DNA from: Anaerolineales bacterium
GTDB lineage: Bacteria > Chloroflexota > Anaerolineae > Anaerolineales > Villigracilaceae
DNA: 64,000 nt
NCBI GenBank assembly: GCA_014379595.1
Contig: JACMLM010000057.1
Location: 1 to 64,000 of the forward strand
Direction of reading: 5' to 3'
The notes under the pieces are model-generated. The model saw only the letters and a list, made by a program, of their open reading frames with translations. It was not told the origin of the DNA and did no database searches. The translations under genes and the position numbers were made by a program. Below, piece after piece: positions 1 to 64,000 of this stretch. Positions within the stretch are counted from its first letter, which is position 1, and each line of letters starts with the position of its first letter.

Positions 1-1211
1 CCAATGCCCGAGCCATCTATTTTTGGATCGAGTTTGCTGAACAGCCCGAATATTTGCTCGTGGTGTTTTGGATTAATTCCGATCCCATTATCGCGTACAA
101 AAAAATAAATTTCTCCTTCTCTATTCTCTACTCCGATTTCGATCGACGGGTTTGTTTGTTCTCCCATGAATTTGACAGAATTTGTGATTAGATTTAATAG
201 AACCTGCACCATGCGTGCATAATCACAATAGACGATTGGCAATTCGCTGATTACAGAAATCGTGATCTGCTTCGCATTTAATACACCCTCTGCTGCTTTC
301 TGTGCTTCCTCTACGATCTTTCCAAAGGGAACAGCTTTTGGCGGATTCATAAGGCGCCCAATTCTGGAAAGGTCTAAAATATCGTCCACCAGCTTTGCCA
401 TACTTTTGGCCGCATCATTGATCTGATTAACATCTTTTTTAACACGCTCGCTATCCCCAGCCACAATATCCTTCTCTAAATGTCCAAGGTATCCTGCAAC
501 CGTGATCAGGGGCGTTTTTAAGTCATGAGATAGCGTGATTGCAAACCGGTCCAGCTCCTGATTTTTTAATTTTAATTGATGAATAAGTTCTTCGCGTTCC
601 TTTTCCACCTTCATGCGTTCTGTAATTTCGTTCTGTGCTAATTCGAGGCTTTGATGAATGTTCATAATAAGGAGATAAACAGCATTGCTTGTAACAATCA
701 TGATCGCACTGGCGAAAAAAAAGTCTTCCACGTCGCTTGGAATGTTATTCCCGTAATCATATAACCCCATAATATCTCCAAATACCAGCCATGCCATGCA
801 TAGAATAATGAGGCTTGTGAGATAGGGAATGATCCTTCCCTTCAAAATTAAACCTGTGACGATTAAAACAACAGGAAAACCCATCATTGCTACATTATGT
901 ATGCCGTTGTCGGTCATTGCCGCATAAGTGATCAATAAGATTATGCTGACAGCCAAAATGGAAGTAGGCAGTAAAAGCATTCCTTTTTTGATCAATATAA
1001 GAGATGTAATAATCGGTATGAGGCCGATCAAGATTATCATTGCTTCGATATATCTATGTTTTAATAATTCTGTATAAACAAAAACAAGAAAGATGAATAG
1101 TGATGAGATCGCCACCCAGCTTAATATCCCCGCAACCTGCTCTTCATTCCCGTTGGCATGTTTCCTTAATAACATCGAAACAAAATCTTTGTAAGTTGAT
1201 TGCTTACTCAT
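1..1211 (-). CDS. Sensor histidine kinase, C-terminus cut by window edge
   Basis: Membrane histidine kinase that should autophosphorylate on His and pass the phosphate to a response regulator not seen here. The ATG at 1211 overlaps the upstream kinase's TGA (ATGA). Residues 25-180 contain about six hydrophobic segments and no recognisable extracellular domain. A coiled region then leads to the HisKA box LSHDLKTPL (His about 229). The N box (LLNLITNSVKFMG) and G1 box (VRDNGIGI) follow, and the frame is still open at base 1 just after the F box and the start of G2. The catalytic half closely resembles that of the upstream kinase, so the two are probably paralogues made by tandem duplication with exchanged sensor parts. 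Confidence 0.9.
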   Translation of the reverse strand, partial: MSKQSTYKDFVSMLLRKHANGNEEQVAGILSWVAISSLFIFLVFVYTELLKHRYIEAMIILIGLIPIITSLILIKKGMLLLPTSILAVSIILLITYAAMTDNGIHNVAMMGFPVVLIVTGLILKGRIIPYLTSLIILCMAWLVFGDIMGLYDYGNNIPSDVEDFFFASAIMIVTSNAVYLLIMNIHQSLELAQNEITERMKVEKEREELIHQLKLKNQELDRFAITLSHDLKTPLITVAGYLGHLEKDIVAGDSERVKKDVNQINDAAKSMAKLVDDILDLSRIGRLMNPPKAVPFGKIVEEAQKAAEGVLNAKQITISVISELPIVYCDYARMVQVLLNLITNSVKFMGEQTNPSIEIGVENREGEIYFFVRDNGIGINPKHHEQIFGLFSKLDPKIDGSGI

Positions 1212-2905
1212 ATTACCCTCATTTTTGTTTGCGCAGTTCCTAAAGTGAAATAGAAAGCTGCCCCATTTCCAAGCTCTGATTCTACCCAGATCCTTCCGCC
1301 GTGAAATTCGATAATGCGCTTCACGAGGGCCAGGCCGATCCCTGTGCCTTCTGTTTTTGCATCCAATTTATTAAACAAACCAAATATGCGTTCATGATAT
1401 ATAGGTTCGATTCCAACCCCATTATCTTTTACGAAGAAAACTTGCTCGCCATTTTGATGAGTTGCACCGATCTTAATTTCAGGATTGGTTTGCCCGCCCA
1501 TGAATTTCGATGCATTGTCCACCATGTTTTGAACAGCCTCGACAATTCTGATTCGATCGACGCAGACAACGGGCAAATCCGCTTCGATCTGAACTTTAGT
1601 CTGATTCTTGTTTAATTGTCCTTCTACCGACCTGACAGCTTCTTCTGCAATCTCGTTGAAAGGCACGTTTTCAGGGTCGTTGACCATGCGCCCGATACGT
1701 GAAAGCTCAAGCAGTTCATTTAGCAATTGCTCCATTTTTTGAATGGCTTCTTTGATCCTCTTCATATCCTGTTTTGCTTTATCTGCATTGCCGCTCAGAA
1801 TATCGCGCTCTAAAAGCCCTGCGAATCCGCCAAGTGTGATTAACGGGGCTTTTAAGTCGTGCGACACTGTATACGTAAAGCGCTCCAGTTCACTGTTCTT
1901 ATCCTGCAGCTCATTGAGCAAATCTTCCGATTTCGTTATGTCGTATAGTGTGTATAACAAGCAGCTTTCACTTTTAATTTTTATGTTCGCAGCTGAGAGT
2001 AATGCCACGCCAATTTGTCCTGATTTTTTTCTATATTTTGCTTTGAATTCACGAATATATCCCTGCTGTGTGAGTAATTCTTTGTGCTGTTCATATTCCT
2101 CGTAATTTCCCCATAGGCTAAATTGTCTCGCTGATTGATCAATTACTTCTTCCAGTGAGTAATCTGTTAAATTGCAAAACGCCTCATTGGCGTCCAAAAT
2201 GATACGGTCAGACATCCTGCCGATGACCATAGGAACGAAGGTCTGATGAAATATAGTTTGGAATTTATCTTCAGAGGCGCGTAACGCTTCATCTGCCAGT
2301 TGTCGTTTGATTGCTGCACCCAACAACCCCGCTGCAGCTTGCATAGCACTGACCTCTGCTTGGGACCATGCCATTTCACGGACACAATCATCAAAGCCGA
2401 TCACGCCCCACCAATTGCCATCTACAAAGATCGGTACATCCAGAAGCGTCTTGATCTCGTGCCTGCTCAACATATCTGCCCATTCAGGTTTAAATATTTT
2501 TGTTGAGTTATAAAATGGCTTGCCGTTGCTTACCATCGAAACCCAATCAGACATGCCTTTTTCCATGATGGGCACGTTCTGAAAATCAGGGTTGTCAATC
2601 TCAGCGCTTTGACCCGGGCCAACCCATTCATATTTTTGGCTGGTTACAAGCTCTAAATTTTCGTCCATACGGTTTTCAAAAAGGTAGGCATGACTAGCAT
2701 TAGTTGCTTGCCCTAATAATCTCAGCAGATCGTGGATTTCCTTGTGCCAGTCTGGTGTCTCTAATAATTTTAAAGCGGATTGTGCAATCGCATCTAAAAG
2801 CGCGTCACGCTGTAACAAAGACTCATTAGCCAGTTTTTGTTTGTTATCGATTTTTCTGTCTTTTGCATTGCTTAGTGTAGATTTGAGTAACTCGATGAAA
2901 TTCAT
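1208..2905 (-). CDS. GAF-PAS soluble sensor histidine kinase
   Basis: A 565-residue kinase with no membrane segment. A GAF domain spans about 45-200 (conserved GVIGFDD near 167-173) and a PAS domain about 208-330. HisKA has SHDLKAPL with His349. The ATPase domain has N box VQNMVDNASKFMG, G1 VKDNGVGI and G2 GTGIGLALVKRI, so all catalytic motifs are present. The start at 2905 has a weak AAGG 8 bases upstream. It is translationally coupled to the membrane kinase downstream (ATGA). No response regulator is adjacent, so the phosphate acceptor is unknown. Confidence 0.93.
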   Translation of the reverse strand: MNFIELLKSTLSNAKDRKIDNKQKLANESLLQRDALLDAIAQSALKLLETPDWHKEIHDLLRLLGQATNASHAYLFENRMDENLELVTSQKYEWVGPGQSAEIDNPDFQNVPIMEKGMSDWVSMVSNGKPFYNSTKIFKPEWADMLSRHEIKTLLDVPIFVDGNWWGVIGFDDCVREMAWSQAEVSAMQAAAGLLGAAIKRQLADEALRASEDKFQTIFHQTFVPMVIGRMSDRIILDANEAFCNLTDYSLEEVIDQSARQFSLWGNYEEYEQHKELLTQQGYIREFKAKYRKKSGQIGVALLSAANIKIKSESCLLYTLYDITKSEDLLNELQDKNSELERFTYTVSHDLKAPLITLGGFAGLLERDILSGNADKAKQDMKRIKEAIQKMEQLLNELLELSRIGRMVNDPENVPFNEIAEEAVRSVEGQLNKNQTKVQIEADLPVVCVDRIRIVEAVQNMVDNASKFMGGQTNPEIKIGATHQNGEQVFFVKDNGVGIEPIYHERIFGLFNKLDAKTEGTGIGLALVKRIIEFHGGRIWVESELGNGAAFYFTLGTAQTKMRVI

Positions 2906-2944
2906 CCGTGCGCCTTAGTGTAATTGTAATCCTGAATACAAGCA

Positions 2945-2974
2945 AAAATCTCCATCATTCGTAACGGAGATTTT
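2945..2974 (-). terminator. Rho-independent terminator of the amino-acid transporter/DDAH operon
   Basis: A 9-base perfect inverted repeat (AAAATCTCC and GGAGATTTT) with a 12-base loop lies 16 bases past the stop of the DDAH gene. Read on the minus strand it ends in a T run. Confidence 0.8.
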
Positions 2975-2990
2975 AACCGATATGCCTAAT

Positions 2991-3749
2991 TTATACGATC
3001 AAGCTACAACAGGTGACTGCCCCTTCAGCTTTTGCCAGTTCATCAACATTGACTGTCATCACTTTGAAGCCTCGTTGTTCCAGCCTTAGATGTGTCTTGG
3101 GAAATGACGTAGGATAAATGATCGTGCCATTTACAGGCAGGCAGTTTGCAGCATAGGGTTCCGATGGATCTATTTCTATCAACTCGTAACTTTTAAAATA
3201 AGATGGGTCTACCCAATTTTTATTGATCAGAAGATTTTTTTCATCTACACAGGTAACGGCTGTCTTTAAATGCAGACACTCGATCAGCTCAACGCCAACT
3301 ACTTTATAGCCATATTCATTCAAAAGGTTTTGCAACTGCTCAATGGCAGTGGAATTGCTGCGTGTGGATAATCCGACATATATGTTTTTGCCTAAAACGA
3401 GTACATCACCGCCATCTACTGTTGCAGGCTCCGTAATATGAACAAGCGGACGGTACGGTGACAATCCCTGGATGATGGATTCTGTTTCTGGTTTACGCGA
3501 ATCAGCTCCAGGCCGAGTAATGACCGCCACTTCTGGAAGGATAAAAGCAGTATCTTCGACAAAGACTGAGTCGGGTAAATCTGGTGCTTCAGGGAGTTCA
3601 ATTACCTGACATCCAAGCTTTTCAAGGGTCTTAGTGTATTCGCGATGTTGAGCACGCGCTACATTGATATCAATGGGCGTGCGGTCAATATGTGTAATTT
3701 CGCATTCATTGAATCTGGAACTAATCTCACGCGTAATGGCAATTGCCAT
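2991..3749 (-). CDS. Dimethylarginine dimethylaminohydrolase-like amidinohydrolase
   Basis: A 252-residue protein of the pentein guanidino-hydrolase superfamily. It should hydrolyse methylated arginine or a related guanidino compound to citrulline plus an amine. The substrate loop DSVFVEDTAF (about 60-69), catalytic His160 (CLHLKTAV) and nucleophile Cys in the C-terminal GAVTCCSLI (about 247) match mammalian and bacterial DDAH. The ATG directly follows the TAA of the ABC ATPase (TAAATG), so it is the last gene of the transporter operon. That suggests the transporter imports arginine or a methylarginine; citrulline- or arginine-type substrates are alternatives. Confidence 0.9.
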   Translation of the reverse strand: MAIAITREISSRFNECEITHIDRTPIDINVARAQHREYTKTLEKLGCQVIELPEAPDLPDSVFVEDTAFILPEVAVITRPGADSRKPETESIIQGLSPYRPLVHITEPATVDGGDVLVLGKNIYVGLSTRSNSTAIEQLQNLLNEYGYKVVGVELIECLHLKTAVTCVDEKNLLINKNWVDPSYFKSYELIEIDPSEPYAANCLPVNGTIIYPTSFPKTHLRLEQRGFKVMTVNVDELAKAEGAVTCCSLIV

Positions 3750-4511
3750 TTATTGTTCCCCGGAACGATACCGATCAATTAATGCTTTTGTGCGCGGATC
3801 TTTTGGATTATTAAAAAGGTCGCTTGGTTTGGCATCTTCAATAATTTCCCCTTCAGACATCACCAGTACGCGATCTGCCACTTCACGGGCAAATCCCATT
3901 TCATGCGTGACGACGAGCATGGTCATGCCTGCTTTCGCCAGCTTCTGCATTACGTTTAAGACTTCGCCAATAAGTTCGGGGTCAAGAGCAGATGTTGGTT
4001 CATCGAAAAGCATAACGCGTGGTTCCATTGTTAATGCACGCGCAATAGCGACACGCTGTTTTTGTCCGCCTGAAAGGCGCATGGGATATTCATCTTTTTT
4101 AAATAGCAGTCCTACTCTATCAAGATTTTCCTCACCGAGTTCAATGGCTTTTTTCTTGTCCATGCCTTTAACAATGACCGGGCCTTCTATTACGTTTTCT
4201 AGTACGGTCATATGCGGAAATAAATTAAATTCCTGAAAGACCATGCCTGTTTTCAAACGCACATCGTGAACCAACTGACGATGTTTACTGCCTTTCTCGC
4301 CGCCTGCTACGATGATCCCATCCACTTCAATGCTTCCATGAGATGGCTCTTCGAGAAAGTTAATGCAGCGCAATAAAGTGCTTTTGCCTGAACCACTACG
4401 CCCGATCAGACAGACAACCTGCCGTTCGGCAACTTCCAGGCTGATATTTTTCAGAACATGCAAGTGCCCAAAGAATTTGTCGAGGTTGGAGATCTTGACT
4501 ACGGGAACCAT
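3750..4511 (-). CDS. Polar amino-acid ABC transporter ATP-binding protein
   Basis: A 253-residue GlnQ/HisP-type ATPase that powers import through the permease encoded just upstream. It has Walker [11 protein letters not shown]-loop FQEFNLF, signature LSGGQKQR, Walker B VMLFDEP and H-loop VVTHEMG. I place the start at the ATG at 4511, because AAAGGAG lies 9 bases upstream and the permease stop (TAG) is one base before it. The longer frame from 4559 would overlap the permease by 47 bases and adds only non-conserved residues. Confidence 0.95.
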
Positions 4512-4512
4512 G

Positions 4513-5361
4513 CTATCGATCTCCTTTAGAGAGGCGGGTTTCAATAATACTTTGGACATAGGTTAGCAACAACGTCACGATCCAGTAGAAAATAGCTGCC
4601 ATGATCAGTGCTTCCAAATTGTGGAATTGAGCGCGCCCGACTTTTGTAGCACGCCACATTAATTCGTGAACAAAGCCTGTCGCAGAAACAAGTGCAGAGT
4701 CCTTGGTCATGGCGATGAATTCGTTGCCAACGGGTGGAATCGCAAAGCGTAAAGCTTGTGGAAGAATTACACGTCGCATAGTTTGAGTAGGGGTCATACC
4801 AATTGCCATTGCGGCTTCGCGCTGACCTTTGCCAACCGAGCTTAACCCTGCTCGAAAGATTTCAGACATGTATGCCCCATAGTTCAAGCCTAAGGCCAAT
4901 ACGCCTGACACAAGTCCGGAAAGGACGATACCTAGTTGCGGCAGGGCAAGAAAGAAAAAAAATATTTGCAAATAAAGGGGAGTTCCGCGAATGAGTGAGA
5001 CGTAAAAAGTGCTTAGTGCATAAATAGGTGGAACAGTGGAAAGCCTGCCAAGAGCGGCTAGGAGAGCAAGCGCCATTGCGAGGAGAATGGACAAGATCGA
5101 GATGCGAATTGTTTCGCCCAATCCACCGGCGATAAATGAAAGATTATCCCTGATGAATTGTGTGTCCACCTGGATGCCGCTATAAGTTGTTGATCCGATG
5201 GTTATACTTGCCCCGCTAAATGCAAAAATAAGGATGGCCAGTAACACAAACCAGGAGAGTGCTACATTTGCACGAAATTGCCGCTCCTTGCGCAATTGAA
5301 TATCATAAAGTAATTCAGCTTGAGATTTTGATGTATCCTGTTTACCAGTAAATATATGCAT
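4513..5361 (-). CDS. Polar amino-acid ABC transporter permease
   Basis: A 282-residue inner-membrane permease of the HisM/GlnP family. It has a soluble N-terminus of about 35 residues, several membrane segments, and the EAA loop ([25 protein letters not shown]) that contacts the ATPase. The start at 5361 has AAAGGAG 6 bases upstream; a start at 5406 would lie inside the hairpin that precedes this gene. As the only permease in the operon it probably homodimerises. Specificity cannot be read from sequence, but the linked DDAH points to arginine-like solutes. Confidence 0.94.
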
Positions 5362-5380
5362 GCCGCTCTCCTTTAGAAAA

Positions 5381-5428
5381 TATAAAAATAAAGGGAAGCG
5401 GTTCAAGCCGCTTCCCTTTATTTTTATA
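5381..5428 (-). terminator. 21-bp perfect hairpin between binding protein and permease genes
   Basis: A perfect 21-base inverted repeat (5381-5401 with 5408-5428) with loop TTCAAG, GC-rich at the tip and A/T at the base. It begins 8 bases after the binding-protein stop and ends 19 bases before the permease start. In this position such hairpins usually act as partial terminators or 3'-end stabilisers that keep binding-protein mRNA in excess over permease mRNA. Confidence 0.8.
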
Positions 5429-5436
5429 TGTCGTGA

Positions 5437-6426
5437 TTAATTAGGAGCCTGGGTTATATCCATTTCGAACCACTGATTTGAAAGTTCGGAGAGAGTACCG
5501 TCAGTGTGCATCGCAGTGATGACTTCATCAACCTTGGCACGTAGAGAAGTGGTATCAAGAGTGGAAGCCTTGTCGAATGCGGCAGCAAGATCTTCAGAGA
5601 AGACAGAACCATCAAGCTTTACAACAGGCAGGTCAGCAGCAAGGTTCGCATCCACAACAGTTTCGGAAGTTACATAACCAACAAAATCTTTACGACCTGA
5701 TGCAATGGATTGTGCACATTCCTGATCAGTTTCAAGAGGCACAACGGTGACGTCTGCAGGAACGACGGCGTAGATGGAAGATTCGGGCAAACCGAGTGCC
5801 ACCATGTCGTTATTCAACCATGCTTCATATGTGGTGGATACACCAGCGCATAATGCCTGACCAGCGAGTGATTCGAGTGAATCAAAACCGGAGTCGGCGG
5901 CAACTGCTACAACCGCAGGGGTGTAGTAATAAGGCACACTGAAGTCAAGGATTTCCTGGCGGGTCGTGTTAATGGTCATTGAACCTACGCTTACATCCCA
6001 CTTGTCTGCCCAATTGCCGGCGGTAATGAGATCCCAACTTGGGGTAGCAAAGCAGGTTTCAACGCCGAGTGCATCGCCGATGGCAATTGCTACATCCACG
6101 TCGAAGCCTTGCATTTCAGCAGTAGTCAATGCATCGGAAGGACACTTTGTATCGGACGGACGCGAGCCATCTGTGTTGAGGAATGACTGTGGTTCATAGT
6201 TTGGATCCGTGGACACAAGAATATAACCGCGTTCCATGATCGAGCTGAGCAAATCTGCTTCAACTTCAGGCGCTTCGGTTGCGGCCGGTGCTTCAGTTGC
6301 CGCAGGAGCCTCGGTTATGACTGGGGCTTCAGTTGCGGCAGGTGTTTCAGTAACTGGTGTTCCACAAGCGGAAAGTACAAGAGAGGCCAGAACGAGCAGG
6401 CTGGCCAGGGTAAATATTTTTTTCAT
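5437..6426 (-). CDS. Amino-acid ABC transporter substrate-binding lipoprotein
   Basis: A 329-residue family-3 solute-binding protein. The signal peptide ends in the lipobox LSAC (Cys about 21), so it is a membrane-anchored lipoprotein. A linker of repeated TEAPAATEAP-like units (about 25-55) leads to the bilobed binding domain, with family motifs GFDVDVAIAIG and VGSMTINTTRQEILDFSVPYY. The ATG at 6426 follows the strong SD GGAGGAG; an upstream TTG in frame would lie within that SD. It is the first gene of the operon binding protein, permease, ATPase, DDAH. Confidence 0.93.
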   Translation of the reverse strand: MKKIFTLASLLVLASLVLSACGTPVTETPAATEAPVITEAPAATEAPAATEAPEVEADLLSSIMERGYILVSTDPNYEPQSFLNTDGSRPSDTKCPSDALTTAEMQGFDVDVAIAIGDALGVETCFATPSWDLITAGNWADKWDVSVGSMTINTTRQEILDFSVPYYYTPAVVAVAADSGFDSLESLAGQALCAGVSTTYEAWLNNDMVALGLPESSIYAVVPADVTVVPLETDQECAQSIASGRKDFVGYVTSETVVDANLAADLPVVKLDGSVFSEDLAAAFDKASTLDTTSLRAKVDEVITAMHTDGTLSELSNQWFEMDITQAPN

Positions 6427-6498
6427 TTTCTCCTCCAAGAGAATTGATATGTTTAGGCAACTTTATAATTGCCTCAGGATGATGTTTATCCGGCCTTA

Positions 6499-6527
6499 AG
6501 CATAGACCATTTTTTTTATTTGCGCAA
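6499..6527 (-). promoter_or_regulatory. Predicted sigma-70-type promoter of the amino-acid transporter operon
   Basis: On the minus strand, TTGCGC (6527-6522) is separated by 17 bases from TATGCT (6504-6499), about 73 bases before the binding-protein ATG. A small hairpin (AGGCAA/TTGCCT, 6455-6474) lies in the predicted leader. Confidence 0.45.
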
Positions 6528-6607
6528 GGAATTTCATTCAATAATCTCATAATGGTACAATAATTTATATATAATTTGAGGGCGATTAATTGCAATATGG
6601 AGAGATT

Positions 6608-8236
6608 ATGAAATTTGTAACTGTTGATCAAATGCGTGATATTGAAAAAGAAGCAGATGCAAATGGCCTGACTTATGCTGAGATGATGGAAAACGCAGGC
6701 CGTGGACTTGGAGAAGTTGTCAACGAGATTTCTTTTGATGACGAATGGGAGGAAGTATTAGGCCTTGTTGGTCCGGGAAACAACGGTGGAGATACGCTTA
6801 TTGCATTAACACATCTTGCAGAAGAAGGTTGGCATTCTTATGCATATGTAGTGAAGCGCAAGAAAAAAGATGAATTGGTTGCACGCCTTGTTGAAGCAGG
6901 TGGAGAAGTGACCTTTGCGGATAGCGATGATGATTTTATCAAGCTGACAGAATATTTTGATGCTGCAGATATTTTATTAGATGGTCTATTGGGCACTGGA
7001 ATTAAACTCTCACTCAAGGACGAGATTTCAAAAGTGTTGGAGCAGTCACTTTTTATAATGCGAGAGATGGAACAGCGGCCTTATATTATTGCAGTGGATT
7101 GCCCATCTGGAGTGGATTGCGATTCTGGAGAAGCCCCAATAGAATGTATTCCTGCCGACCTGACAGTGACGATGGCTGCTGTCAAAAGCGGATTATTGAA
7201 ACTGCCCGCTTTTGAATATGTCGGTCATCTTGCAGTAGTAGATATTGGTTTGCCTGATGATCTTGCAGCTTTCCATGAATTGAAGACAGAAGTAGCGGAT
7301 CATGATCTCGTGGCTGGATTACTACCTGAGCGGGAACTCGATTCACACAAAGGGACATTTGGCACAGCGTTGCTGATAGCTGGTTCTATCAATTACACCG
7401 GCGCAGCATTATTGGCTGGTATTGCAGCGTATCGTTCGGGCACAGGACTTGTGACGATGGCTGTGCCATTCCCTTTGCACAGTATCCTGGCAGGACAATT
7501 GCCTGAAGCAACATGGGTTCCACTTGCGCATGATATGGGAAATATAGCTGCGAATGCTGCCGAAGCACTGATCAAGCCTCTTGAAAGAGCAACAGCCTTA
7601 CTTGTCGGTCCTGGAATCGGAACTGAAGATAAGACAAAAGAATTTTTGGAGAATCTGCTTACAGGCAAATCGAATTCCAAGAAGCAGACATCCCAGATAG
7701 GTTTTATTCAAGCTGAAACATTAAACGAAGAGAAAAACAAAACTTTGCCGCCGATGGTAGTGGATGCAGACGGATTAAATTTACTTGCAAAAATTTCTGA
7801 TTGGCAAAAGAAGCTGCCCGCACTCACTGTGTTGACGCCGCATCCTGGCGAGATGGCTGTGTTGACGAATTTATCAAAAGATGAGATTCAAAAAAACCGC
7901 GAAGAAGTTGCAAGTAAGTACGCAAAAAAATGGGGGCATGTGGTGGTTTTGAAAGGGGCCTTCACGGTAATCGCCGCGCCTGATGGTCAAATGACGATCA
8001 TCCCTGTTGCATCACCAGCGCTTGCACACGCAGGCACTGGTGACGTGTTAGCTGGCTTGATCGTGGGTTTGCGCGCACAAGGGCTCGATGCATATGATGC
8101 CGCTGTAGCAGGTGCATATATCCATGCAGAAGCAGGTTTGCTTGCGTCAGAAGACCTTGGTACAACAGCATCTGTGATGGCGAGTGATGTATTAAATAGT
8201 ATTGTAGATGTGATAAGCGAATTAGAATGGCGTTAG
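6608..8236 (+). CDS. nnr: Bifunctional NAD(P)HX epimerase/ADP-dependent dehydratase
   Basis: A 542-residue two-domain metabolite-repair enzyme. The N-terminal YjeF/NnrE domain (about 1-220; GPGNNGGD near 58-65; CPSGVDCDSG) epimerises damaged NAD(P)HX. The C-terminal ribokinase-like NnrD domain (about 235-542; HKGTFGTALLIAGS, VVDADGLN, AHAGTGDVLAGLI) dehydrates it with ADP. The ATG at 6608 has GGAGAG 3-8 bases upstream. A 27-residue Lys/Asn-rich stretch (about 355-382) just before VVDADGLN looks like a lineage-specific loop. The gene is divergent from the amino-acid transporter operon. Confidence 0.96.
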   Translation: MKFVTVDQMRDIEKEADANGLTYAEMMENAGRGLGEVVNEISFDDEWEEVLGLVGPGNNGGDTLIALTHLAEEGWHSYAYVVKRKKKDELVARLVEAGGEVTFADSDDDFIKLTEYFDAADILLDGLLGTGIKLSLKDEISKVLEQSLFIMREMEQRPYIIAVDCPSGVDCDSGEAPIECIPADLTVTMAAVKSGLLKLPAFEYVGHLAVVDIGLPDDLAAFHELKTEVADHDLVAGLLPERELDSHKGTFGTALLIAGSINYTGAALLAGIAAYRSGTGLVTMAVPFPLHSILAGQLPEATWVPLAHDMGNIAANAAEALIKPLERATALLVGPGIGTEDKTKEFLENLLTGKSNSKKQTSQIGFIQAETLNEEKNKTLPPMVVDADGLNLLAKISDWQKKLPALTVLTPHPGEMAVLTNLSKDEIQKNREEVASKYAKKWGHVVVLKGAFTVIAAPDGQMTIIPVASPALAHAGTGDVLAGLIVGLRAQGLDAYDAAVAGAYIHAEAGLLASEDLGTTASVMASDVLNSIVDVISELEWR

Positions 8237-8272
8237 CAAGTTGGCAGGTTTAAACGTTCGCACTTTTAAACT

Positions 8273-8304
8273 AAAAGAGACCTTCCTCTCAGAAAGCCTC
8301 TTTT
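8273..8304. terminator. Bidirectional terminator between convergent genes
   Basis: Arms AAAAGAGACCTT (8273-8284) and AAAGCCTCTTTT (8293-8304) pair with two mismatches around an 8-base loop, with A and T runs at either end. It sits between the plus-strand nnr gene and the minus-strand SPFH gene. Confidence 0.6.
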
Positions 8305-8339
8305 CTCATTGCTAACAGGCAATTGCTAAATGCTGATTT

Positions 8340-9386
8340 CTATTCACTATTCATGAAAGCTTCAAGATTATCTTTGCTTATACGGAACGCCTTACCGACT
8401 TTTTTCGCTTTCAAAGACTTATCTTTGATGGCTTCCAGGATATCATCTTCAGTTACTTTCATAACCTGAGCGGCTTCGGCAGGAGTCATAATATCAGGCA
8501 TCTTACCACCAGCGGCTACTGCGCCGCCTGCGCTATTATTTTGCATTCCACCTTGTAAGGCCTGTCCCATCAAATTACCGATTCCCATACCAGCACCAAT
8601 TCCAGCGGTGAGACCTGCTCCGCCACTTTGATTTTGTGCGGCATCGCGCATGGCATCTGCGGCTTGCAATTGAGTATAAGTAGCCATGTCGAGCATACCC
8701 ATTGCACGCAGTTCCTCAGCGGATTTATCAGATGGCTTCAGGTTGCCGACATAGAATGTCTTTAATACCAAACCAATGGCTTCAAAATCTTCTTTTGCTT
8801 TTGCGCGAACTGCTGCACCGATTTCCTCGGTCAGGCCGATCATTTCGGGCACAGAATTCTTCGCGCCTGTTTCGCCTAACACATCCTGCAACTTGGAAAG
8901 TAACATCGTGCGTAAACGTTCTTCAATTTCAGAGGTGCGATAGGTACCAGTTGTGCCGACAATTTGAGTCACAAACTGTTGTGGGTCTTTTACCTGGAAT
9001 GAATAAGTACCGAAGCCTTGCAGTAATGCCACACCCAATCCCATATTTGGGTTGCGTACAATGATAGGCTGCGGCGTGCCCCACTTTTTGCTTGCGAATT
9101 CTTTCATCGAAACAAAATAAACTTCCGCAGGGAAGGGAGTGCGGTCATTAAATGCCTTGCCAATAAAATCAATGACCTTCGGAATATTTGCAGTTGCGAT
9201 CGTGTGCCGCCCTGCCCTGAACACATCCAACGCGTTGCCATCGCGGAAGAAGACCGCTGCCTGGCTCTCACGAACGATCACTTGCGAGCCAATGCGGTAA
9301 TCACCGATCCCAGTTTCGGGGAAGCGATGCACGATCTCATCATTCATCTCAGTTGCATATTCAATGACATCAAAAATTCTAGCCAT
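8340..9386 (-). CDS. SPFH/band-7 family protein with C-terminal helix-turn-helix
   Basis: A 348-residue protein. Residues 1 to about 245 form an SPFH domain of the YdjI/virion-core-like type (VIVRESQAAVFFRDG, LQGFGTYSFQVKDPQQF, and a coiled region ending near LDMATYTQLQAADAM). A glycine/alanine-rich linker (about 255-292) follows. The last 50 residues (MTPAEAAQVMKVTEDDILEA to the end) look like an excisionase/MerR-type helix-turn-helix. Related proteins often end instead in a zinc ribbon. The SD AAGGAGAG fits the start at 9386. Function is unknown; the architecture suggests an oligomeric scaffold with a DNA- or peptide-binding tail. It is transcribed alone, with a terminator beyond it. Confidence 0.85.
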   Translation of the reverse strand: MARIFDVIEYATEMNDEIVHRFPETGIGDYRIGSQVIVRESQAAVFFRDGNALDVFRAGRHTIATANIPKVIDFIGKAFNDRTPFPAEVYFVSMKEFASKKWGTPQPIIVRNPNMGLGVALLQGFGTYSFQVKDPQQFVTQIVGTTGTYRTSEIEERLRTMLLSKLQDVLGETGAKNSVPEMIGLTEEIGAAVRAKAKEDFEAIGLVLKTFYVGNLKPSDKSAEELRAMGMLDMATYTQLQAADAMRDAAQNQSGGAGLTAGIGAGMGIGNLMGQALQGGMQNNSAGGAVAAGGKMPDIMTPAEAAQVMKVTEDDILEAIKDKSLKAKKVGKAFRISKDNLEAFMNSE

Positions 9387-9518
9387 GTTTCTCTCCTTTT
9401 TTGTAATAACGATGTGATTATAGCCGAATGAACTAACAGCTACAAGAACCGTTTATCCTACATCTGTTTACGGATTCTAACTCAAAACGTTTCACGCTTC
9501 GACTGAAATCTTACTATG

Positions 9519-9636
9519 ATTTACCAATCACTGCTCACTAAATCGTTTCTTTCTTAATCTTCAACTTGATTCTGTTTTCTGGAACATTCTTTTACTTTTT
9601 ACTGCTCACTATTCACTGTTCTCTACTCACTGCCCT
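9519..9636. repeat. Degenerate short-unit repeat (CACT/TTACT type)
   Basis: The 236-base gap between SPFH and xdhC holds two blocks of degenerate ACTCACT/ATTCACT units (9519-9541 and 9600-9636). The second block runs into the last codons of xdhC. No gene or clear promoter was seen in the rest of the gap. Confidence 0.5.
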
Positions 9637-10420
9637 TCATTGATTTTCCTGTTCCTTTGTCTTTGATCATCATCACTTCAGCCATAATGCTTACAGCAAT
9701 TTCTTCAGGTGTTTCAGCTTGCAGTTCCAACCCCATCGGAGAGTGGACTTTTGCGATCTTTGCTTCATCAACGCCGTTTTCTTTCAACGCTTTGACAGTG
9801 GTTGCCCACCTGCGTTTCGAGCCGATGACTCCGATATAAGCCGCAGGAGAATCAAGCAAAGGGACGATTCCTGCTGTATCGATGGCTGACCCTCTTGTGG
9901 TTAAGATAAGAACCGTATGCTTGTCGATGTTGAGATGTTTGGGGAGTTCGTTCATCAGCACAGGATAATATGCATCCGCATTGGGAACGACGGTCTCATT
10001 GCAAAAATCCACGCGATCATCACTAAGCGCCACACGATAGCCAAGCCATTTCGCCAAATGGACAACGGCTTTACCAACATGCCCCGCACCGATCACGACG
10101 ATAAGAGGAACTGGAAGAATCGGTTCCACAAATACCTCCACCTGACCACCGCACACGCCAGGGTCGCCGCGTGAAGGGTCTGCCATTGTATAAGAAAGAG
10201 TTTGAGCGGTTTCGTTTTGAATAGATTCAAGCGCGGCTTTGACAACGCGGCTTTCCAACTCTCCGCCGCCAACTGTGCCAATAAAATGTCCGTCAGAATA
10301 GACCAGCATTTTGCTGCCGACATGGCGCGGGGTGGAGCCTTCACTGCGCGTTACTGTACACAACGCAGCAGATTCATTGTTTTTTTCAAGTTCGGAAAGG
10401 GCTTGATAAATGGACTTCAT
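9623..10420 (-). CDS. xdhC: XdhC/CoxF family molybdenum cofactor insertion protein
   Basis: A 265-residue protein. The N-terminal XdhC/CoxI domain has TRSEGSTPRHVGSKMLV (about 24-40) and GTVGGGELESRV (about 48-59). The C-terminal Rossmann-like domain has VIGAGHVGKAVVHLA (about 113-127) and GVIGSKRRW. XdhC proteins bind molybdenum cofactor, promote its sulfuration and insert it into xanthine dehydrogenase-type enzymes. The probable client is the large molybdenum hydroxylase at 14966-17962, although the genes are 4.5 kb apart with unrelated genes between. No good SD precedes the start. Confidence 0.92.
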   Translation of the reverse strand: MKSIYQALSELEKNNESAALCTVTRSEGSTPRHVGSKMLVYSDGHFIGTVGGGELESRVVKAALESIQNETAQTLSYTMADPSRGDPGVCGGQVEVFVEPILPVPLIVVIGAGHVGKAVVHLAKWLGYRVALSDDRVDFCNETVVPNADAYYPVLMNELPKHLNIDKHTVLILTTRGSAIDTAGIVPLLDSPAAYIGVIGSKRRWATTVKALKENGVDEAKIAKVHSPMGLELQAETPEEIAVSIMAEVMMIKDKGTGKSMKGSE

Positions 10421-10472
10421 CGTTAATTCTGGAGAGATTGCTATTTACAGAAGCAAGCTTCTGCACTCCAAA

Positions 10473-10805
10473 CTATGCAATTTCTTTGGCGGCGACCCGC
10501 ACGCGGATTGCTTCTACAAGACCGTGGACATAGTCCATGCCTTTTTTGGTTGGATTCTTTTCGTAATGTTTCCAGCGGCGAACTTCAAAGAACAAACATG
10601 TTCTCAGGTCGGTCAGTGATTGGTTAAGTGCTTTTTTTCCACGATATAACTTAACGCCTTCTTCGGCTACTTCACGGCATCTTTTGAAAGAACCCCAATG
10701 ATGATAACCATTAAAGGTTAACGCAAAGGGTTGGATCTTTTTCCAGCTTGCGCGGTGCGATGGGATATCGCCTTCGATCAATTGGGAATTGGGAATTTTG
10801 TCCAT
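10473..10805 (-). CDS. Unrecognised basic protein
   Basis: A 110-residue protein rich in Lys, Arg and aromatic residues (FALTFNGYHHWGSFKRC, FFEVRRWKHYEKNP), with no signal peptide or membrane segment and no family I recognise. I prefer the Met at 10805, since the longer frame to 10955 overlaps the HepT-like gene. Codons for IPNSQL are made by a short direct repeat (AATTCCCAATTCCC). It lies between HepT and xdhC on the same strand. Confidence 0.55.
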   Translation of the reverse strand: MDKIPNSQLIEGDIPSHRASWKKIQPFALTFNGYHHWGSFKRCREVAEEGVKLYRGKKALNQSLTDLRTCLFFEVRRWKHYEKNPTKKGMDYVHGLVEAIRVRVAAKEIA

Positions 10806-10884
10806 GCTTATCTTTCTGGCATTTACGCGCTTGTGGCACGTAAACGCATTGCGCCGCAGATTTTGAATCGGCGGATGAACATTT

Positions 10885-11214
10885 CTACAAAAGTTTCTTA
10901 ATCGCCTGTTTGTGGAGGGGGAGATCGTCTTGAATGGCGTTCCAAACGCCTGCAAGATTTACACTAACATTTTCAGGCATGATCCTTTTACTAAGACTGA
11001 TCATATTCGACCATTGTAATTTAGGATGCTCGGCTTGAAATTCGACTGAAATGCAATTGGCAGCTTCGCCGATCACTTGAATTTGCCTCAGAACTGCATC
11101 TTGTACCATGCTGCGAGAGAAGAACTCGCTTTCAGACATGCCGCGTGTATAGCTTTCGATCTGATCTATAGCCCTGATGATGTGTTTTAAATGGACAGCA
11201 TCATCCTTGCTCAT
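10885..11214 (-). CDS. HepT-like (DUF86) protein, orphan, probably without RNase activity
   Basis: A 109-residue four-helix protein of the HepT/DUF86 family (MSKDDAVHLKHIIRAIDQIE, VIGEAANCIS, W..IQDDLPLHKQAIKKLL). HepT is normally the toxin half of HepT-MntA, with an R-x(4-6)-H RNase motif in a helix reading like RNxLIHEYF. Here the region reads KRIMPENVSVNLAGVW: the His and the following Tyr are absent. No MntA nucleotidyltransferase lies on either side. I start at the second Met (11214), because family members begin MSxDDA and AAGGCGG lies upstream. It may be an inactivated relic or an adapted orphan. Confidence 0.75.
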   Translation of the reverse strand: MSKDDAVHLKHIIRAIDQIESYTRGMSESEFFSRSMVQDAVLRQIQVIGEAANCISVEFQAEHPKLQWSNMISLSKRIMPENVSVNLAGVWNAIQDDLPLHKQAIKKLL

Positions 11215-11362
11215 CACTAGCCGCCTTATCATTTTCGACGCACAGGCTGGTAGTTGGTTTGTTGGCCGATTTCATGTGGATTTTTGCAAACTTCATCATG
11301 TATCCATTTTACCGTAATAACCACCTTACGGCGGATGATGTATTATTTAGCATATATCAGGG

Positions 11363-11680
11363 TCACCCCGAAATTATATGTTCTTCAATTTCATCCATTG
11401 TATTAAGAAATGCTTTTTCCAAACTGATTTTGTGCAGGTCCGCTAGAACGATCACTGACCACAAGCAATCTGCCAATTCATGTTCCAGTTTTTCTTTGCT
11501 GTTTGGAATATTTCGTTTTCCATTTTCGGCAATGATAAGTTTTGCGAGATCGCCAACGTCACCCACAAATCCTAGAGCAATTTCTTCGCTTGTCCAGGAT
11601 GATCCATAGAGACTTTGTTCTTTTTCTGAATATTGTTTGCGGATGGAAATGGCTTGATCAATTAACTTCTGAAATTCCAT
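11363..11680 (-). CDS. MazG-like nucleotide pyrophosphohydrolase
   Basis: A 105-residue all-alpha NTP pyrophosphohydrolase. The first metal-binding helix reads GFVGDVGDLAKL, with Asp where most MazG proteins have Glu (GELGEL). The second reads HELADCLWSVIVLAD, which keeps the ExxD pair. It should hydrolyse a (d)NTP or a modified nucleotide to the monophosphate and PPi. Its ATG overlaps the TAA of the upstream pyrophosphatase gene by one base (TAATG), and removal of PPi by that partner would pull the MazG reaction forward. Confidence 0.85.
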   Translation of the reverse strand: MEFQKLIDQAISIRKQYSEKEQSLYGSSWTSEEIALGFVGDVGDLAKLIIAENGKRNIPNSKEKLEHELADCLWSVIVLADLHKISLEKAFLNTMDEIEEHIISG

Positions 11681-13035
11681 TACATCTCCAACAAACCTAG
11701 TACAGCAGGTAATAACTGTTTCTTTCGGGAGACCACTCCTTGTGCGTTGCGTGTGCCATCGGCTAAAGGTGGGTAGGGCAGGTCATCTAAAATAGCAGGT
11801 GCATTTGATGTGACAAGCAAACGGCTTGTGCCGCGTACAATATCTGTAACGAGCAGCATGGCGAAATCAAGTCCGCGTTTATCACGCAGGTCATTCAGTG
11901 CATTATGTAGCGGAACAATATGTTCGGTGAGCTGCAAAATATCTGTTACTTCAGCTTGGGCTACGGCAAATTTAAATCCGCCGCCTTCAAAGGATTTGAT
12001 GTCTGTGCTGACGACATCTTTTGCATCTCGGTTTGAGATTCCTGCGCCTGCGCTCAAAACTGCTTTGCCATAAGATTCAACGGTCTCACCTTTTAGCGAA
12101 CCTCCACCTACAAACGCCCAGCGGGCTAAACGTTCAGCCGCGGCATGGTCACGCGGCGTGGTGGTGGGAGATGTCAAAGTAAGCGTATCAGATACAAGTC
12201 CAGCAAGAAGCGTGCCTGCCAACGCAGGAGGTATGGAGAGTCCAGCTTCGGCTGCCATTTCTGCTACCAGTGTAGAAGTCGACCCTACAACATCCACAGT
12301 AAAACGAATCGGTTGATGGGTATATGGATTGCCGAGGCGATGATGATCCAATATCTCAAGCAGTTCCGCTTCTTCAAGCGCAGCAATCGCCTGACGGGGT
12401 TCATTGTGATCGACCAAAATAATTTTCAAGCGCGGAGGATTTAAAACCTCGCGTTGATTTGCAATACCCATATAAAGACCATTTTCATCCACTACCCAAT
12501 AATCGCTGAATTCATCGCGCAGGATGCGATTAAGGGAATCGCGGATGTGCGCATTCGCCGCATATTTCGGGACAGTTGTATCTGCCGCTTCCTGACAGGA
12601 TGCACCCATCATCTCGCGCACAGTGGTATCACCGGGCCGCGGGCCAAGTGTTTCACTAAAATATTTAAAGAGACTCAATCCGTTGACAATGCCATAGGGC
12701 TTGCCATCTTCACTTAAGATTGGTGCAATGCCGCCCGTTTTACTGGCCAGAGTCCATGCTGCACCGAGTTGTGAATCAGTACGAATAGTATCAAGACGTT
12801 TCATAACAGACTCAAAGCGCGGAGATGCATCTGTAAGGAGCATTGGCGGATCCAGTTTATTGGCTTTTAAAACCCATGCGGTTTGTGCGTTCAGTGCGCC
12901 TGCACGCGCAGCAATTGTGTTGGCTCCATCACGTTCACGTAATAACCACGCGTAGCCCATTGCAGCTGCAATGGAATCAGTATCAGGATTGATGTGTCCT
13001 ATGACGTAAATTTGGTCGGGCATCTTATTTTCCAT
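11680..13035 (-). CDS. ppaC: Manganese-dependent (family II) inorganic pyrophosphatase with CBS domains
   Basis: A 451-residue DHH-superfamily pyrophosphatase. DHH motifs include GHINPDTDSIAAA (about 13-25), LVDHNEPRQ and EILDHHRLG; the C-terminal DHHA2 substrate motif is SRKKQ. About 125 residues between the first DHH motif and LVDHNE, including VNGLSLFKYF and YWVVDENGLYMGI, form a CBS pair. In known CBS-PPases this pair makes activity responsive to adenine nucleotides. Activity needs Mn2+ or Co2+. AGGA 8-11 bases before the ATG and a TATAAT about 18 bases before it fit the start. It is coupled to mazG downstream. Confidence 0.93.
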   Translation of the reverse strand: MENKMPDQIYVIGHINPDTDSIAAAMGYAWLLRERDGANTIAARAGALNAQTAWVLKANKLDPPMLLTDASPRFESVMKRLDTIRTDSQLGAAWTLASKTGGIAPILSEDGKPYGIVNGLSLFKYFSETLGPRPGDTTVREMMGASCQEAADTTVPKYAANAHIRDSLNRILRDEFSDYWVVDENGLYMGIANQREVLNPPRLKIILVDHNEPRQAIAALEEAELLEILDHHRLGNPYTHQPIRFTVDVVGSTSTLVAEMAAEAGLSIPPALAGTLLAGLVSDTLTLTSPTTTPRDHAAAERLARWAFVGGGSLKGETVESYGKAVLSAGAGISNRDAKDVVSTDIKSFEGGGFKFAVAQAEVTDILQLTEHIVPLHNALNDLRDKRGLDFAMLLVTDIVRGTSRLLVTSNAPAILDDLPYPPLADGTRNAQGVVSRKKQLLPAVLGLLEM

Positions 13036-13053
13036 GAAATTGTCCTGCTCAAA

Positions 13054-14730
13054 TTATATCTCGCCTCGGTTCAGAAGCTCGACGAATATTTCAACGATTT
13101 TTGGGTCGAAATGCCTGCCTGATTCGTCCATTAAATACTGCACAACTTTTTCCCTGCTCCACGCTTCGCGATAGGGTCTATCTGAACTCAAAGCATCCCA
13201 AACATCTGCAACTGCGAAAATGCGCGCCGCAATTGGAATCTCTGTCCCTTTCAAGCGTTGAGGATAGCCCGTCCCATCCCATTTTTCATGATGACAGTAT
13301 GGAATTTCCAGCGAGTCTTTCAAGTGTGGTATATGAGCTAGTAATTGATATGCGATCTTTGGATGCTCCATTACGGCCTGACGCTCTTGCTCTGTGAGCG
13401 AATCCGGCTTCCGCAGGATATCATCCGAGATTCCAATTTTGCCAATATCGTGCAGGATGGACCCACGGCGAATATGAACAAGCTGCTGCTCATTAAGGCC
13501 CATTGCTTGAGCGACCTTTACTGTTGTTTCCGTTACACGTCGCGAGTGCCCCTCCGTCTCTTTATCGCGCAACTCGAGTGCCTTTGCCCAGCCTTCGAGA
13601 GTAGTGTCGTAAGCCTCTGCCAGTTCATTGGTGCGTTCCTGAACGCGCTTCTCCAGTTCTTCAGACAGGATGCGGTAACTGACCTCCAGCGTTTTTTGTC
13701 GGGTAATATCACGCGCAACAACAATATGACCGATCAAGTTCCGTCTTTTATCTACAACAATGGGGGAGATGCTTATATCGTAAAACAAACTGTCGTTGCT
13801 TGTTTTTACGGTGATTTCCCTACTTTGTTCTTTGGAAATTTCAAGCATTTCCACCACATCAGGCCAGTGAGCAATCGCTTCACTTGCGGCGCGGCCCATA
13901 ACATCTGAAAATTTTTCATTTAAATTTATTAATGCTGCTGAATTGATGTCTACAACACGGTTTGCTGCATCCAATACGATTACGGCATCTGTCATATTTT
14001 CGATGATCTTCTCGCGCGCAATAGGTACTATCTCAAACAGGCGATAGCGGAATAATCCCCAGGCGATAATTATATTTCCTGCCGCTAAAGTGAGCGGCGC
14101 ATTATCCCGTTGACCCCCAATGCTGATATCAAACAATGACAATATTGAGAACAAAACGGGAATTAAAAATCCTATCGCGACGATAATAAATTGTTGTCGA
14201 AGCAGGTTATGAGGCTGGAATGCCCTTTTGAACAGAATACCCAGCCCGAATAATGTGTAGCCATATAGATAAATGAGCGCATAAAGATATACAACGAAGG
14301 TAAAGTCATATTTCAGCTGTGCGAAGGGATATCCTGCGATCAAGTGTGGGTTGGGATAAATAAGATGGTGAACGCTATCTGTAAAGATGACAATCAGAAA
14401 GACAAAGGGTATGAGTAGAAGAAAAAACCAGTTCAATCTGGGGTGGCGAAATTTGGTCTCAGTAAATTCGGTGGCAAAGACCATAAACAGAGCAATGACC
14501 AGAGTGTCGGTGATCCATTGGAAAAAATCCCATTGGAGTTTGATTTGAAGGCTGGGACTGATCAGTTCAATAATAAACCCGAGGATCGTAAGAGCTTGTC
14601 CTGCAACAAACCAGGTATACGCTGCCGCGCCTCGTACGTAATAATGTTTCCATGCATATAAGAAGACACCTGATGTGATCAAAAGGGAAATCAGATATGG
14701 AAAAACATAAATGAGCTCATCTCGGGTCAT
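13054..14730 (-). CDS. 7TM sensor, PAS and HD-GYP phosphodiesterase
   Basis: A 558-residue membrane protein. Residues 1 to about 240 hold seven or eight hydrophobic segments of the histidine-kinase-type 7TM sensor. A PAS domain (about 245-350; ENMTDAVIVLDAANRVVDIN) and short coiled coil follow. The HD-GYP domain (about 375-550) has HDIGKIGISDDIL, HHEKWDGTGYP and FAVADVWDALSSDRPYR, so its metal ligands are intact. HD-GYP enzymes degrade cyclic di-GMP, and the PilZ protein at 60926 shows that this organism has c-di-GMP receptors. The start seems leaderless, with GATAAT 8 bases before the ATG and no SD. Confidence 0.9.
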   Translation of the reverse strand: MTRDELIYVFPYLISLLITSGVFLYAWKHYYVRGAAAYTWFVAGQALTILGFIIELISPSLQIKLQWDFFQWITDTLVIALFMVFATEFTETKFRHPRLNWFFLLLIPFVFLIVIFTDSVHHLIYPNPHLIAGYPFAQLKYDFTFVVYLYALIYLYGYTLFGLGILFKRAFQPHNLLRQQFIIVAIGFLIPVLFSILSLFDISIGGQRDNAPLTLAAGNIIIAWGLFRYRLFEIVPIAREKIIENMTDAVIVLDAANRVVDINSAALINLNEKFSDVMGRAASEAIAHWPDVVEMLEISKEQSREITVKTSNDSLFYDISISPIVVDKRRNLIGHIVVARDITRQKTLEVSYRILSEELEKRVQERTNELAEAYDTTLEGWAKALELRDKETEGHSRRVTETTVKVAQAMGLNEQQLVHIRRGSILHDIGKIGISDDILRKPDSLTEQERQAVMEHPKIAYQLLAHIPHLKDSLEIPYCHHEKWDGTGYPQRLKGTEIPIAARIFAVADVWDALSSDRPYREAWSREKVVQYLMDESGRHFDPKIVEIFVELLNRGEI

Positions 14731-14738
14731 GGGGTCTC

Positions 14739-14744
14739 ATTATC
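14739..14744 (-). promoter_or_regulatory. Possible -10 box of a leaderless HD-GYP transcript
   Basis: Minus-strand GATAAT ends 8 bases before the HD-GYP ATG, and the bases between (GAGACCCC) contain no ribosome-binding site. A poor -10 match, so weak on its own. Confidence 0.3.
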
Positions 14745-14911
14745 TTATCATTCTTATTTTTGAGTACAGGCAGCCAGAAATCCCCTCTTACAACTCCCAA
14801 TGCAGATCTTGTCCGTTTTTTGTTTTGCACCATTGTTTTCTTGATTATTAACTTCAATGGAATTTTACCAACTCAACGACAAAATTACATAAGAGTTTCT
14901 TTGAAATAAAA

Positions 14912-14946
14912 AAGATGCGAGCCTTCAGAACGATTCGCATCCTTTG
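14912..14946 (-). terminator. Terminator after the molybdenum hydroxylase gene
   Basis: Inverted repeat GATGCGA (14914-14920) and TCGCATC (14935-14941) with a 14-base loop. On the minus strand it is followed by a run of six T. It lies about 20 bases beyond the hydroxylase stop. Confidence 0.75.
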
Positions 14947-14965
14947 GACTGGGGCTTGATTCTGC

Positions 14966-17962
14966 TTACTGAACCTTGATCGCCTTCCATACTTTTTCAG
15001 GCGTGGTTGGAATTTCATCCACATTCACGCCAATCGCATCGAGTATAGCATTCCCAACAGCAGGCGCGACTCCATCCATGGGAATCTCTGCCACAGCTTT
15101 GACGCCGAATGGATGACTCGGCTCAAATGTCTCCACGAAGATGGTTTCGAGTTCAGGCATTTCATCTGCGCGGAAGATATGATATCGATCAAGATCGCGT
15201 TCGATAGCATTACCTTTTTCATCGTAACGCATCTCTTCGCAGACGGCATAACCGAGCGCTTGAGTCATACCGCCTTCAATTTGACCTGATGCCGTCAGCG
15301 GATTCACGATCACACCCGAATCAACCGCCATCACAAGCCTGTCTACTGTTACCTGACCAGTTTCCACATCCACAGTCACTTCGGCAAACTGTGCTGCAAA
15401 TGGCGGCGGTGACACGGGTGAGACATAACTTGCCACGCCCATGATCTGCTCCTGATTATTTTTGTGCAGTGAGTCGAGAGCAATTTCAGTAAGGCTTACT
15501 GATCTTCCATCTGGCGCAATGGCCTGCCGATTTGCTAATCGAATCGTTTCATATTCTGCTTCTGGAATTCCAAGCAAAGTTGCCGCGCGGACTTTGATGC
15601 GCCATGCTACAACCTTTGCGGCGTTAACAGCCGCAGTGCCAGAGATGTATGTTGTAGACGAAGCATATGCACCTTTGTCAAAAGGCGTGAAGTCTGTATC
15701 CGATGAATATGTGATCATATCTTCAATGGGTACACCTAAAACTTCAGCAGCCATTTGAGCAAGGACTGTGTCCGAACCTGTGCCAAGATCAGTTGCGCCG
15801 ACCAATAAATTAAAAGAACCATCATCGTTCATTTTTATGGATGCGCCGCCCATATCCAAGTATGGAATCGCTGTGCCTTGCATCACCATCGCGACGCCAA
15901 TACCCTTAAGAACAGACGATGGACGATGGACAGTAGACGGTCTATGGTCCACGGTCTTCCGTCCACTCCGCCATTCTTCATTCCCATATTTATCGTCCCA
16001 TCCAATTGCGGCTCTGCCTTGTGCCACACATTGTTCCAACCCCACAGTATGAATGATCTCTGGTCGTGGTTCGCGGCCTTCGTTCCATGCTTTTGAGAAT
16101 GGATGATATTCACCGGCATGAATCGCATTTTTCAAACGGAAATCAATCGGGTCAAATCCCATGGCGCGCGCGATCTTTTCCATGTGACGATCCAACGGCC
16201 AATAACCTTGCGGCACGCCGTATCCACGAAATGCACCAGCGGGCGGCGTATTGGTATAAACCACATCTGCATAAAATCTAATATTTGGCTCTTTGCGATA
16301 TTCACCATCACCGACATACAAAGCCATTGCTTTATGACCCGTATTGCCTGTAACTGTCAACGCATGACAGCCATATGCACCTGTATCTGAAAGTGCATAC
16401 ATTGAATTGGCCGTGATCGTGCCATCTTTCTTCACACCTGTTTTCATTTTCACGCGCATCGGGTGACGTGAACGCGCCGCGATAAATTCCTCTTCACGCG
16501 TGTATTCGTACATCACTGGTCGTTTGGTTGCAATTGTTAAATGTGCAGGCACATCTTCCATGAGCACTTCTTGTTTGCCGCCGAAGCCTCCGCCAATGCG
16601 CGGCTTGACAACACGGATTCTTTTCACAGGCAGCCCCAATACAGGTGCAAGCATTCGCCTGACGTGAAATGGGACTTGTGTTGATGTACGAATCACTAGG
16701 CGATCATCTTCATCCCAATAAGTGACCGTGATATGAGGCTCAATGGAAACCTGCTGAACTTTAGGTACTTCATATTCCGCTTCAAAAATTTCATCGGCTT
16801 CGGCAAAACCTTTTTCCACATCTCCAATATCAATGCGGATTTCTGCAGCGAGATTCTTTTCTGGATTGGAATCTGCAAAGTTGACATACTCAGGCTCATC
16901 GTGAATCCGAATCGGACTCCCCATAGCCTGCCTCGAATCAAGCAGCGACTCCAACACCTCATACTCTACCTCGATCAACGCTAAAGCTTTCTCTGCAATC
17001 TCCGCAGTTTCTGCCGCGACGAATGCAACGCGGTCACCGACAAATCTAACTTTGTGATCGAGTGAGAATGTATCTAAAGGCCCAGGGATCGGGTCAGATT
17101 GACCTGCAGTGGAATATACAACGCGCGGAATATCCTGCCATGTCAGTACAGTAGCAACACCTTCAAGCTCTTTGGCTTTGCTTATATCAATTCTTTTAAT
17201 AAGTGCATGTGCATGAGGTGAATGTAAAACTTTTGCATGTAACATGCCGCGCTTTTCAAAATCAGCAGTGAAAGCAGGCTTGCCTTGTACCAGCTTGATG
17301 GCATCTATTTTAATTTCAGGCTTGCCAACCGTTTGCCATGTCTTTGATTCAGGAGTGACCACAACTTTTGGGCGTGTCATCACACCTGAGATATGTGGTG
17401 CCGCGAAATCGTCATTGGATGAATCCTTGGGCGGTCCGCCAAAGTCCCAATTGATTGCATCCCATGTGACGAGTTCATCGCCTCGCATTTTTGCAGCAGC
17501 TTGCAAAACAGCTTGGACAGGTTTGAGATACCCTGTACAACGACATAACACGCCAGAAATCGCCTCGCGAACTTCTGCTTCACTGGGATTTGGATTTTTA
17601 TCAAGCAATGATTTCGCAGCAAGGATTTGGGCTGGCGTGCAATATCCGCATTGAATGGAACCATTCTCAACGAAAGCCTTTTGCAAAGGATGTAGACCTT
17701 CAGTTGTCTTCCACCCTTGTTCAGGATGTTCTCCTAGCGCTTCTATTGTTGCGATCTTATGACCTTCTGCCTGCGCCGCCAGAATTGAACCCGCGTTAAC
17801 AGGTTTGCCATTTAACAAAACGGTATCAGAACCACTCAAGCCGCCTTCATCCCCAAACTTGACTCCATGAAATCCAAGTCCACGCAGGGCGGTGAGCAGG
17901 GTTGTTGATGGGGTAGTGTCAATATTGTGGTCTATGCCGTTGATTTTCAGCGTGATATTCAT
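14966..17962 (-). CDS. XdhD-like molybdenum hydroxylase, fused Fe-S and molybdopterin subunit
   Basis: A 998-residue fusion. Residues 1 to about 160 are the iron-sulfur module and about 205-998 the molybdopterin-binding region (GGGFGGKQ near 455, PPAGAFRGYG, DLGTGSDTV, GVKAVAEIPMDGVAPAVGNA). The second [2Fe-2S] site is intact (Cys105, 108, 140, 142), but the plant-ferredoxin site reads GDEGGLSGSDTV where CxxGxCGAC is expected, so Cys38, 43 and 46 have become Asp, Ser and Asp. E. coli XdhD, linked to ssnA and ygfM, is degenerate in the same place, which supports this subfamily over classical xanthine dehydrogenase. Residues about 664-682 are an extra segment encoded by a palindromic repeat. 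Substrate, possibly a purine, is unknown, and nothing here shows selenium dependence. Confidence 0.9.
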   Translation of the reverse strand: MNITLKINGIDHNIDTTPSTTLLTALRGLGFHGVKFGDEGGLSGSDTVLLNGKPVNAGSILAAQAEGHKIATIEALGEHPEQGWKTTEGLHPLQKAFVENGSIQCGYCTPAQILAAKSLLDKNPNPSEAEVREAISGVLCRCTGYLKPVQAVLQAAAKMRGDELVTWDAINWDFGGPPKDSSNDDFAAPHISGVMTRPKVVVTPESKTWQTVGKPEIKIDAIKLVQGKPAFTADFEKRGMLHAKVLHSPHAHALIKRIDISKAKELEGVATVLTWQDIPRVVYSTAGQSDPIPGPLDTFSLDHKVRFVGDRVAFVAAETAEIAEKALALIEVEYEVLESLLDSRQAMGSPIRIHDEPEYVNFADSNPEKNLAAEIRIDIGDVEKGFAEADEIFEAEYEVPKVQQVSIEPHITVTYWDEDDRLVIRTSTQVPFHVRRMLAPVLGLPVKRIRVVKPRIGGGFGGKQEVLMEDVPAHLTIATKRPVMYEYTREEEFIAARSRHPMRVKMKTGVKKDGTITANSMYALSDTGAYGCHALTVTGNTGHKAMALYVGDGEYRKEPNIRFYADVVYTNTPPAGAFRGYGVPQGYWPLDRHMEKIARAMGFDPIDFRLKNAIHAGEYHPFSKAWNEGREPRPEIIHTVGLEQCVAQGRAAIGWDDKYGNEEWRSGRKTVDHRPSTVHRPSSVLKGIGVAMVMQGTAIPYLDMGGASIKMNDDGSFNLLVGATDLGTGSDTVLAQMAAEVLGVPIEDMITYSSDTDFTPFDKGAYASSTTYISGTAAVNAAKVVAWRIKVRAATLLGIPEAEYETIRLANRQAIAPDGRSVSLTEIALDSLHKNNQEQIMGVASYVSPVSPPPFAAQFAEVTVDVETGQVTVDRLVMAVDSGVIVNPLTASGQIEGGMTQALGYAVCEEMRYDEKGNAIERDLDRYHIFRADEMPELETIFVETFEPSHPFGVKAVAEIPMDGVAPAVGNAILDAIGVNVDEIPTTPEKVWKAIKVQ
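15913..15966. repeat. Palindromic repeat read in frame inside the molybdenum hydroxylase
   Basis: A block built of GACGATGGAC, GTAGACGGTC and GGTCCACGGTC-like units. On the minus strand it adds about 18 residues (RKTVDHRPSTVHRPSSVL) between EEWRSG and KGIGVAMVM. E. coli XdhD has no counterpart there. The core TCTACTGTCCATCGTC matches the repeat in CofD and the one at 38724-38743. Confidence 0.75.
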
Positions 17963-17974
17963 TGATTCTCCTTA

Positions 17975-18595
17975 TTATTTAAAGGGGCTTTTAGACAAGC
18001 GATCATAAAACATCTGTATTGCTGGCATAATGAAGTCGACAACTTGCTCTTCTATCATATTTTCAGCCCAAACGGAAAAGGTTGAAACAATTTCATCGTA
18101 TTTAGACTCAACATAACAGTTGATCATTTTACTGCTTTTGTACGATACGCAGAATATTCGACTCTTTTTGTCCAGCTCTTTTAAACTTAGCCAATGTATT
18201 TCTGCACTATCAGTTGCTTTTGCACCACGATAATATTCATCCATTCGCCTTGTTTTTGGTGTTTTTCCAGGCATATATCTGCTGATATCATGAGAAACGC
18301 CTAATAGTGTTTTTGATGCTGGAAAATAAGCCGAGAAGCTACTGCCTGTTACTTTATAGTCATCTATACTGGTGTATGCTGGATCATAGTAACCTTGGTA
18401 GGCACCTCTATTAACCCATTTACCGTTTGGAATCTCAAAATCGGATGGCCTTGCCAGCAATACAACAAGCGAGTGGTCAATATCCAGCGTGTTTTTAGAT
18501 TCCTGCCATCTTTCATAAAATATTCCTGATATAAAAGAAATAATTGTCAGGAAAATACTAGTTGGCATAAGAATCGCAAAAGCTTTTCTTGACAT
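17975..18595 (-). CDS. Unrecognised membrane-anchored protein
   Basis: A 206-residue protein with one hydrophobic segment (about 8-26) after a short basic N-terminus, then a mostly hydrophilic extracytoplasmic part (DIDHSLVVLLARPSDFEIP, WVNRGAYQGYYDPAYTSIDDY). It does not resemble a family I know. It lies between the M16 peptidase and the molybdenum hydroxylase, 11 and 12 bases from its neighbours, so it is probably in the same transcript. No SD is evident. Confidence 0.6.
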   Translation of the reverse strand: MSRKAFAILMPTSIFLTIISFISGIFYERWQESKNTLDIDHSLVVLLARPSDFEIPNGKWVNRGAYQGYYDPAYTSIDDYKVTGSSFSAYFPASKTLLGVSHDISRYMPGKTPKTRRMDEYYRGAKATDSAEIHWLSLKELDKKSRIFCVSYKSSKMINCYVESKYDEIVSTFSVWAENMIEEQVVDFIMPAIQMFYDRLSKSPFK

Positions 18596-18606
18596 ATTGT
18601 TGGCTT

Positions 18607-21516
18607 TTACAAAACCTTCGTCACTTTCAACCCAGCCTTTGCGCCTTCAATTGCGGATTGTGAACCTATTACTGCAACCGCTTCAGATTGTGCAACTTTC
18701 TCAAGCACTTCACCGAAAGCAATGAAATCCTCGCCGTTGGTGGAGAGCACTTGGTCACGCCTCTTTTGTAACATCTCGTCGGTCTCGCCTGTGAGATGCC
18801 GAATCATAGATGTGTATCCTTTTGCATCGGGTAGTTGATATGAGTCCATGTCACCGATGGCGGCGATGATGGCTTTGGTCAATTCACTATTGCTTAATGA
18901 ATTGTCATCCAAGCCTTTGAGGAAATCTGCCGCTTTATCGTAATGTTCAATGGTCGCCGCAAGATTCGGGTCACGATAGGAAAGAAAAGTGAAAACACCC
19001 GAGCGATCATCAAAAACATTGAATGCTCCATATGCGCCGCCTTGCACGCGGATCTTTTCCCATAAATATGCCATGCGCAAATAGCCGCCGATCACTTCAG
19101 CTGATCCGTCATATTCATAACCTAGATCATATAAGTTCGCGCCCTTGCCAACATAGTTGACTTGCGCGGGAATGGTCAGGCCTTCTTTTGTGTGAGCAGG
19201 TTTGATATCAAATGGTTTTAATGCTATGTCTTTTTCTGGCAATGCAAAAATAAAATTCTCAAAATACGGTTTGACAGTTTTCCAATTCGCCGCGTCCAGC
19301 GTTACATTACAGATCAAAGCCTTGCTGTTGATCAATCCATCGCGCATATCTTCCAGTTGCTTTAATACCTTCGGCCATTTTTTATCAATATCGTTGGCAA
19401 GCTCGCGCAATGCAAAGAGATAACCAATTCCGCTCATCTGGTCGCTGACCCAGCCCGTTTCACCAAATTGCGCGCGCAGGCGGCGGTTCACATATGCATG
19501 TCCACTGGGAATCAAGCCAGACTCCACGCCCGATTTTTCCTCCAATACAATTTGCTTGAGTCGTTCGGGATTATCAAAATTTGTTTTGAGGAGGATATCT
19601 TTGAGAATAGTCAGCAATTCAGTGGCTTGACTCGCTGTAGCTTTGCCGTGCAAGAATAATTTTGCCACGTTCTCTCTGGACCCGTGAACTGTTGTGCTTA
19701 ACGAGGCGCTTCTGATTCCGCCTGTGCTTTTTCCGATGCGCTGCGAGAGTTTGACGTAATCTTCAGTGTTGGTTCCCATTTCGAGCAGGGCAGTGCCAAA
19801 TATTTCGGTCAGTGGAAGAAGTTCTTTTGGTAAGGCATGCAGATCAAATCCAAGATCGAGATAGAAAATTCCGTTCGTGAACAAGTCATGATATAGAACT
19901 TGTGCTCCCTGAATTTCAAACCGTTCAATCGGAATCGTTGCACCTTTTTTATCGAGGTCTTCAAGTTTCAGCATGGGCATGGTGGCCAATGCCTCAGGCG
20001 AATTCGGAGTTTCTTGCAGTTGTTTTAATTTTTTCGTATTCTCAACAATCAGTTTAATTTCATCACTCTTCAACGACTCGCGGATTTTTGCTAGTCGGGC
20101 TGTTTCCTCTTCATCGAAACGGCGACCCAGCTCAGGGTCAGGTTTGAAGCGCAGTGCTGTGCGGTGGACGTTATCCAATAGATGAGTCTGAATCAACTTT
20201 TCAAAATAATATTTATCGGCAGCGAGTCGCGTTTTGATTTCATTAAGTGGCGCTTCGAATGCAAGCAATTTATAAGGATCATCTTCATGCAGCCAGGTGG
20301 TAAGGGCGCGCAGCATAACGGCGATGCCGCGCGGGAACGAGCCCGTATTGTTTTCGCGCAGACGGAATTCAAGTGTGTTGATGGAGGCTGCGATCATGTC
20401 AGGGTCAATGCCATCGCGCACAAGGTTTTTCAATGTGTCAAAGATAAGTTCTTCGATCTTTTTTGCACTGCGCGCCTGTGTGCCCTTCAAACCAACAGAA
20501 AAAATGTGTTGTCGCAGATCAGTTTCGAGGCCAATCCCCGCAAGGTCTTCACCGAGATTTGAATCTAACAAAGCTTTCTTAAGCGGGGAGGCAGGCGTGC
20601 CAATCAAAGTGTGAGCGAGAATTTGTAAACTGAAATCTGTAACAGGGTCAGATGTGTCGGGCCATAACCAGTTGACTGTGAAATAATGTTTCTTCTTTAT
20701 ATCTGTTTCTTCGCCTGCGTTGTATGCGTATTCAATTTTCTTTGGCTTCTTGAAAGGTTTTGCTAATGGAATGGCAGATTTAACTTTGAGTTTTTTATAC
20801 GGCTTGAGATAATTTTCCATTAATTTCAAACGTTTATCAGGATCATCATTGCCATAGAAAAAGATAAACGAGTTGGATGGGTGATAATAAGTTTGATGGA
20901 AAGACTTGAAATCTGCATACGTAAGATCAGGAATATTGCGCGGGTCACCGCCTGAATCATTTCCATAGATGTGTTTCGGGAAAAGTGATTGTTGAATGGT
21001 ACGCGCCAACAAACCTTCTGGTGAAGAGTATGCGCCCTTCATCTCGTTGAAGACTACGCCTTTATAAGTGAGCGGATTAGCAGGGTCATCAAGTTCATAA
21101 TGCCAGCCTTCTTGCATAAGCGTTTCTTCAGTGATAAGTGGATGAAAGACGGCATCGAGATACACATCGATCAAGTTATAAAAATCCTGAATGTTCTGGC
21201 TGGCAACTGGATAGCAGGTTTTATCTGGAAACGTAAAAGCATTTACAAAAGTAGCCAATGAACCTTTGAGTATTTCTACGAACGGTTCTTTAACTGGATA
21301 TTTCTCCGAGCCGCCTAAAACAGAATGTTCAAGAATATGAGCCACACCCGTCGAATCTTTTGGTGTAGTACGGAAGTTAATACAGAATACTTTATTCTCA
21401 TCTTCGTTGATCACCGAGAGCAAACGTGCACCTGTTCTTTTATGGACATATAACTTGGCTGTCGCGTTTAATTCGGGGATACTCTGTTCTTTAACGAGGT
21501 TGAATGATTTTGACAT
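18607..21516 (-). CDS. M16C-family zinc metallopeptidase, presequence-protease-like
   Basis: A 969-residue protein of the PreP/Cym1 type. The inverted zinc motif HILEH is at about 61-65, with the downstream glutamate in GVVFNEMKGAYSSP (about 173). The length and four-repeat fold match single-chain M16C enzymes, which enclose and degrade short unstructured peptides. There is no signal peptide, so it is probably cytoplasmic. A strong SD is seen (AAGGAGACC). The long gene shows no frame disruption. Confidence 0.93.
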   Translation of the reverse strand: MSKSFNLVKEQSIPELNATAKLYVHKRTGARLLSVINEDENKVFCINFRTTPKDSTGVAHILEHSVLGGSEKYPVKEPFVEILKGSLATFVNAFTFPDKTCYPVASQNIQDFYNLIDVYLDAVFHPLITEETLMQEGWHYELDDPANPLTYKGVVFNEMKGAYSSPEGLLARTIQQSLFPKHIYGNDSGGDPRNIPDLTYADFKSFHQTYYHPSNSFIFFYGNDDPDKRLKLMENYLKPYKKLKVKSAIPLAKPFKKPKKIEYAYNAGEETDIKKKHYFTVNWLWPDTSDPVTDFSLQILAHTLIGTPASPLKKALLDSNLGEDLAGIGLETDLRQHIFSVGLKGTQARSAKKIEELIFDTLKNLVRDGIDPDMIAASINTLEFRLRENNTGSFPRGIAVMLRALTTWLHEDDPYKLLAFEAPLNEIKTRLAADKYYFEKLIQTHLLDNVHRTALRFKPDPELGRRFDEEETARLAKIRESLKSDEIKLIVENTKKLKQLQETPNSPEALATMPMLKLEDLDKKGATIPIERFEIQGAQVLYHDLFTNGIFYLDLGFDLHALPKELLPLTEIFGTALLEMGTNTEDYVKLSQRIGKSTGGIRSASLSTTVHGSRENVAKLFLHGKATASQATELLTILKDILLKTNFDNPERLKQIVLEEKSGVESGLIPSGHAYVNRRLRAQFGETGWVSDQMSGIGYLFALRELANDIDKKWPKVLKQLEDMRDGLINSKALICNVTLDAANWKTVKPYFENFIFALPEKDIALKPFDIKPAHTKEGLTIPAQVNYVGKGANLYDLGYEYDGSAEVIGGYLRMAYLWEKIRVQGGAYGAFNVFDDRSGVFTFLSYRDPNLAATIEHYDKAADFLKGLDDNSLSNSELTKAIIAAIGDMDSYQLPDAKGYTSMIRHLTGETDEMLQKRRDQVLSTNGEDFIAFGEVLEKVAQSEAVAVIGSQSAIEGAKAGLKVTKVL

Positions 21517-21565
21517 TGTGGTCTCCTTGGTGAGTTGCAGGTTGAAAGTTCGAAGCCTTCAGCCT

Positions 21566-21868
21566 TTAAACTTGTATTAGTTGTCTTTCAATTTCTACTT
21601 TCAATTGCTTTGCGATTTCAACGACCCATTCTTTCGCACGTCCGCTTTTGAGTGGAATCCAGCAGCGGTTTTGCGCAGGCCAATAGGTTATTTCCAAAGT
21701 GCCTGTTGTTTTGAGCTTTTGATAATGCCAGTGGATACAGCCTGGATATTTTTGCAGCGTATTTTTTGAAACCAGGTTTAAATTTTGTGCTTTGCAAGTG
21801 GACTCGATAATTCCTTGAATTTCTTTTGGCTGTTTACTGTCTGATAAGTCAATTTCTATTTCGTGCAT
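21566..21868 (-). CDS. Small conserved-looking hypothetical protein
   Basis: A 100-residue soluble protein with Trp/Tyr/His-rich centre (GCIHWHYQKLKTTGTLEITYWP) and an amphipathic C-terminal helix. I cannot assign a family. It is flanked by the methyltransferase upstream and the M16 peptidase downstream on the same strand. A palindromic repeat separates it from the methyltransferase. Confidence 0.6.
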   Translation of the reverse strand: MHEIEIDLSDSKQPKEIQGIIESTCKAQNLNLVSKNTLQKYPGCIHWHYQKLKTTGTLEITYWPAQNRCWIPLKSGRAKEWVVEIAKQLKVEIERQLIQV

Positions 21869-21891
21869 GTTGTGTCATTCGCCATAGTAAT

Positions 21892-21953
21892 GTAGGGGCG
21901 ACCCGCCAAGCGAGAGCGAGCCTACCTGATAAATAGTGAAGGGTCGCCCCTAC
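21892..21953. repeat. Palindromic GTAGGGGCGACCC element
   Basis: Inverted arms GTAGGGGCGACCC (21892-21904) and GGGTCGCCCCTAC (21941-21953) are 13 bases each and perfect, around a 36-base loop. The element abuts the methyltransferase stop codon and could fold as its 3' hairpin. A diverged relative lies at 57440-57500. Confidence 0.75.
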
Positions 21954-23263
<1,310 letters not shown>

Positions 23264-23265
23264 GG

Positions 23266-23373
23266 TTATTTGAATAAATCCATCTTTTTTAAATTCTCCA
23301 GATTCTCTGGAAGCGACTTGAGAATCTCGACACAGTTGCTTTGCAGGATTTGGTTGATAGGGAGGCTACTCAC
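23266..23373 (-). pseudogene. Truncated second copy of the methyltransferase 5' end
   Basis: Bases 23303-23364 repeat bases 22951-23012, the first codons of the methyltransferase, with about four differences. In frame from a GTG at 23373 it reads [20 protein letters not shown], as in the intact gene ([19 protein letters not shown]). After PEN it diverges to LENLKKMDLFK and stops. This looks like a deletion junction that joined a methyltransferase start to the tail of another gene; 35 residues in all. Confidence 0.75.
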
Positions 23374-23417
23374 TGGATAAATTATACCTTTGGAAGAATC
23401 GAAAAGCGCGTTGATTA

Positions 23418-24536
23418 TTAACCTGCATAATTCACAGTAACAATACTGAGTAGTTGTTGTTCAATAGCTTGCCAGGGCGCTGTGAGATCAACACTTTCGA
23501 TTCTCATTGTGTGATCTTCCAATTCAACCCTTTCAGATAATTTGTTATGGATTGCAGGGTAGAGCAAAATACCTGATGCTTTACGATATTGTTCTGATAA
23601 ATGATTTTGTGAGTTTAAGTAAGTATATAGCTGATACAAATGCGACGAGTCAAATGTTTGCTTGCCCCATTGATTTTCTTTCAGGCTTTCGGCGGTAAAT
23701 TTTGTGTCTAAGACTATGATTTCGCCAGAGGTTTTGTTTTGAAGAACCAAATCAGGCTGCATGGATGGAAGATATGGATTTTCATATTTTGCATGCCAGG
23801 ATAGGCGGGACTGAGATTTTACTGTCCAGCCTATCAAGTGCAATCGGTAAAAGTTCGCAACAAATCTTTCATAAATATTATGTAATATGAATACATCGTG
23901 ATCTATCTTGAGCAGGCTGTGATGACCTGTTGTTTCGGTTGGCATTTGCCTTTGTAGAATCAATTCGCAGATCGCAAGCATGATGCGGTAATCACTATCG
24001 TGGACACTAGTCTGTTCCCTACGGAGTAAATCAAGTTGCAGTTCTATTAAATCAACCTCATCCAACAATCTTGCCAACTTACGCAGTTGACGACGTAATT
24101 CATCGGCAATGAGTCGATCAGGGCCGAAGTTCCCAGTTTGTATTAAACGTACCAGCATACTGCGGATAATTTGATTCTTCAGCACGTTCGCGCTGTAAGG
24201 TTGAAACTCACAAACAGCTTGTCCATTTTCAAATGTATGACGCTTCAGACTCTCCGTAAAGTTGATTCGCCCTCGAATACCATGAATCTGTTGGATTTGA
24301 TTTGTATAGCTTCTTCCCAAACCAATGCGTAACCTTTGCTGGATCAACGCCACAAGAATAGATGCCAAGAGAGCATCCAAAGTTGGAGAATTCTCCACAT
24401 TAACCATTTCTACATATTTTTTTATAGGCAATTCATTCCATGCATATAACAGCATATGCCATAGATTACGAATGGGTATGCCATACTCTGTAAACGAGAC
24501 CAACTCATTGGAGCTTGGAAGATCGTCTTTATACAT
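23418..24536 (-). CDS. mcrC: McrC-like restriction endonuclease subunit
   Basis: A 372-residue McrC-family protein. The N-terminal region (IPIRNLWHMLLYAWNE, about 20-35) is typical and would contact the McrB ring. The C-terminal PD-(D/E)xK nuclease site is PDLVLQNKTSGEIIVLDTKF (about 265-284), with both acidic residues and the Lys present. With McrB it should cut DNA bearing modified bases. Its ATG shares one base with the TAA of mcrB (TAATG). Confidence 0.88.
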   Translation of the reverse strand: MYKDDLPSSNELVSFTEYGIPIRNLWHMLLYAWNELPIKKYVEMVNVENSPTLDALLASILVALIQQRLRIGLGRSYTNQIQQIHGIRGRINFTESLKRHTFENGQAVCEFQPYSANVLKNQIIRSMLVRLIQTGNFGPDRLIADELRRQLRKLARLLDEVDLIELQLDLLRREQTSVHDSDYRIMLAICELILQRQMPTETTGHHSLLKIDHDVFILHNIYERFVANFYRLHLIGWTVKSQSRLSWHAKYENPYLPSMQPDLVLQNKTSGEIIVLDTKFTAESLKENQWGKQTFDSSHLYQLYTYLNSQNHLSEQYRKASGILLYPAIHNKLSERVELEDHTMRIESVDLTAPWQAIEQQLLSIVTVNYAG

Positions 24537-26191
24537 TATGCTAAAAGCCTGCGTTCTGCATCTTCTGCCTTGGTTTGATTGTCAAACCAATACTCTCTCA
24601 ATAATGGAACAATTTCAGTTTGTATAATTTGTTGATACCAATGGTTATTGGGACCCGAAAAATCATCGCCGTTGGGGCAAAAGAAACTATGACCAATTTG
24701 ATAGTTTTCGCCTAATAATGGGTCTTCTTTTATCTCCTGATTTAACGCGGACATTCGCTCGATGATCAAATTAACCATGTCAGCGTTCATTGATCTATCC
24801 AATAGCCACTGACGATATAAGTCATTTTTGTATTGAGGTTTCAGCGCTACAAAAGCAAATCTGCGGCGCAGTGCATAATCAACCATCGCCAGTGAACGAT
24901 CTGCTACATTCATCAAGCCAATTAAATAAAGATTGGATGGAATAAAAAAGCGAGCTTCATTTGGCGCATGATAAATTAATTGAACTGCATACTCTGGACT
25001 TCTCTTATCTGTTTCGATAAGCATTAATAATTCGCCAAAGATCTGACTCAGATTGCCGCGATTGATCTCGTCAATGATAAATACGTATTCATGGTTTGGG
25101 TCATTTGCGGCCCTTTGACAAAAATTATAGAAGACGCCATTTTGTAACCGAAAACTCCCTGCTTTATCAGGTAATGGGCGATACCCGCGGACAAAATCAT
25201 CATAAGAATACGATTGATGGAACTGAACCATTTCCAATCGTTGCCGGTCAATTTCTCCAATCAAAGCTTGGCCCAATTTTTGAGCTATAAAAGTTTTGCC
25301 GACTCCAGGTGGACCTTGCAAAATTAATGCCTTTTTAGCTTGAAGCCGTTCAAGAATTTCTTTTAATTTATCTTCTGCTAGAAAGACGCCGTCTTCAGCC
25401 ATGTTTTCAATGCGATAAGGCTGCTTGACGCTTTGAACCTGATAAGAACGTTTTGACTCGCTGATCATCCTTGACCTTTCATTTTCAACTCCCCACGCCT
25501 CGAGAGAAATTTGTGGAAAAGATTTCTTGCTGGTATCAAATTGTTTTACAGTCTCAGCATAAAATTTCGCATTGAGTCCATTTACTGGCAGTTTGATCTT
25601 TAGATGGGCACGATTTGTTTGGTCTAAATTCAAGAAAATGGAAGGATCGATCCAAAACAGACCCATTGTCAGATTCAGATTAGTTTGCTTCACTTTTAAT
25701 GCATCATCAAACGCTTGTAAGAAATCCCTGCTTTTTAATGGTGACTTTTCTAAAGCTAACTGAAAGACACGCCATAATTTTGAAATATCTTTTCGATCTC
25801 TTGATTCTAAATAAGGGAAGAACCATGACGTTAAATTATTCAAAACAGGCACTCCATTGAAATCTTCTGGCAGATCGCTTTTCAATTTGAAATGCTGCTT
25901 TATGCGGGAAAGAATACTCAGGCGTTGATCGTATCCGATTCTTCTGTTGAAGACACCAAAAAATGTGAAAGGATCAATTTCTTTTAAAAGAAAGCGAAAG
26001 CCATTTTCATCTTTGTCATTTAATGGAGTAATAACGTGACCATCCGCGCGCAATTGCTCTAGAAATGAAATCAATTCATTCTGTCGCTTTTGCCAATTTA
26101 CCAACTCTTTAGCAAGTTCCTGATAAATAGGAATCCAGGTAAATTGATTAGTTGTATAAGATACTTTACTTTTCGGTTTTTGATTTTTCAT
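24536..26191 (-). CDS. mcrB: McrB-like AAA+ ATPase/GTPase with unrecognised N-terminal domain
   Basis: A 551-residue protein. The AAA+ domain (about 270-551) has Walker A GPPGVGKTF (about 294-302), Walker B VFIIDEINRG and the McrB hallmark MNVADRS (MNxADRS, normally the GTP-specific loop), with arginines in LRRRF. The N-terminal 260 residues (WIPIYQELAKELVNW) should recognise the DNA target but are not the E. coli McrB-N domain; I cannot name them. Only 6 bases separate this gene from the FAD subunit gene upstream, so the restriction genes may be transcribed from a metabolic promoter. Confidence 0.87.
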   Translation of the reverse strand: MKNQKPKSKVSYTTNQFTWIPIYQELAKELVNWQKRQNELISFLEQLRADGHVITPLNDKDENGFRFLLKEIDPFTFFGVFNRRIGYDQRLSILSRIKQHFKLKSDLPEDFNGVPVLNNLTSWFFPYLESRDRKDISKLWRVFQLALEKSPLKSRDFLQAFDDALKVKQTNLNLTMGLFWIDPSIFLNLDQTNRAHLKIKLPVNGLNAKFYAETVKQFDTSKKSFPQISLEAWGVENERSRMISESKRSYQVQSVKQPYRIENMAEDGVFLAEDKLKEILERLQAKKALILQGPPGVGKTFIAQKLGQALIGEIDRQRLEMVQFHQSYSYDDFVRGYRPLPDKAGSFRLQNGVFYNFCQRAANDPNHEYVFIIDEINRGNLSQIFGELLMLIETDKRSPEYAVQLIYHAPNEARFFIPSNLYLIGLMNVADRSLAMVDYALRRRFAFVALKPQYKNDLYRQWLLDRSMNADMVNLIIERMSALNQEIKEDPLLGENYQIGHSFFCPNGDDFSGPNNHWYQQIIQTEIVPLLREYWFDNQTKAEDAERRLLA

Positions 26192-26197
26192 TTGAAT

Positions 26198-26998
26198 CTA
26201 TGAAATAGACTCTATGCATCTCTTAGCCAACACCGCTGACACATCCATACGATATTCTGCAGAAGCCCATTCGTCGCTGGCTTCATGATAAGCATTCTTC
26301 GCCGCAGCCTCAACCCCCTCAGATTCAGTTCCATCCATCGCCAATATGGGACTCGTTCCATAACCGCCAAGAGCGAGGCGCGTGCGGCCTGAGTTCCACT
26401 GATTCAAGGCAGCGCAGATAATGGGCTTGTCTGCTGGGGTGCGTGAGACAAATTCAAATGTAAATTTTGTGTTTAGCGGAATAATGATCGAGGTAATCAA
26501 TTTTCGCTTCAAATGATCTGACCGCATCGGAAGGAATTCTCCAATGCCGATTATGTTTACATCGTGCTTAGGTTCGCGGGATTCGACTTCCATGTTCGCC
26601 AGTTCAAGTTTATTGATACTTTTAAATTCGAGCTTTGCATCCAGTGCGAGCAGGGCCGTACCAAATGGGGAGCGTCCGTCACATGAAACTAACGTCCCAG
26701 CGACTGTAGCGGAATTGCGAATATTGATCGGTGCTTCAAGTTTAATTGCGGTTTTTAAGGCTTCGGGGCAAAGTTCGCTTTCAAGGAATTGTTGCAGTGT
26801 AACTGTGGCGCCGAGTTCGAGGTCATTGCCTTTTTTATTAATGAAGTCAAGGCCGAGAGATTGCAGATCAACTACTTCAACAGAATCAGCTTGAGGTCGA
26901 GAGAGAAGCGTGCCGCCTCCTAGAGGTCGAACATTTAAATTGGTAAGCAGAGTCAGGGTTTCTGTTAAAGTTTGTGGGCGGTGATAAGTCGTGATCAT
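26198..26998 (-). CDS. FAD-binding subunit of molybdenum hydroxylase
   Basis: A 266-residue protein of the xanthine dehydrogenase medium-subunit/YgfM family. It has the FAD loop RPLGGGTLLS (about 24-33), LGATVTLQQFLES and the second flavin motif PINIRNSATVAGTLVSCDG (about 90-108). It should pass electrons from the Fe-S/molybdopterin subunit through FAD to an acceptor. SD CGGAGAC and an upstream TATAAT fit the start at 26998. Normally adjacent to the large subunit, here it is 8.2 kb away behind McrBC, methyltransferase and peptidase genes. Confidence 0.88.
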   Translation of the reverse strand: MITTYHRPQTLTETLTLLTNLNVRPLGGGTLLSRPQADSVEVVDLQSLGLDFINKKGNDLELGATVTLQQFLESELCPEALKTAIKLEAPINIRNSATVAGTLVSCDGRSPFGTALLALDAKLEFKSINKLELANMEVESREPKHDVNIIGIGEFLPMRSDHLKRKLITSIIIPLNTKFTFEFVSRTPADKPIICAALNQWNSGRTRLALGGYGTSPILAMDGTESEGVEAAAKNAYHEASDEWASAEYRMDVSAVLAKRCIESIS

Positions 26999-27037
26999 GA
27001 TGTCTCCGTGTGTGACGTTTGTATTATACAGTCAAAA

Positions 27038-27075
27038 AAATAATACTGCCGTCAAAAAGATGGCAGTATTATTTT
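27038..27075 (-). terminator. Terminator of the sigma/anti-sigma operon
   Basis: Stem AAATAATACTGCC (27038-27050) pairs with GGCAGTATTATTT (27062-27074) around an 11-base loop. On the minus strand a T run follows. It lies about 34 bases beyond the anti-sigma gene. Confidence 0.85.
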
Positions 27076-27108
27076 ACTTGTCTACTTGCTTACTTGTGTA
27101 CTTGGGTT

Positions 27109-29604
27109 TTAGCCAGGTTGTGTATATGGCGCAAGTTCGGGGAGTAGGAATTCGTCTTTGACCGCTTGAATGATATATTCAAATTCACTGCCATCACTGT
27201 AGTGACCATGGAATAACCACGCGGGTTGTAAATAACGTTGGTCTATCTCCAGTTCTGATGTGGCATAACGGGGGTCTGGTATGTAATAGACCAGTTCCAC
27301 TTTTTCGACGGTAGCGGTAGGCGGAACATAATCCTCGGGTGCCAGATTTTCTGATTCATCATAAATATATGGTTGGTCAATAGTAATTTCATATTCCATA
27401 GGTGACCCATCTTGAGGATTGAACGCAAAGCCGCCGCTAAAATATCTAATTGCAGGATAGCCAGCGTAGGTCTCGTTTGGAATTAGCAGTCCTTCGATGA
27501 AAAGTTGAGGTTGAGTTGGATCTATGTCTGTATCCATCATCAAGGCTCCCCCAGGGAAAAGTTGAATATATTTTTTCCCATCATTCGTGGTGACCAAGAC
27601 TGCGGTGTTGCCATCTATTTCAATATTTTCCTGTGTTCCTTGTATGATTGCGATCTCCATATCTGGATATGGAATTTCATAACGTTCAACTTTTATAATT
27701 GGTCTGCCGTCTTCATCAACGCGATCTATCACCCCCCAGATGTCAACGGGACGATTATGATACTTTTCCAATTTATCCAGATCATTGCCTTCTAAAAGCA
27801 TGAAGGGCAGAGTAGTTTCATCTGAGTTGAGAATAAGCCCATATTCAATACGCTCTGCATTGTTTGCGCTACGGTAAATACTAACTGTATAGATTCCGCG
27901 TAAGCCTTCGAGTTGTTGACCAATAATCTCTTGCTCAGATGGGGTGCTTGGTATAACAAGCGTTTGCCCGATATAAATTAATGTATCTTTGAAGCTATTT
28001 GCTTGCATAATGGCATCTACAGTAATTCCGAAATCTCCTGCAATCTTTTCCAATGTATCGCCTTCTGCTACTATATAAGTAGTTCCCTCGCTGCCTATTG
28101 AATCTTGAGCAGATTTAAGCGTTGGAATAGGAACGAGTATACCTGTCAGATTGAGTTTGTAGAACCCTTGTCCACCACCTCCACCTCCGCCGCCTCCACC
28201 TTGTGACATGCGTGTGTCAAAAGATTTCCATTCAAAAATATTACCTTGTGTTACTCCCATAATATAGGCGTTCTCAAATGGAAGTTGTATATCAGATGGC
28301 ATATCAGGCAGAATAAATTTATTGCCTTCAAGAGTATTGATAACAACTTGATCGCCTTCGCGTTGAATTGTGCCAACATAGCCTTCGTCATAACCGTCAT
28401 AAATTTTCCACGATTGCATTTCAAAGGTTTTGAAACCATTCGTTTCATGAATTTGACCTGTGACTTCGACAAATATATTTTGCATATTTTCAGTCACACC
28501 TTCGATGTTACCAGTGACCGTGTAGCCATCAAGTGTGATGAGCGGTGCACCGCCAGTAACTGATTTCCCTGTGGAATTCATGTAGCCAAAATAAGTGATG
28601 GTCTGATCCAGCGGAAAAATTCTTCGCCATGATTCTTGCTCTGTACTTCCAGATGACATGCCCATTAATACGCCTGGGCCATTTGCTGCAACAGGATCTA
28701 TTAGTTTTGCGAATGCTTCCTGAGCACTGATGATGCCAACTGTGGATGTTTCATCATATTTCAATAAGCTGGCTTCAACAAATTCAATGCTGTCTTTGTT
28801 AAAGTAGAACCTCATACTGTTCAATTTGAAGTGTTCATGACGCAAGGCAAATCCATCTGATGTGAGCGGCAGCGCGAAATATGCGCCGTATAATTGTGAG
28901 TGCTCGATTCGATACTCAAAGTTGAATCCATGTGTTTGCATAAATTCCTGGATCAATGCTTCTGCATTCGGATTATCGTTATAAACACCCGTGGATACCT
29001 TGCCTGCGTAATCAGGGAAATAGCTGAAATATCTATCAGACCGCACGCGTAGTTGTTGATTGCCATCTACAGCTAGATAATCTGTTGTGTCGCCAGAGTC
29101 GCCTGCCATTTCGTAGATTTCAGCACTCATGCCAAATTGTGCTGCCAGAGCTTTTACATCCTCCACGGTTGCATACACTTCATCTCTGGTGGTATAGATT
29201 TTCATCTCGGGCGGTGTTTCTGGAAAAGGCGCATTTAGATAAAGGGTTGTGCCATTCCATTCATATGCTTCACCATTGGGCGTTGTGTTTTCAGGTGTGG
29301 CTGTTTCAAAATCAACATTTGGAAATGGCGTATCGGCTGCGGCGGGTTGTGGTTGGGGAGCAATGGTACGGGCTATCCAAATAAACATCACAGCCAGAGC
29401 AGCCCATCCGAAAACCCAGCCTGCTGTTGTTGCTATTTTTTTAACTGAAAACAAACCAAACCCCGTTTTTGGTTTATATGCATTCATTAGTTTTTTCTCC
29501 AAATCCGTTGTGAACGATGGATTGGCATTCACTTCCTGCGTAGTTGCTTTAATTATTTCTGCCAATGCATCTTCTTCAGGGTTTATCAATTTTTTATCAT
29601 TCAT
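27109..29604 (-). CDS. Probable membrane anti-sigma factor with LysM domain
   Basis: An 831-residue single-pass membrane protein. About 58 cytoplasmic residues precede one membrane segment (about 60-85). The rest is extracytoplasmic, with a LysM domain (TYIVAEGDTLEKIAGDFGITV, about 505-552) that should bind peptidoglycan, and a run of ten glycines (about 470) just before it. The ATG overlaps the stop of the ECF sigma gene (ATGA), so the role as regulator is inferred from coupling, topology and the short cytoplasmic domain; I see no clear zinc anti-sigma motif. It may sense the wall state through LysM. Confidence 0.75.
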   Translation of the reverse strand: MNDKKLINPEEDALAEIIKATTQEVNANPSFTTDLEKKLMNAYKPKTGFGLFSVKKIATTAGWVFGWAALAVMFIWIARTIAPQPQPAAADTPFPNVDFETATPENTTPNGEAYEWNGTTLYLNAPFPETPPEMKIYTTRDEVYATVEDVKALAAQFGMSAEIYEMAGDSGDTTDYLAVDGNQQLRVRSDRYFSYFPDYAGKVSTGVYNDNPNAEALIQEFMQTHGFNFEYRIEHSQLYGAYFALPLTSDGFALRHEHFKLNSMRFYFNKDSIEFVEASLLKYDETSTVGIISAQEAFAKLIDPVAANGPGVLMGMSSGSTEQESWRRIFPLDQTITYFGYMNSTGKSVTGGAPLITLDGYTVTGNIEGVTENMQNIFVEVTGQIHETNGFKTFEMQSWKIYDGYDEGYVGTIQREGDQVVINTLEGNKFILPDMPSDIQLPFENAYIMGVTQGNIFEWKSFDTRMSQGGGGGGGGGGQGFYKLNLTGILVPIPTLKSAQDSIGSEGTTYIVAEGDTLEKIAGDFGITVDAIMQANSFKDTLIYIGQTLVIPSTPSEQEIIGQQLEGLRGIYTVSIYRSANNAERIEYGLILNSDETTLPFMLLEGNDLDKLEKYHNRPVDIWGVIDRVDEDGRPIIKVERYEIPYPDMEIAIIQGTQENIEIDGNTAVLVTTNDGKKYIQLFPGGALMMDTDIDPTQPQLFIEGLLIPNETYAGYPAIRYFSGGFAFNPQDGSPMEYEITIDQPYIYDESENLAPEDYVPPTATVEKVELVYYIPDPRYATSELEIDQRYLQPAWLFHGHYSDGSEFEYIIQAVKDEFLLPELAPYTQPG

Positions 29605-30179
29605 AGTTCCACCTCGAAAGCAAGTGAAGTACGTTCGCGCAGGTCTTGCAGACCGCGTGTGACGAGCATTTTTGCAGCAGCTTCACTCTTTTTGAGCACG
29701 CGGCCAACCTCTGCATAAGTTAGTTCACTGAAAAAACATAAAGCGATTGCATCGGCACGTTCGGGGCTGATCTGTTTCAGTGCACGTATGATGGAATCCA
29801 GCCTGAGGCGCTGATTCGCTAATCGGTCAGTTGCCAGATTTGGGTTAGAGATGTGATGCGCCGTTTCAATCGGAACCTCGGGCCTGATTCCACGAAAAAA
29901 CATTGCTTTCTTCCGAGCTGCGATTCCCAAAATCCACGCTGCGAAAGGACCTGATCCACGAAACGAACGAATGCCCTCTAGTGCGGCCATAAAAGTCTGC
30001 GATGTGAGATCTTCAGCATCTTTTACATTTCCCGTGTGCGCCATGTGATAACGGTAGACACGTGTCACGTGGCGACGATAAAGTTCGCCAAATGCATCTG
30101 CGTTGCCGCGCGCGTTGCGGGCAAGATCAAGTTCGTCAATTGGCGAGTCTTGGGAGTGTGTTGTCATAATGGTAGTCAT
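29601..30179 (-). CDS. ECF-type RNA polymerase sigma factor
   Basis: A 192-residue sigma-70 family protein. Region 2 (about 25-95) includes HTGNVKDAEDLTSQTFMAALEGI, and region 4 (about 130-180) includes the helix-turn-helix LTYAEVGRVLKKSEAAAKMLVTRGL. Regions 1 and 3 are absent, as in ECF factors. The start at 30179 has a perfect AGGAGG three bases upstream, but that SD lies inside a hairpin, which suggests translational control. It is co-translated with the probable membrane anti-sigma factor. Confidence 0.92.
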   Translation of the reverse strand: MTTIMTTHSQDSPIDELDLARNARGNADAFGELYRRHVTRVYRYHMAHTGNVKDAEDLTSQTFMAALEGIRSFRGSGPFAAWILGIAARKKAMFFRGIRPEVPIETAHHISNPNLATDRLANQRLRLDSIIRALKQISPERADAIALCFFSELTYAEVGRVLKKSEAAAKMLVTRGLQDLRERTSLAFEVEL

Positions 30180-30182
30180 AAA

Positions 30183-30210
30183 CCTCCTGTTGTATATATG
30201 TTGCAGGAGG
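30183..30210 (-). promoter_or_regulatory. Hairpin sequestering the ECF sigma Shine-Dalgarno sequence
   Basis: On the minus strand CCTCCTG (30210-30204) pairs perfectly with CAGGAGG (30189-30183) across a 14-base A/T-rich loop. CAGGAGG contains the complete SD and ends three bases before the ATG. When folded, the ribosome site is closed, as in RNA thermometers or other translational switches. No larger conserved riboswitch was recognised. Confidence 0.6.
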
Positions 30211-30319
30211 GCGCCAAAAAGTAACAGGCAATTTTAAAGCGAAGGCAAAGTCACCTTGAAACGCACGACATCTGAATGATGAGAAATTTATTTGAAATAT
30301 TGCCGAGCCGAATAAAATA

Positions 30320-30769
30320 TTAATAGCCCCTTTTTGTTACTCTCACTTTTTGTATAGCAGGTAAAAAGACCATCACGATGAATAACAAAATGAATGCGCC
30401 GATCCCAATACCGGGCATCCAATTTGTAGCTGGATTTGAGAATAAAGGCGTTGAAGTGGGTATAAGCGTAATTGTGCTGGTCAGTGAAGGTATTGTTGCA
30501 GTAGGCGTGGCTGTTAAAGTGGATGTTGATGTAAATGTCACTGTCGCTGTGTGCGTTGGTGTTGAAGTGTATGTAGCAGTTGGTGGAATTGGGGTTTTGG
30601 TTCGTCGCTGTTCTTCTTTTTCAGGTTCAGATGTAGGCGGACAAGGAATAACCCCGCCCGATGGATCAAAACAAACAGCCTGTGCTTTCGCATTTATGAA
30701 TGGCATAAATAAAATAGCAATGAGTACACCAATAAACAGAAAAAAGTGTATATTGATTCGTGATGTCAT
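30320..30769 (-). CDS. Thr/Ser/Pro-rich surface protein with C-terminal membrane anchor
   Basis: A 149-residue protein with a signal peptide (about 1-30), a Cys pair around DPSGGVIPCPP, and a low-complexity stalk of TPT/TST units (about 55-105). One membrane segment (about 117-137) and a basic tail (KVRVTKRGY) complete it. It is probably extracellular and anchored by its C-terminus. No catalytic domain is visible. Its ATG overlaps the thioesterase TGA (ATGA). Confidence 0.7.
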   Translation of the reverse strand: MTSRINIHFFLFIGVLIAILFMPFINAKAQAVCFDPSGGVIPCPPTSEPEKEEQRRTKTPIPPTATYTSTPTHTATVTFTSTSTLTATPTATIPSLTSTITLIPTSTPLFSNPATNWMPGIGIGAFILLFIVMVFLPAIQKVRVTKRGY

Positions 30770-31257
30770 GCTCCCTCTTCATCTGGATATATCTTCCAGC
30801 CTAATTCTTCAAAACGTGATGGATCAAATTGCGCATCGTTCGGCACATCGATATGGATTGTCGTGCCTTCGGCTAGCAATTCATCTGTCTCCGCATCATA
30901 AATCCCAGCCCATGCTTCTGCGAAATTTCTTCTGCTTTTGCCTGCCTTGCCAATGATCTTCAACATTTTGTTAATGGGAACATTCTTCCGATATTTCACC
31001 TCGAGTTTGCCCGTAAACATAAAGCGCGGATTCAGCGGGTCACTGCCCATATGTGCGCGCCCTGAAATTTCATCGATCAATGCCGCCACAATGCCGCCAT
31101 GCAACACACCAGGGTATCCCTGAAAATGATCTGGCGCAATATAGCTGCTTTCAACAACTCCTGTTTCAGTTTCATAAATATGCAAATGCAAGCCAATGGG
31201 ATTTTCCAATCCGCAAATGAAACAGTGACGTGAGTTCGGTTGTTTTATTTTTGACAT
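30766..31257 (-). CDS. PaaI-type hotdog-fold thioesterase
   Basis: A 163-residue hotdog protein that should hydrolyse an acyl-CoA thioester. The core motif GVLHGGIVAALIDEISG (about 50-66) contains the catalytic-type HGG and acidic residue. The N-terminus carries CFICG, common in one branch of this family. I start at the ATG at 31257, because TATAAT ends 7 bases upstream and no SD exists, which fits a leaderless mRNA. A start at 31299 would place the promoter inside the gene. Confidence 0.85.
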   Translation of the reverse strand: MSKIKQPNSRHCFICGLENPIGLHLHIYETETGVVESSYIAPDHFQGYPGVLHGGIVAALIDEISGRAHMGSDPLNPRFMFTGKLEVKYRKNVPINKMLKIIGKAGKSRRNFAEAWAGIYDAETDELLAEGTTIHIDVPNDAQFDPSRFEELGWKIYPDEEGA

Positions 31258-31569
31258 GTGTGCGATTATACTCTGGACATGACTCAGACATTTTTTCATC
31301 GCTCACGTCATTCCTAGCCCCGGTCTGCTTCTCATCAAAGAACATTTTCTTCCCTTCTACATGGCTCACATCGTCCCGATGCACTTTCGGGAGGGCAAGC
31401 CGGATGTATGGACTCATGAAATACCTACTACGAGAAAACAAATAAAAGTAATCAGCAGTATATCTGTGAGTGTGGATCACTATCCCCATTAACAGGTACA
31501 GCATTTCACATCGAGTATGTGCTTAATTGCCCTGCTTCTTGAAATCGTAAAACTGGGAATACAAAATGA
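31258..31569. other. 312-base gap, no supported gene
   Basis: Apart from the TATAAT of the thioesterase gene, only a small inverted repeat (TCCCGATGCACTTTCGGGA, near 31377-31395) was seen. The open frame on the minus strand here has no SD and no recognisable protein. Confidence 0.5.
31265..31270 (-). promoter_or_regulatory. -10 box of a leaderless thioesterase transcript
   Basis: Perfect minus-strand TATAAT with seven bases (CGCACAC) before the ATG, so transcription should begin at or next to the start codon. No convincing -35 was found. Confidence 0.5.
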
Positions 31570-32559
31570 TTATTGCGAAACGGGGGAAACCGGTGCAGGC
31601 AACTCCTGGTCAGTCCTTTCTTCCCGTGCTTTTTCTGCACCATGACCTGGTTCAGGAGCAATTACTCGCAATGCACCAGGAAGCACTTTAATCTTTGCTG
31701 TGCCTTTTCCCAGGATGATTCCTTCAGCAGCCACATCCAGTTTCGGGGAAGTTTTTACCTTTATTTTTCGCGCTCGGTAGCGTTGGATGTTTCCATCTGG
31801 AACTACACCTTCATTGGCTGTGCGGGCAAAATATGCGAGCAAGTCAGCTTTGTTGAAATTTGGATAAACCGCGATGTCAAGCAAGCCATCATCCAGGGAT
31901 GCGTCCGGAGCCACCAGATTCTTTGATCCGATCAGCGGGGTGTTGGCAATGGTCACCAACATTGTTTCAACTTCAATTTTGCTTTCATCATCCAGAGTTA
32001 GAAAAACGGTTGGCTTTGGTTCAAATTTCAAAATAGTCGCAACAGCATCTTTGATGCCCGATAATTTACCTTCAGGAACTTCTTTAATAAGAGGGAAGAC
32101 AGTGGCAGTCAGACCAATGGCAGTCACCATAAAGAAATGGAATTTTTTATGATCTTTTGTACTGAGCTGACCCAGGTCCAGTTTGCGAGCGTGTCCAGAG
32201 GCGATCAGGGCACAGGCTTCTTTCAAGTCTTCAGGGATTCCCAGACTCCTTGCAATATCATTTTTGGTACCAGAAGCGATCAATCCTAATTTCACCTTTG
32301 AGCCAGCAAGCCCGCGAATCACAGCTCCAATCGTTCCATCACCCCCCATGGCGATGACAATATCATAGCCCTTTTTTACAGCTTTCCTTGCAATCGGAAT
32401 GGCTTCTTTTTTAGGCTTTACCAACGCTACATCGACCTCCAAGCCATATTCCAATAGATAGCGTGCCACATCCTCGATCTTTGAGGTTGCCTTCGAGACA
32501 TCTCCTGCACCTGGGTTGGCAATTAATTTAACACGGATTGGTTTATTATTTTTTGACAT
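31570..32559 (-). CDS. Diacylglycerol kinase-family lipid kinase
   Basis: A 329-residue protein of the YegS/DgkB family. It has ANPGAGD (about 14-20), the nucleotide-binding MGGDGTIGAVI (about 71-81), GLIASGTKNDIARSLG (about 92-107) and the C-terminal LDDGLLDIAVYP. It should phosphorylate a lipid such as diacylglycerol or a related polyprenyl or sphingoid substrate at the membrane surface. SD AAAGGA fits the start. The last 25 residues are charged and proline-rich and unlikely to be catalytic. Confidence 0.9.
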   Translation of the reverse strand: MSKNNKPIRVKLIANPGAGDVSKATSKIEDVARYLLEYGLEVDVALVKPKKEAIPIARKAVKKGYDIVIAMGGDGTIGAVIRGLAGSKVKLGLIASGTKNDIARSLGIPEDLKEACALIASGHARKLDLGQLSTKDHKKFHFFMVTAIGLTATVFPLIKEVPEGKLSGIKDAVATILKFEPKPTVFLTLDDESKIEVETMLVTIANTPLIGSKNLVAPDASLDDGLLDIAVYPNFNKADLLAYFARTANEGVVPDGNIQRYRARKIKVKTSPKLDVAAEGIILGKGTAKIKVLPGALRVIAPEPGHGAEKAREERTDQELPAPVSPVSQ

Positions 32560-33117
32560 ATTTTCATATCCTTTGCATGGATTGTGATTCCGATTTAGTT
32601 TCTGCCTTGGCAGCTACGGGTTGCTGAACGAAAAATCGCGACTTACCCCATAAACAGTAACCGGGGCGCCATCAGAATACCAGAATTTCCAAACCATATT
32701 GCCTATTCGGCTTTCGAATTGGTAGGTTTCCTTGTCACATTCATAAAATGTGCTTTAATACCATACCGTATTCAATAATAATAACTTTCCTTGCATAGTC
32801 AACCTGGCCGGACTAAACAAATCATAAAAATCCATTCCGTAGCTGATGTCATGGTTAGCCATCTTAGAAGCTGATATTCTTGGGATATTCCCAGAAGAGT
32901 TTTCCTACCTTGCATTATTAAATCTTGTAAACCATAGTTTTCTGCTACATCCATCATGGGCTGGATAACAGACGCTTGAGTCGTTTAGGAAAGAATTAAG
33001 CGATATGGCGAATCCGATTTTGGGAAATATCTGCAAAAAGACTCGTGATATGATGTCGCTTCTTGCCACGCCGAAGCTCATTGCGAGACCAGGACATGAT
33101 AAGTAAACAGGAGCATA
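32560..33117. other. 558-base intergenic region between divergent genes
   Basis: It should hold promoters for the lipid kinase (minus) and MFS (plus) genes. I see no tRNA, repeat or strong hairpin. One possible 33-codon frame (33005-33106, starting MANPILGNICKK) lacks a clear SD and is not supported as a gene. Confidence 0.5.
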
Positions 33118-34362
33118 ATGTTTCAGAATCTAAGAAATACCTACAACCAATTTCCTAGGACTTATTGGGTGGTTGCAGGGACACATTTTATTGATGTCAT
33201 TGGCAATACATTACTCATGCCGTTTTTCGCCTTGTATGTCACTCAAAAATTTGGCGTCGGTATGACTCAAGCTGGCATTATCCTTGCCACCAACTCGGTT
33301 GCTGGGATGGTCGGCAGTACCATTGGCGGCGCCATGGCGGACCGCTTTGGCAGGCGCGGTATCATTTTGTTTGGTCTCGTGGTCAGTGCCCTAAGCGGAC
33401 TCACGCTTGGCTTTGTAAATAAATTTTATATGTTCTATGGATTATCCGTATTTGTGGGTCTGATGAGCAGTGCATCCCAGCCTGCACATCAAGCCATGAT
33501 TGCGGATATTCTCCCTGCCGACAAACGCGCGGAAGGCTTTGGCATGATGCGCGTCATCTCCAACTTTGCCTGGATCATCGGCCCCACTATTGGCGGCTTT
33601 CTTGCTGCTTATAATTTTCTCTATCTCTTTTTGAGTGATGCTGTTATCAGTATTGTCACAGCCTTACTTGTATTTCGTCTATTGCCTGAGACGAAGCCTC
33701 AGCCAAAGGATAAAACTGAGCACGAGACGTTGTGGCAAACTCTTGGTGGCTACCGCGTTGCATTGGCAGATCGTCCATATTTGGCGTTCATCTTTGCGTC
33801 CATTTTGATGATTCTTGTGTATCAACAAATGTATAGTTCATTATCTGTTTATTTGCGGGATGTCCATAATGTGGACCCTCAGTTTTATGGATTAATTATG
33901 TCTAGTAGTGCGATTACCGTTGTGCTATTCCAGTTTGGAGTCACACGTATTATCAAGAGATACCCTCCATTCTTAATGATGGCAGCAGCCACGTTCTTTT
34001 ACATGATCGGCTTCACCATGTACGGGTTTGTAGCTACAATCCCATTATTCATAATTGCTATGGTCATTATCACAATAGGGGAGATGATCGGCATGCCAAC
34101 CAGTAATGTACTCGCTGCACACTTTGCCCCAGAGGAGATGCGTGCCCGCTACATGGCGGTCTTTGGCCTCACGTGGACTGTTCCCTCGATGATCGGTCCC
34201 TGGGCGGCGGGTTTGGTCTTTGATAACTATAATCCGAATTATGTTTGGTATATCGGCGGCGTGTTGTGCGTTGTCGCCATAATGGCTTTTTACTTTTTGC
34301 ATATCAGGCTTGGAGCAAAGGAGAAATTTCAGCGTGCGGAAGTGCAAGTAGCTGGTGATTAA
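33118..34362 (+). CDS. Major facilitator superfamily transporter
   Basis: A 414-residue protein with about twelve membrane segments. The loop 2-3 MFS signature is GGAMADRFGRRG (about 71-82), and GMMRVISNFAWIIGPTIGGFL in segment 5 resembles drug/proton antiporter motif C. It probably exports small hydrophobic compounds, but the substrate cannot be read. SD CAGGAG six bases upstream fits the ATG. A small lipoprotein gene follows 45 bases later. Confidence 0.92.
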   Translation: MFQNLRNTYNQFPRTYWVVAGTHFIDVIGNTLLMPFFALYVTQKFGVGMTQAGIILATNSVAGMVGSTIGGAMADRFGRRGIILFGLVVSALSGLTLGFVNKFYMFYGLSVFVGLMSSASQPAHQAMIADILPADKRAEGFGMMRVISNFAWIIGPTIGGFLAAYNFLYLFLSDAVISIVTALLVFRLLPETKPQPKDKTEHETLWQTLGGYRVALADRPYLAFIFASILMILVYQQMYSSLSVYLRDVHNVDPQFYGLIMSSSAITVVLFQFGVTRIIKRYPPFLMMAAATFFYMIGFTMYGFVATIPLFIIAMVIITIGEMIGMPTSNVLAAHFAPEEMRARYMAVFGLTWTVPSMIGPWAAGLVFDNYNPNYVWYIGGVLCVVAIMAFYFLHIRLGAKEKFQRAEVQVAGD

Positions 34363-34407
34363 TAGTTTGCTTAAGGAGCATTATTGAAATTGAAAACTGG
34401 AGTGATT

Positions 34408-34539
34408 ATGAAAATTCGCTACTTATTTGTAGTTTTTATCCTTCTCTCAGGATGTTCTCGGAATGGAAACGGCAAGGCCACATCTCGCGCTGATTGGATG
34501 AATACCAACATGACAGGTCTTCTATCCGCATACCGATGA
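34408..34539 (+). CDS. Very small putative lipoprotein
   Basis: A 43-residue frame with SD GGAG five bases before the ATG. The signal peptide ends in lipobox LLSGC (Cys about 16), leaving a mature peptide of only 28 residues (start SRNGNGKATSRADWM). It may be a real small lipoprotein or the start of a larger one cut short. It sits between the MFS gene and a larger lipoprotein gene on the same strand. Confidence 0.5.
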   Translation: MKIRYLFVVFILLSGCSRNGNGKATSRADWMNTNMTGLLSAYR

Positions 34540-34549
34540 GACAGGAGCC

Positions 34550-35431
34550 ATGATGAAAAAACATTGCTGGATTATCTTCATATTTATTTTGGTGGCCTGT
34601 TCGTCAAATTCGGGCTTGGAATCAACTTCAGCTACTCCTTACACCTCTTTATCTATTGCTACATCAACAGTAACGTGGACTGTTGCTCCAACACTAAACC
34701 CAACATCTACAAAGATTCCATCTCATCCAATTTCTACGCCTTCTAAAATAGAAAAAACTGAAATTACTTTGGAATTACTTCGAACCAATAACGGTTGCGA
34801 ATTGCCGTGCTGGTGGGGAATAATTCCCAATCAGACACAATGGAGTGACGCAGAAAAGTTCTTGAAGCTCTTTAGCGATATTAACCTAAGCGAGTCTTCT
34901 ACTTGGTCGGTTTATTTCGCTCACTCTCCTTTATCAACAGAGTTTTCAGAAGTTTACGAAGTTAGAACAGTTTTCGCTGTTCAAGATGGAATGGTAAAAG
35001 AAATAGAGGCTGGTTATTTCGATGAAGAAAGTTACCATCTGCCAAACTTCCTTTCTCGAGTCGGCCAGCCCACAAAGATCTTAATGCTTACTTTCAGCTC
35101 TGATTCTGGTATGCCTCCTGGTAAAGTGCCTTTCATCATAGCACTTTACTACCCACAAAAAGGAATAATGGCAACATTTGGTGCTGAAGGCGATGTAAAA
35201 GGTTCGCTTATTGAGGCTTGTATTAAAAAAGGTCCATCCCTATTCTTGTGGTCTCCAATGGAATATGATCGATCCGTAGATTATATATTGGGTTGGGATA
35301 AAGATCAGGAGAAATATTTGGAAATAGCTGATGCTACACAATTGAGCACCTCAGATTTCTATGAGAAGTTTAGCAATACAGAAACTCCTGTCTGCCTACA
35401 AACACCAACTAATTTATGGCCTAGTCAATAG
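34550..35431 (+). CDS. Unrecognised lipoprotein
   Basis: A 293-residue protein with a signal peptide ending in lipobox LVAC (Cys about 17) and a Ser/Thr/Pro-rich linker (about 20-65) typical of this genome's surface proteins. A globular part follows, starting EITLELLRTNNGCELPCWWG; the Cys pair could form a disulfide. No family is recognised. SD CAGGAG lies just upstream. A 14-bp terminator follows. Confidence 0.7.
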   Translation: MMKKHCWIIFIFILVACSSNSGLESTSATPYTSLSIATSTVTWTVAPTLNPTSTKIPSHPISTPSKIEKTEITLELLRTNNGCELPCWWGIIPNQTQWSDAEKFLKLFSDINLSESSTWSVYFAHSPLSTEFSEVYEVRTVFAVQDGMVKEIEAGYFDEESYHLPNFLSRVGQPTKILMLTFSSDSGMPPGKVPFIIALYYPQKGIMATFGAEGDVKGSLIEACIKKGPSLFLWSPMEYDRSVDYILGWDKDQEKYLEIADATQLSTSDFYEKFSNTETPVCLQTPTNLWPSQ

Positions 35432-35464
35432 TGCAATAAAATATTTTAGTGAATTTGTTAAATC

Positions 35465-35502
35465 AACAAGTCCGAGATTTTCAAGATCTCGGACTTGTTT
35501 TT
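35465..35502. terminator. Bidirectional terminator between lipoprotein and LLM genes
   Basis: A 14-base perfect stem (AACAAGTCCGAGAT and ATCTCGGACTTGTT) with a 7-base loop TTTCAAG and T-rich tails on the plus strand and less so on the minus. Its genes are convergent. Confidence 0.9.
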
Positions 35503-35511
35503 AATTTAAGA

Positions 35512-36510
35512 CTAACTCTGTGCAAACGTATCAATTAACAACTTGAAATTCCCGCCAACTGGATACAAGATGGGGCAGGTGCATCCGCGCTTTGTGTATT
35601 CAGCAACTTTGGCATGTGCTTCTGCAGGTGTTCCAGATGCTGTGATCTTGTGTACTAACTCATCAGGGACAAGATGCTTGGCTTTGTTGATCTGCTCTTT
35701 CGTAGCCGGCCAGCCCAAAATAGATTGGATATCGTTGATCACATCTTGTGAAACACCTGACGCTTTGGCAATATGCGGCTGTTGGGCAAGATATTGGCAC
35801 AGAAGTTCTTTGGTGTATTCAATTGCCTTATCGTGATCTTCATCTACAGAACACACGATCAACTGTGGACGGTCAATGTCTTCAAGTGTACGTCCAGACT
35901 TCTTTGCGCCTTTTTCAAGTAATTCAATTGCCTTGTCATTGTATTCAGGTGGGACGCAGTAATTCAATACACAACCATCTGATATTTCGCCTGTCATTTC
36001 CATCATCAAATCGCCCGTTGCGCCGATCATGATCGGCACGTTGCGCGGCTCGCGGCGGCCATGAACTACATCCAATTCAATGCCGTCCACATGATGGAAT
36101 TCCCCATGAAATGTGACTCGTTCCATATTCAATAATCTACGCATCACTTCGATAGTTTCACGCATTGCTAATAAAGGTTTCTTTCTATCAATACCAACGT
36201 TTTTTGCCAATGGGTCCCACCAGGCGCCTATCCCGCAGATAATGCGATTCGGAGCAAGGTCATCTAACGTTAAGAAAGTGGCGGCTAGTAATCCGATGTT
36301 GCGAGTCCAGTTGTTAATCACGCCTGATCCCACTTTGATCCGATTCGTCACAGCGGCATATCCAGCCATTGGAACAATCGCATCGCGTACCAATCTTGAT
36401 TCAGCCTGCCAGACGGCTTCAAAGCCTTTCTCTTCTGCATATTTGGCATATTCCAAACCATCACGCAGGTCGTGCGAATCTTGCAGGTAGAGGGCAACAC
36501 GTTCGGTCAT
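35512..36510 (-). CDS. LLM-class F420-dependent oxidoreductase
   Basis: A 332-residue bacterial luciferase-like monooxygenase-fold flavin/F420 enzyme, close to methylene-H4MPT-reductase-like proteins ([46 protein letters not shown]). It should transfer hydride between F420H2 and an unknown substrate. The start at 36510 follows SD AAGGAGA; a longer frame to 36567 has none. The neighbouring F420 biosynthesis genes on the same strand strengthen the cofactor assignment over FMN. Confidence 0.88.
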
Positions 36511-36548
36511 GGCATTCTCCTTGAAAAATATCAAGTATTTTCGAATCA

Positions 36549-36688
36549 AGTGGTGGTCGAGTAGCACCGCACGATTTTCGCGGGGCGTATCGAGACCACT
36601 TATTAAACTATTTTGTTATTTTCTGTTTGCATTTTACTCGGTGGTCTCGATACGGTCTCGAAGTGCGCTCGACCTACTCGACCACCAG
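36549..36688. repeat. BIME-like pair of inverted REP-type palindromes, copy A
   Basis: Unit A1 (36551-36600) begins GGTGGTCGAGTAG and ends CGTATCGAGACCAC. Unit A2 (36640-36687) is the same type in opposite orientation (GGTGGTCTCGATACG to CTACTCGACCACC). A 39-base AT-rich spacer divides them. The whole could form a long cruciform. A second pair is at 55660-55794. Confidence 0.85.
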
Positions 36689-36718
36689 GAGATATTTGAT
36701 ATGTAGAATCTGCGAGCC

Positions 36719-37327
36719 TTACATTTTCAAACCTTCTAATTTGCGTACCATTTCCAGATCTTCTGGCAGATCCAAGTCCAGGCCAAGCGAGGGCAGTTCA
36801 ACAATTTCGAGCCGCGCGCCAGATTTTATGGCACGGTCACAATGACGTTGAAAGGAACCTTCGCCAAAGTCGTATTCAATTTGTCTTGGGGGAACCATCA
36901 ACAATGCATTCGTCCCTTTGCCGTGCCTGTCAGGTGCAATGACAACAACAGGCGGTTTCGCTGCGCGGTCTATTAATGTAATTACGTCTTCTGGGGTAAG
37001 CAAAGGCAGGTCAGCAGGCAGGATCAAAACCCCTTGAATTTTATGGACTTGCGCCATTACTGTGGCGCGTTCCAATGCGGTATTCAAATGAGAGTGTCCA
37101 TCTTCCTGCACCGTCTTTGCGCCATGATTGCGTGCGACGGTCAATGCGTGCGGATCACGGCTCACTACCAAAACCTGATCCAATTCTTTCAGGCTCGATA
37201 ATGTTTTAAGAGTTCGTTCCAACAGCTCTTGATTTAATGCTGTTCTTTCATCTTCGGTTAGTGCTCCAGCCAGGCGCGACTTGCCTCGCCTCAATGGTTT
37301 TACAGGGACAATTGCCCAAAGTGTCAT
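36719..37327 (-). CDS. cofC: 2-phospho-L-lactate/PEP guanylyltransferase of F420 synthesis
   Basis: A 202-residue nucleotidyltransferase that activates 2-phospholactate or phosphoenolpyruvate with GTP, releasing PPi and giving the substrate of CofD. It has VPVKPLRRGKSRLAG (about 7-21), VLILPADLPLL (about 100) and the CofC motif RHGKGTNALLMVPP (about 133-146). I start at the ATG at 37327, four bases after the CofD stop. It is the last gene of the F420 operon. Whether PEP or phospholactate is used cannot be told by eye. Confidence 0.92.
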   Translation of the reverse strand: MTLWAIVPVKPLRRGKSRLAGALTEDERTALNQELLERTLKTLSSLKELDQVLVVSRDPHALTVARNHGAKTVQEDGHSHLNTALERATVMAQVHKIQGVLILPADLPLLTPEDVITLIDRAAKPPVVVIAPDRHGKGTNALLMVPPRQIEYDFGEGSFQRHCDRAIKSGARLEIVELPSLGLDLDLPEDLEMVRKLEGLKM

Positions 37328-37331
37328 GTGT

Positions 37332-38312
37332 TTATAAACTCCGGATAAAGTGTAGCACATCCATTGCCAACCGGGTGCGATCTGTAAGGTGATTCATAAG
37401 TGTGTCTGTTATAAGAGTCTTTACACTTATCTTTATTGAAAGTTCCGCATCAACTGAATCCAAAACAAATCCGCTCAATAAGCCTCGATAGTGCTCCGCT
37501 ACTGCCAATGCCGAAGGTTCAATGCCTAATTCCGCATACATTTTTGCGGCTGGCCCTTTTACTGCCTTGCCGCCGATGATCGGTGAAACTGCAATAACAG
37601 GCTTGTTTATTTTTTGGATGACTTTCAGAATCGGATCTATGCTGACCCAGGGATTTGATGGGCAAATGACAATTGCATCCGCTGACTCAATCGCTTCACG
37701 AGCCCGGCTAACTGGCGCGGAGCGTGCGGCATCGACTCCGTCAAACCGAAAGCCTTTGACTCTTGGCTCACAGCGTCTGTGAACAAAATACTCCTGAAAG
37801 GCGAGTTCGCCATCGTCTGTGTCAACGATTGTTCGCACAGGCGAATCAGTCATTGGCAAAATAGTATGTTGGATTCCCCATGCTTTACAAAAATCTTTTG
37901 TAATTTGAGAGAGCGACTGGCCTTCTTTTAATCTTCTTGTTCTTTCAAGGTGAGTTGCAATATCCTGATCACCCAACCGAAACCAATTGGGTCCGCCAAG
38001 TTTTTCTATATTTGTAATCGTATTCCATGATTCATTAACACGTCCCCAGCCAGTTTCTGGGTTGGCAAGTCCAGCCAGCGTATAGCAGACTGTATCCAAG
38101 TCGGGACAAATATATAATCCCAAATGTTCAAAGTCATCGCCAGTGTTGACGATGACGGTCAGGTCTTCAGGTGCAAGGATTTGGGCAAGCCCGTGTGCAA
38201 GTTTTGCACCACCGACCCCGCCCGCGAGAGCAACCACTCGACGGTGGACGGTAGACGTTGGACCGTTTGTATTTTTTTTAGACAAAGGATTACTAGAATA
38301 AGTCTGTGCCAT
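37332..38312 (-). CDS. cofD: FO phospho-lactyl/enolpyruvyl transferase
   Basis: A 326-residue CofD/FbiA that joins the CofC product to FO to give F420-0 or dehydro-F420-0. It has [17 protein letters not shown] (about 27-43), [11 protein letters not shown] and the CofD motif [17 protein letters not shown] (about 245-261). Most CofD proteins begin at VVALAGG; here about 26 extra residues precede it, part of them (TSTVHRR) encoded by a palindromic repeat. The start at 38312 overlaps the upstream S23 gene by 20 bases; a weak start. No FO synthase (CofG/CofH) lies in this window. Confidence 0.93.
38240..38266. repeat. Palindromic repeat read in frame in the CofD N-terminus
   Basis: GACGGTGGACGGTAGACG followed by TTGGACCGT. 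Read on the minus strand it encodes NGPTSTVHR, sharing STVHR and the reading frame with the insertion in the molybdenum hydroxylase. Confidence 0.7.
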
Positions 38313-38703
38313 AAATTGCTGTTTCTTCGCCAATTGATTTGCTGCTCGATTTGAGTGATTTGCGAAATGCAAACAGTCGTTTTGCCAAATCTTGTGACTT
38401 CAGGTCAATCTTTTCCATAAAAGATTTATCACTTACATAATTTCTACGAATAATAATTCTTTGACAAGCGACTGTCTCGATAAGAGATCGAATTGCCATC
38501 CCAAGAAATCTATTTTGCTCGGCATCACTTTGGCCTGTCGAGCCTTCGGCAATATTTAAGGAAATTGAAGTTGATGCCCGCGTGATTTGTGATTTCAAAT
38601 TGAACTTTTCATGTTCAGGCAACTTATCTGCGAGTTCGTAAATTAAGTCTAAATAATCCAGCGATATTTGCCAAACATCAAGTTGCTCGAATTTATACGC
38701 CAT
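38293..38703 (-). CDS. S23-like four-helix-bundle protein
   Basis: A 136-residue protein of the family first found encoded in 23S rRNA intervening sequences: [20 protein letters not shown] (about 5-24), [20 protein letters not shown] (about 40-59), [16 protein letters not shown]. Many genomes also have stand-alone copies of unknown function. The start at 38703 has SD AGAGGAAA. No rRNA is nearby. It sits inside the F420 operon, between the nitroreductase and cofD, with overlaps or short gaps, so it should be co-expressed. Confidence 0.88.
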
Positions 38704-38723
38704 ACTATTTCCTCTTGAATTGA

Positions 38724-38743
38724 ACGGTCCACCGTCTATGGTC
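38724..38743. repeat. Palindromic repeat across the nitroreductase stop
   Basis: ACGGTCCACCGTCTATGGTC, of the same family as 15913-15966 and 38240-38266. Its end supplies the last base pair of the nitroreductase TGA, and the rest lies in the 38-base gap before the S23 gene. Confidence 0.65.
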
Positions 38744-39422
38744 AAAAGAACTTTATGATTTCCTCGAGCGGCTTTCTCTCTCTTGGTTGTGGAATATCTG
38801 CTGGATATCCTAAAAAATACATCGCCTGGGGTTCCCATGTTTCAGATAACTCAAGTGCTTGTTGCACTACATTCGGCGCAAACAGTGGACTGCAAACCCA
38901 TACGCTTCCCAATCCTTCTGCGTGTGCCGCGAGCAGTAATTGCATGCCTGCATTTGCTGCAGATTGAGTTGCCATAATATATTCTGCTTTTTGGCGCTGT
39001 GCATCTGGATATGTATCCATTTCAATCATATCTATACATAAGATAATAACTACTGGTGCACCAGTAATTCTATTCCGTGAATTTGCAACCTTTTTTTCTA
39101 TTTCTTCTGGAGAAAGAGAGTCTGCCTCCAGGTCACGTTGGAATTCAACAGCCATTGCATCTGCCAGTTTTGTTTTAGTAGATAAATCTGTTAATACTGC
39201 AAACCTCCACGGTTGGCGGTGATGCGCGGATGGGGCGTATGTTGCAGTGGTGAGAATCTGCTCAATAACAGAATCAGGTACCGGGTCCGCTTTGAAACGG
39301 CGGATCGAGCGGCGAGTCCGTAGAAAGGTGTGGAGATCAGTTGTGTTTATCAAAGTGGATTGGTTTAATTTTATAGATAATCCGTTTTTGTCCCTCACGA
39401 TATTTCCACGGTTCGTTATCAT
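38742..39422 (-). CDS. FbiB C-terminal-type nitroreductase, probable dehydro-F420-0 reductase
   Basis: A 226-residue FMN nitroreductase-fold protein (FLRTRRSIRRFKADPVPDSVI, about 33-53; YAPSAHHRQPWRFAVLTD; LGSVWVCSPLF). In actinobacteria the FbiB C-terminal domain of this type reduces dehydro-F420-0 while the N-terminal domain is the CofE ligase. Here both exist as separate genes in the same operon, which supports the PEP/dehydro-F420 route; that is an inference. The ATG at 39422 overlaps the PPOX gene by 86 bases; a TTG at 39353 would leave a smaller overlap. Neither has a good SD. Confidence 0.78.
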   Translation of the reverse strand: MITNRGNIVRDKNGLSIKLNQSTLINTTDLHTFLRTRRSIRRFKADPVPDSVIEQILTTATYAPSAHHRQPWRFAVLTDLSTKTKLADAMAVEFQRDLEADSLSPEEIEKKVANSRNRITGAPVVIILCIDMIEMDTYPDAQRQKAEYIMATQSAANAGMQLLLAAHAEGLGSVWVCSPLFAPNVVQQALELSETWEPQAMYFLGYPADIPQPRERKPLEEIIKFF

Positions 39423-39732
39423 ATTTGAGATTCAGCTCATTAATATGTTCGTCTGCGCCTTGCGTGGTATGTTCAGCTATTTCGCCGCGAACACCAAGGT
39501 AACGATACGGGTCGTTAGGGTCTTGAATGACAAGCGCAACTTTTGGACGGGCTTTCATGTTGCGATCCTTCGTTCGGCCTTCATTGGTGTTGATCAAAAT
39601 GTGGTTGTCATCGGTATTGAACCAAATAGGTGTGACCTGCGGTGAACCATCTGCCATGGTAGTTGCAAGAAAGAGATATGCTTTGGTTTCGTCTTTGAGC
39701 AGGTCAAAATATTCATGTGGAAAGTTTTTCAT
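39337..39732 (-). CDS. PPOX-class F420-dependent flavin/deazaflavin oxidoreductase
   Basis: A 131-residue split-barrel protein of the pyridoxamine-phosphate-oxidase-like superfamily, F420-binding group (AYLFLATTMADGSPQVTPIWF, about 18-38; RTKDRNMKARPKVALVIQDP). Members bind F420, FMN or heme; the operon favours F420. The substrate is unknown. Its start overlaps the small pyrophosphatase gene by 20 bases and its end overlaps the nitroreductase gene. Confidence 0.83.
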   Translation of the reverse strand: MKNFPHEYFDLLKDETKAYLFLATTMADGSPQVTPIWFNTDDNHILINTNEGRTKDRNMKARPKVALVIQDPNDPYRYLGVRGEIAEHTTQGADEHINELNLKYDNEPWKYREGQKRIIYKIKPIHFDKHN

Positions 39733-40084
39733 TAGGCTCCAATGGATTTGGAACGTATAGAACGCTCATTTCATCATTGTAAAAGTTAAGAATTTCGTTT
39801 AAATCATTTGACGAGCAGCCAAGCAGGAATTTTATTTCTGCATCACGGTCGAGTTTATCAAATGTGCATAAGATTCCTGTTAGCATTTTTGTGTTCGCGG
39901 AGCCAAGCCACACGTCAATGCCGTCGCCATCGCTTGACATTGTATTTTCAAGGTAGCCATAATCCAGAGGGTAGATCATCTCTGGGTAGCGCGGATGAGC
40001 GCTATGCTTTGGCCTATCTATAAAAATAGAATTATTTTGAAGCAAGAGCTCCATTTCTCTCCAGAATTGATCATTATGTTTCAT
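39713..40084 (-). CDS. Small inorganic pyrophosphatase-like protein
   Basis: A 123-residue protein resembling short family-I-type pyrophosphatases: IFIDRPKHSAHPRYPEMIYPLDYGYLE (split here at about 19-45) followed by SSDGDGIDVWLGS, the metal-binding acidic motif (DxDxxD). It is shorter than the 170-residue classical enzyme but like other compact members. In the F420 operon it could remove the PPi made by CofC and pull that step forward. The ATG at 40084 is four bases after the CofE stop. Confidence 0.75.
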   Translation of the reverse strand: MKHNDQFWREMELLLQNNSIFIDRPKHSAHPRYPEMIYPLDYGYLENTMSSDGDGIDVWLGSANTKMLTGILCTFDKLDRDAEIKFLLGCSSNDLNEILNFYNDEMSVLYVPNPLEPNEKLST

Positions 40085-40088
40085 AAGG

Positions 40089-40856
40089 TTAGCGGAACAT
40101 ATCCTGATCTTTCGGGCGGATAATTTCTTTGAGCGAGCCTTCGCCCAATGGATAGGGGAAGCCGCGCACATGAACGGCTGGTGTTCCTTCTGCAGCTTGT
40201 CCCATAACCAGTGATGCGGCAGCAGCGAGTTCATCTGCTACACCCACAACTGTAATCTTAAGCGTGTAGCCAAAAAGGTCTTTCCAGCCACGTTCATCAA
40301 TGATTGCTGGGAGACCACTTATACCAATGCAAATTCCCACAGTGCCATTTCTCCATGCGCGGCCATGGGAATCAATGATCATCACACCAATATTAATACC
40401 TGTTTTTTGTTTTATCTGTTCAAGAATATTTCGTGCAGATTGATCGGGGTCTTCAGGCAGAAGCAAAACATATTCGTCAACTTTGTTTCCACGGTCAGCA
40501 ACATTGGAATGGTCAATGCCTGCGTTGGCACATACGAATCCAAGTTTGTGTTCAACGATGATCGTTCCAACTCGTACACGCAGAATTTCATTACTTTCCT
40601 GAATGATAAGCTCTACGACTCGTGCATCTTTTTCGGTTTTTTGTGCAAGTTCAATGGCTTGCTCTGATGGTGTAACCGTCGCAATGTTAACCATACGTCC
40701 TTCGCTCTTACTGACGATCTTTTGCGCAATGACAATAATATCGTCATTTTGTAATGCGATATTTGTTTCAATCAGTGACTTAACAAGAATATCCGCCAAG
40801 TTATCACCTTGGCGGATGAGTGGAATATTTTGGAGAGAGGTGAGAGTTAATGACAT
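40089..40856 (-). CDS. cofE: Coenzyme F420-0:L-glutamate ligase
   Basis: A 255-residue CofE that adds glutamate residues to F420-0 with GTP. It has the family motifs IVIAQKIVSKSEGRMV (about 41-56), FVCANAGIDHSNV (about 106-118), DSHGRAWRNGTVGICIG (about 162-178) and VADELAAAASLVMGQ (about 207-221). It is a free-standing ligase without the FbiB nitroreductase domain, which is a separate gene downstream. A short gap separates it from the F420:NADP reductase upstream. Confidence 0.95.
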   Translation of the reverse strand: MSLTLTSLQNIPLIRQGDNLADILVKSLIETNIALQNDDIIVIAQKIVSKSEGRMVNIATVTPSEQAIELAQKTEKDARVVELIIQESNEILRVRVGTIIVEHKLGFVCANAGIDHSNVADRGNKVDEYVLLLPEDPDQSARNILEQIKQKTGINIGVMIIDSHGRAWRNGTVGICIGISGLPAIIDERGWKDLFGYTLKITVVGVADELAAAASLVMGQAAEGTPAVHVRGFPYPLGEGSLKEIIRPKDQDMFR

Positions 40857-40883
40857 AAAATTTGTAGTCTTATTCTTGCGCCT

Positions 40884-41561
40884 TTACGAATCACGCTTTG
40901 CGCCAGTAATTTTAATTCCTGCGTGTGTTGAGCCATATTTTTTGTTGATGCCGATCAACACACTTGTTAGTCCTTCCACCACAACCGAGTTTTCGATTGG
41001 GCCAGCGTCCCAGCCGCGCAGACCTGCGGCTTCCACTAATTTGATGGTTTCAGCACGAGCTTCTTTACTTGTGCCAGTGACTAATACATCACATTCCACA
41101 TCTGCATTATCCAGCAAATGCTCATGTGAAATATTTTGAAATGCGGCGCAGACTTGCACATCATTACCAACGATCTCTCTGGCTTCTTGTGCAGCAGAGC
41201 CAGCAGCAGGCATTTGAACGGTGGAAACTTTCGGCGGTACAAGCGGTACGGTCACATCTATAAGGATTTTGCCTTTGAGTTCATCTTTGACAGATTCCAA
41301 TGTTTCGCGATGAGCTGCATAAGGGACAGTGACGACAACGATCTTCGCTTCGCTCGCCGCCTCAAGATTGCTTTTTCCATCGACGAAACTTTCTGCCCCA
41401 AGCATTTCCTTGATCTCGTTCGCCGCAACAATAGCTTTATCTGCGCTTCGTGAACCGATATGAACATGATAACCAGCTTTGGCCCAGCGATATGCGAGTC
41501 CCTTGCCTTCTTTGCCAGTCCCGCCCAATATGGCAATGGATATTAAATTTGATTCGGTCAT
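40884..41561 (-). CDS. npdG: F420H2:NADP+ oxidoreductase
   Basis: A 225-residue Rossmann-fold enzyme that exchanges hydride between F420 and NADP(H). The N-terminal ILGGTGKEGKGLAYRWAKAG (about 10-29) is the NADP site, with GSRSADKA giving the NADP-preferring loop. IVVVTVPYAAHRETL and VCAAFQNISHEHL (about 137-149) are typical of Fno/NpdG. It supplies F420H2 to the LLM and PPOX enzymes nearby. The ATG overlaps the SsnA gene's TGA (ATGA). Confidence 0.93.
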   Translation of the reverse strand: MTESNLISIAILGGTGKEGKGLAYRWAKAGYHVHIGSRSADKAIVAANEIKEMLGAESFVDGKSNLEAASEAKIVVVTVPYAAHRETLESVKDELKGKILIDVTVPLVPPKVSTVQMPAAGSAAQEAREIVGNDVQVCAAFQNISHEHLLDNADVECDVLVTGTSKEARAETIKLVEAAGLRGWDAGPIENSVVVEGLTSVLIGINKKYGSTHAGIKITGAKRDS

Positions 41562-42910
41562 GAAACTTTTGCTGCCTCTTCTTCATATTTTTTCCAAATG
41601 CGCGGCGCAATTTCTCGTGCCCGTGCAGCGATCTCTGCTTCGTTCAATGTAAGTAATTCACGATCTTCCATTAATACTTTGCCAGCCACGATGGTTGTTG
41701 TGACCATGCTTTGTTGAAAACCAAAGATGATATGCCAGGGCAGGTTGCCGGCTGTTATTGGAGTATAGGGGTGATAATCTACAAAAATTAAATCAGCAAG
41801 TGCCCCTTCTGTGATTTGTCCAATGGGAGCAGATGGGAAGAATTGATTCGCAAGTGCAGCATTATTGTAGATAGCCATTTGTGCCACATCATTTCCACCC
41901 ATGCGGCGCGGATCACGATGATGTGCTTTATGCAATAGATAGGCAGTCTTCCATTCATCCCACATGGAATTGGAGAATCCGTCATTTCCCAAACAGACTT
42001 TAATTCCCAGCCGCAACATCGAGTCAATTTGCGCCACGCCTACACCATTGTTCATGTTTGAACGCGGTTGATGGGTAAGCCATGTGCCCGTATCGTTGAT
42101 AATTTCCATTTCACGCACATCCAAATGGACTCCATGTGCTGTGATAGTCTTTGGCCCAAGAATATTATGCTTTAGTAAGCGATCAATCACGCGCATGTCG
42201 CTTTTGGTCAGGCTGTCGTATTCATCTGATTCATGCTCGGCAGTGTGAATGTGAAATCCCACTCCATCGGGTGCAGCAGCTCGGCACGCCTGTAAGGTGA
42301 CACCTGAAAGAGTCAGGCTGGCGTGCAGGCCAAAGGTCCCGGCGAGGCGCGGATGTGGATCAGATGCCAATCGTTTTAAGAAACGCACATTTTCATTGAT
42401 CCCTGCATTCGCTTTTTCCATTCCATTGCGATCTGTCACTTCATAACAAAGCACGCCGCGTAAACCGCTTTTATCCACGGCATCTGCAATGAGATCAAGC
42501 GAGCCGTCAACATAATTTGGCGAAGCATGATGATCGATCAAAGTTGTTGTGCCATGCTTGATCGCATCCACAAGAGATACAAGCGCCGAAAAACGGATCG
42601 CTTCCGCATCCAACGCCCGATCGAGCGGCCACCACAACTTTTGCAGTATCTCAGGGAAATCTTTAGGAGCAGACCCGGGGATGGACATACCGCGTGCGAA
42701 TGCGCCGTAAAAATGTGTATGCGCGCAAATGCCGCCAGGCATCACATATTGTCCACGTGCGTCGAGAGTTTTTGCTTTTGGATATTTTGCCGTCAGAGAC
42801 TTTGTTGTACCAATTTCCTTGATGCGGTCACTTTCGATTCGGATCGCATAATTTTCCAGAATGCGATTGGGAGATTCCCAGGTGATGATATTTGCGTTCG
42901 TAATTAACAT
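41558..42910 (-). CDS. ssnA: SsnA-like amidohydrolase
   Basis: A 450-residue metal-dependent hydrolase of the SsnA group, related to guanine/chlorohydrolase-type deaminases. Metal and catalytic residues are HTHFYGAF (about 64-71), LIDHHASP, HIHTAEH (about 220-226), TAHGVHLD and LGNDGFSNSM (about 306-315). LQKLWWPLDRALDAEAI and RSNMNNGVGV match E. coli SsnA closely. ssnA is usually linked to XdhD-type molybdenum hydroxylases, present here 24 kb away. It starts two bases after the NACHT gene's stop and leads into the F420 operon. The reaction is undetermined. Confidence 0.88.
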   Translation of the reverse strand: MLITNANIITWESPNRILENYAIRIESDRIKEIGTTKSLTAKYPKAKTLDARGQYVMPGGICAHTHFYGAFARGMSIPGSAPKDFPEILQKLWWPLDRALDAEAIRFSALVSLVDAIKHGTTTLIDHHASPNYVDGSLDLIADAVDKSGLRGVLCYEVTDRNGMEKANAGINENVRFLKRLASDPHPRLAGTFGLHASLTLSGVTLQACRAAAPDGVGFHIHTAEHESDEYDSLTKSDMRVIDRLLKHNILGPKTITAHGVHLDVREMEIINDTGTWLTHQPRSNMNNGVGVAQIDSMLRLGIKVCLGNDGFSNSMWDEWKTAYLLHKAHHRDPRRMGGNDVAQMAIYNNAALANQFFPSAPIGQITEGALADLIFVDYHPYTPITAGNLPWHIIFGFQQSMVTTTIVAGKVLMEDRELLTLNEAEIAARAREIAPRIWKKYEEEAAKVS

Positions 42911-42912
42911 GG

Positions 42913-45456
42913 TTAATTGAATCCGTATTGGCTGGGATGTGGAAGCTTCGCGCCCGAGGTGCTGATTTCCCAGAGCGTGTTGTATGCGGCTTCACGTAGT
43001 TCGGGGTCATCTTTATACATTGCGCTGTATAGTTGTGAGATCACACCTTCGTTTGGTGTAAATTTTAGATAAGGCAGCGCAGCGAGACGTGTATCCGGAT
43101 CATCGCCTCTAAGTGCAAGCAGTAATATATCTGTTGCAGGTGTACCCGGAGAAATGCCAACGCCTTGCTTGCCGGCAAATTCGATCAGCCATGGCGATTC
43201 TGATGGAGCCTTGAGTTTGCGAGGTGCACGTGCAGAGATGCTTGCTTTGGCATCCAGCACTTCAGTTGCAGAGTTACGCACAACCCATTGCTCATCATCT
43301 ATTTGTATTTTTTGTAGAGTTTCCATAGCCCAGGGTTCATTAACACGGCCAAGGCCATACACAATTGCACGGCGTACAAGAATGTCAGCTAATGTAATGC
43401 CATCCTTCAGCATTGCATGGCCTTCATTGGGATCGTTTGCGAGTGCTTCTCCCGCTGCACGGCGAATATCTTCATCACCATTTAGTAAAGTGTGTGCAAC
43501 GGATTCAAGAGCTTCATTTGTGCCGATTGCAACCAATGCCATACACGCTGCACGCCGCACAGATAAACTGGGAGCTTGCACAGCGCTTTCTACCGGTTGA
43601 ATAGCTTTCGTATCACGTATTGCGCCGCTGCCTAGTACTGCTAGTTGAACAAGTTCAAATGAAAGTGTTGTTTCAAATTGGCGGAAGAGGGCCGCCGCGC
43701 TTGGGTCATTACTGACAACAAATGCTGCCATGGCTTGACCGCGTAAGTTGAGCGGAATGCCTTCTGTTTGCAGAATGGCAGCCAATGTACCAAATAACTT
43801 TCCACGCCAGGGTGCATTCTTCGGCGCATCACGCAGCCAACGCGCTGCTGCAAACAGCGGACGGTGCATTGGCAAACGCGAAAATCCCATTAACGCTTGT
43901 ATCAATTTGCTGGCATCTCCATGTGCCGCATAATATCTCATGGTTAAATATTTGCCTGACCAATCCGGCTGGTTTAGTAAAGTTTCTTCGGTGTTGTAAT
44001 GAGTGAGTGCGTGACCTGCAAGATATCCCGCAAAAACTGGATGCACAAATCGCATTTTGTGATGTAGGTGGGTGACCAACAATCCACTGGCTGCCATTTT
44101 TCCGAGCAGGCCAGAAGTTGGTTTGGCAACAGCTTTCTCATTCTTCTTTCCTTTTTTCAAAGGCTTCGTATCATCTTCTTTTTCTTCAATAGGTGGATGA
44201 TCGGCTGCTGCTTCGCCTTCTACTTTTTCTTCAGCGACTTCAAATGATTTCACCCAAGCCCGAGCCTTACGCGGATCAAAGATCGGTTGAGCACTTAGCG
44301 CAACTTGCATAGCAAGTGTTTCCAAAGCTGCGAGCGGCGTATTCGATGGAGCAACGCGGCGAATATGAGTAGCAATAGACTCCAACACATGGGGGCCCAA
44401 ACTATCGCCGGCGTATGCGCCCCATGCTTTCATAGTCAACTCAAGGGGAGATAAATTTGCATTATCAGCACTCAGCCAAACGTTAAGTAAGATCGGGTCA
44501 ACTTGTTCAGGACTGGTTTGTGTCGAGGCTTCCATGCCAATGGTTTGTGACCATATTTTCCCCCATTGCTCTATAAACTTTTCATTTTGCTGTACAGACC
44601 ACGCGGTTAATGCCAGCGGTGCAAAGCCCATGCCAACCAGGCTGCCCAAAGATTCAGGTGCGCCAGTTGTGACGATGCGCGTCTTTGGATAGTTCTGCAT
44701 GATCATCTTGAAATATTCTGTGATCACTTGTTGGTCTTCAGGAGTGATTTCATCGTAGCCATCTACCAACAATAAGGCACTACCACCTCTAAATGTGCTT
44801 TCAAAAAAAGCTGGAAGTTTGCCAACATCAAATATGGGTGCATGTTCAGATGCTGCATCGATAAGCGGCAAAAGAGCATCTTTTGGATCTACAACTGGAA
44901 GTTTTAGATCAGCGATGTGAACAAGGAATGGAACGGCATCCTGCAACGCTTCAAGTTTCTCGCTTCGATTCGCAGCCAGAGATGCGAGGTGCGCGAGAGA
45001 CACAGTCTTACCCACGCCGGGTTGACCGATGATAACGATATTCGTGTTACCTGATAATGCCTGAGAAAAAGTCAGTGTGGGTGCGCGGTATACAGCTGCG
45101 ATTTCAGGCCATGTGGGTAGGTAGGGTAATGTTTGTGAAACAACATCTTCAAATTTTGGCTGGGCACCAGGCTCAACAGTTTGAGGCGGCGCCAATAGGA
45201 AAGGCTCTTGAATGATCTCATCCAACGCGAAAAGCTGTGCGGCGAGATGCATTCCTTGAGCACGCCGTAAAGTAAGGCGGCGATGATTTTCTTCAACTGT
45301 GCTGGTTTTGCGAGTCTGTGCAACTTCTCTTTGTTCTTTAAAGTTGGCGCGCATTTCCGCCCATAATGGACGCGCACGCGTAGCCAGCCACCAGAAGGCA
45401 GAGCCAACTAGGAAACCAACGATGAAGGAGACGGGATGAATTTCAATTCCGAGCAT
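42913..45456 (-). CDS. Membrane-anchored NACHT/STAND NTPase with HEAT repeats
   Basis: An 847-residue protein. It has an N-terminal membrane segment (about 8-26), a coiled region and a NACHT-type P-loop NTPase, with Walker A GQPGVGKT (144-151) and Walker B ALLLVDGYDEI (about 228-238). A charged insert (EEKVEGEAAADHPPIEEKEDDTKPLKKGKK region, about 410-445) precedes a C-terminal array of HEAT-like helices (about 590-770; SVRRAACMALVAIGTNEALE, DIRRAAGEALANDP). STAND proteins act as ligand-triggered switches in signalling or phage defence. No effector nuclease or protease domain is visible, so the role is open. Confidence 0.82.
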   Translation of the reverse strand: MLGIEIHPVSFIVGFLVGSAFWWLATRARPLWAEMRANFKEQREVAQTRKTSTVEENHRRLTLRRAQGMHLAAQLFALDEIIQEPFLLAPPQTVEPGAQPKFEDVVSQTLPYLPTWPEIAAVYRAPTLTFSQALSGNTNIVIIGQPGVGKTVSLAHLASLAANRSEKLEALQDAVPFLVHIADLKLPVVDPKDALLPLIDAASEHAPIFDVGKLPAFFESTFRGGSALLLVDGYDEITPEDQQVITEYFKMIMQNYPKTRIVTTGAPESLGSLVGMGFAPLALTAWSVQQNEKFIEQWGKIWSQTIGMEASTQTSPEQVDPILLNVWLSADNANLSPLELTMKAWGAYAGDSLGPHVLESIATHIRRVAPSNTPLAALETLAMQVALSAQPIFDPRKARAWVKSFEVAEEKVEGEAAADHPPIEEKEDDTKPLKKGKKNEKAVAKPTSGLLGKMAASGLLVTHLHHKMRFVHPVFAGYLAGHALTHYNTEETLLNQPDWSGKYLTMRYYAAHGDASKLIQALMGFSRLPMHRPLFAAARWLRDAPKNAPWRGKLFGTLAAILQTEGIPLNLRGQAMAAFVVSNDPSAAALFRQFETTLSFELVQLAVLGSGAIRDTKAIQPVESAVQAPSLSVRRAACMALVAIGTNEALESVAHTLLNGDEDIRRAAGEALANDPNEGHAMLKDGITLADILVRRAIVYGLGRVNEPWAMETLQKIQIDDEQWVVRNSATEVLDAKASISARAPRKLKAPSESPWLIEFAGKQGVGISPGTPATDILLLALRGDDPDTRLAALPYLKFTPNEGVISQLYSAMYKDDPELREAAYNTLWEISTSGAKLPHPSQYGFN

Positions 45457-45465
45457 ATTGATTAT

Positions 45466-46167
45466 TTAATTTGCGTATAAGATGCGTCCACAGGATGAAC
45501 AATGTGCCAATTGTTTTTGCGAGCGTGCATTTTGCTGCAGAGCAGCATTCAATATCGTGCCGCATGATGTACAGGCATTATCGTGAATCTCTGTTACTGC
45601 TACGCCGCGTTTTTGTTGACGAAGGTCTTCATAGGCTTGAAGCATATTGCTTTCAATGGGTCCGAGTGCAGCCTCGCGTTCTTCACCGAGATGTTCGAGT
45701 TCACCGGAAAGTGAAGTTTGATCTGCAATGAGGTTTTTATGTTCATTGCCCAAACGAGCTTGTATCTTTTCTAAATCAGTTCTTGCATTTTGTAGGGCGT
45801 CTTCAGTGCTTTCTGCTGTTACCATGGCTTCGAGTTGACGTTCTTCAAGTGTGACCAAATATTTCTTTAGTGAAGCAACATCTTTTTGCAGGTCTTGTAG
45901 TTCTTTGGGATTCTGAACACTGCCGCCATACAAACTCGATTCAGCATGTTCTATTTTCGCCTTTTGTGCATCCACTTCTGCTTCTGCATTTTTCAAAACG
46001 TGACTGGCATGGTGGTGATCAGTTTGTGTAGTAGTTACGCGGTTGAGTGCTTGCTGTAATTCGGTATCGTTTTCAAGTGTCTTGCGGATGGTCTCTAATT
46101 GTGCACGAGCGCGGTCAATTTTACGGTCTACTTGCTGTAGGCGGTACAGTCCCAACGATGCGCTCAT
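45466..46167 (-). CDS. Coiled-coil protein with C4 zinc ribbon
   Basis: A 233-residue protein: a long coiled coil (about 10-190) followed by a zinc ribbon with CTSCG and CSSCG about 25 residues apart (200-228). This is the DUF164/zf-RING_7 type found widely in bacteria, thought to bind nucleic acid or act as a scaffold; no reaction is established. The start seems leaderless, with TATAAT seven bases before the ATG and no SD. The NACHT gene follows nine bases after its stop, so both share a transcript. Confidence 0.88.
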   Translation of the reverse strand: MSASLGLYRLQQVDRKIDRARAQLETIRKTLENDTELQQALNRVTTTQTDHHHASHVLKNAEAEVDAQKAKIEHAESSLYGGSVQNPKELQDLQKDVASLKKYLVTLEERQLEAMVTAESTEDALQNARTDLEKIQARLGNEHKNLIADQTSLSGELEHLGEEREAALGPIESNMLQAYEDLRQQKRGVAVTEIHDNACTSCGTILNAALQQNARSQKQLAHCSSCGRILYAN

Positions 46168-46174
46168 AGGTTGA

Positions 46175-46180
46175 ATTATA
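46175..46180 (-). promoter_or_regulatory. -10 box of a leaderless zinc-ribbon/NACHT transcript
   Basis: Perfect minus-strand TATAAT followed by seven bases (TCAACCT) and the ATG. Same geometry as at 31265-31270. Confidence 0.5.
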
Positions 46181-46190
46181 TACGATGTAT

Positions 46191-46232
46191 CAAAAAAAGA
46201 CCCGTTTTCGCACCTTTGGCGGAAAACGGGTT
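46191..46232 (-). terminator. Terminator of the serine hydrolase gene
   Basis: Stem ACCCGTTTTC (46200-46209) and GAAAACGGGT (46222-46231), loop of 12, followed on the minus strand by seven T. It separates the hydrolase gene from the zinc-ribbon promoter. Confidence 0.9.
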
Positions 46233-46260
46233 AGAGGGTTTTGAACTGTAATGCAGGCGC

Positions 46261-47754
46261 TTATTCAATAGTGGCATTGAAATAGTTGTACACAGCTTTT
46301 GTCAGATCTCCAAATAATGGATTGATATTATCCCAAATATTATTGACGGGATGATATGAATAAATGGAGAGTACAAAATTGCCGCCGGGAGTATATACAA
46401 TGCCTACATCACTTGTATCGCGAACGGTGCCATCACTCGAATCAGGCACATAACCATGTTTATGCGGAACCAAGGTTCCATCTGGCACGCCGCCTTGTAT
46501 CAACGAGCCAAGCTTATCTTGTGCCATGAAGTCGATCAATAGTTGACATGTGGCTGGGTTGACCTTATCCGGGAAAGCTGCAACCAATGCACCGCCGCCG
46601 TTTTGGGCACATTGATAAATATCCGCGAGAAGTGTTCCCATTTCAGATGGAGTCGTTTGGGAATACGCATCAGGATCGGTGAATACATCTGTACGTTGAT
46701 TGCCTGGGGTTATCTGGCCCGGTAGAAGATTAGGCGCGCCAACATAGAAGAAGCCGCCAATAAAAGTACTATCCAAGCCGATGGACTTCATATTTTCTGT
46801 AACAATGATAGGACCGTTTGTATTATCAATTCCTTGCAATACCAAGTCTGTAGCGGAATTATCTGACTTACCCAGCACGCGTGAAATGATGTCAGTAGTT
46901 TCGGCGCCCATGTTGCTTCCACGGTTGATCAAAAAGGAAGTAACGATAGGCACTTTGATCGTACTGGATGCTGTGAAGGCAATATCAGGTTCTGTGCTGA
47001 TCTCTTGTTTGTTATCCATTGCAAAATGGATCTCATCTCCAGTTTGCAGGTCAACCATATAAAAGCCAATCAAGCCGTCAAAATTAGAAACGGCCACAAT
47101 TTGTTTAAGCAAAATCTCAAGATTATCAATGGTGGGTCTGGCTGCGGTACTGCGCGTGAAGGTGAGCGCAACAGAACGACTCGAAGGAGAACGCAAAGCA
47201 TCGCTGATGAGTCGGACGGCGCGTTCGAGGTCAAGAGTCTGACCGGGTTCGCCGGGCAGGAAATCGGTCCCGCCTGGAATCGGTTGTGCAGGAGTAGGCG
47301 GAAGGTCATAGCGCGTGGCGATTTCGTTTTGTAAATATTCGCGCAAGCGGTCTTCTGAAATGATGGCGCTCAAGGGAATTTCTGTTTCGGCAGGATTTCG
47401 ATTCCAAAGATATTCCCAAAACCCCCCCCAGAAAGATTCGCCTGTGCGGCTTAGGTCTGCGGCCGCGAGCATGGTTTCAATATCTGCTTGAAAGCCAACT
47501 ACCCCTGGGTCAATATGGATAATGGCTTCGTTATATTGCACTTCAATAGGAGAAGTATAAACTTCGAGTAATCTTTGTGATGCTTCTGCCGGGGTTAACC
47601 CACCAACCTCTACACCTGCAATGGTCATGCTTGATGGATAGTCGTTACGCTGGCGGCTGTACCCGATCAGGGAAACAATGGAAAGTACGAGCGCGCCAGT
47701 TAAAAAGAGTATGGATACACCCCGAAGGATGGTATTTGTATTACGATTTCTCAA
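46261..47754 (-). CDS. Class A beta-lactamase-like serine hydrolase, membrane anchored
   Basis: A 497-residue protein with an N-terminal signal anchor (about 12-32) and a peptidoglycan-binding-type domain as in YoaR/VanW proteins (about 45-215). A penicillin-binding domain follows (about 240-497), with SSTIK (the SxxK nucleophile, about 262), SDN (about 296) and HKHG in place of KTG. It probably acts on wall peptides or beta-lactams outside the cell. I choose the TTG at 47754, with GGAGG four bases upstream, over ATGs at 47796 and 47844, which lack an SD and would put extra residues before the anchor. Confidence 0.82.
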   Translation of the reverse strand: MRNRNTNTILRGVSILFLTGALVLSIVSLIGYSRQRNDYPSSMTIAGVEVGGLTPAEASQRLLEVYTSPIEVQYNEAIIHIDPGVVGFQADIETMLAAADLSRTGESFWGGFWEYLWNRNPAETEIPLSAIISEDRLREYLQNEIATRYDLPPTPAQPIPGGTDFLPGEPGQTLDLERAVRLISDALRSPSSRSVALTFTRSTAARPTIDNLEILLKQIVAVSNFDGLIGFYMVDLQTGDEIHFAMDNKQEISTEPDIAFTASSTIKVPIVTSFLINRGSNMGAETTDIISRVLGKSDNSATDLVLQGIDNTNGPIIVTENMKSIGLDSTFIGGFFYVGAPNLLPGQITPGNQRTDVFTDPDAYSQTTPSEMGTLLADIYQCAQNGGGALVAAFPDKVNPATCQLLIDFMAQDKLGSLIQGGVPDGTLVPHKHGYVPDSSDGTVRDTSDVGIVYTPGGNFVLSIYSYHPVNNIWDNINPLFGDLTKAVYNYFNATIE

Positions 47755-47921
47755 GTAGCCTCCAAATCTATAAAAATTACACAAAAAGTATAACATACCA
47801 AAATAGAGTGCTTGTGCTAGAATATGTTCATATAGACGGTGCATATGTGGCTTTTTAAAAATCTACTTGCGCCACTCCGTATAGTGCCGTTCGCTGGCGC
47901 ATCTCTCCAAAAAGGATCGAT

Positions 47922-48881
47922 ATGCTGCGCTCTTTCCTCATTTATTTATCCAAAGCTGCCTGGGCACAAAAACTGGTAACGAGTTGGGGTTTCGCCTGGC
48001 GAACCGCATCTCGTTTTGTTGCAGGGACAAGACTCGAAGATGCCATGCGAGTAGTCCGTGAATTAAATGCAAAGGGGATTAACGTTACACTTGACCACCT
48101 TGGTGAGCATACAAATACACCCGAAGAATCACAACAAGCAACTGACGACATTTTCGCGACTCTCGACGCGCTCGGAGCTGACTCTTCTGCCCGAGGCAAT
48201 GTCTCCATCAAGCTGACTCAGATCGGCCTCGGTCTCGACGAAAGCCTGTGTGCTGGAAACCTTGAGCGGATTCTCGCACGGGCAAAGCAGAATAACACCT
48301 TCGTCCGCCTTGATATTGAAGATACTCCTTATACAGATAAAACTATCAATTTATATTACATGATGCGCGAGAAAGGCTATTCAAATATTGGAATAGCTGT
48401 TCAAGCTTATCTTTATCGCACCGAAGCCGATACACGGCGTTTGCTTGAAGATAAGTCACATGTTCGTTTGGTGAAGGGTGCATATAAGGAACCGCCAGAT
48501 AAAGCCTTTCCCAAGAAAGCAGATGTGGACGCCAATTATGATCTGCTGGCAAAAATAATGATCGATGCTTCGTTAGCAAATGAATCGAAGCTGTCAAACG
48601 GAGGCCGCGTGCCTCCTATGTCTGCAATTGCATCGCATGATGAAAAACGAATCAAGTTTGCAAAGCAGTATGCTGAAAAAATCGGGCTTCCAAAAGACGG
48701 ATTTGAATTTCAAATGCTATATGGGATTCGCCGTGACTTGCAGGAACAGCTTGTAAAAGAAGGGCATTGCGTACGTGTGTATGTTCCTTTTGGATTGCAA
48801 TGGTATCCGTACTTTATGCGCCGCCTTGCCGAGCGGCCTGCGAATGTCTGGTTCTTTATCTCGAATTTCTTCAAAGGGTAA
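47922..48881 (+). CDS. Proline dehydrogenase
   Basis: A 319-residue FAD-dependent proline dehydrogenase (PutA PRODH domain, monofunctional), giving pyrroline-5-carboxylate. Family motifs are VTLDHLGEHT (about 55-64), FVRLDIEDTPYTDKT (about 127-141), VRLVKGAYKEPPDKAFPKK (about 181-199), IASHDEKRI and the C-terminal VYVPFGLQWYPYFMRRLAERP. SD AAAGGA fits the start. About 14 residues before IASHD (ESKLSNGGRVPPMS) exceed the usual family spacing and include a palindrome. No P5C dehydrogenase is adjacent. Confidence 0.93.
   Translation: MLRSFLIYLSKAAWAQKLVTSWGFAWRTASRFVAGTRLEDAMRVVRELNAKGINVTLDHLGEHTNTPEESQQATDDIFATLDALGADSSARGNVSIKLTQIGLGLDESLCAGNLERILARAKQNNTFVRLDIEDTPYTDKTINLYYMMREKGYSNIGIAVQAYLYRTEADTRRLLEDKSHVRLVKGAYKEPPDKAFPKKADVDANYDLLAKIMIDASLANESKLSNGGRVPPMSAIASHDEKRIKFAKQYAEKIGLPKDGFEFQMLYGIRRDLQEQLVKEGHCVRVYVPFGLQWYPYFMRRLAERPANVWFFISNFFKG
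48599..48617. repeat. Small palindrome inside the proline dehydrogenase gene
   Basis: CGGAGGC, five-base loop, GCCTCCT. In frame it encodes NGGRVPPM at the point where the protein is longer than relatives such as B. subtilis PRODH. Confidence 0.5.
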
Positions 48882-48920
48882 AAGCAAAACGCGGACTTTA
48901 CAAAATCCGCGTTTTGCTTT
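48881..48920. terminator. Bidirectional terminator after proline dehydrogenase
   Basis: A 15-base perfect stem (AAAGCAAAACGCGGA and TCCGCGTTTTGCTTT) around a 10-base loop, starting at the last base of the proline dehydrogenase stop. It also serves the convergent GNAT operon. Confidence 0.9.
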
Positions 48921-48929
48921 CTATAACAA

Positions 48930-49418
48930 CTAGTTTAATATTTTCTCCATGTACCATTCATCATCTTTGTCACGTTCCTGGATATGCTGAAAACCTGACC
49001 TTTGATAGAACTGCTTACCTAATTCGTTTTTCTCATGCACATAGCAAAAGTATGTAGATATGTTATTCGTTTTTAGAAATTCTTCTCCAGCTTGAAGGAG
49101 GTTAGATCCAACTCCTTGACCAATAAAATTTGGACGAAGGTAAATGCGTAATAGTTCAGCTTTTTCACCAGCTACTACAATATTACAGTACCCTGCAATT
49201 CGAGCCTCATATTCGGCAACATGGAAAAACATCTGACCTGATTCAAGCAGAGGCAGTAATCCCATTAAACGTTTAGGTGAATAATTTGTATTCACAAAAT
49301 TTTCAATAAACGTTGGGCTGAAAGTATCGCGATATGTATATCTCCATGCTTCCAGAGCCGTTTCGTGAACACCATTCGAATCATCTGCCTTGAAAGACCT
49401 GTAAATAATATTTAACAT
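48930..49418 (-). CDS. GNAT-family N-acetyltransferase
   Basis: A 162-residue acetyl-CoA-dependent acyltransferase. The acetyl-CoA motif A is LRIYLRPNFIGQGVGSNLL (about 90-108), followed by YVHEKNELGKQFYQRSGFQ. The acceptor is unknown. The ATG is three bases after the KDG kinase stop, so it is the last gene of the nine-gene operon that begins at 54753; the acceptor could be an amine handled by that pathway. Confidence 0.88.
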   Translation of the reverse strand: MLNIIYRSFKADDSNGVHETALEAWRYTYRDTFSPTFIENFVNTNYSPKRLMGLLPLLESGQMFFHVAEYEARIAGYCNIVVAGEKAELLRIYLRPNFIGQGVGSNLLQAGEEFLKTNNISTYFCYVHEKNELGKQFYQRSGFQHIQERDKDDEWYMEKILN

Positions 49419-49421
49419 TGA

Positions 49422-50384
49422 TTAACGCGATAGTGATGAACTTCCCTGACTAAGCTTTTCTAATTCAGCCTTGTTTGTAATTAACATGTCCCCATATTGA
49501 CTCAATGCCATAGCCGCCAATGTGACACCATATCGCAATCCACTAGCGAGGTCATTATTCAGCCAACCATGAATGACTCCCGCAGCTAATGCATCACCCG
49601 CACCGAGCCTGTCAAGTATTTTTGTTGGGCGTGCTGGTTCATGCAGCCATTCTTTTCCATTCCATAACAATGCACCTTGCTCACTAAAAGTTACAACAAC
49701 ATGGCGAGCCTGACTAAGTTCCAGCATAGACTGTGCGATTTGATGCATATCACCTTTGCAATTGAATAATCGTATTGCATCTGCTTGACTACAGAATAAC
49801 AGCTCCACTTCTTTAATTAATGGCAAAAGAGTTTCGCTAGCTTCCGATTCTGTCCATAACTTCTGACGATAATTGACATCAAAACTGATTGGAACTTTTT
49901 GTTCTTTCGCTTTTTGAATGGCAGTTTTTACGATTTCGCGACAAGATGATGAAACCGCAGGTGTGATGCCAGTCAGATGAAGCAAACGTGTATCAAGTAA
50001 AGTATTCCAGTCAAGATCATCAGGTTGGAGTTTTGACATGCAAGAATTTTCTCGATCATACGTCACTTGAATGCCCCGTGGTGATTCGCCAAATTCAACG
50101 TAGTAAGTCCCTAATCGTCCATTTTCGTGCCAGACTATATTATTTAAATTTACTCCAGCTAATCGCAAATGATTTGATGCAAGCCTCCCCATTGGATTTT
50201 TCGGTAATGCTCCAACCCAACTCGTTTTTCTTTCCAATCGTGCAAGCAAGCTGATTACATTTGCCTCAGCTCCAGCAGGATATACATCTAATTGTGTTGC
50301 GGTTTCAAGTCGCCTGCCTGATGGAACGCTTAGACGTAGCATCATCTCGCCAATGCTGGTTGCATCAAAGCGAGGCTCAGCCAT
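49422..50384 (-). CDS. kdgK: PfkB-family sugar kinase, probable 2-keto-3-deoxygluconate kinase
   Basis: A 320-residue ribokinase-fold kinase with the N-terminal GGxE-like motif (VYPAGAEANVISLLARL, about 34-50), FGESPRGIQVTYDRENS and the catalytic DRLGAGDALAAGVIHG (about 261-276), Asp267 as base. Its start lies inside the 3' end of the KDPG aldolase gene (8-base overlap). That coupling strongly suggests 2-keto-3-deoxygluconate as substrate, giving KDPG. Confidence 0.85.
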   Translation of the reverse strand: MAEPRFDATSIGEMMLRLSVPSGRRLETATQLDVYPAGAEANVISLLARLERKTSWVGALPKNPMGRLASNHLRLAGVNLNNIVWHENGRLGTYYVEFGESPRGIQVTYDRENSCMSKLQPDDLDWNTLLDTRLLHLTGITPAVSSSCREIVKTAIQKAKEQKVPISFDVNYRQKLWTESEASETLLPLIKEVELLFCSQADAIRLFNCKGDMHQIAQSMLELSQARHVVVTFSEQGALLWNGKEWLHEPARPTKILDRLGAGDALAAGVIHGWLNNDLASGLRYGVTLAAMALSQYGDMLITNKAELEKLSQGSSSLSR

Positions 50385-51024
50385 GTTTGGCGTACTCCCA
50401 TGAGGCCTTTAATGCTTTTGCTCTGGCTGTTAGATCTGATGACTTTTGTTCTCTATTGAGAATCAATTTGCTTCCCAACCCAACTGCTACGGCGCCAGCG
50501 CGTGCATACTCCGCTATATTTTCCAGTGAAACGCCGCCCGTTGGTATAAATTCAATATCATTAAGTGGAGCGCGTAACGCTTTAAGATAACCAGGTCCGC
50601 CCATTTCCATTGGAAACAGCTTGAGCATTCTACACCCTGCGGCGAAAGCGGTCTGTGCTTCAGTGGCAGTAAAAACTCCAGGAAGATGAAGCAGGTTTTT
50701 CTTAAGAGTGAACGAAACGGACGCTGGATCAAAGTTAGGTGAGACGAGAAATTCAGCACCCGCATCAAACGCAGCTTGAGCCTGATTCACATCTCGCACA
50801 GTTCCTGCACCGATCAGCATTTCATCTCCAAAGCGCTGACGAAGTTGAGGCAATGCAATCAAAGCAGATGGACTGTTCAACGTGGCTTCCATCACGGTGA
50901 CGCCGCCTGCATGAAGTGCTTCTCCTGCTCGAAGCATATCCTCTACAGAAAAGCTGCCGCGCAGAATCGCGATAATGCCGCATTGTTTTATTTTTGTGCT
51001 TGCGCTTTCAATATTATTTTCCAT
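50377..51024 (-). CDS. eda: KDPG / 4-hydroxy-2-oxoglutarate aldolase
   Basis: A 215-residue class I aldolase that splits KDPG into pyruvate and glyceraldehyde 3-phosphate. It has IIAILRG (about 17-23), VMEATLNSP with the catalytic Glu (about 44-52), GAGTV (about 73-77), the Schiff-base Lys in MLKLFPMEMGG (about 134-144) and FIPTGGVS. It is between the PLP lyase and KDG kinase genes. The family also accepts 4-hydroxy-2-oxoglutarate; context prefers KDPG. Confidence 0.9.
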   Translation of the reverse strand: MENNIESASTKIKQCGIIAILRGSFSVEDMLRAGEALHAGGVTVMEATLNSPSALIALPQLRQRFGDEMLIGAGTVRDVNQAQAAFDAGAEFLVSPNFDPASVSFTLKKNLLHLPGVFTATEAQTAFAAGCRMLKLFPMEMGGPGYLKALRAPLNDIEFIPTGGVSLENIAEYARAGAVAVGLGSKLILNREQKSSDLTARAKALKASWEYAKHG

Positions 51025-51027
51025 GTA

Positions 51028-52077
51028 TTATGTCACTGTACCTCGTGCGGCAACTTTCCAAATTACTTCCACTTGACTGCCTCGCGCGCCAACAACTTCA
51101 TCAAATAGATTGGAGACTACGCAGCAATGATTTGGGATGATGGTCACACGCTCGCCAATTTCAGGTTTTTTCTCACATGCTGAAAAATCCACATGACCAT
51201 GTTCCTCAGTGAGATTATAAATCTTTGCTTCGGGATATTCACAGATATAGCCGTAGCCCTCGAGTCCATGTAAATCCATCGAAAGGGATTTGCTGCCCGC
51301 ATCCAAAATCCCTCTGTCGACTGTGGGTCTGCTGACAACAGTTGTAAAAACTTTGAATGCACATGTGTCTAAGGTGACTGCGCCCGGGCGCATCGTGAGA
51401 CGATCACCATAAACATAGATTCCAGCGCGATGCTCTGTCACTTCTTTATTTTCATGAGCATTCCACATAGTAGGTGTGCCCCCGCCACTGACGCGTTCAA
51501 TACTTATATTATCCTTTTTTAAAAGCCCGCACGTTTCATTTACATAATCGTCCAAATTATTAGCGGATGGATATGTCATCAAGCCGCCGAAATGTAAATT
51601 AGGCGACTGAGTAATTGTGCGAGCTAAATCTGCTGCTTCTTGTGGTGACTGCACACCGCAGCGCTCTGCACCGGTGTCACATTCAACTAGGACAGTTAAT
51701 GTCAGTCCTGCATGTTGTGCTGCATTGGATAGGCCCTGCACAACAAAGGCTGAGTCGGCTGTTACGCTGACATTAATTCTTTTTGCAAGTGTCATTAATC
51801 TTGCCAGTTTTTTTTCACCGATAATATTATATGGAATAAAAATATCTGTGAAGCCCGCGTCAGCCATCACTTCCGCTTCGCTGACTTTCTGACAGGTGAT
51901 GCCGATTGCGCCCGCATCCATTTGCATTTTGGCGATCTCGGAAATTTTGTGAGTTTTAATGTGAGGTCGATTGGCGATTTTATGTTCATCAAGATAAGCT
52001 TGTAATCTTGAGATGTTCGCTTCAAGTTTATCGAGATCTACAACGGGTACTGGAGTTTCCAGTTCGTCAACGTGCAT
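51028..52077 (-). CDS. D-threonine aldolase/D-serine dehydratase-like PLP enzyme
   Basis: A 349-residue fold-III PLP enzyme: alanine-racemase-like barrel with PLP Lys in RPHIKTHKISEIA (about 37-49), VECDTGAERCGV (about 131-142), VSGGGTPTMW, and a C-terminal metal-site domain with PNHCCVVSNL (about 318-327). Family members cleave D-threonine, or dehydrate D-serine or 3-hydroxy-D-aspartate using Zn2+. Together with RidA downstream-processing and KdgK/Eda it might dehydrate an amino sugar acid such as D-glucosaminate to KDG. It starts two bases after the RidA stop. Confidence 0.88.
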   Translation of the reverse strand: MHVDELETPVPVVDLDKLEANISRLQAYLDEHKIANRPHIKTHKISEIAKMQMDAGAIGITCQKVSEAEVMADAGFTDIFIPYNIIGEKKLARLMTLAKRINVSVTADSAFVVQGLSNAAQHAGLTLTVLVECDTGAERCGVQSPQEAADLARTITQSPNLHFGGLMTYPSANNLDDYVNETCGLLKKDNISIERVSGGGTPTMWNAHENKEVTEHRAGIYVYGDRLTMRPGAVTLDTCAFKVFTTVVSRPTVDRGILDAGSKSLSMDLHGLEGYGYICEYPEAKIYNLTEEHGHVDFSACEKKPEIGERVTIIPNHCCVVSNLFDEVVGARGSQVEVIWKVAARGTVT

Positions 52078-52079
52078 GA

Positions 52080-52463
52080 TTATTCCTTTCCAACGTAGGC
52101 AATCGCATCGATCTCAACCATAAATCCCAATAGCTGACTTCCAACTGTGGTGCGTGTGGGCTTTGGGTCTGGGAAATAAGTTGCATAAACTTGGTTGTAT
52201 CTCTGAAAGAGAGACAAATCAGTTAAATGCGCACTGACTTTAACTACATCCGCCAAGGTTGCGCCACCTGCTTCTAAAATTGCTTTGAGATTTTCAATTG
52301 TTTGCGTTGTCTGTTCTTCGATAGTTTCGCCAACTATTTTTCCAGTGGCTGGATCAGTTGGAGTTTGCCCGGAGACAAAAATAAAATCTCCCACGCGCAA
52401 GCCTGGTGAATAAGCTCCGCCGGGCTTCGGCCCATTTTTTGCGATGATCTGTTGTTTTGACAT
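52080..52463 (-). CDS. ridA: RidA-family reactive imine deaminase
   Basis: A 127-residue RidA/YjgF protein. It hydrolyses enamine/imine products of PLP dehydratases to keto acids. It has FIFVSGQTPTDPATGKIVG (about 27-45), the catalytic Arg in PTRTTVG (about 103-109) and VEIDAIA (about 116-122) with the Glu. SD AAAGGAGA fits the start. Being next to a PLP lyase makes a direct handover of the enamine product likely. Confidence 0.92.
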   Translation of the reverse strand: MSKQQIIAKNGPKPGGAYSPGLRVGDFIFVSGQTPTDPATGKIVGETIEEQTTQTIENLKAILEAGGATLADVVKVSAHLTDLSLFQRYNQVYATYFPDPKPTRTTVGSQLLGFMVEIDAIAYVGKE

Positions 52464-52503
52464 AGTTGCTCTCCTTTGAGAATTTGTTATTTAAGCATTT
52501 ATC

Positions 52504-52575
52504 GTCATTCCCTGAGCGTAGCGAAGGGTCTCTATTGCTGAAATCCGAGATGCTTCGCTACGCTCAGCATGACAC
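52504..52575. repeat. Palindromic element (GTCATTCCCTGAGCGTAGCGAAG type)
   Basis: CGTCATTCCCTGAGCGTAGC-GAAGGGTCTC pairs imperfectly with GAGATGCTTCGC-TACGCTCAGCATGAC around a short loop. It lies in the 123-base gap between the dipeptidase and ridA inside the operon. Similar elements are familiar as dispersed repeats in environmental bacteria. Confidence 0.8.
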
Positions 52576-52586
52576 AATCTATAGAT

Positions 52587-53657
52587 TTAACCCCACGCAC
52601 ACCGTAATAGTTGTAACCAATTGCCGTGCATGATCAATGCAATATCATTTTCTATATAACCGCGCTTCTCAAGGATTTCTACAATGTTTTGTAAATGGGC
52701 AATCGTATCTAAATCAGATGGTGATTGCTCGCGGCCAAAGCCTCCGTCAAGATCACTGCCGATTGCAGCGTGGTTGCTGTTGCCAGAAAGCTGACAGATA
52801 TGGTCAACATGATCAATCACATCGTTAAGAATGACGCGCGTATTATTTTTTCTGCCTCGTACCCAGCCAGGGCGGATCATCCAATTATCAAACGCCGCAC
52901 CGATGACTCCTTTGCGTTCAATGATCGCACGAATTTGCATATCATCAAATTGTCTTTGATGTGGAACAAGCACTCGACAATTATTGTGGCTGGCAATTAT
53001 ATTTCCATTGAAGTGTTCCAACGCTTCCCAAAAAGCCTGATCTGATAAATGAGTGAGGTCAAGAATAACATTCAATTTATCCATTTCTTTCAACAACTTA
53101 AAACCTTCGGATGTTAAACCAAGCTCAGTAGATGTGCCGCCCGCATAGCGACCTGGCCCATAATGTGCTGGGCCAATAATTCGAACGCCCGCCTCTTTCC
53201 ACGCGGACAGTTGCTCCGGTTTCCGAATCGGGTCAGCACTCTCCATGCTGATAATTAATCCTAATGGCGGCTGCGTTGACTGTGGATTTGATTCCCATTT
53301 TTCCCACACATCCATGTGCGCGTCCAAATCTTTTAGTTCTTTTATGATGTTTACTTCGCCAGTTTCAGCCAGCGCATGATAATAAGCAAGTTGACCTTGC
53401 GCCACACCATATGCCTGCTCCTTTGACGAATAATCTATGTTCGGTTCTACATGACCTGTGGAACGCGCAAGCAAAGTTGCAAAACAAAGCGCAACACGGG
53501 CTTTGCGCATTTCAGGCAATGCCACTGTGCCTTGACCACGCCCAGCACCTAAAAGATTACTCTCTTGTGTTCGTAATGTATAAACGGAGAGTTTTAAATC
53601 ACGATTCCATTGAAGTGCATTCCACGCCAGATCAAGATGAGCATCTATAATGATCAT
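52587..53657 (-). CDS. Membrane-dipeptidase (M19) family peptidase
   Basis: A 356-residue renal-dipeptidase-like zinc enzyme of the amidohydrolase fold. The first metal motif is IDAHLDLAWN (about 4-13; HxD), with ISMESADP (about 143-150, bridging Glu), DLTHLSDQAFW (His), IASHNNCR and IGSDLDGGFG (Asp). M19 enzymes accept dipeptides with D-residues at the C-terminus, which suits an operon with a D-amino-acid-type PLP enzyme. It has no signal peptide, so it is cytoplasmic. It starts three bases after the upstream VOC gene. Confidence 0.9.
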   Translation of the reverse strand: MIIIDAHLDLAWNALQWNRDLKLSVYTLRTQESNLLGAGRGQGTVALPEMRKARVALCFATLLARSTGHVEPNIDYSSKEQAYGVAQGQLAYYHALAETGEVNIIKELKDLDAHMDVWEKWESNPQSTQPPLGLIISMESADPIRKPEQLSAWKEAGVRIIGPAHYGPGRYAGGTSTELGLTSEGFKLLKEMDKLNVILDLTHLSDQAFWEALEHFNGNIIASHNNCRVLVPHQRQFDDMQIRAIIERKGVIGAAFDNWMIRPGWVRGRKNNTRVILNDVIDHVDHICQLSGNSNHAAIGSDLDGGFGREQSPSDLDTIAHLQNIVEILEKRGYIENDIALIMHGNWLQLLRCAWG

Positions 53658-53660
53658 CTT

Positions 53661-54026
53661 TTATTCAGAATATAACTCAATTGTATTTCCATCTGGGTCA
53701 CGAACAGCTGCGTTGACCTTGCCATCTTTACGAGTGATGTCACCTTCGAGTTTTCCTCCATGCTTGAGTGCAATATTAATTACTTTCTCAACATCCGAAA
53801 TGCTGAATCCAAGTTGGTGAATGGGATAATTCTCAAAATCTACTTCATCTTCATCTCGAATTGGGACAAATTTCAAGGTTATACCTTTGAACTCTCCAAA
53901 TTTAGATGGAAGCCCAAAGGTATCAACATCTTTAAACTTTATATCGAAAGCTGCAGAATAGAAAGCCACCATTGCGTCCATATTGCAAACGCGGAGCGCA
54001 ATGCTCGTGAGATTTGTTGTATTCAT
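53661..54026 (-). CDS. VOC/glyoxalase-family protein
   Basis: A 121-residue vicinal-oxygen-chelate protein of two paired beta-alpha-beta-beta-beta units (IALRVCNMDAMVAFYSAAF, about 9-27; AAVRDPDGNTIELYSE at the C-terminus with the metal Glu). Function is not determinable; such proteins act as glyoxalases, dioxygenases or resistance proteins. Coupled to the upstream gene by ATGA overlap and to the dipeptidase by a three-base gap. Confidence 0.83.
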   Translation of the reverse strand: MNTTNLTSIALRVCNMDAMVAFYSAAFDIKFKDVDTFGLPSKFGEFKGITLKFVPIRDEDEVDFENYPIHQLGFSISDVEKVINIALKHGGKLEGDITRKDGKVNAAVRDPDGNTIELYSE

Positions 54027-54337
54027 AATAGTTCCTTAATTTCAGGAAAGAGTATAGGCCAGCAGTTTTTATCGCCTGCTAGTAAGTCAAGTCCGTTTTT
54101 CAAAGGCCTTTCACATGGCTTTGCATCGAATGCTTTTGCAACTTCAGATGCCGCAGGAGAAAAGTAAACGGAAACCTCGCAATGCAAGCGACCTTCTGAG
54201 TCGTTTCTTGTGAATACTGCCATATCTTTCGGATTTTTCGCTGCATCGAACAAAGGTAGAAACGTCTCGCGGATTTTGTCAGACGGCGGTGCTGCCGTTA
54301 TTGCATCACCAAGGTAAAGGAAGTGCCAGGATTTCAT
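54023..54337 (-). CDS. Unrecognised small protein
   Basis: A 104-residue cytoplasmic protein (MKSWHFLYLGDAITAAPPSD, HCEVSVYFSPAASEVAKAFD) with conserved-looking core but no family I can name. It sits between two VOC genes on the same strand, 14 bases after one and overlapping the other, so it belongs to the same operon. No SD. Confidence 0.65.
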   Translation of the reverse strand: MKSWHFLYLGDAITAAPPSDKIRETFLPLFDAAKNPKDMAVFTRNDSEGRLHCEVSVYFSPAASEVAKAFDAKPCERPLKNGLDLLAGDKNCWPILFPEIKELL

Positions 54338-54351
54338 AGTGGATTGCGAAA

Positions 54352-54753
54352 CTATTTTTTATCAGACACTTGAAATAAAGTGACTTGCATGCCGTCAGGG
54401 TCTTGCAGCCGCACATTGTAATCACCCCATGGAGTCATGATCGGTGGATGAACTAATGTTGCCCCATTTGCAAGTAATCTATCTGTGGCAGACTTCAAAT
54501 CTGGTACTTGAATCGCAAACCGTATCTGACCACTAACTCGTTTGCCTGCTTCGATTTGATCGATTGTCTGTGCCTGGGCTTCGTCAAAAATCTCCAGTGA
54601 GGCATTGCCCATGTTTAGGATTAAGGCGTGACCGTCACCATTGTTCCAGATCGCGGCAGGCTCAATACCGAGACCATCACAATAAAATTTGGCCAGGCGT
54701 TCATAATCACTAGTTGTAATGGCAACTCGCAATTCAAGGATAGGATTTGTCAT
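54352..54753 (-). CDS. VOC/glyoxalase-family protein
   Basis: A 133-residue VOC protein (LRVAITTSDYERLAKFYCDGLG, about 7-28; VHPPIMTPWGDYNVRLQDPDGMQVTLFQV near the end). It belongs to a different branch from the 53661 gene, nearer bleomycin-resistance-like proteins. First gene of the nine-gene operon down to the GNAT gene. AAGGA lies about 12 bases upstream. Confidence 0.83.
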   Translation of the reverse strand: MTNPILELRVAITTSDYERLAKFYCDGLGIEPAAIWNNGDGHALILNMGNASLEIFDEAQAQTIDQIEAGKRVSGQIRFAIQVPDLKSATDRLLANGATLVHPPIMTPWGDYNVRLQDPDGMQVTLFQVSDKK

Positions 54754-54921
54754 ATTATGAAAGTTTCCTTTTAGCTAAATTTCTTTTTATCACTCTGATG
54801 GTTGTTGAATCAAAGTTGATTCGGGCTTCTCGCTTGATTTTACACCTGCAATGTCAAAGCAGTGTCAAGATTCAATGATAAGATGTTTATTTTCTAAAAA
54901 GCCACCAACAATATTTTCCGT

Positions 54922-54927
54922 TACAAT
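54922..54927 (+). promoter_or_regulatory. Possible -10 box of a leaderless SDR transcript
   Basis: TACAAT with seven bases (CATTCGT) before the ATG and no SD, the same spacing as the two TATAAT leaderless sites. Confidence 0.4.
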
Positions 54928-54934
54928 CATTCGT

Positions 54935-55654
54935 ATGACCAAATCTCTCGCCCTCGTCACTGGCGGCGCACATAGACTCGGCAAAGCTTTTGCGTTGACT
55001 CTGGCTCGCATGGGATATTCGATAGCATTACATTATCGTGGTTCAGCAAATGAAGCTGAACACACGGTTAAGGAAATCCGCGAAATAGGTGTGGACTGTA
55101 TTCCTATTCGCGCTGACCTAATGATTCCAGAAAAAATAGATTTTCTATTTTCACTGGTCGATGAATTCAAATCGCCGTTGAAAGTCTTGGTAAATTCCGC
55201 TGCCATCATGCCTGTTGGAAAACCGCAGGAATTAGATATCAAAGATTGGGATTCCGCTCTCGATCTTAATCTGCGCGCGCCATTTCTTCTGGCTCAGGAA
55301 GCCGCCAAACGAATGACCAAAGGCGGGCTTATCGTCAACATCACAGATATTGGTGCACAAAAAGCATGGAGTCGTTATCCATCTTATACGGTGAGCAAAG
55401 CTGCATTGGAGTCGCTGACCAAATTACTCGCGCGTGCTTTAGCTCCAAGTATTCGCGTCAACGCCATTGCGCCTGGATTGGTTTTGCCATCAGACGTTGT
55501 CACTGAAGCACAATGGAATAAACTTGTAGAAAAACTTCCTCTAAAACGCGCTGCCACTCTTCATGAAATTACATCTACTCTCGAATTTCTAATCAAGAAC
55601 GAGTATATTACTGGGCAGACAATTGTTGTAGATGGCGGATATTCTCTGATCTGA
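54935..55654 (+). CDS. Short-chain dehydrogenase/reductase, pteridine-reductase-like
   Basis: A 239-residue Rossmann-fold SDR. It has LVTGGAHRLGKAFALTLA (about 7-24; the GGAxRxG form with Arg favours NADPH and pteridine-reductase-like members), NSAA (about 84), and the catalytic Tyr/Lys in YPSYTVSKAALE (about 149-160). Ser is replaced by Asp/Ile context (VNITDIGAQ). I start at the ATG at 54935, since a start at 54851 would add 28 non-conserved residues. Substrate unknown. Confidence 0.87.
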   Translation: MTKSLALVTGGAHRLGKAFALTLARMGYSIALHYRGSANEAEHTVKEIREIGVDCIPIRADLMIPEKIDFLFSLVDEFKSPLKVLVNSAAIMPVGKPQELDIKDWDSALDLNLRAPFLLAQEAAKRMTKGGLIVNITDIGAQKAWSRYPSYTVSKAALESLTKLLARALAPSIRVNAIAPGLVLPSDVVTEAQWNKLVEKLPLKRAATLHEITSTLEFLIKNEYITGQTIVVDGGYSLI

Positions 55655-55659
55655 TATGC

Positions 55660-55794
55660 CGGTGGTCGAGTAGGATTGGGGCAGTTCCCAATCCATATCG
55701 AGACCACCAGTTAACATAAAAACTTTAATTTGGATTCTAACTGGTGGTTTCGATACGCTTTTCGACGAACACGAAAAGCTACTCAACCACCAAG
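55660..55794. repeat. BIME-like pair of inverted REP-type palindromes, copy B
   Basis: Unit B1 (55660-55710) runs from CGGTGGTCGAGTAG to ATCGAGACCACC; its inner hairpin is GGATTGGGG/CCCAATCC. Unit B2 (55741-55792) is inverted (CTGGTGGTTTCGATACG to CTACTCAACCACC). They flank a 30-base spacer. Same family as 36549-36688 but different inner loops. Confidence 0.85.
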
Positions 55795-55800
55795 TATATT
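55795..55800 (+). promoter_or_regulatory. Possible -10 box of a leaderless GT-C transcript
   Basis: TATATT directly at the edge of the REP pair, with eight bases before the ATG at 55809 and no SD. Confidence 0.35.
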
Positions 55801-55808
55801 GGTTACTT

Positions 55809-57443
55809 ATGCCTTCTCTCAAAAAACCTCTCATCACTGATCTACTATTCTCTGCTCTCTTAATCATCTCAACGCTTTATTACGCTTTAAACTATATTGA
55901 TTTTTCCATTCCACCGTTTGAAGATGCGGCCATGCTCATGCGTTATGCACAGCACCTCGCACAGGGTCACGGCATTGTTTGGAATATTGGCGAGCATCCT
56001 GTTGATGGTGCAACTGATTTTCTTTTTATGGTTGCATCTGCTGCTTTCATCAAACTTGGTTTAACAGTCGGGCAAGCAGTTCGCGGAATTGGTTTTGCTT
56101 CTCACATCATTACTGTATTAATTGTTTACTGGACGAATCGCCGTATCAATAATGCAAATATTCCTTTTTCTTTTTTAAGCGGACTCTATCTCGCCGTTGG
56201 AACTGGACTCTCCTATGTAGCTGCTTACTTCGGCACACCTTTCTTTGCCCTCGCCGCCGCATCCACTTGGACCTTGAGCCTGCTTCTGATCAAACAGGAG
56301 AATCCACGCTTTTGGTTGATCCTCGCCTTCGCCCTGAGTGGACTCATTACTGGACTCATTCGCCCTGAAGGAGTCATCCTCGCTACATTGATGTTGTTGT
56401 CCGTTGTCATCATGCGCGGACTCAAGAACTCTATTTTGATTATTACTATATTTGGCGCCGTCTTTCTATTATTAGGCGGCGCATACTTCCTATGGCGATG
56501 GGATTACTTTGGCTATCCATTGCCGAATCCGTTTTATAAAAAAGGGGATGGGGGTTGGCATTGGGCCACGTTTGATTCTTCGCTGTTGAATGCCTTGCGA
56601 TTAACTTTGCCAGTCTTGTTTGCGTTTATCTATGCTTTCCGTTCACAAGAGACGACGAAAACTGCTCTAGCTTATCTAATTCCCATTCTTGGCTTTGCCG
56701 CCGCATTCGGCATGATCTCGGATGAGATGAACTATGGTGCACGCTTTCAATATGCACTCGTGCCGATTGCGCTCATGTCATGGACTCCGCTTGTGCGTAA
56801 CATAAATTTTTCGTGGCCTCATCAATTATCAGTTAGAGAAAGAAACGTGATCTTCATCGCGTTAATTGCTTTGTCCGCGAGTCTCATCTATTATTCATGG
56901 TTTCAAAATTGCTTCCTCACATCCTATCAACAGACTTGCACGCGGGCTTATGAAAATGATGGTCGTTATGATATGGGTAAAATGCTTTCAGAATATCGCG
57001 GCAAAGGTTATGTGATCGCGACGACGGAAGCAGGATTGCTTCCATATTATTCGGGCTGGACGGCGATTGATACATGGGGCTTGAACGATCAGTTCATCGC
57101 GCACAATGGTGGTTTGACTGCGGAATATCTTGACCAATACAAGCCTCACATCATCATGTTCCATGATTATTATTCACCGCTTGTCCCGCCAAAGTTGACC
57201 GATGCGAATCTTGCGCAACGATGGTTTAGTATGACAATAATGATGAAAGAATATGCCGAAGCAAATGGATATGTGCTTGCCGCAATCTTTGGCGACAGCC
57301 CGTATGACACACATTATTATTACGTCCGCTCAGATTTTGAAGACAGCAAGCGCCTGGTCGAACAGATCTCAAGGATGACGAGATATTATTATCCAACGAC
57401 GGGGAAGAAATCCATCAATTACGCAGAGATAAAAATCCCGTAG
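55809..57443 (+). CDS. Polytopic GT-C-type glycosyltransferase-like membrane protein
   Basis: A 544-residue protein with about ten membrane segments and a large C-terminal extracytoplasmic part (from about 375). The first loop has the acidic pair of GT-C enzymes (PPFEDAAMLMRYAQHLAQGHG, split at about 34-54), then GEHPVDGATDFLF, as in mycobacterial arabinofuranosyltransferase-like proteins. It should transfer a sugar from a polyprenyl-phosphate donor outside the membrane. The acceptor is unknown. Confidence 0.8.
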   Translation: MPSLKKPLITDLLFSALLIISTLYYALNYIDFSIPPFEDAAMLMRYAQHLAQGHGIVWNIGEHPVDGATDFLFMVASAAFIKLGLTVGQAVRGIGFASHIITVLIVYWTNRRINNANIPFSFLSGLYLAVGTGLSYVAAYFGTPFFALAAASTWTLSLLLIKQENPRFWLILAFALSGLITGLIRPEGVILATLMLLSVVIMRGLKNSILIITIFGAVFLLLGGAYFLWRWDYFGYPLPNPFYKKGDGGWHWATFDSSLLNALRLTLPVLFAFIYAFRSQETTKTALAYLIPILGFAAAFGMISDEMNYGARFQYALVPIALMSWTPLVRNINFSWPHQLSVRERNVIFIALIALSASLIYYSWFQNCFLTSYQQTCTRAYENDGRYDMGKMLSEYRGKGYVIATTEAGLLPYYSGWTAIDTWGLNDQFIAHNGGLTAEYLDQYKPHIIMFHDYYSPLVPPKLTDANLAQRWFSMTIMMKEYAEANGYVLAAIFGDSPYDTHYYYVRSDFEDSKRLVEQISRMTRYYYPTTGKKSINYAEIKIP

Positions 57444-57500
57444 GGGCAGGGCTTGTCCCTGCCCTATTTTGACTTGGGCGACCACAAGGGTCCCCCCTAC
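57440..57500. repeat. Palindromic GTAGGGGCAGGG element
   Basis: GTAGGGGCAGGG followed by an inner hairpin (GGGCAGGG/CCCTGCCC) and closed by AGGGTCCCCCCTAC. It starts at the last base region of the GT-C stop codon. Diverged relative of the element at 21892-21953. Confidence 0.7.
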
Positions 57501-57522
57501 AATAATTTTGCAGGAGCCTCCC

Positions 57523-57993
57523 ATGTCCGAAAGCACCGAACTTGCAGAGAAATTAAAATCAGAAGGCGAAAAATTTGTTGGCATATTTTCTGGCCTGACA
57601 GACGAGCAATGGAATACTGAAGTCTATACCGAAGGTGAGATGTGGACGATACGAAACGTGCTTGCTCACTTTGTCACTTCTGAACGTGGACTTGTAAAAC
57701 TGTTCGAGCAGATTCGTCTAGGCGGCACAGGTTCACCTGATGATTTCTCCATTGACCGCTACAATGCAGCTCAACAGCAAAAGACAAAAGATTTAATTCA
57801 TATTGAGTTACTCGAACAATATAAAGAAGTTCGCGCCAATACTGTGACATGGGTCTCTGGTTTAAAGGATGAAGAACTTGAGATCAAAGGCCGCCATCCA
57901 TTTCTGGATGTGACCACGATTCGAGAAATGGTAAAAATGTTGTATATCCATAATCAAGTTCATTATCGTGATATGAAGAAAATATTGAAATAA
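57523..57993 (+). CDS. DinB-like four-helix protein
   Basis: A 156-residue DinB/YfiT-type protein (FVGIFSGLTDEQWNTEV, WTIRNVLAHFVTSERG, MLYIHNQVHYRDMKKIL). The three His residues expected of the metal site appear at about 44 and in the C-terminal HNQVHYRD. Family members are metal-dependent thiol transferases or of unknown role. I start at the ATG at 57523, with SD CAGGAG; the longer frame from 57469 reads through the palindromic repeat. Confidence 0.85.
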   Translation: MSESTELAEKLKSEGEKFVGIFSGLTDEQWNTEVYTEGEMWTIRNVLAHFVTSERGLVKLFEQIRLGGTGSPDDFSIDRYNAAQQQKTKDLIHIELLEQYKEVRANTVTWVSGLKDEELEIKGRHPFLDVTTIREMVKMLYIHNQVHYRDMKKILK

Positions 57994-57997
57994 TCAG

Positions 57998-58065
57998 CCA
58001 CAGAGCACGTAGAGAAGCACAGAGATTCTTTTTGGTTTTCTCAAAGCTCTCTGTGGTCTCTGTGG
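57998..58065. repeat. Palindromic CCACAGAG element
   Basis: CCACAGAG and CACAGAGA in the left half and TCTCTGTGG twice in the right half form a long imperfect hairpin that fills the gap between the DinB and aminotransferase genes. It may double as a terminator. A fourth family of dispersed palindromes in this window. Confidence 0.7.
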
Positions 58066-58080
58066 CAAAAAGGTTTAATT

Positions 58081-59193
58081 ATGAATCTTCCTCCCTTCAA
58101 ACTCGAACGCTATTTCGCAAAATACGAATTCAGTACCGAATTCCTGCTCTGCTCCTCAGACTGTGAAGCCATGTCCATTGCGGATTTGCTTGCATTCGAA
58201 GAAGGAGCAGCGGAAAAGTTTCAAAATACCTGGCTTGGATATACGGAGTCACAGGGGAGTCCTGCTTTACGCAAAGAGATCTGTAATCTATATACGTCAA
58301 TGCAGCCCGAGCACATTCTTGTCCATTCTGGAGCAGGCGAAGCAATCTATTTATTTATGCACGCCATGTTGAAAGAAAATGACCACATCATTGTCCATTC
58401 ACCGAGTTATCAATCTTTGAGTGAAGTAGCAAAAGGAATCGGATGTCAGATCAGCCCGTGGATGGCGCGTGAGGAAAATGGCTGGGCGCTGGACTTGGAT
58501 GAACTTCGTCACCTCATGCGGACAACAACGAAAGCAGTCATCATTAATACGCCGCACAACCCGACAGGCTATCTCATGTCTCGTGCGGATTTTGATGAGC
58601 TGAATAAATTTGTGCAGGAAAAGAAATTGATTTTATTCTCTGACGAAGTCTATCGCGAATCAGAATATGACCCTGCCACTCGTCTACCCGCCGCATGTGA
58701 CTATGGTGAACATGCAGTTTCACTTGGCGTAACATCTAAAACGTATGGGCTTGCAGGTTTACGAATTGGATGGATCGCCACAAAGAATAAAAAAATCTAT
58801 GAAAACATGGCCGCGCTTAAAGATTACACCACCATTTGCAATTCTGCTCCAAGTGAATTTCTCGCGGAAGTCGCCATGCGTCATCGTGTAAAACTTGCTG
58901 AAAGAAATTTAACTATCATCAAACATAACCTTGCTGTCATTGATGATCTCTTTACTCGGTACTCACATCTTTTCTCATGGAAACATCCACAGGCTGGCTC
59001 GATGGGATTTCCTAAACTGCTGAAAGGCGATGTAGAAGATTTTTGCGATAAGTTGGTGAAGAAGGCGGGTGTCTTGCTTTTGCCTGGCACGATGTATGAT
59101 GACTCAAGAAATCATTTTCGATTGGGCCTGGGACGGAAGAATCTTCCGCAGGCTGCGGAGAGGTTAGAAGAATATCTAAATCAAAATAAATGA
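58081..59193 (+). CDS. Class I/II PLP aminotransferase
   Basis: A 370-residue fold-I aminotransferase. The motifs are NTPHNPTGYLMS (about 157-168), LILFSDEVYRE (about 179-189, with the PLP-ring Asp) and the PLP Lys in SKTYGLAGLRIGWIA (about 219-233). The C-terminal Arg region is FRLGLGRKNLP. It probably transaminates an amino acid; it is close to the aspartate-aminotransferase-like group with capreomycidine-synthase relatives. SD AAAGG fits. It overlaps the next gene by four bases (ATGA). Confidence 0.9.
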   Translation: MNLPPFKLERYFAKYEFSTEFLLCSSDCEAMSIADLLAFEEGAAEKFQNTWLGYTESQGSPALRKEICNLYTSMQPEHILVHSGAGEAIYLFMHAMLKENDHIIVHSPSYQSLSEVAKGIGCQISPWMAREENGWALDLDELRHLMRTTTKAVIINTPHNPTGYLMSRADFDELNKFVQEKKLILFSDEVYRESEYDPATRLPAACDYGEHAVSLGVTSKTYGLAGLRIGWIATKNKKIYENMAALKDYTTICNSAPSEFLAEVAMRHRVKLAERNLTIIKHNLAVIDDLFTRYSHLFSWKHPQAGSMGFPKLLKGDVEDFCDKLVKKAGVLLLPGTMYDDSRNHFRLGLGRKNLPQAAERLEEYLNQNK

Positions 59194-59573
59194 AAACTCA
59201 TCCTGATATTTCGCTAAACGAGCATATTCAAAATTTGTTAGAGCATTTACAAAATTATTTTCCTGAATTAAGAGAGAATATGTTTTTGTATTATGATCAG
59301 GAAGATTTGTTTCAGGAATCTGCTGGTTGGAGTATATATAGAAACAGGTTAATGAATAAAGATGGTTTTGAAGTATTTTTTAATAAATTGTGCTCCGAAG
59401 GACGAGAGTGGATTAATCTAAGCGGTGATAGCTGGTATGGCAATCAATTTATGATTTCAGTGGAATATTCCAGGCGGCTTAACTTTCCAATGATAGCTAT
59501 TCTTTTGGGAGGACCCGTTTTAGACATAGATCATAAACCCTTAAATCAAACTAGGCTAAGAGTAGTTGAATAA
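59190..59573 (+). CDS. Unrecognised small soluble protein
   Basis: A 127-residue acidic protein (NEHIQNLLEHLQNYFPELREN, SWYGNQFMISVEYSRRLNFP) with no known family. The gene is more AT-rich than its neighbours and is translationally coupled to the aminotransferase. Like the SUKH protein that follows, it is the size of contact-dependent immunity proteins, but nothing else supports that role. Confidence 0.65.
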   Translation: MKTHPDISLNEHIQNLLEHLQNYFPELRENMFLYYDQEDLFQESAGWSIYRNRLMNKDGFEVFFNKLCSEGREWINLSGDSWYGNQFMISVEYSRRLNFPMIAILLGGPVLDIDHKPLNQTRLRVVE

Positions 59574-59631
59574 AGGGTTGTGCGATTAAGAAGTTACCTT
59601 TCAAGAGAATAATAATCTATTCAATGTATAT

Positions 59632-59988
59632 ATGAATAATTTAATTGAGAAATATAAGGATCAACTTCCTGAGTTATATTTAGATTTCCTGAGAAATGAA
59701 GATGGTTTTTCAGGATATTTGGATGATGAATTAGGCTATGTTTCTCTTTGGAATTTATCGGAATTGGTGGATTCCTGGAATGGCTACGAAGTCATTAAGG
59801 ATCTGGGTGAAGACTGGTTTCCAATTGGTTCAAATGGTGGCGGAGAAATGATTGCAATTAAATTGAGTTCAGAAAATGCCGAATTGTTTTTTATCCCGTT
59901 CATTGGCTGGTCTGGTGATGAAGATTGGTTTTATTGTGATGATTTTTCTATTTTGTATAATGCAATAAACGAAAGTTTGCTGAAATAG
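59632..59988 (+). CDS. SMI1/KNR4 (SUKH) family protein
   Basis: A 118-residue SUKH-fold protein (LPELYLDFLRNEDGFSGYL, about 11-29; FPIGSNGGGEMIAIKL, about 63-78; FIPFIGWSGDEDWFYCDDF). SUKH proteins often serve as immunity proteins against polymorphic toxins, and also occur alone. No toxin is found nearby. The gene is AT-rich. A start codon without an SD. Confidence 0.85.
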   Translation: MNNLIEKYKDQLPELYLDFLRNEDGFSGYLDDELGYVSLWNLSELVDSWNGYEVIKDLGEDWFPIGSNGGGEMIAIKLSSENAELFFIPFIGWSGDEDWFYCDDFSILYNAINESLLK

Positions 59989-59994
59989 ATACTA

Positions 59995-60864
59995 ATGTTC
60001 CGTAATATTCTTCGTCTCTCCCGCCCACTTCACCTCCTGCTCGCCGCGCTGACTTATACCCTCGGCGCGAGTATCCCTGCATATCTTGGTCATTCTCTTC
60101 AAACTGCAATCTTTTGGCTGGGACTCGTACTCGCCCTACTGACGCAAATAAGCATGACTCTTCTTGCTGAATCTTTTCGTCCGCACAATGAGCCATACTT
60201 TGAAAATGAAACGCCCAAACAAAAGCAAGACCTTCGCAATATAACGCTTTACATTTCTATTGCTTCACTCACGACTTATGCAGTCCTTGTTTACATATTA
60301 TTTACCAATTACCAATTACCACTAATCACTTTCTACTTTCTACTCATCTCTCTTCTTCTTGTTATCTCGTATGCTATTCCTCCGATCCGCTTGATTAATC
60401 ATGGCTTTGGCGAATTGACTCTTGCTGCGCACCTCGCGTACATCATTCCGTCCATTGGATTCTTGCTTCAGGCTAAAGAGAATCATCGCCTGTTGATGTT
60501 AATCGTTATTTCATTGACTGCGCTTGCGCTTGCATATTTTCTCGTGATCAACTTTACATCTTTTCCATCTGACCAAAAGTATCAACGTGCCACTCTCCTT
60601 CGCCGCCTCACATGGGAACACGCTGTGCCTTTGCATCATGGGTTGATCGTGTTTGCTTATGTTATCTTTGCCGTTGCACCTTTGCTGGGTTTCTCGATCC
60701 TTTGGCCCGCCTTTCTCACAATTCCTTTCGCGATTTTGCAAATGCTTCTTCTTCGTCACATCTCAAACGGCGGCAAGCCAAACTGGATTTTGCTTACTGC
60801 TACGGCACTCTCTGTCTTTGGTTTGACAGCATATTTCTTGACTCTTACCTTCTGGCTTCGTTAG
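59995..60864 (+). CDS. UbiA-like membrane prenyltransferase homologue with degenerate motifs
   Basis: A 289-residue protein with eight or nine membrane segments. The N-terminus LRLSRPLHLLLAALTYTLG matches MenA/UbiA proteins. The first Asp-rich motif (NDxxDxxxD) reads LAESFRPHNEPYFENE, and the second (DxxxD) FPSDQKYQRATL, so the diphosphate-binding aspartates are mostly lost. It is either a divergent prenyltransferase or a catalytically dead relative. A TM segment (NYQLPLITFYFLL) is encoded by short direct repeats at 60302-60350. Confidence 0.65.
   Translation: MFRNILRLSRPLHLLLAALTYTLGASIPAYLGHSLQTAIFWLGLVLALLTQISMTLLAESFRPHNEPYFENETPKQKQDLRNITLYISIASLTTYAVLVYILFTNYQLPLITFYFLLISLLLVISYAIPPIRLINHGFGELTLAAHLAYIIPSIGFLLQAKENHRLLMLIVISLTALALAYFLVINFTSFPSDQKYQRATLLRRLTWEHAVPLHHGLIVFAYVIFAVAPLLGFSILWPAFLTIPFAILQMLLLRHISNGGKPNWILLTATALSVFGLTAYFLTLTFWLR
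60302..60350. repeat. Short direct repeats inside the UbiA-like gene
   Basis: ACCAATT ACCAATT ACCACTA followed by TTTCTACTTTCTACT; similar units occur at 9519-9541 and near 10781-10800. They translate in frame within a predicted membrane segment. Confidence 0.5.
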
Positions 60865-60925
60865 TCTAAAACGATTACACTTCATACTCTGACAGGTTTA
60901 GATATCAAAACGAAAGGATACAGTC

Positions 60926-61303
60926 ATGGATAATAAAAGGAAAGTATCTCGTAAGAAATTGATTGCCTTTACACCTGTATATGATTTGCTTCACAAAACC
61001 TTGCTTGGGTACATCGGAGATTTAACTCCGCAAGGGGTGATGGTGATCGGCCAAAAACAATGGGAGATCAATAAGCATTTTACGCTGGGTATTGAGTTTC
61101 CTAGTGATGAGGCTCAAGACCATACTTTAAAAATTGTCACTTCTGCGCGTGTGGCCTGGTGCAAACCAGACGAAACCCCGCAGTATTTTAATATTGGCTT
61201 TGAATTTCTGGATGTCTCCCCTGAAAAATTGAAAATAATTGACGCAGTTTTGACTCGCTATCAATTCCGCCACGCAATGAGCATCTCAGATTTGAATCCT
61301 TGA
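60926..61303 (+). CDS. PilZ-domain protein
   Basis: A 125-residue single PilZ domain. It has an N-terminal basic RKVSRKK (for RxxxR) and LGYIGDLTPQGVMVIG, a variant of the D/NxSxxG c-di-GMP site with Thr for Ser. It should bind cyclic di-GMP and pass the signal to an unknown partner, and the HD-GYP phosphodiesterase at 13054 would lower the same messenger. SD AAAGGA fits the start. Confidence 0.87.
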   Translation: MDNKRKVSRKKLIAFTPVYDLLHKTLLGYIGDLTPQGVMVIGQKQWEINKHFTLGIEFPSDEAQDHTLKIVTSARVAWCKPDETPQYFNIGFEFLDVSPEKLKIIDAVLTRYQFRHAMSISDLNP

Positions 61304-61310
61304 TTCACGA

Positions 61311-62195
61311 ATGACCTTCCTCTCTTCTCTTTCTCAACCTAATCAACTTATCATCGATGGCGCGACAGGCACAGAACTTAATCGGCGCGGCGTGGATACT
61401 GGCCTGCCGCTTTGGTCTGCCAATGCATTGATGAATGACCGTGATGCAAATATCCTGCAGCAGATTCATGAAGATTACCTTCATGCAGGCGCAGACATTA
61501 TCACCACGAATACTTTTCGCACGCATCGCCGTGCATTAGCTCCCAGCGGAAATGCAGATCGTGCTCTTGAGTTGACTCGCCGCGCAGTAGAAATTGCTCG
61601 TGATGCAATCGCAAGTATCAGGTCAGATTCGCTGCGTTTTATTGCAGGTTCAATTTCTACACTCGAGGATTGTTATCGTCCTGATTTAGTTCCGCCCGAT
61701 GACCAACTCCGCGCAGAACACTCCGAGCGGATTCATCATCTGGTGGAATGCAATGTAGATTTAATCCTGATCGAAACCATCAACACAATTCGTGAAGCTG
61801 TTATTATGGCAAAACTTGCCACGATCACAGGTACGCCTGTTATTGTAAGTTTTGTTTGTAATAAAGAAGGCAATCTTTTATCTGGTGAAAAAGTAATAGA
61901 TGCAGCTCGTGAAATACTTCCACTGGGAGTTTCTGCTATCGGGGTCAACTGCGGGCCAACTCCCAATTTAGCAAAACCACTCACTGAGCTTCAAGTGGCA
62001 TGCGGAAAAGATTTTCCATTAATTGCTTATGGCAATATCGGTTATGCCGACGAAAAAGTTGGCTGGGTCAATACCGATTCCGAGAACCCGAAGATCTATT
62101 GTGAACATGCAATCCACTGGCCTGCTAAAATAATTGGTGGATGCTGCGGTACTACTCCTGAACATATTGCCCAGTTAAAATCCATGATTAAATAG
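61311..62195 (+). CDS. Homocysteine S-methyltransferase family protein
   Basis: A 294-residue zinc-dependent methyltransferase barrel. It has IIDGATGTELNRRG (about 14-27), TTNTFRTHRRAL (about 63-74) and the zinc ligands in GVNCGP (about 205-210) and GGCCGTTPEHI (about 277-287). It is of the short MmuM-like type, using a methyl donor such as S-methylmethionine or AdoMet to make methionine; the donor cannot be read. It starts seven bases after the PilZ stop, without an SD, and precedes the antiporter by eight bases. Confidence 0.9.
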   Translation: MTFLSSLSQPNQLIIDGATGTELNRRGVDTGLPLWSANALMNDRDANILQQIHEDYLHAGADIITTNTFRTHRRALAPSGNADRALELTRRAVEIARDAIASIRSDSLRFIAGSISTLEDCYRPDLVPPDDQLRAEHSERIHHLVECNVDLILIETINTIREAVIMAKLATITGTPVIVSFVCNKEGNLLSGEKVIDAAREILPLGVSAIGVNCGPTPNLAKPLTELQVACGKDFPLIAYGNIGYADEKVGWVNTDSENPKIYCEHAIHWPAKIIGGCCGTTPEHIAQLKSMIK

Positions 62196-62203
62196 GAAAT
62201 TTG

Positions 62204-64000
62204 ATGCTTATCGAACTCTTCAACAAGCCTGTTGGTTTCTTCCTGCTTATCATGACCATCATTCTAGTCACACCGTTGCTTTCGGAGCGGGTGAGGTTAC
62301 CAGGAATCATCGGCATCATTATCGGCGGCATGTTGATCGGTCCCTATGGATTCGGTCTTATGGAAGATAGCGACCGCATCCAATTTCTTTCGACAATTGG
62401 ATTGGTTTACCTCATGTTCAGTGCAGGCCTCGAAGTGGACATGCATCAGTTCATGCGTGTGCGTTCGCGGGCACTGGTTTTTGGTTTTATTACATTTATC
62501 TGTCCTCAACTAATGGGCATGGGGCTAGGTTATATTCTTGGGCTGGATTGGCTGGGAATGATTCTGCTCGGCTCTGCATTTGCATCTCATACACTGATTG
62601 CATTTCCGATTCTCACAAAACTTGGAGTGACCCGTAACGAAGCGATTGCGGTAACAGCGGGCGCAACCGTCCTTACCGATATTGCTGCTTTTATTGTCCT
62701 TGCAGTGGTGCTTGGCGCAAAAACAGGTGGTGGAGTCAGTGTAGGTTACTTTATTCAATTGCTGGTCTTACTTGCTATTTTTACTGCTGTAATTATTTTT
62801 GGCTTGCCTCGTTTGGGAAAGTTGATTTTTCAAAAGCTTACAGGTCGTGCACTTGAGTTTCAATTTGTAATTGTTGCTTTGTTTGTTGCTGCATTCGCTG
62901 CAGAGTTGATTGGTGTGCATGAAGTGGTGGGTGCATTTCTGGCAGGACTCGCGATTAACTCCATGCTGCCGCGCCATAGCCCAGTGATTGGTCATGTACT
63001 ATTCATTGGCGAATCATTTTTTATTCCAGTCTTTCTACTTTATAGCGGATTGATCACAGACCCACTCACGTTTCTTAAGAGTCCACAAACGATCATTGTT
63101 GCCATCGGTGTGACCATTGTTGCTTATGTTTCTAAATTCATCGCAGCATGGATCACAGCGCGTATTTATAAATACACCCGCTCTGAATTTTGGACGGTTT
63201 ATGGCTTGTCTCACGCTCAAGCAGCAGTGACGATTCCAACTTTGGTGATCGGTTTGGAAACTGGACTCTTTGACTCGACCCTCTTCAACGCAGCCATCTT
63301 GATGATTCTGCTCACTTCGATCACTTCGCCTCTCATCGTCCAGCGCTTCGCTCCTGACCTGAAAATTGTTAGTGAAGATGATAAGCCTTTGCCTCTCTTT
63401 GGGCAAATTCTCATATCAGTAACAGATGCGAAACAATCTGAAGGCCTTGTCTCTTTGGCAAGTTTGCTGGCACATGCATCTCATGGAAAAGTGTTATGTG
63501 TCAGTGTGGCACAGGATACGGGATATAACAAGGATAATAGTTTTTCTATTCATAAAGACTCACTTGGTCGTGTTCCCGAGTTATTAAATGACCCTGAAAC
63601 TGAGATCGAATTGATTCCACGTTTGGCTGCATCGCAGGCGCAGGGAATTTTGCAAACAGCTTATGAAAGAAATGCTTCGTTGATTCTCATGGGCTGGCGC
63701 GGCAAGCGCACTTTGCGCGAGAGCGTGCTTGGCTCCACGTTGGATGAAGTGATTTGGGGTTCAGATACACCCGTGATGGTTGGCAAACTTTCGCTGCCTT
63801 TGAACAGCATGAAACATGTCAATTTTATAATTCCACCGAAAACAGTTCCGCCGATTGTATTGCGGCGAATGCTTGAAGCCAACATCATTCTGGCTCAAGC
63901 ATTAAATGTGCCACTAAAAGTTATTGCAGACGAAGAGTATATGCAGATCGTAGAAGCACTGCTCGTTGCAACAGAATCAGATAGCGAGGTTAAGGTGGAA
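62204..64000 (+). CDS. Cation/proton antiporter with C-terminal USP-like domain, cut by window edge
   Basis: At least 599 residues, open at the window end. Residues 1 to about 390 are a CPA2 (KefB-type) antiporter of about twelve segments (LPGIIGIIIGGMLIGPYG, FSAGLEVDMHQF, TAGATVLTDIAAFIVLAV with the ion-binding TD, VVGAFLAGLAINSMLP). From about 400 a universal-stress-protein-like domain (LILMGWRGKRTLRESVLGSTLDEV) probably binds a nucleotide and regulates transport of K+ or Na+. SD TAGGAAA fits the ATG. No TrkA-N domain is seen up to the edge. Confidence 0.9.
   Translation, partial: MLIELFNKPVGFFLLIMTIILVTPLLSERVRLPGIIGIIIGGMLIGPYGFGLMEDSDRIQFLSTIGLVYLMFSAGLEVDMHQFMRVRSRALVFGFITFICPQLMGMGLGYILGLDWLGMILLGSAFASHTLIAFPILTKLGVTRNEAIAVTAGATVLTDIAAFIVLAVVLGAKTGGGVSVGYFIQLLVLLAIFTAVIIFGLPRLGKLIFQKLTGRALEFQFVIVALFVAAFAAELIGVHEVVGAFLAGLAINSMLPRHSPVIGHVLFIGESFFIPVFLLYSGLITDPLTFLKSPQTIIVAIGVTIVAYVSKFIAAWITARIYKYTRSEFWTVYGLSHAQAAVTIPTLVIGLETGLFDSTLFNAAILMILLTSITSPLIVQRFAPDLKIVSEDDKPLPLFGQILISVTDAKQSEGLVSLASLLAHASHGKVLCVSVAQDTGYNKDNSFSIHKDSLGRVPELLNDPETEIELIPRLAASQAQGILQTAYERNASLILMGWRGKRTLRESVLGSTLDEVIWGSDTPVMVGKLSLPLNSMKHVNFIIPPKTVPPIVLRRMLEANIILAQALNVPLKVIADEEYMQIVEALLVATESDSEVKVE

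Follow-up and report, generated by a model that had tools for sequence, protein, structure and literature searches.

Palindromic repeats with a degenerate 7-base unit in a molybdenum hydroxylase and other protein linkers of an Anaerolineales genus

The hydroxylase element and its copies

The window, the whole 64,000-nt stretch of DNA analysed here, contains a gene for a molybdenum hydroxylase (Table 1). The enzyme has 998 amino acids, resembles XdhD and aldehyde oxidase, and fuses 2Fe-2S and molybdopterin domains in one chain. It contains the Pfam families Fer2_2, Ald_Xan_dh_C, MoCoBD_1 (residues 367-613) and MoCoBD_2 (residues 683-936). The enzyme family is structurally solved, with 1rm6 as the best match in a PDB search.

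A palindromic repeat lies in frame inside this gene, as a preliminary description had reported for both its DNA and its position. The repeat covers residues ~669-686. Its unit is a degenerate heptamer, GACNRYR or GTCYRYN, arranged in two inverted arms that are separated by a single G. The loop has ~20 residues here compared with 6-9 residues in the congeners with the shortest loops, and none of the homologues compared carries the same residues without the repeat.

Table 1. Genes and repeat features in the window
Feature	Position	Strand	Remarks
Molybdenum hydroxylase, host gene	14966..17962	-	ORF, Pfam domains, long orthologous matches in congeners
Palindromic heptad element, 49 nt	15915..15963	-	Encodes ~17 of ~20 loop residues, GRKTVDHRPSTVHRPSS
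GAC-heptad arm, 24 nt	15915..15938	+	GACGATG GACGATG GACAGTA GAC
GTC-heptad arm, 24 nt	15940..15963	+	GTCTATG GTCCACG GTCTTCC GTC
cofD (2-phospho-L-lactate transferase)	37332..38372	-	ORF from TTG start; Pfam CofD
Second copy, one arm	38240..38263	-	Directly before conserved cofD start
Third match, short, 17 nt	38727..38743	+	Near border of two - strand genes

The same repeat family was said to occur in cofD. It does occur there, but upstream of the conserved CofD start and not inside the conserved protein. A GTG at 38237, directly after the repeat, could be the real cofD start in this genome. If translation starts at the upstream ATG, the copy is coding; if it starts at this GTG, the copy belongs to the 5' leader. 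In three of the six relatives read (G016, G031 and G017) an upstream ATG precedes the repeat, which is probably translated there. G021 keeps a short remnant of it behind an ATG, and in G022 and G023 CofD starts with MKIVALAGG, without the repeat. The cofD copy is not clean evidence for a coding repeat, although the relatives give back part of its weight.

The repeat is dispersed across the genome. Allowing one mismatch, GTCYRYNGTCYRYNGTC has 99 overlapping matches, compared with 12 for the reversed pattern; without mismatches there are 55 and 0. Any of the four bases can precede GTC. The genome contains ~33 heptad clusters, and at least 13 of them are carried in frame by enzymes with a Pfam match (QueA, MurD, ValRS, CarA, MutL, RecJ and others). 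These enzymes are unrelated to each other, and the copies mostly occupy domain borders or loops.

The preliminary description also stressed that the hydroxylase and cofD copies share a reading frame, a statement that is empty for a 7-base unit. Seven is not divisible by 3, which means that a strand yields almost the same cycle of seven residues in each of its three frames. Hence the reading frame is uninformative. The hydroxylase element alone already has GAC/GTC units in all three codon phases, and in 17 genic copies the units fall into the phases 34/33/37 (first units 7/4/6). Seven of the 24 genic rows were excluded from this count beforehand (weak single matches or gene edges), while a weak single match in MetH (L095) and a gene lacking a Pfam family (L086) were retained. 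Stop trinucleotides never occur in frame in these 17 copies; the other two phases contain 10 and 13. The absence of a preferred frame had been proposed as a refutation. We indeed found no preference, yet for a 7-base unit the test cannot separate the hypotheses, and we reject frame preference as a sign of a coding element.

Linkers across the genus

We compared orthologous linkers of 11 genes, picked for carrying the repeat in this genome (G000), across ten genomes, and the loop of the hydroxylase (XDH) across 26. GT4 was dropped because it had no two-sided match, as was CofD, which was read separately as described above. Where a congener gave a partial XDH match but no locus (G028, G007, G011, G014 and G006, among others), the match was excluded.

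The linkers have a 7-base period. Within the genus 64 of 110 linkers are significant at lag 7, compared with 2 of 222 flanks. At the control lags 4, 5, 8, 10, 11 and 13 the numbers are 6/111, 1/110, 5/107, 3/107, 2/96 and 1/96. Base identity in 114 linkers is 0.50 at lag 7, 0.44 at lag 14 and 0.39 at lag 21; it is 0.21-0.29 at the remaining lags up to 20, and 0.25 for flanks at lag 7. The linkers contain 2503 lag-7 matches, compared with 1334 +/- 30 after codon shuffling.

Heptad linkers are also found in the single-contig genomes G021 and G026, with lag-7 values of 0.45 and 0.39 against 0.26 and 0.28. In G023, which is free of the counted words, the excess is slight (0.34 vs 0.28). A 400-kb sample of G021, chosen by position, has a modest excess (lag 7 has 10 segments, the other lags 0-3), and the ORF parts of the XDH loci outside the target loop have none (13 segments vs 13 at lag 8). 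The signal is weaker in outgroup linkers of the order, where 4 of 26 are significant at lag 7 vs 0-2 at other lags. G056, from another family of the same order, carries heptads of its own in that XDH loop. An in-frame TGA in DUF1786 of G032 and G023 is the normal gene end.

The words at one linker often differ between species and partly track the repertoire of each genome. G022, G019, G016 and G008 form one supported clade and have four different words in the XDH loop. We count at least 18 word changes in this loop on 30 rows, with word labels assigned by eye. The XDH proteins of congeners are at most 90% identical. A loop word is more frequent in the genome that carries it in the loop than in the other genomes (permutation p 5e-5, kinship uncorrected), although the fit is uneven, with G012 and G036 below the median for their word.

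Over ten genomes, linker features are related to the genome's repeat load. GTC-heptads per linker correlate with genome-wide counts (rho 0.90, n=10, kinship uncorrected); for two other words, which have few matches, the correlation is lower (rho 0.62, p 0.05; rho 0.37, p 0.29). Linker length also rises with repeat load (rho 0.95, n=10, kinship uncorrected). G023 has no match for five words, and its linkers average 2.8 amino acids below the gene medians. Some shared linkers look inherited, not re-invaded: 'GLSSTVYR' in GlcD is common to G000 and G016, with a decayed form in G021, G022 and G023, and a GAAAGAN insert is common to the sister genomes G004 and G015.

Congeners also fill the same hydroxylase codons with other repeats, which lay beyond the view of the preliminary description. 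In G029 and G009 the XDH loop holds GTAG-type repeats, and a second linker of the hydroxylase contains a GGGANTN-like word in G001, G022 and others. That word is present in 26 of the 41 genus genomes with 168 matches, but the reversed pattern has 93.

How the repeats may reach the linkers

To explain these linkers we propose that dispersed elements with a 7-base unit arrive in genes again and again and persist only where a linker tolerates them (probability roughly 0.7). The element would be one of a class of dispersed palindromic repeats with degenerate 7-base units. Copies would keep reaching many sites in the genome and be tolerated between genes. Inside genes nearly all copies would be lost, except those in flexible interdomain linkers, in loops or at protein ends. 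A surviving genic copy would have a total length divisible by 3, would be free of in-frame stops and would be translated into a polar spacer with a period of seven residues (QTVDHRP...STVHRPSS).

A 7-base unit would suit survival in genes because every forward frame reads nearly one peptide. With frequent arrivals and few permissive addresses, the same linker would be refilled across species with local heptad words, and linkers would grow with repeat load. We infer that the elements are mobile and arrive repeatedly. The spacers are presumably neutral and presumably translated into protein.

Alternatively, an active genome-wide process could write and rewrite the heptad words. Fixed linker addresses would then be converted to the current word of the genome (concerted evolution) throughout the genus, by candidate copying machinery with a 7-base step. 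We consider this unlikely.

It is doubtful that the arrays arise by local replication slippage, that is, in place and without dispersal, and expand where the protein tolerates them. Among the long simple repeats of many bacteria heptamers are the most abundant kind, and slippage has been proposed to have a 7-nt footprint (excerpts of PMC4679880 and PMC4692102). Perfect one-word arrays occur in many phyla, and four identical units are found in 58 of 124 elements among the matches listed. However, adjacent units of the same arm agree at 1.71 of 4 variable bases, compared with 1.80 across elements (18 elements, this genome). Slippage also fits poorly with one degenerate word that recurs genome-wide in inverted arms, and with linker words that track the genome repertoire.

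REP elements of the classical kind that a RAYT (Y1_Tnp) transposase moves and that end up in genes by accident are another improbable source. Y1_Tnp genes are present in 40 of 41 genus genomes, this one included. Two of the seven listed Y1_Tnp genes (of eight), C24 and C69, lie less than 1.5 kb from an element (0.155 expected, P(>=2) 0.011, with the distance picked post hoc), and a stretch of repeated AAACCT lies ~240 nt from one Y1_Tnp gene (C9, L188). Intragenic REPs are known (excerpts of PMC3733652), and GTAG-type repeats do fill the XDH loop of two congeners. Yet Y1_Tnp copy number and GTC-heptad counts are uncorrelated (rho 0.03, p 0.83, 41 genomes): G020 has 294 heptad matches and one Y1_Tnp gene, while G008 has 6 matches and 12 such genes. 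None of the six Y1_Tnp loci scanned has a GTC-heptad within 900 nt. The elements have no fixed GTAG or CGTC end, as any base precedes GTC.

Pairing between the arms was compared with pairing after swapping arms between elements. In the outermost register, the arms of 18 elements pair at 0.407 with their own partner vs 0.465 when swapped. This test fixes one register and may miss shifted pairing in the folds, hence we repeated it with the best of three registers (19 elements, 0.776 vs 0.779, p 0.61). By class, p is 0.97 for genic copies and 0.06 for intergenic and gene-edge copies. That the arms are fold-back copies of each other is unsupported here. Since genic arms are not self-complementary beyond chance, 'palindrome' fits the layout of the motifs in these copies better than a maintained hairpin.

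Selection for a functional spacer or mRNA hairpin (linker tuning, translational pausing, a DNA-binding site) is very improbable. Many copies fold better as RNA than shuffles do (z -1.05 to -6.50 in 12 copies tested; -2.44 for the hydroxylase element). But the six genic copies reach only -1.05 to -2.97, compared with -2.92 to -6.50 for the six intergenic or gene-edge copies, and in genic copies swapping the arms does not weaken their pairing. Furthermore, the same codons hold different words in close species, the host enzymes are unrelated, and the linkers of G023 are short.

An assembly or binning artefact, or chance, has a negligible probability: many genomes are drafts and single 17-nt matches can be random (as the 12 reversed-pattern matches indicate), but heptad linkers occur in single-contig genomes, open frames are kept, and control lags give 1-6 significant linkers against the 64 at lag 7.

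If dispersed elements do settle in permissive linkers as we propose, then selfish or by-product DNA repeats would be a standing source of protein linker sequence at the scale of a genus. Linker length in enzymes such as MutL, CarA, QueA and RecJ would track the repeat load of the genome. The origin of a linker could simply be tested by base identity at lag 7. This group of uncultured bacteria would also be a natural system for studying how repeats become protein, the bacterial preference for 7-base units and the copying agent.

Comparison with known repeats

Rickettsia palindromic elements (RPE), reportedly studied by Ogata and colleagues in 2002, are dispersed palindromic repeats that lie in frame in unrelated housekeeping genes. 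Inserted copies use one preferred reading frame. The element here resembles them in that its palindromic copies are carried in frame within the ORFs of unrelated genes. Unlike RPE it has a degenerate 7-base unit, ~49 nt, many words and no fixed reading frame, and orthologous linkers of related species hold different words. The proposed likeness to RPE in another phylum thus holds for a dispersed palindromic family in frame in real genes. Among the named loci compared, the two best protein matches are from Chloroflexota (57% and 53%) and the third is from Armatimonadota (52%).

The STRR heptamers and the small dispersed repeats of cyanobacteria, reportedly treated by Elhai in 2008, provide parallels in heptamer units and in very small mobile repeats. 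A heptanucleotide simple sequence repeat has the same 7-base period as the element here, but the kinship of units that comes with local duplication is not found (1.71 vs 1.80 of 4). A five-unit GTC pattern occurs in at least 119 stretches from at least 18 named phyla, and a GAC pair lies within 75 nt upstream in 11 of 124 GTC elements among the matches listed. Because many are perfect tandem arrays and GAC pairs are few, we do not count the GTC stretches of other phyla as the same element.

Excerpts of PMC3733652 describe intragenic GTAG and CGTC palindromes in several phyla, so occurrence in another phylum is not a novelty. These REPs lie in DNA repair, tRNA synthetase and other genes, where linkers or loops were suggested, and two Xanthomonas recB genes have different REPs at about one site. 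The element here likewise lies inside genes for unrelated functions, in candidate linkers or loops. It differs by lacking an end tag or single stem and by having tandem heptads in two arms. Sites are shared here by at least ten genomes in twelve genes, compared with one gene in those excerpts.

GGGANTN in Xanthomonas and GGGGAYT in Nostoc are degenerate heptamers, mostly intergenic and discussed as G-quadruplex formers, with an intragenic share of 11% and 7% in two xanthomonads and a higher one in Nostoc (excerpts of PMC4692102). They share with our element a degenerate 7-base unit dispersed genome-wide; inverted arms and the refilling of linkers, both found here, are undescribed in the same excerpts. 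TAACTGA heptamers of Beggiatoaceae form arrays that lie partly in ORFs, with a 7-residue cycle (LSVISYQ) and success at the protein periphery (excerpts of PMC4679880). They resemble the element here in their partly genic arrays and 7-residue peptide cycle, but according to these excerpts they are direct repeats whose unit is fixed, and most of them sit immediately before start codons. Hence intragenic palindromes and heptamer repeats are each already known, while linkers that are reused throughout a genus with changing words seem to be new.

A palindromic element within the hydroxylase

The molybdenum hydroxylase of the window carries a palindromic repeat in frame, as the preliminary description had claimed. 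The repeat is a 49-nt element of GAC-type heptads, one central base and GTC-type heptads, (GACNRYR)n (GTCYRYN)n, and encodes GRKTVDHRPSTVHRPSS between the two molybdopterin domains. As RNA it is predicted to fold into a hairpin (-22.5 kcal/mol, z = -2.44). The two best protein matches among the named loci compared are from Chloroflexota; locus L277 (Anaerolineae) matches at 57% over 857 aa.

Features of the window
Feature	Positions	Strand	Remarks
Molybdenum hydroxylase (XDH), 998 residues	14966-17962	-	2Fe-2S and molybdopterin domains; ORF, Pfam
Palindromic heptad element, 49 nt	15915-15963	- (gene)	between the two molybdopterin domains
Second copy	38240-38263		near cofD, before conserved CofD start VVALAGG
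Small ORF	38293-38838		between cofD and nitroreductase-like gene
Perfect 22-bp inverted repeat	5380-5429		6-nt loop
7-base-periodic ACTGCTCACTATTCACTGTTC	9587-9635		at ORF edge
Inverted GTAGGGGCGACCC repeat	21881-21964		GTAG-type
7-base-periodic stretch	60287-60346		TTACCAA and ACTTTCT arrays, inside ORF of ~290 aa

The repeat was also said to occur in cofD. A copy is indeed present, but it precedes the conserved start, and the GTG at 38237, after the repeat, could be the cofD start in G000, the genome containing the window. Three related genomes (G016, G031, G017) have GTC heptads at the same junction, downstream of an upstream ATG. A short remnant is present in G021, and in G022 and G023 CofD begins MKIVALAGG. 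The small ORF beside cofD looks similar in sequence to the four-helix-bundle proteins of 23S rRNA intervening sequences.

The reading frame shared with cofD (STVHR) is no evidence for a preferred frame. Since 7 is coprime to 3, consecutive heptads shift to consecutive codon phases, and each frame of one strand yields a near-identical 7-residue cycle. Hence the STVHR match is automatic. The GAC/GTC units of the hydroxylase element alone use codon phases 0, 1 and 2, and across 17 genic copies in G000 the units are distributed 34/33/37. These copies contain 0 stop trinucleotides in frame versus 10 and 13 in the other two phases, although an open frame was partly a criterion for selecting them.

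Copies in other genes and differing words in the same linkers

The search for copies inside other genes found many in frame in Pfam-recognised enzymes. Allowing at most one mismatch, GTCYRYNGTCYRYNGTC has 99 overlapping matches in the 4.47-Mb G000 genome, compared to 12 for the reversed pattern. The matches group into 33 clusters, several of them single weak matches. We inspected 24 cluster-ORF pairs and scanned 20 ORFs beyond the XDH gene with Pfam; 19 contained a Pfam family. In-frame copies lie at domain borders in ValRS, CarA, MutL, lipoyl E2, FTCD, a GlcD-like oxidase, a glycosyltransferase and an ADH/GFO-IDH fusion, and immediately after a DUF1786 domain. In QueA, a MurD-like ligase, RecJ and a GMC oxidoreductase they lie inside the matched domain, and therefore in loops.

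Through long hydroxylase orthologues we compared the XDH loop in 26 congeneric sequences and three from the order, assigning word classes by eye. The loop carries GTCYRYN (G000, G016), GTCRAAR-like (G019, G013, G012), GTNYCAR (G032, G018, G005, G017, G036), ACGYAAY (G031, G001), AACGTTN (G022), GAAAGAN (G004, G015) or AAATCNA words (G008), or repeats other than heptads (G029, G009, G033, G020). In seven genomes it is repeat-free and 6-9 residues long (G023, G021, G026, G027, G025, G035, G030). When the loop is excluded from the tree, four genomes that carry four different words (G022, G019, G016, G008) group in a single supported clade. The 12 loop states imply a minimum of 18 changes over 30 rows. 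Repeats of the GTAG type, like the one at 21881-21964 of the window, fill the loop of G029 and G009.

The target loops (2.5 kb of 172 kb of XDH loci) contain 15 segments periodic at lag 7 (base identity at a 7-nt offset); other ORF parts contain 13 and the remaining DNA 9, compared to 1, 13 and 4 at control lag 8. Outside the target loops, XDH ORF parts are thus not above control. A second linker, after the iron-sulphur part, has GGGANTN-like heptads, a word known from Xanthomonas, in G031, G001, G004, G022 and G015 (loci L046, L055, L056, L059, L061) and not in G000; it is another permissive address in the same enzyme. A possible third shared address lies at about codons 790-810, with heptads in G022 (L059 near 2084-2135) and G005 (L064 near 2061-2096).

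For other genes, 13 G000 segments without their repeat residues were searched in ten congeners. The genes were ascertained in G000, and the congeners were picked by assembly and differing word counts, not by linkers. Both flanks were recovered for 85 linkers of 11 genes. Together with 29 XDH loops, base identity is 0.50, 0.44 and 0.39 at lags 7, 14 and 21, 0.21-0.29 at all other lags up to 20, and 0.25 in flanks at lag 7. The 114 linkers contain 2503 lag-7 matches versus 1334 +/- 30 after codon shuffling within linkers. Lag 7 is significant in 64/110 genus linkers (50/85 without XDH), 4/26 linkers of the order outgroup and 2/222 flanks. Control lags 4, 5, 8, 10, 11 and 13 give 6/111, 1/110, 5/107, 3/107, 2/96 and 1/96 genus linkers.

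The loci of seven further genes (103 kb) give 11 lag-7 segments in target linkers, 10 in other ORF parts and 7 in the remainder; the lag-8 counts are 0, 4 and 0. A sample chosen by position, twenty 20-kb stretches of the single-contig genome G021, has 10 segments at lag 7 compared to 0-3 at lags 4, 5, 8, 10, 11, 13 and 14. ORFs of 200 aa or more make up ~88% of the sample and contain six of these ten segments. Genes therefore carry less than their share, yet many.

Word repertoires and proposed origin

Words were counted as overlapping matches in 41 genus genomes, G000 included. GTCYRYN occurs in 39 (0-294 per genome; 2726 in total versus 81 reversed), GTCVAAR in 38 (910 versus 82), GTNYCAR in 33, ACGYAAY in 15 and GGGANTN in 26, the last with just 168 matches versus 93. 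Repertoires vary sharply within the genus: G020 has 294 GTCYRYN matches in 3.1 Mb, and G063 has no GTCYRYN or GTCVAAR but 31 GTNYCAR and 16 reversed-GTCYRYN matches.

Linkers partly follow these repertoires. For the 11 congener loops whose word was counted, that word is more frequent in the loop's own genome than in the other genomes (mean rank 0.755, permutation p 5e-5, kinship uncorrected), with G012 and G036 running opposite. The number of GTC heptads per linker correlates with that in the whole genome (rho 0.90, n=10); the correlation is weaker for two further words, which have few matches in linkers (rho 0.62 and 0.37). Genomes with a higher total word count also have longer linkers on average, measured against the gene median (rho 0.95, p 2e-5, n=10, kinship uncorrected). 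G023, without a match for five words, has on average the shortest linkers (-2.8 aa). Their slight lag-7 excess (0.34 vs 0.28) is in line with decayed old copies, for example in the GlcD linker.

Local slippage as the source of the arrays is disfavoured, because two units from the same arm share no more similarity than two taken from different elements. Nor does one arm appear to be a copy of the other: complementarity to its own partner does not exceed that to a swapped arm in one fixed register, or in the best of three (0.776 versus 0.779, p 0.61). The overall pattern fits frequent arrival combined with a strict sieve. Heptad copies would arrive often in these genomes and would persist where the protein accepts added residues. 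Fold z-scores are -1.05 to -2.97 in six genic copies and -2.92 to -6.50 in six intergenic or gene-edge copies.

A candidate mover is the RAYT-like transposase family Y1_Tnp, found in 40/41 genus genomes, G000 included. Across the 41 genomes it does not track heptad words. Among the seven listed Y1_Tnp genes of G000, two have an element within 1.5 kb (P 0.011, for a distance picked afterwards). Those at L081 5441-5659 and L096 2800-3045 are ~1-1.4 kb from heptad elements, above expectation.

Comparison with known repeats

Five-unit GTC heptad arrays occur in at least 18 named phyla (L209-L327), frequently beside other heptamer arrays, and share the GTCYRYN grammar. Our literature search, which covered mainly open-access papers, found no account of the same protein linkers being refilled with palindromic heptads throughout a genus. 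Related cases are on record. PMC3733652 describes REPs inside genes, among them genes for DNA repair and tRNA synthetases, suggests a position in linkers or loops, and documents a single instance of different REPs at nearly the same site. Heptamer repeats, some within ORFs, are described in PMC4679880 and PMC4692102.
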